Assembly (NCBI GenBank): GCA_938045315.1
Contig: CALINM010000030.1
Location: forward strand, 1-8,531
Direction: 5' to 3'
From: an uncultured bacterium
GTDB taxonomy: Bacteria; CALINM01
DNA length: 8,531 nucleotides
Position numbers and translations under genes: made by a program. The notes beneath the pieces are model-generated. The model saw only the letters and a program-made list of their open reading frames with translations. It had not been told where the DNA came from and searched no databases. Shown here in pieces: positions 1 through 8,531 of the stretch (the first letter of the stretch is position 1; every line of letters begins with the position of its first letter).

Positions 1-213
1 AGAATTGATAAAAAAATTGAATTTTATAAAAACTTTATTGAAAATAAAGAGATTAACAAACTATCCAAAAATGCCTATGACAGAAGAAATGATATTATAA
101 AGCTATATTTAAAAAAGGAAGAACCAGAAAAAATAGCGAAAATACTTGATATACCCCTTGGTGAAGTAGAATTAATAATAAATCTTTATAAAATCAAGGC
201 ACCTGAGAAATAA
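1..213 (+). CDS. C-terminal part of a small helix-turn-helix-like protein (DUF2802/DUF6115-like), 5' end outside window
   Basis: An open frame runs from base 1 to a TAA at 211-213, giving the last 70 residues of a protein that starts before the window. The visible part is charged and Lys-rich, then ends with a compact helical segment (about residues 32-66 of the fragment) containing IAKILDIPLGEVELIINLYK. The pattern 'IAK.L.IP.GEVELI..L' resembles the C-terminal helix-turn-helix-like end of DUF2802/DUF6115 proteins (the group that includes Bacillus SwrB/YlxL), which often sit beside flagellar or chemotaxis genes. Its place just upstream of flgF agrees with that. Any N-terminal membrane segment or coiled coil cannot be seen here. 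The family assignment comes from motif memory, not a search. Its role is unknown; a link to flagellar assembly is inference from the neighbourhood. Confidence 0.7.
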   Translation, partial: RIDKKIEFYKNFIENKEINKLSKNAYDRRNDIIKLYLKKEEPEKIAKILDIPLGEVELIINLYKIKAPEK

Positions 214-237
214 TTTCCATATTATAGGAAATTTTTT
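212..237 (+). terminator. Weak possible intrinsic terminator after the upstream gene
   Basis: AATTTCC (212-218) and GGAAATT (227-233) are perfect 7-base complements around an 8-base AT-only loop, and a run of six T (232-237) overlaps the end of the stem. The hairpin begins inside the stop codon of the upstream gene, where a terminator would be expected. Only two of the seven pairs are G-C, so it would be weak. Read-through into flgF is plausible. Confidence 0.4.
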
Positions 238-293
238 CCTCTTTTTCATAGAGATATCCTGTTAAAAGATTGAAAAATATAAGATTTAAGGCA

Positions 294-309
294 TGGCATT
301 AAATTTGCA
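294..309 (+). promoter_or_regulatory. Sigma54 (RpoN) -24/-12 promoter for the flgF operon
   Basis: TGGCATTAAATTTGCA matches the sigma54 consensus TGGCAYG-N4-TTGCW. It has GG at 295-296 and GC at 307-308 with the required ten bases between them. It is the best such site upstream of flgF and points the right way. With the C at 308 taken as -12, transcription would start near 320, one base before the flgF ATG. Sigma54 control of rod and ring genes is established in several flagellar hierarchies (for example Vibrio, Pseudomonas, Campylobacter). An enhancer-binding activator would be needed; I could not recognise its binding sites in 214-290. Confidence 0.8.
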
Positions 310-310
310 A

Positions 311-322
311 ATACAGCTGTAT
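311..322. repeat. Perfect 12-base palindrome across the predicted flgF transcription and translation start
   Basis: ATACAGCTGTAT is its own reverse complement. It begins two bases after the -12 element of the sigma54 promoter and ends within the flgF ATG. A 12-base palindrome is expected a couple of times by chance in this length of DNA, so only its location makes it notable. It could be an operator, or could pair weakly around the AUG in read-through RNA. Confidence 0.35.
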
Positions 323-1025
323 GCATAAAGGTATATATATAGCAGTATCAGGTGCAGTTATTAAGCAAAATCAGTTAGAAATTATTGCTCAAAATTTAGC
401 AAATTCAAATTCTATAGGTTATAAAAGAGAATATATAACCTTTATTGATTATCTCATAAAAGAAATAAACAATAACAGCGATGACAAAATAATGACAAAT
501 ATAAACAAAATATACTATGACTTTTCAGTGGGTGAATTTATCAAAACCGGGAAACCCCTTGATATTGCAATAGAAGGTTCTGGTTTTATCGCATTGGAAG
601 GAAATTTATATTCCAGAAGAGGAGATTTGAAAGTTGATGGAAATGGTTTTCTGGTTAATTTCAGTGGACATAAAGTACTGGGTAAAAGAGGTTTTATTGA
701 GGTTGGGAAGAATAAGGTTCCTGATATTTCTAAAGATGGCAAGGTTTATATAGATGGAAATATGATAGATGAATTAAAAATAGTAGATTTTGAAAGATAT
801 GATATTTTATCTAAAAAGGATAGTGGTTTGTTTTTTTCTAAGGATGGCGGCAAGGAATCAAAAGCTAACATTTTAGTGGGATTTTTAGAGTCATCAAATG
901 TAAGTCCCGTAAAGGAAATGATAAGTATGATCGAAACTTTAAGAGATTTTGAGAGCTACCAGAAGGCTATTCAAATTTTTGATGAGTCAATCAACAAAAT
1001 TGTAAATGAGATTGCAAGATTATAG
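321..1025 (+). CDS. flgF: Flagellar proximal rod protein FlgF
   Basis: FlgF is a subunit of the periplasmic rod that joins the MS ring to the hook; it is exported by the flagellar type III system without a cleaved signal. The 234-residue product has the N-terminal rod/hook motif (IIAQNLANSNSIGYKRE, about residues 21-37), the central 'F..GEFIKTG.PLDIAIEGSGFI' block (about 68-90) shared by FlgE/F/G, and the C-terminal coiled-coil end (about 187-222). It is slightly short for FlgF (commonly near 250) and lacks FlgG-specific sequence. The family start 'M.KGIYIA.SG' falls at this ATG and no other in-frame start codon is available upstream before a stop at 300-302. No Shine-Dalgarno sequence precedes it; the predicted sigma54 transcript begins at the ATG itself. 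It is the first gene of the rod/ring operon. FlgF rather than FlgG is chosen because a clear FlgG follows. Confidence 0.93.
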   Translation: MHKGIYIAVSGAVIKQNQLEIIAQNLANSNSIGYKREYITFIDYLIKEINNNSDDKIMTNINKIYYDFSVGEFIKTGKPLDIAIEGSGFIALEGNLYSRRGDLKVDGNGFLVNFSGHKVLGKRGFIEVGKNKVPDISKDGKVYIDGNMIDELKIVDFERYDILSKKDSGLFFSKDGGKESKANILVGFLESSNVSPVKEMISMIETLRDFESYQKAIQIFDESINKIVNEIARL

Positions 1026-1037
1026 GAGGAGTTTTAT

Positions 1038-1826
1038 ATGATAAGAGCCCTTTTAGTTGCTGCAACTGGGATGGAAGCCCAGAAGTATAATATTGATGTA
1101 ATTGCTAACAACCTGGCCAACGTTAATACTGTTGGTTACAAAAAAGGTCGTGCTGATTTTGCTGAGCTTATTTATCAGGATTTAAAATCCCCAGGGACTT
1201 CATCTTCAGAGAACACAGTTTTCCCATCGGGAATTCAACTTGGGCTTGGTACAAAAATAGTTTCTACTCAAAAGCTTTTTCACCAGGGAGATTTTGTGTC
1301 TACAGGAAATAATTTAGATTTAGTAATAGAGGGTGATGGATTTTTCAAAATAATGATGCCCGATGGTACTGAAGCTTATACTCGTTCAGGTTCCTTCAGA
1401 TTAGACAGCGAAGGAAGAATAGTAAACAGTGATGGATATTTATTAAGTCCCGAAATAACAATACCTTCAACAGCTGTTAGTATTACAATTGGTGGAGATG
1501 GTAAGGTTACAGTAGTGGAAGCAGGCAATACAAATCCCACAGAAGTTGGTACCATTGAGCTGGTTAGGTTTATCAATCCCGGTGGTTTAAAACCTATTGG
1601 TAGAAATTTATATGTTGTTTCATCTGCATCAGGGGATCCAATTGAAGGGTTACCGGGAACAGAGGGATTAGGTACAATACTTCAGGGCTTTGTAGAGATG
1701 AGTAATGTAAATGTAGTAGAAGAAATGGTTAATATGATTGTCAGTCAGAGAGCCTATGAAATTTGTTCGAAAGCAATTCAAACTACAGATGAGTTTTTAC
1801 AGATAGCAAATAACATGAAAAGGTAA
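1038..1826 (+). CDS. flgG: Flagellar distal rod protein FlgG
   Basis: FlgG forms the distal rod that crosses the P and L rings and carries the hook. The 262 residues match the usual length (about 260). Visible are the N-terminal motif [16 protein letters not shown] (21-36), the FlgG-specific stretch after it (about 46-80, with [14 protein letters not shown]), which is known to distinguish stiff rod from flexible hook, then [10 protein letters not shown] (94-103), [10 protein letters not shown] (114-123), [12 protein letters not shown] (141-152) and the C-terminal block [18 protein letters not shown] (217-234) followed by [18 protein letters not shown] strong ribosome site AGGAGG (1024-1029) overlaps the flgF stop codon, so translation is coupled to or follows flgF. 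It carries one cysteine (C243). The high similarity to textbook FlgG makes this among the surest calls in the window. Confidence 0.97.
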
Positions 1827-1829
1827 GGT

Positions 1830-2474
1830 ATGAAAATTAAGATTTTTCTTTTAATGTTTTCTTTAAATTTCTTAATTTATAAGAATTGTTTTGCCTTCCA
1901 TATGAATGATTTTTTAGCGAATTATTTAAAAAACGAGTTTGGCTTTGAAGAGGTTTATATTGATAGTCTGAAAATAAATAGCAATATGGATAACGAAATT
2001 CCAGATAATGTGAGAGTAGAGAAAATTTATGGGAGATTGCTAAAATTTGAGGCTATAAAAAATGAAAGAGTTTATGAAGGTAAAGCTGAAATAAGAGCTT
2101 ATAAAAAGGTTCTGGTATCTAAAAATCCCCTTGAGAAGGGTAAAGAAATTTCAGAAGATGATGTTATGGAAAAGTTAATAGAGTATTCAAAAGTTCCAAA
2201 AGGTGCAGTAACAGAAAGATCTTCTATAGTGGGTAAATCTCTTAAATCATCGATTCAAGCAAATACAATATTTACAGATGCTAAATTAATTTCAATAAAA
2301 AAGGGAGAGAATGTAGTATTAAAGATTGATAGACCAAATTTTTCTGTGAAAATGGTAGGCAAAGCCTTAGAAGACGGAAACATAGGTAAATTGATTAGAG
2401 TTTTAAATCTCTCATCTAATAAGGTTATTAAAGGAGTTGTTCATGATGATAAAACTGTTATCGTTAATTTTTAG
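1830..2474 (+). CDS. flgA: Flagellar P-ring assembly chaperone FlgA
   Basis: FlgA is a periplasmic chaperone that helps FlgI subunits polymerise into the P ring. The 214-residue product starts with a Sec signal peptide (about 1-22: positively charged start, hydrophobic core, CFA cleavage region). A variable N-terminal domain (about 23-88) follows, then an SAF domain (about 91-152: VSKNPLEKGKEISEDDV and VGKSLKSSIQANTIFTDAKL) and a C-terminal beta domain (about 153-214) with the family ending 'G.IG.LIRVLN..S.KVIKGVV'. It starts three bases after the flgG stop; AAAAGG in the end of flgG (near 1818-1822) is the only likely ribosome site. Its last 32 bases overlap flgH in another frame. Adjacency to flgH and flgI supports the assignment. 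Confidence 0.92.
   Translation: MKIKIFLLMFSLNFLIYKNCFAFHMNDFLANYLKNEFGFEEVYIDSLKINSNMDNEIPDNVRVEKIYGRLLKFEAIKNERVYEGKAEIRAYKKVLVSKNPLEKGKEISEDDVMEKLIEYSKVPKGAVTERSSIVGKSLKSSIQANTIFTDAKLISIKKGENVVLKIDRPNFSVKMVGKALEDGNIGKLIRVLNLSSNKVIKGVVHDDKTVIVNF
2431..2436 (+). promoter_or_regulatory. Ribosome binding site that decides the flgH start
   Basis: AAGGAG lies six bases before the ATG at 2443 and nine before the ATG at 2446, but directly abuts the in-frame TTG at 2437. The spacing rules out the longer TTG start and favours ATG 2443. The site lies inside the flgA coding region. Confidence 0.75.
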
Positions 2475-3162
2475 AAAAGTGGGGTATTTATTCAGTTTAA
2501 TTATTTTTTCCATTATAATGAACTCCTGTGCTGTACATACACTACCTCCTGAACCACCAAAGTATGTTGAAAAGAAAAATTTTTATTATGAAAAGCGTTC
2601 TAATAATTCTCTTTGGGATGATACTGGCTGTCTCTTTGGTGATGTGAAGGCAAGAAACTTAAATGATATCGTTATGATAAGAATAGTTGAGAATATAACT
2701 GGTTTAGGTAAAGCAAACACAAAAACTGCAAGGGATTCATCAATGGATGCAACGGTGGAAAAGTTTTTTGGTGCACCACTAAATTTTAATAATAACAACT
2801 TTTGGGGTAAAGGTAGTACTTTCTCACCAGAAGTAAAGGGTAGCATGAAAAATAGCTTCAAGGGAGATGGGGAAACAGCAAGACAGAGCAAATTAGATGC
2901 AACCATTTCTGCTAAGGTTGTAGAAGTTTTGCCGAACGGGAATTTAGTATTAGAATCAAGAAAGGAAATAGTAATAAATAGGGAAAATCAGATTCTTGTT
3001 TTAAGAGGAATAGCAAGGCCGGAAGATATATTGCCTGACAATACTATTCTCAGTACAAAAATTGCTGATTCAAAAATATATCTGGTAGGTGAAGGAGTAA
3101 TTGGCGATAAGCAGGGGCAGGGTTGGTTGGTAAGAATAATAGATAAGATATGGCCATTTTGA
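2443..3162 (+). CDS. flgH: Flagellar L-ring lipoprotein FlgH
   Basis: FlgH forms the outer-membrane L ring around the distal rod. From ATG 2443 the product is 239 residues, a normal FlgH length. A signal peptide (about 1-28) with a hydrophobic run ends in the lipobox-like IIMNSC, making C29 the expected lipidated cysteine; the box is loose (M and N at -3 and -2). Family blocks are visible: 'SLWDD..CLFGDVKARNLNDIVMIRIVEN' in the first half, where Escherichia FlgH has SLF.D...RN.GD, the Gly/Ser/Asn-rich middle, 'AKVVEVLPNGNLVLESRKEIVINREN', then 'LRGIARPEDILPDNTI' and 'GWLVRIIDKIWPF' at the C terminus. It overlaps flgA by 32 bases. The in-frame TTG at 2437 is an alternative start giving 241 residues, which I reject on ribosome-site spacing. 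Confidence 0.93.
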   Translation: MMIKLLSLIFRKVGYLFSLIIFSIIMNSCAVHTLPPEPPKYVEKKNFYYEKRSNNSLWDDTGCLFGDVKARNLNDIVMIRIVENITGLGKANTKTARDSSMDATVEKFFGAPLNFNNNNFWGKGSTFSPEVKGSMKNSFKGDGETARQSKLDATISAKVVEVLPNGNLVLESRKEIVINRENQILVLRGIARPEDILPDNTILSTKIADSKIYLVGEGVIGDKQGQGWLVRIIDKIWPF

Positions 3163-3235
3163 TTCAGCAATGTATAAAGATGACACTGGATGGTTAATAT
3201 GATTATCAAGCCATGAAGTTTGGAGGGATTATGGT

Positions 3236-4327
3236 ATGAAAAAAATCTTTTTAGCTTACTTTTCATTTCTTTTAATATCAACAAACCTATTTGCTGAAAG
3301 AATAAAGGATATTGGCAATTTTGAAGGTGTAAGAGAAAACCAACTTGTAGGATATGGGATTGTTGTAGGACTTAGTGGAACCGGTGATAAGGGTCTTGCA
3401 CCTGTGATGTCAATTGCTAATATGTTGCAAAGGATGGGTATTACTATAAAACCTTCGGACATAAAATCGAAAAATTCAGCGGCTGTCTTAGTTACCGTTA
3501 ATCTCCCACCTTTTCCAAAGAATGGTATGAAGTTAGATGCTCTTGTATCAACTATAGGAGATGCAAAAAGTCTTAAAGGTGGTACTCTTATTTTAACACC
3601 CCTTAAGGGAGGAGATGGTAAGATTTATGCAGTAGCACAGGGGCCTGTTAGTATTGGAGGTTTTTTAGGAGGTAGTGGGGGAAACAGCGTAGCAAAAAAT
3701 CATCAGGCTGCTGGTATAGTACCAGAGGGTGCTATAATTGAAAAAGAGCCCGAATTTAATTTAGCTAATAATAACGAAATAAGATTTTTTTTGAAAAATC
3801 CAGATTTTACAACAGCTAACGAAATTGCAAATAAAATAAATGAGTTCTATAAAAAAGAAATTGCAGTGGTTAAAGACCCTTCCAGTATAAAGATAACTAT
3901 ACCTGAAGAGTTTAGAGGGGATAATTTACCCAAATTTCTTTCTATTGTGGAAAAGATAGAAGTAGTGGTTGATAATTCTGCTAAAGTTATTGTAAATGAA
4001 AAAACTGGTACAGTAGTAATTGGTGAAAATGTCAAATTATCTCCTGTAGCAATAGCACATGGTAACTTAATAGTAACAATCAAAACAGATTATGAAGTTT
4101 CTCAACCCTTGCCACTTGCACCGAAAGGTTCAGAAACAATAGTTGTCCCAAAAAAGGATGTAAAAGTTGAAGAACAAAAGGGATATTTGACAGAGATAAA
4201 AGGTGCATCCTTAGGAGAGATCGTTAGAGCTCTGAATAGTTTAGGTGTTACCCCTACAGATTTGATTGCTATATTACAAGCTTTAAAAGCATCAGGATCA
4301 CTTAAAGCTACATTGGAGATTATATAA
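3236..4327 (+). CDS. flgI: Flagellar P-ring protein FlgI
   Basis: FlgI polymerises around the rod in the peptidoglycan layer to form the P ring. The 363 residues match the family length. A Sec signal peptide (1-20, ending NLFA) precedes the very conserved mature start ERIKDIGNFEGVRENQLVGY (21-40) and GIVVGLSGTGD (41-51). Other family blocks are NLPPFPKNG (89-97), LKGGTLILTPLKGGDGKIYA (113-132), AAGIVPEGAIIE (158-169), FTTANEIANKIN (191-202), HGNL (275-278) and the ending ALNSLGVTPTDLIAILQALK...LEII (332-363). Start ATG 3236 has TGGAGGG (3221-3227) at good spacing; the nearby ATG 3231 is out of frame and stops after two codons. The protein has no cysteine; the two that form a disulfide in enterobacterial FlgI are replaced by V271 and S355. 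A 73-base gap separates it from flgH. Confidence 0.97.
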   Translation: MKKIFLAYFSFLLISTNLFAERIKDIGNFEGVRENQLVGYGIVVGLSGTGDKGLAPVMSIANMLQRMGITIKPSDIKSKNSAAVLVTVNLPPFPKNGMKLDALVSTIGDAKSLKGGTLILTPLKGGDGKIYAVAQGPVSIGGFLGGSGGNSVAKNHQAAGIVPEGAIIEKEPEFNLANNNEIRFFLKNPDFTTANEIANKINEFYKKEIAVVKDPSSIKITIPEEFRGDNLPKFLSIVEKIEVVVDNSAKVIVNEKTGTVVIGENVKLSPVAIAHGNLIVTIKTDYEVSQPLPLAPKGSETIVVPKKDVKVEEQKGYLTEIKGASLGEIVRALNSLGVTPTDLIAILQALKASGSLKATLEII

Positions 4328-4328
4328 T

Positions 4329-5036
4329 ATGATAAGTCAATATTTTGACATAGGTTCATATGGCCTAACAAAATCAAAATTAGAAAAATTAAACAGTACT
4401 GGCAATCAAGAAGAAATGGAAAAAGTTGCTCAGGAGTTAGAGTCAGTATTTATTTATGAATTACTTAAGGTAATGAGAAATACTGTTAAAATTAGTGATA
4501 AAGAACAAGATGCCTTTTGCAACTACAATACCATAATTGATATGGAACTCTCCAAGGTCTTATCGGAAAGAGGATTTGGTTTAAAAAATTATATTTTAGA
4601 AGCATTGAATAGGGATAAAATTATTAGAAGCTATCAGAAAGTTGAAAAGGAGTCAGAAAAACCATATTTTAAAAATATCACTTCCGGCTTTGGGATGAGA
4701 AAACATCCAGTTTTTGGTATTAATCATTTTCATAAAGGTATTGATATAGCATTGCCAGAAGGTAGTGATATTAAGCCAGTTCTTGACGGTAAGGTAATTT
4801 ATAGTGGATTTGATAAAGGGTATGGAAATAATATTGTTATTGAACATAAAAATGGTTTAAAAACAAGATATGCCCATAATATGGTTAATCTTGTTAATGT
4901 GGGAGATGTTGTTGATAGGGATACTATTATTGGTAAGGTTGGTAAAACAGGTATCACAACGGGACCACATTTACATTTTGAAGTGATAAAAGATGGAAAA
5001 CCAATAGATCCTGGCATCTTTCTTGCTGCAAAATAA
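4329..5036 (+). CDS. flgJ: FlgJ-type rod-binding protein fused to M23 peptidoglycan endopeptidase
   Basis: The 235-residue protein has two domains. Residues about 30-92 are a FlgJ N-terminal rod-binding (rod cap) domain: VAQELESVFIYELLKVMRNT, then the MELSKVLSERGFGL helix. After a charged linker (about 93-113), residues 114-232 form an M23 (LytM/lysostaphin-type) metallopeptidase: SGFGMRKHPVFG, HKGID, YAHN, GKTGITTGPHLHFE. By analogy with LytM, zinc ligands are H135, D139 and H216, with H183 and H214 catalytic; all are present, so the enzyme looks active. No signal peptide is seen, which fits export through the rod channel. In Escherichia and Salmonella the FlgJ C-terminal domain is instead a glucosaminidase (GH73). 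It begins one base after the flgI stop, with GGAGA (4315-4319) as ribosome site. Its last codons carry a sigma54 site. Confidence 0.92.
   Translation: MISQYFDIGSYGLTKSKLEKLNSTGNQEEMEKVAQELESVFIYELLKVMRNTVKISDKEQDAFCNYNTIIDMELSKVLSERGFGLKNYILEALNRDKIIRSYQKVEKESEKPYFKNITSGFGMRKHPVFGINHFHKGIDIALPEGSDIKPVLDGKVIYSGFDKGYGNNIVIEHKNGLKTRYAHNMVNLVNVGDVVDRDTIIGKVGKTGITTGPHLHFEVIKDGKPIDPGIFLAAK
5012..5027 (+). promoter_or_regulatory. Second sigma54 -24/-12 site, inside the 3' end of flgJ, upstream of flgM
   Basis: TGGCATCTTTCTTGCT has GG at 5013-5014 and GC at 5025-5026 with exactly ten bases between, and differs from TGGCAYG-N4-TTGCW at one position. It shares TGGCAT-N5-TTGC with the flgF promoter. 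The predicted start is near 5038, just after the flgJ stop and about 57 bases before flgM. The bases also encode the last residues of FlgJ (GIFLA), so the match could partly reflect coding; position and orientation favour a real promoter. Confidence 0.6.
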
Positions 5037-5038
5037 AT

Positions 5039-5065
5039 TAAAGTTTTAAAAAAAAACTTCGATAA
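5039..5065 (+). promoter_or_regulatory. Sigma28 (FliA) promoter for flgM
   Basis: TAAAGTTT (5039-5046), an 11-base spacer that is almost all A, and TTCGATAA (5058-5065) match the sigma28 consensus TAAAGTTT-N11-GCCGATAA at all eight -35 bases and six of eight -10 bases, with exact spacing. Transcription would start about seven or eight bases on, near 5072, leaving a short leader that contains the flgM ribosome site. Sigma28 control of flgM is established in enteric bacteria. Complementary AAGTTTT (5041-5047) and AAAACTT (5053-5059) also lie inside the element. Confidence 0.82.
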
Positions 5066-5083
5066 AATTAGTAAGAAAGAAGC

Positions 5084-5090
5084 AGGAGGT
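5084..5090 (+). promoter_or_regulatory. Strong ribosome binding site of flgM
   Basis: AGGAGGT, four bases before the flgM ATG, is together with the flgG site the best match to the 16S rRNA end in the window. It suggests high FlgM synthesis from either upstream promoter, in contrast to the next gene, flgN, which has no clear site. Confidence 0.75.
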
Positions 5091-5094
5091 TTAA

Positions 5095-5385
5095 ATGAAA
5101 ATTAATGGAAACAAGCCATATGATGGAGTTGAAGTAACTCTCTCTACAACAAAAATTAGTAATCTAAAAAATGATGAGAGCAAGTTAAGAAGCGTCAAAA
5201 AACAGGCAGAAGATGTGATCGAAATCTCGAGGGATTCAAAAAAGATTGCAGAAATCGCAACTGCTATTAAAAATATGCCCGAAATAAGGAATCAGAAGGT
5301 AGAAGAACTTAAAAAAGTTATAGAATCTGGAAATTATACAGTTGATCCAAGAAAACTTGCAGAGAAAATAATAAGCGAATTATAG
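5095..5385 (+). CDS. flgM: Anti-sigma28 factor FlgM
   Basis: FlgM binds and holds sigma28 (FliA) until the hook-basal body is finished, then is exported through it, freeing sigma28 for filament genes. The 96 residues match the family. The N-terminal half is polar and probably disordered, typical of the exported form. The C-terminal half (about 41-96) has the sigma-binding signature: DVIEISRDSKKIAEI, then KVEELKKVIESGNYTVDPRK followed by LAEKIISEL; compare 'R..KV..LK..IE.G.Y.VD...VA..ML' in the family. Two promoter-like sites, sigma54 (5012-5027) and sigma28 (5039-5065), lie upstream, so it is likely made both before and after sigma28 release. It is followed after two bases by flgN, an order shared with Bacillus and proteobacteria. 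Confidence 0.93.
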   Translation: MKINGNKPYDGVEVTLSTTKISNLKNDESKLRSVKKQAEDVIEISRDSKKIAEIATAIKNMPEIRNQKVEELKKVIESGNYTVDPRKLAEKIISEL

Positions 5386-5387
5386 AA

Positions 5388-5822
5388 ATGAAAGAGTTAA
5401 AGGAAGCATTACAATCACTAATAAAGCTTCATGATGAGTTGGTTACTCTTCTTCAGCAAGAAAGAGAAGCATTAATACTCTTTTATCCCAGTGAAATAGA
5501 GAGGCTTGCCAGGGAAAAAGATATGTTGCTTATGAAAATCAGACTTTTTGAAGAAGAGAGAATTAAATTAATGGATAAGATAACAAGGATAAATAATTAC
5601 CCTGAAAACATGACTCTTTCAAAGCTTGTTGAAATAACAGGTGATGAGGAGTATAGAGAATTGGGGTTGAAACTACTATCATTGGTCCAGTCTGTTATTG
5701 AATTAAATGAGTTTAATAAGATACTTGTTGAACGTTCTTCAAGGCATGTAAATAGTTTTCTTAATTTTCTTGAGAATAATGGTTTCGAACACGCTCGATT
5801 CAATAAGACATTTAAGGCATAA
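5388..5822 (+). CDS. flgN: FlgN-family chaperone for FlgK and FlgL
   Basis: FlgN is a cytosolic type III chaperone that binds the C-terminal helices of FlgK and FlgL and delivers them to the export gate. The 144-residue protein is nearly all helical with heptad-like Leu/Ile spacing. It shows the family layout: an N-terminal helix ending QEREALILFYPSEIERLARE (about 24-43), KDMLLMKIRLFEEER (44-58), and the conserved C-terminal helix NEFNKILVERSSRHVNSFL (107-125). The sequence is divergent, as is normal for FlgN, and the call rests equally on its place between flgM and flgK. It starts two bases after the flgM stop and has no recognisable Shine-Dalgarno sequence, so translation probably depends on ribosomes finishing flgM. 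Confidence 0.87.
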   Translation: MKELKEALQSLIKLHDELVTLLQQEREALILFYPSEIERLAREKDMLLMKIRLFEEERIKLMDKITRINNYPENMTLSKLVEITGDEEYRELGLKLLSLVQSVIELNEFNKILVERSSRHVNSFLNFLENNGFEHARFNKTFKA

Positions 5823-5823
5823 A

Positions 5824-5829
5824 AAGGAG
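5824..5829 (+). promoter_or_regulatory. Ribosome binding site supporting the TTG start of flgK
   Basis: AAGGAG lies six bases before TTG 5836. No ATG or GTG in this frame gives a complete FlgK N terminus, so this site decides the start. Confidence 0.75.
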
Positions 5830-5835
5830 TTTTAA

Positions 5836-7455
5836 TTGTCTATACTTTCTATTTTCGATATTGGTAAAACAGCTCTGTTAACTAATCAAACAGCTATATC
5901 AGTAACAAGCCATAATATCGCAAATGTAAATAATCCAGATTATTCCCGTCAGGAAGTTATCCTGGGTGTGAAGGCACCAATAAAAATTAGAGGTGGTTAC
6001 TTAGGAAGGGGAAGTAATGTTGATGATATTAGAAGAAGTTATGATAAGTTTTTAACTGATATGCTATTCAGTCAGGAAAGTTTATTAGGTAGGTCAGTTA
6101 TTTTAAAAGATATAATATCTGAAGTGGAAGAGTTTTTCAATGAGTCAAATAGAGAGGGGCTTAACTCTGTATTAAATAATTTTTTCAATGCCTTAGAAGA
6201 TCTATCCATCAACCCTTCAGATATGAGTAAAAGAATTGTTTTGATAAATAGAGCTCTTGAATTAGTAAGTGAATTTAAGGACATGGAAACTCGATTGGAA
6301 GATATATTAAATTCTGTTAATAATGAGATTTCTAATGCAGTCGGTAAAATAAATAGTATTAGCAGAGACATTGCAGAACTGAATAAAAAAATAAATCAAC
6401 TGGAAGCAGATGGTGTATCATCGGCAAACGATCTGAGGGACAAGAGAGATTCCCTTCTTAAAGAACTCTCTAAATACGTAAACATTAATTATTATGAAAG
6501 TAATGATAAGATTTTCTATGTTTCTGTGGGTATGAGAAATATTGTTAGTGGGGGTAATGTTTCTGAGATGAAGTTTTTGAAGAGTTCACAAAGAAGTGTT
6601 ATTAAAGTAGAAAATATTGATATAACAGATAGAATAACCAGTGGGAAAATAAGTGGGCTTGTTACATCTGAAGATTTGATAAAAAATGAGTTTTTATATA
6701 AATTAAGGAAGCTATTTGGTGGTTTTGCCAATCAGTTTAATCTAATTCATCGGAATGGCTATGATTTGAACAATAATACAAATGTTAATTTCTTCAAACC
6801 ATTGACAAATATCCATTTTGAAGTGTTTTCTCAAAACGGTGCAATAACTTCTTTAAATATCAATGATTATAATGCATTGAAATTTGATGAATATTACATA
6901 AACATTAAGGCTGGCAATATTTATGAAGTTGTAAATAAATACAACAATCAGGTTATAACCTCTGGTATTTATAGTTCTGGAAGTACTATCAGCTTTGATG
7001 GCATTGATGTAGTCATTTCAGGGCCAGTTGCTGATGGTGATAGTTTCTTAATCTCACCTTTAAAATTAACGATTAAAGATGCTGCATTGAATATACAGAA
7101 TCCAGAAGAAATTGCTTTAGCATCTAATGTTAATTCTCCATCGGATAATACGAATCTATTGAATCTTATAGATATTAAGGAAAACTCTATTGGAGCATTA
7201 GGCAATAAAAAAATATACGATTTTTTACATGATTTAACTTCAAGGGTTGGGATACTAGCTGCTTCTGCTAATGATAACTTGAGTTTTGATCGGACTCTTT
7301 ATAACGAGATTTTTAATAGGAAAAGTGTTGTACAGGGTGTTAATCTAGATGAAGAGGCTGTTAACTTAATAAAATATCAACGTGCTTTCGAAGCTGCTGC
7401 AAAGGTGATACAGGTAGCAAATGAGTTATATGAAACACTGGTTAAACTTGTATGA
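5836..7455 (+). CDS. flgK: Flagellar hook-filament junction protein FlgK (HAP1)
   Basis: FlgK forms the first junction ring between hook and filament. The 539 residues are close to the Escherichia length (547). The N-terminal D0/D1 region has SVTSHNIANVNNPDYSRQE (22-40), the rod/hook/HAP motif in its FlgK form. A long helical part follows, with coiled-coil character around 151-190 and the conserved NDLRDKRDSLL (198-208). A variable central domain (about 290-430, Asn/Ile/Ser-rich) is next, and the C terminus is the FlgK block GVNLDEEAVNLIKYQRAFEA (501-520) ending VIQVANELYETLVKLV. The start is TTG at 5836 with AAGGAG at 5824-5829; the family start (M.SLF.I...G) fits it. The flgK stop and flgL start overlap as ATGA. 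Confidence 0.95.
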   Translation: MSILSIFDIGKTALLTNQTAISVTSHNIANVNNPDYSRQEVILGVKAPIKIRGGYLGRGSNVDDIRRSYDKFLTDMLFSQESLLGRSVILKDIISEVEEFFNESNREGLNSVLNNFFNALEDLSINPSDMSKRIVLINRALELVSEFKDMETRLEDILNSVNNEISNAVGKINSISRDIAELNKKINQLEADGVSSANDLRDKRDSLLKELSKYVNINYYESNDKIFYVSVGMRNIVSGGNVSEMKFLKSSQRSVIKVENIDITDRITSGKISGLVTSEDLIKNEFLYKLRKLFGGFANQFNLIHRNGYDLNNNTNVNFFKPLTNIHFEVFSQNGAITSLNINDYNALKFDEYYINIKAGNIYEVVNKYNNQVITSGIYSSGSTISFDGIDVVISGPVADGDSFLISPLKLTIKDAALNIQNPEEIALASNVNSPSDNTNLLNLIDIKENSIGALGNKKIYDFLHDLTSRVGILAASANDNLSFDRTLYNEIFNRKSVVQGVNLDEEAVNLIKYQRAFEAAAKVIQVANELYETLVKLV

Positions 7456-8459
7456 GAGTAAACAATCAAATTATTTATAATCAGATAATAGAATCATTGG
7501 CAAAAAAGAATGTTGAGATCTACTCAGCTCATGAAAAATTGACGTCCTTAAAAAATATAAATAGACCCTCTGATGATGTTTCATCTTACACAAAGGCTGC
7601 TAATTACAAAATAAAGTTAAATAATGTTGAGCAATTTAAGAGAAATATTGATTTAGCTGATGGCATGCTTAAATTTGTGGAAAGACAACTAAATGATTTG
7701 AATGATATATGGGATAGGGTTAATGAGTTAACAATTATGGGAATAAATGCCACTGAAGATAGTACTTCAAGGCTCGCTGTGGCATCGGAGTTAAAAAATA
7801 TTGCAAATTTTATGCTTGGAATTGCAAATAGCAAATACGAAGGTAATTATATATTTTCAGGGTTTAAATCAGATCAAGCACCATTCTCATCTATAAATTC
7901 AAGCTATAATGGTGATTCAAATGATATATTGGTAAGCATAGATGAAGCCAGTTATCTTGTTGCAAATGTTACTGGGGATAAATTATTTCTCTTTAATGGT
8001 TTCTCTTCAAGGAGTTTGATTACTGAGGATGGAAAACATATTTATTATAACTCTCAGGTTGATGGTTCTCTTAATATTGAGATAAGGGATACTGATAACA
8101 CTCATGTTATCAAGACAATAAATATAAAAAGTGTGATTGATGGTGTAGATAAATTGGCTCAAGCTTTTAAAAATAATAATATTCTTGAAACCAAAGCAAT
8201 TTTCGAAATAGTTAGTTTTGCAAAAAATCAGATAATAGTATCCCAAACAGAAGTGGGAGCAAAGTTAGCAAGGCTTGAAAAACAATATGAAAAGTTAGAT
8301 GAAACAGATTTGATTTACAAAAAATTGTTATCGAATGTTCAGGATGCTGATATTGCTGAGGTTGCTTCAGCGATAGCTAATATTCAAGCTTCTCTTGAAG
8401 CACTGAGACTTTCAGCTTCAAAAATTTTCTCCCAATCTCTCCTAGATTTTTTGAGGTAG
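7452..8459 (+). CDS. flgL: Flagellar hook-filament junction protein FlgL (HAP3)
   Basis: FlgL forms the second junction ring and is related to flagellin in its D0/D1 helices. The 335 residues are close to the usual 300-330. It begins MRVNNQIIYNQIIESLAKKN, has INRPSDDV (36-43), the flagellin-like 'KINRPSDDP' site, a long helix through about 110, and GNYIFSGFKSDQAPF (131-145), the most FlgL-specific motif. The middle (about 150-245) is variable. The C-terminal D1/D0 helices include YKKLLSNVQDADIAEVASAI, followed by SLEALRLSASKIFSQSLLDFLR. This is not flagellin: the FSG motif and position after flgK are diagnostic. Start ATG 7452 overlaps the flgK stop by four bases (ATGA) and has no Shine-Dalgarno sequence, implying translational coupling that would keep FlgK and FlgL in proportion. 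Confidence 0.95.
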   Translation: MRVNNQIIYNQIIESLAKKNVEIYSAHEKLTSLKNINRPSDDVSSYTKAANYKIKLNNVEQFKRNIDLADGMLKFVERQLNDLNDIWDRVNELTIMGINATEDSTSRLAVASELKNIANFMLGIANSKYEGNYIFSGFKSDQAPFSSINSSYNGDSNDILVSIDEASYLVANVTGDKLFLFNGFSSRSLITEDGKHIYYNSQVDGSLNIEIRDTDNTHVIKTINIKSVIDGVDKLAQAFKNNNILETKAIFEIVSFAKNQIIVSQTEVGAKLARLEKQYEKLDETDLIYKKLLSNVQDADIAEVASAIANIQASLEALRLSASKIFSQSLLDFLR

Positions 8460-8465
8460 ATTTCA

Positions 8466-8531
8466 ATGTTAGTATTAACAAGAAAAAGGGGTGAAAAAAT
8501 CAGGATAGGTGATGGAATAATCTTTGAAATA
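8466..8531 (+). CDS. csrA: Carbon storage regulator CsrA, N-terminal part, cut by window end
   Basis: CsrA is a small dimeric RNA-binding protein that binds GGA motifs near ribosome sites and alters translation or stability; in Bacillus it represses flagellin translation. Only 22 codons are inside the window, but MLVLTRKRGEKIRIGDGI is the unmistakable CsrA start (family MLVLTRK.GE.I.IGDDI). R6 (one of the RNA-contacting positions) is present; R8 and G17 are small departures from the usual pattern. The gene starts six bases after the flgL stop with GAGGT (8453-8457) at good spacing, so it is probably the next gene of the flgM operon. In many genomes fliW, encoding the CsrA antagonist, lies between flgL and csrA; it is absent from that position here. 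Confidence 0.93.
   Translation, partial: MLVLTRKRGEKIRIGDGIIFEI

Follow-up and report, generated by a model that had tools for sequence, protein, structure and literature searches.

In the uncultured bacterium analysed here, the flagellar gene flgF is most likely expressed from a leaderless mRNA transcribed by σ54 RNA polymerase, with a predicted leader of 0–5 nt. Judged from sequence comparison, we are quite confident that σ54 transcription from a start point adjacent to the ATG would give an flgF operon message that is leaderless and free of a Shine–Dalgarno (SD) sequence, and that this layout is conserved in the lineage and in many Nitrospirota-type bacteria. A first-pass annotation of the same DNA had presented the leaderless σ54 transcript as a single curiosity; the transcript itself gains support from the spacing and SD loss seen in orthologues, but the gene belongs to a conserved class rather than standing alone.

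The stretch of DNA analysed, hereafter the window, is one whole contig of 8531 bp (C30) from a 1.86-Mb draft genome with a GC content of 33% in the stretches examined. It carries flgF, flgG, flgA, flgH, flgI, a gene for an M23-peptidase FlgJ-like protein, flgM, flgN, flgK and flgL, the last assigned from its flagellin domains and position (main features in Table 1). The flgF product matches TIGR02490 with 160.8 bits (E=3.5e-47), below the curated cut-off of 178.5, so the name FlgF rests on best match and operon position; FlgEFG_subfam and the Pfam rod domains score above cut-off, with Flg_bb_rod beginning at residue 5. In the FlgJ-like gene (4329–5036) the enzymatic part is an M23 peptidase, in contrast to the glycosidase domain of enterobacterial FlgJ, and the N-terminal part, placed where a rod-binding domain would be, has no Pfam match.

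Table 1. Features of the window bearing on flgF expression
Feature	Position	Strand	Remarks
Terminator-like hairpin and T tract	212..238	+	AATTTCC/GGAAATT with 8-nt loop; follows directly on the stop codon of the DUF6115-like gene upstream
σ54 promoter TGGCATTAAATTTGCA	294..309	+	TGGCATT-AAAT-TTGCA, near-consensus; -24 GG at 295-296, -12 GC at 307-308
Predicted transcription start	319..321	+	G319 to A321; leader 0-2 nt; predicted from fixed σ54 geometry
flgF	321..1025	+	First gene of the operon, followed by flgG; ATG start; no SD
flgG	1038..1826	+	Strong SD AGGAGGA, energy -10.2; TIGR02488 E=1.6e-110
Second σ54 site TGGCATCTTTCTTGCT	5012..5027	+	Within the 3' end of the FlgJ-like gene, ahead of the flgM ATG at 5095

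The σ54 site and the start of flgF

The GG and GC of TGGCATTAAATTTGCA stand at the fixed spacing of σ54 promoters and fit TGGCAY-N5-TTGCW; under a scoring scheme of 12 conserved positions that accepts Y at position 6, the site matches at 11. The σ54 site claimed at first pass is thus borne out, with a chance expectation of about 0.0005 for a match as good in the 107-nt intergenic stretch, and sites as good but with the wrong GG–GC spacing number only 1–6 (mean 2.5) per 2 x 285 kb of the window's genome. A reversed-pattern control (6 vs 92) was dropped as biased because that pattern contains CG, and shifts of the GG–GC spacing and other ATG distances served as controls instead.

From the -12 C at 308 to the flgF ATG the distance is 13 nt. 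That the protein starts at this ATG, as had been proposed, agrees with the protein profiles and with the alignment of orthologues, which places them at M1, a residue kept in all close FlgF orthologues. The in-frame codons ahead of it (ATT TGC AAA TAC AGC TGT) follow a TAA at 300, and there is therefore no ATG, GTG or TTG that could serve as an alternative start between the two; nor is there an SD before the ATG (SD:anti-SD energy 0), so that both absences noted earlier hold. The start point had been put at about 320, and strict geometry (+1 at 12 nt past the -12 C) does give T320, although the purines G319 and A321 are likelier. No special RNA structure was detected at the flgF start (z 0.64), and no σ70-like site on the + strand from 240 to 320.

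The missing SD sets flgF apart from flgG (SD:anti-SD energy -10.2), flgI (-10.2) and flgM (-11.5); flgN and flgL also lack a clear SD, but both are internal to the gene run. Ahead of flgF lies an open-ended gene (1–213) with a weak DUF6115 match (28.9 bits, cut-off 27), and its stop is followed by the hairpin and T tract of Table 1, which suggest that flgF heads its own transcription unit. This hairpin folds at -10.1 kcal/mol (z -3.1), with none of 200 shuffles as low, and falls under the terminator-scan threshold because it has merely two G–C pairs.

The genome encodes RpoN (PF04552, 210 bits) and at least 11 near-full PF00158 σ54 activator domains. We found 13 consensus sites TGGCAY-N5-TTGCW in 285 kb, in stretches chosen partly for holding σ54 sites, so that such counts are not a genome census. 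From their surroundings these sites appear to behave as real promoters, since, where a downstream ORF is clear, the site mostly stands 34–69 nt ahead of an SD-led ATG, as in three leadered examples at 43 nt (SD energy -8.2), 39 nt (-11.9) and 41 nt (-16.1). Two are unlike the others, flgF at 13 nt and a gene for a 105-aa PqqD-domain protein (L166, G000:C214:3340-3372) whose ATG is 16 nt after the -12 C, giving a second leaderless-looking σ54 gene; the SD energy is 0 in both. An internal contrast to flgF is provided by TGGCATCTTTCTTGCT, 69 nt past whose -12 C the flgM ATG is found with a normal leader, and the anti-σ28 gene flgM may thus have a σ54 promoter of its own.

Spacing and SD sequences in flgF orthologues

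The window's phylum is represented by three genomes only, and the other two, from its genus and family (G001 and G002), encode RpoN but yield no match to FlgF; they may lack a flagellum, or its genes may fall in assembly gaps. Orthologues were therefore taken from other lineages: loci were recruited via FlgG, and the phylum of one of them (L008; Nitrospirae) was then screened with its FlgF in 295 genomes, giving 142 matches. Aligning the proteins to M1 fixed the start codons without reference to any promoter, and 82 flgF upstream regions, mostly Nitrospirota-type, were examined for σ54 sites matching at least 10 of 12 positions within 150 nt.

A site is present in 73 of the 82 regions, and the spacing from its -12 C to the ATG is sharply bimodal. 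The comparison of orthologous upstream regions called for at first pass thus gives 34 genes at 13–17 nt (seven at 13, 11 at 14, three at 15, five at 16 and eight at 17), none at 18–25 nt and 39 at 26 nt or more, reaching 130 nt. The empty interval speaks for the site calls being right, since false calls would spread evenly and fill it. An SD (energy -4 or better) precedes 2 of the 34 short-spaced and 33 of the 39 long-spaced flgF genes (p=3e-12), a difference that persists once near copies (at least 70% identity) are removed (2/24 vs 20/22). All 34 short-spaced genes start with ATG, as against three GTG starts among the long-spaced, and their protein sequences are deeply diverged. The promoter match, its spacing, the missing SD and their joint conservation are all established directly. 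Thirteen of the 34 are spaced at 16–17 nt, with predicted leaders of 4–5 nt, and are leaderless in a loose sense; among those at 13–14 nt, C occupies position -1 in 16 of 18. The distribution suggests that flgF avoids leaders of about 6–13 nt, which exceed what leaderless initiation allows yet leave no room for an SD.

A FlgF tree places the window in a supported clade with 21 leaderless members out of 22, and the leaderless state requires 9 changes compared with 26 in shuffles. The window's FlgF is on a long branch and its exact place is unsure, with the five nearest rows all leaderless. Where independent pairs across supported branches differ, a switch in spacing goes with a switch in SD status (6:0 in most pairings, p=0.03). 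Lone leaderless genes occur among leadered relatives at L217, L224 and L229, so that several switches of leader type must have occurred. An orthologue whose promoter and ATG are separated by a ribosome site would speak against the leaderless reading; such genes do exist, though only outside the close clade or as scattered exceptions near it, where the spacing is 26 nt or more. Near relatives with long leaders include L009, L012, L015, L024, L176 and L186. In L012, L024 and L176 the 56–75 nt between site and ATG are AT-rich and repeat-like. Two of these, L012 and L176, also have a short frame opening with TTG behind an SD-like GGAGG; it closes ahead of the flgF ATG, in L176 right next to it, which hints at a possible coupled minicistron.

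Proposed mechanism and rival explanations

From these observations we infer the 5' end, the activator and the mode of translation. σ54 RNA polymerase, opened by an enhancer-binding activator, would begin transcription about 12 nt (about 11–14) past the -12 C, on or beside the A of the flgF ATG, and the flgFGAHI... operon mRNA would then open with its start codon, after a leader of 0–2 nt here and 0–5 nt in relatives. A message beginning at most 5 nt from its AUG would be read by leaderless initiation, so that flgF would be initiated through the 5'-terminal AUG and the downstream genes mostly via ordinary SDs; a minority of other σ54 genes would share the layout. Leaderless initiation is marked by 70S or IF2/fMet-tRNA-loaded ribosomes and by kasugamycin resistance, and flgF translation may share these traits. 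Transcription initiates well at C|A, a pyrimidine/purine junction, and a C ahead of AUG therefore favours a start on the A; the frequent GG before C|ATG makes a GC-AUG start possible too. The position at which σ54 transcription begins can shift by a few bases, which counts against the leaderless reading.

The alternative we take most seriously, though we consider it unlikely, accepts the σ54 site as real and has FlgF made mainly from a longer SD-less transcript, arising by upstream readthrough or from a σ70 or σ28 promoter at about 240–290. The hairpin is poor in G–C pairs, an unusual promoter could be present in the AT-rich spacer and 28% of the genome's larger ORFs lack a clear SD by a crude measure, all of which would suit this account; it is weakened by the lack of a σ70-like site noted above, and it would not predict that SD loss tracks promoter proximity across orthologues.

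It is very improbable that transcription starts at 319–321 but that flgF is translated little or not at all from this RNA, FlgF being made off some internal or processed RNA while the layout serves translational repression. In E. coli, translation of leaderless mRNAs is often weak, which lends the idea some plausibility, but no in-frame internal ATG, GTG or TTG occurs ahead of the conserved N-terminal domain, and the conservation of M1 argues the other way as well. Still less credence can be given to a chance match without promoter function: 2.7 sites with three or fewer mismatches are indeed expected by chance in the window, but the expectation at the quality of TGGCATTAAATTTGCA in the intergenic stretch is the far smaller one given above, and site and spacing alike are retained in orthologues. 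We therefore retain σ54 transcription from an ATG-adjacent start as the preferred reading of flgF.

Other genes with this layout and comparison with known systems

In 10 genomes, the count of ATGs peaks exactly 14 nt from the -12 C of σ54 sites (17 vs about 4 per position). Distances of 13–17 nt, which cover 5 of 16 positions, hold 66 of 138 hits (flgF among them) in 16 genomes with a leaderless flgF (p=3e-5) and 51 of 114 in 16 with a leadered one (p=0.002), an enrichment in both sets. The idea that leaderless σ54 genes are confined to leaderless-flgF genomes accordingly found no support, the leadered set showing an excess at 13–14 nt as well, with fewer real ORFs behind it (6 of 26). Outside flgF, among hits whose sequence was retrieved, true ORF starts account for 18 of 34 at 13–17 nt (one with an SD), for 3 of 23 at 9–12 nt (two with a second ATG at 14–15 nt) and for 10 of 20 at 18–24 nt (three with an SD); the last interval is therefore not empty there, and the two-state spacing rule is not absolute beyond flgF. 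C stands directly before the ATG in 18 of 27 non-flgF real genes, compared with 7 of 31 non-gene control ATGs (p=0.001).

Genes in the short layout include those for LpxC, FliK, TPR, AMIN-TPR, response-regulator-like and PilZ proteins, an SLT transglycosylase and a pilin-like protein; fliK, lpxC, TPR-protein and response-regulator genes recur in it, often with C directly ahead of the ATG. The essential lipid A gene lpxC lacks a clear SD and has a consensus σ54 site 14–22 nt upstream of its start at L159, L240, L250, L266, L320, L324 and L327; outside the window's genome its spacing can be 20–22 nt with no SD, a departure from the two-state rule. σ54 control of lpxC would be unexpected. It is possible, if on balance doubtful, that Nitrospirota-related bacteria have a regulon-level leaderless σ54 class, comprising flgF, fliK, lpxC and genes for TPR and AMIN-TPR envelope, response-regulator-like and pilin-like proteins, in which activator-triggered transcription from a promoter fused to the start codon via C|ATG (often GGC|ATG) would feed a distinct, SD-independent mode of translation and couple assembly-stage transcription to ribosome state.

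For flgF, promoter–ATG spacing appears to evolve under a two-state constraint, with a leader of 0–5 nt or of at least 14 nt and none between, and natural orthologue pairs that differ in leader type offer a way to test why a flagellar operon should open with a gene that has no ribosome-binding site. We found no description of conserved leaderless σ54 mRNAs in the literature searched, although isolated cases may sit in published tables of transcription start sites. Leaderless genes have been counted mainly via σ70 -10 boxes, by which σ54-driven ones would be missed.

The σ54 flagellar messages of Campylobacter and Caulobacter are, so far as is known, SD-led and have ordinary leaders. This is the layout that the distant flgF orthologues (26 nt or more, with SD) resemble and from which the window's flgF differs, while their σ54-dependent middle and late flagellar genes share with the window a -24/-12 rod/hook operon and the encoding of RpoN and activators (PMC3847290, PMC4287350). 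The σ54 starts of C. jejuni lie 8–13 nt past the TTGCTt motif, and the leaderless genes listed for this species have σ70 boxes (PMC3847290). Leaderless mRNAs of mycobacteria, Deinococcus-Thermus and Leptospira likewise combine an AUG-proximal start, no SD, exclusive use of ATG and a promoter fixed just upstream (PMC3160421, PMC12340547), but theirs is a σ70-type -10 box, where flgF has an activator-requiring -24/-12 promoter; the survey in PMC3160421 states that only Pribnow-like promoters are detectable by its method. For Bradyrhizobium, an extended -10 is given as the motif of leaderless genes, the authors remarking that no specific promoters had been described for such genes (PMC4842269), and the passages found in the maps of S. 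meliloti and Leptospira describe leaderless mRNAs as well as σ54 promoters without joining the two (PMC3616915, PMC5243855). Leader gain and loss among orthologues along the phylogeny, as seen for flgF, is known from Epsilonproteobacteria, where leaderless status is poorly conserved and σ70-based (PMC3847290), in contrast to the deep-clade conservation and the σ54 promoter of flgF here. As far as we have found, it is the conserved pairing of a σ54 promoter with a leaderless mRNA that is new, each alone being already known.
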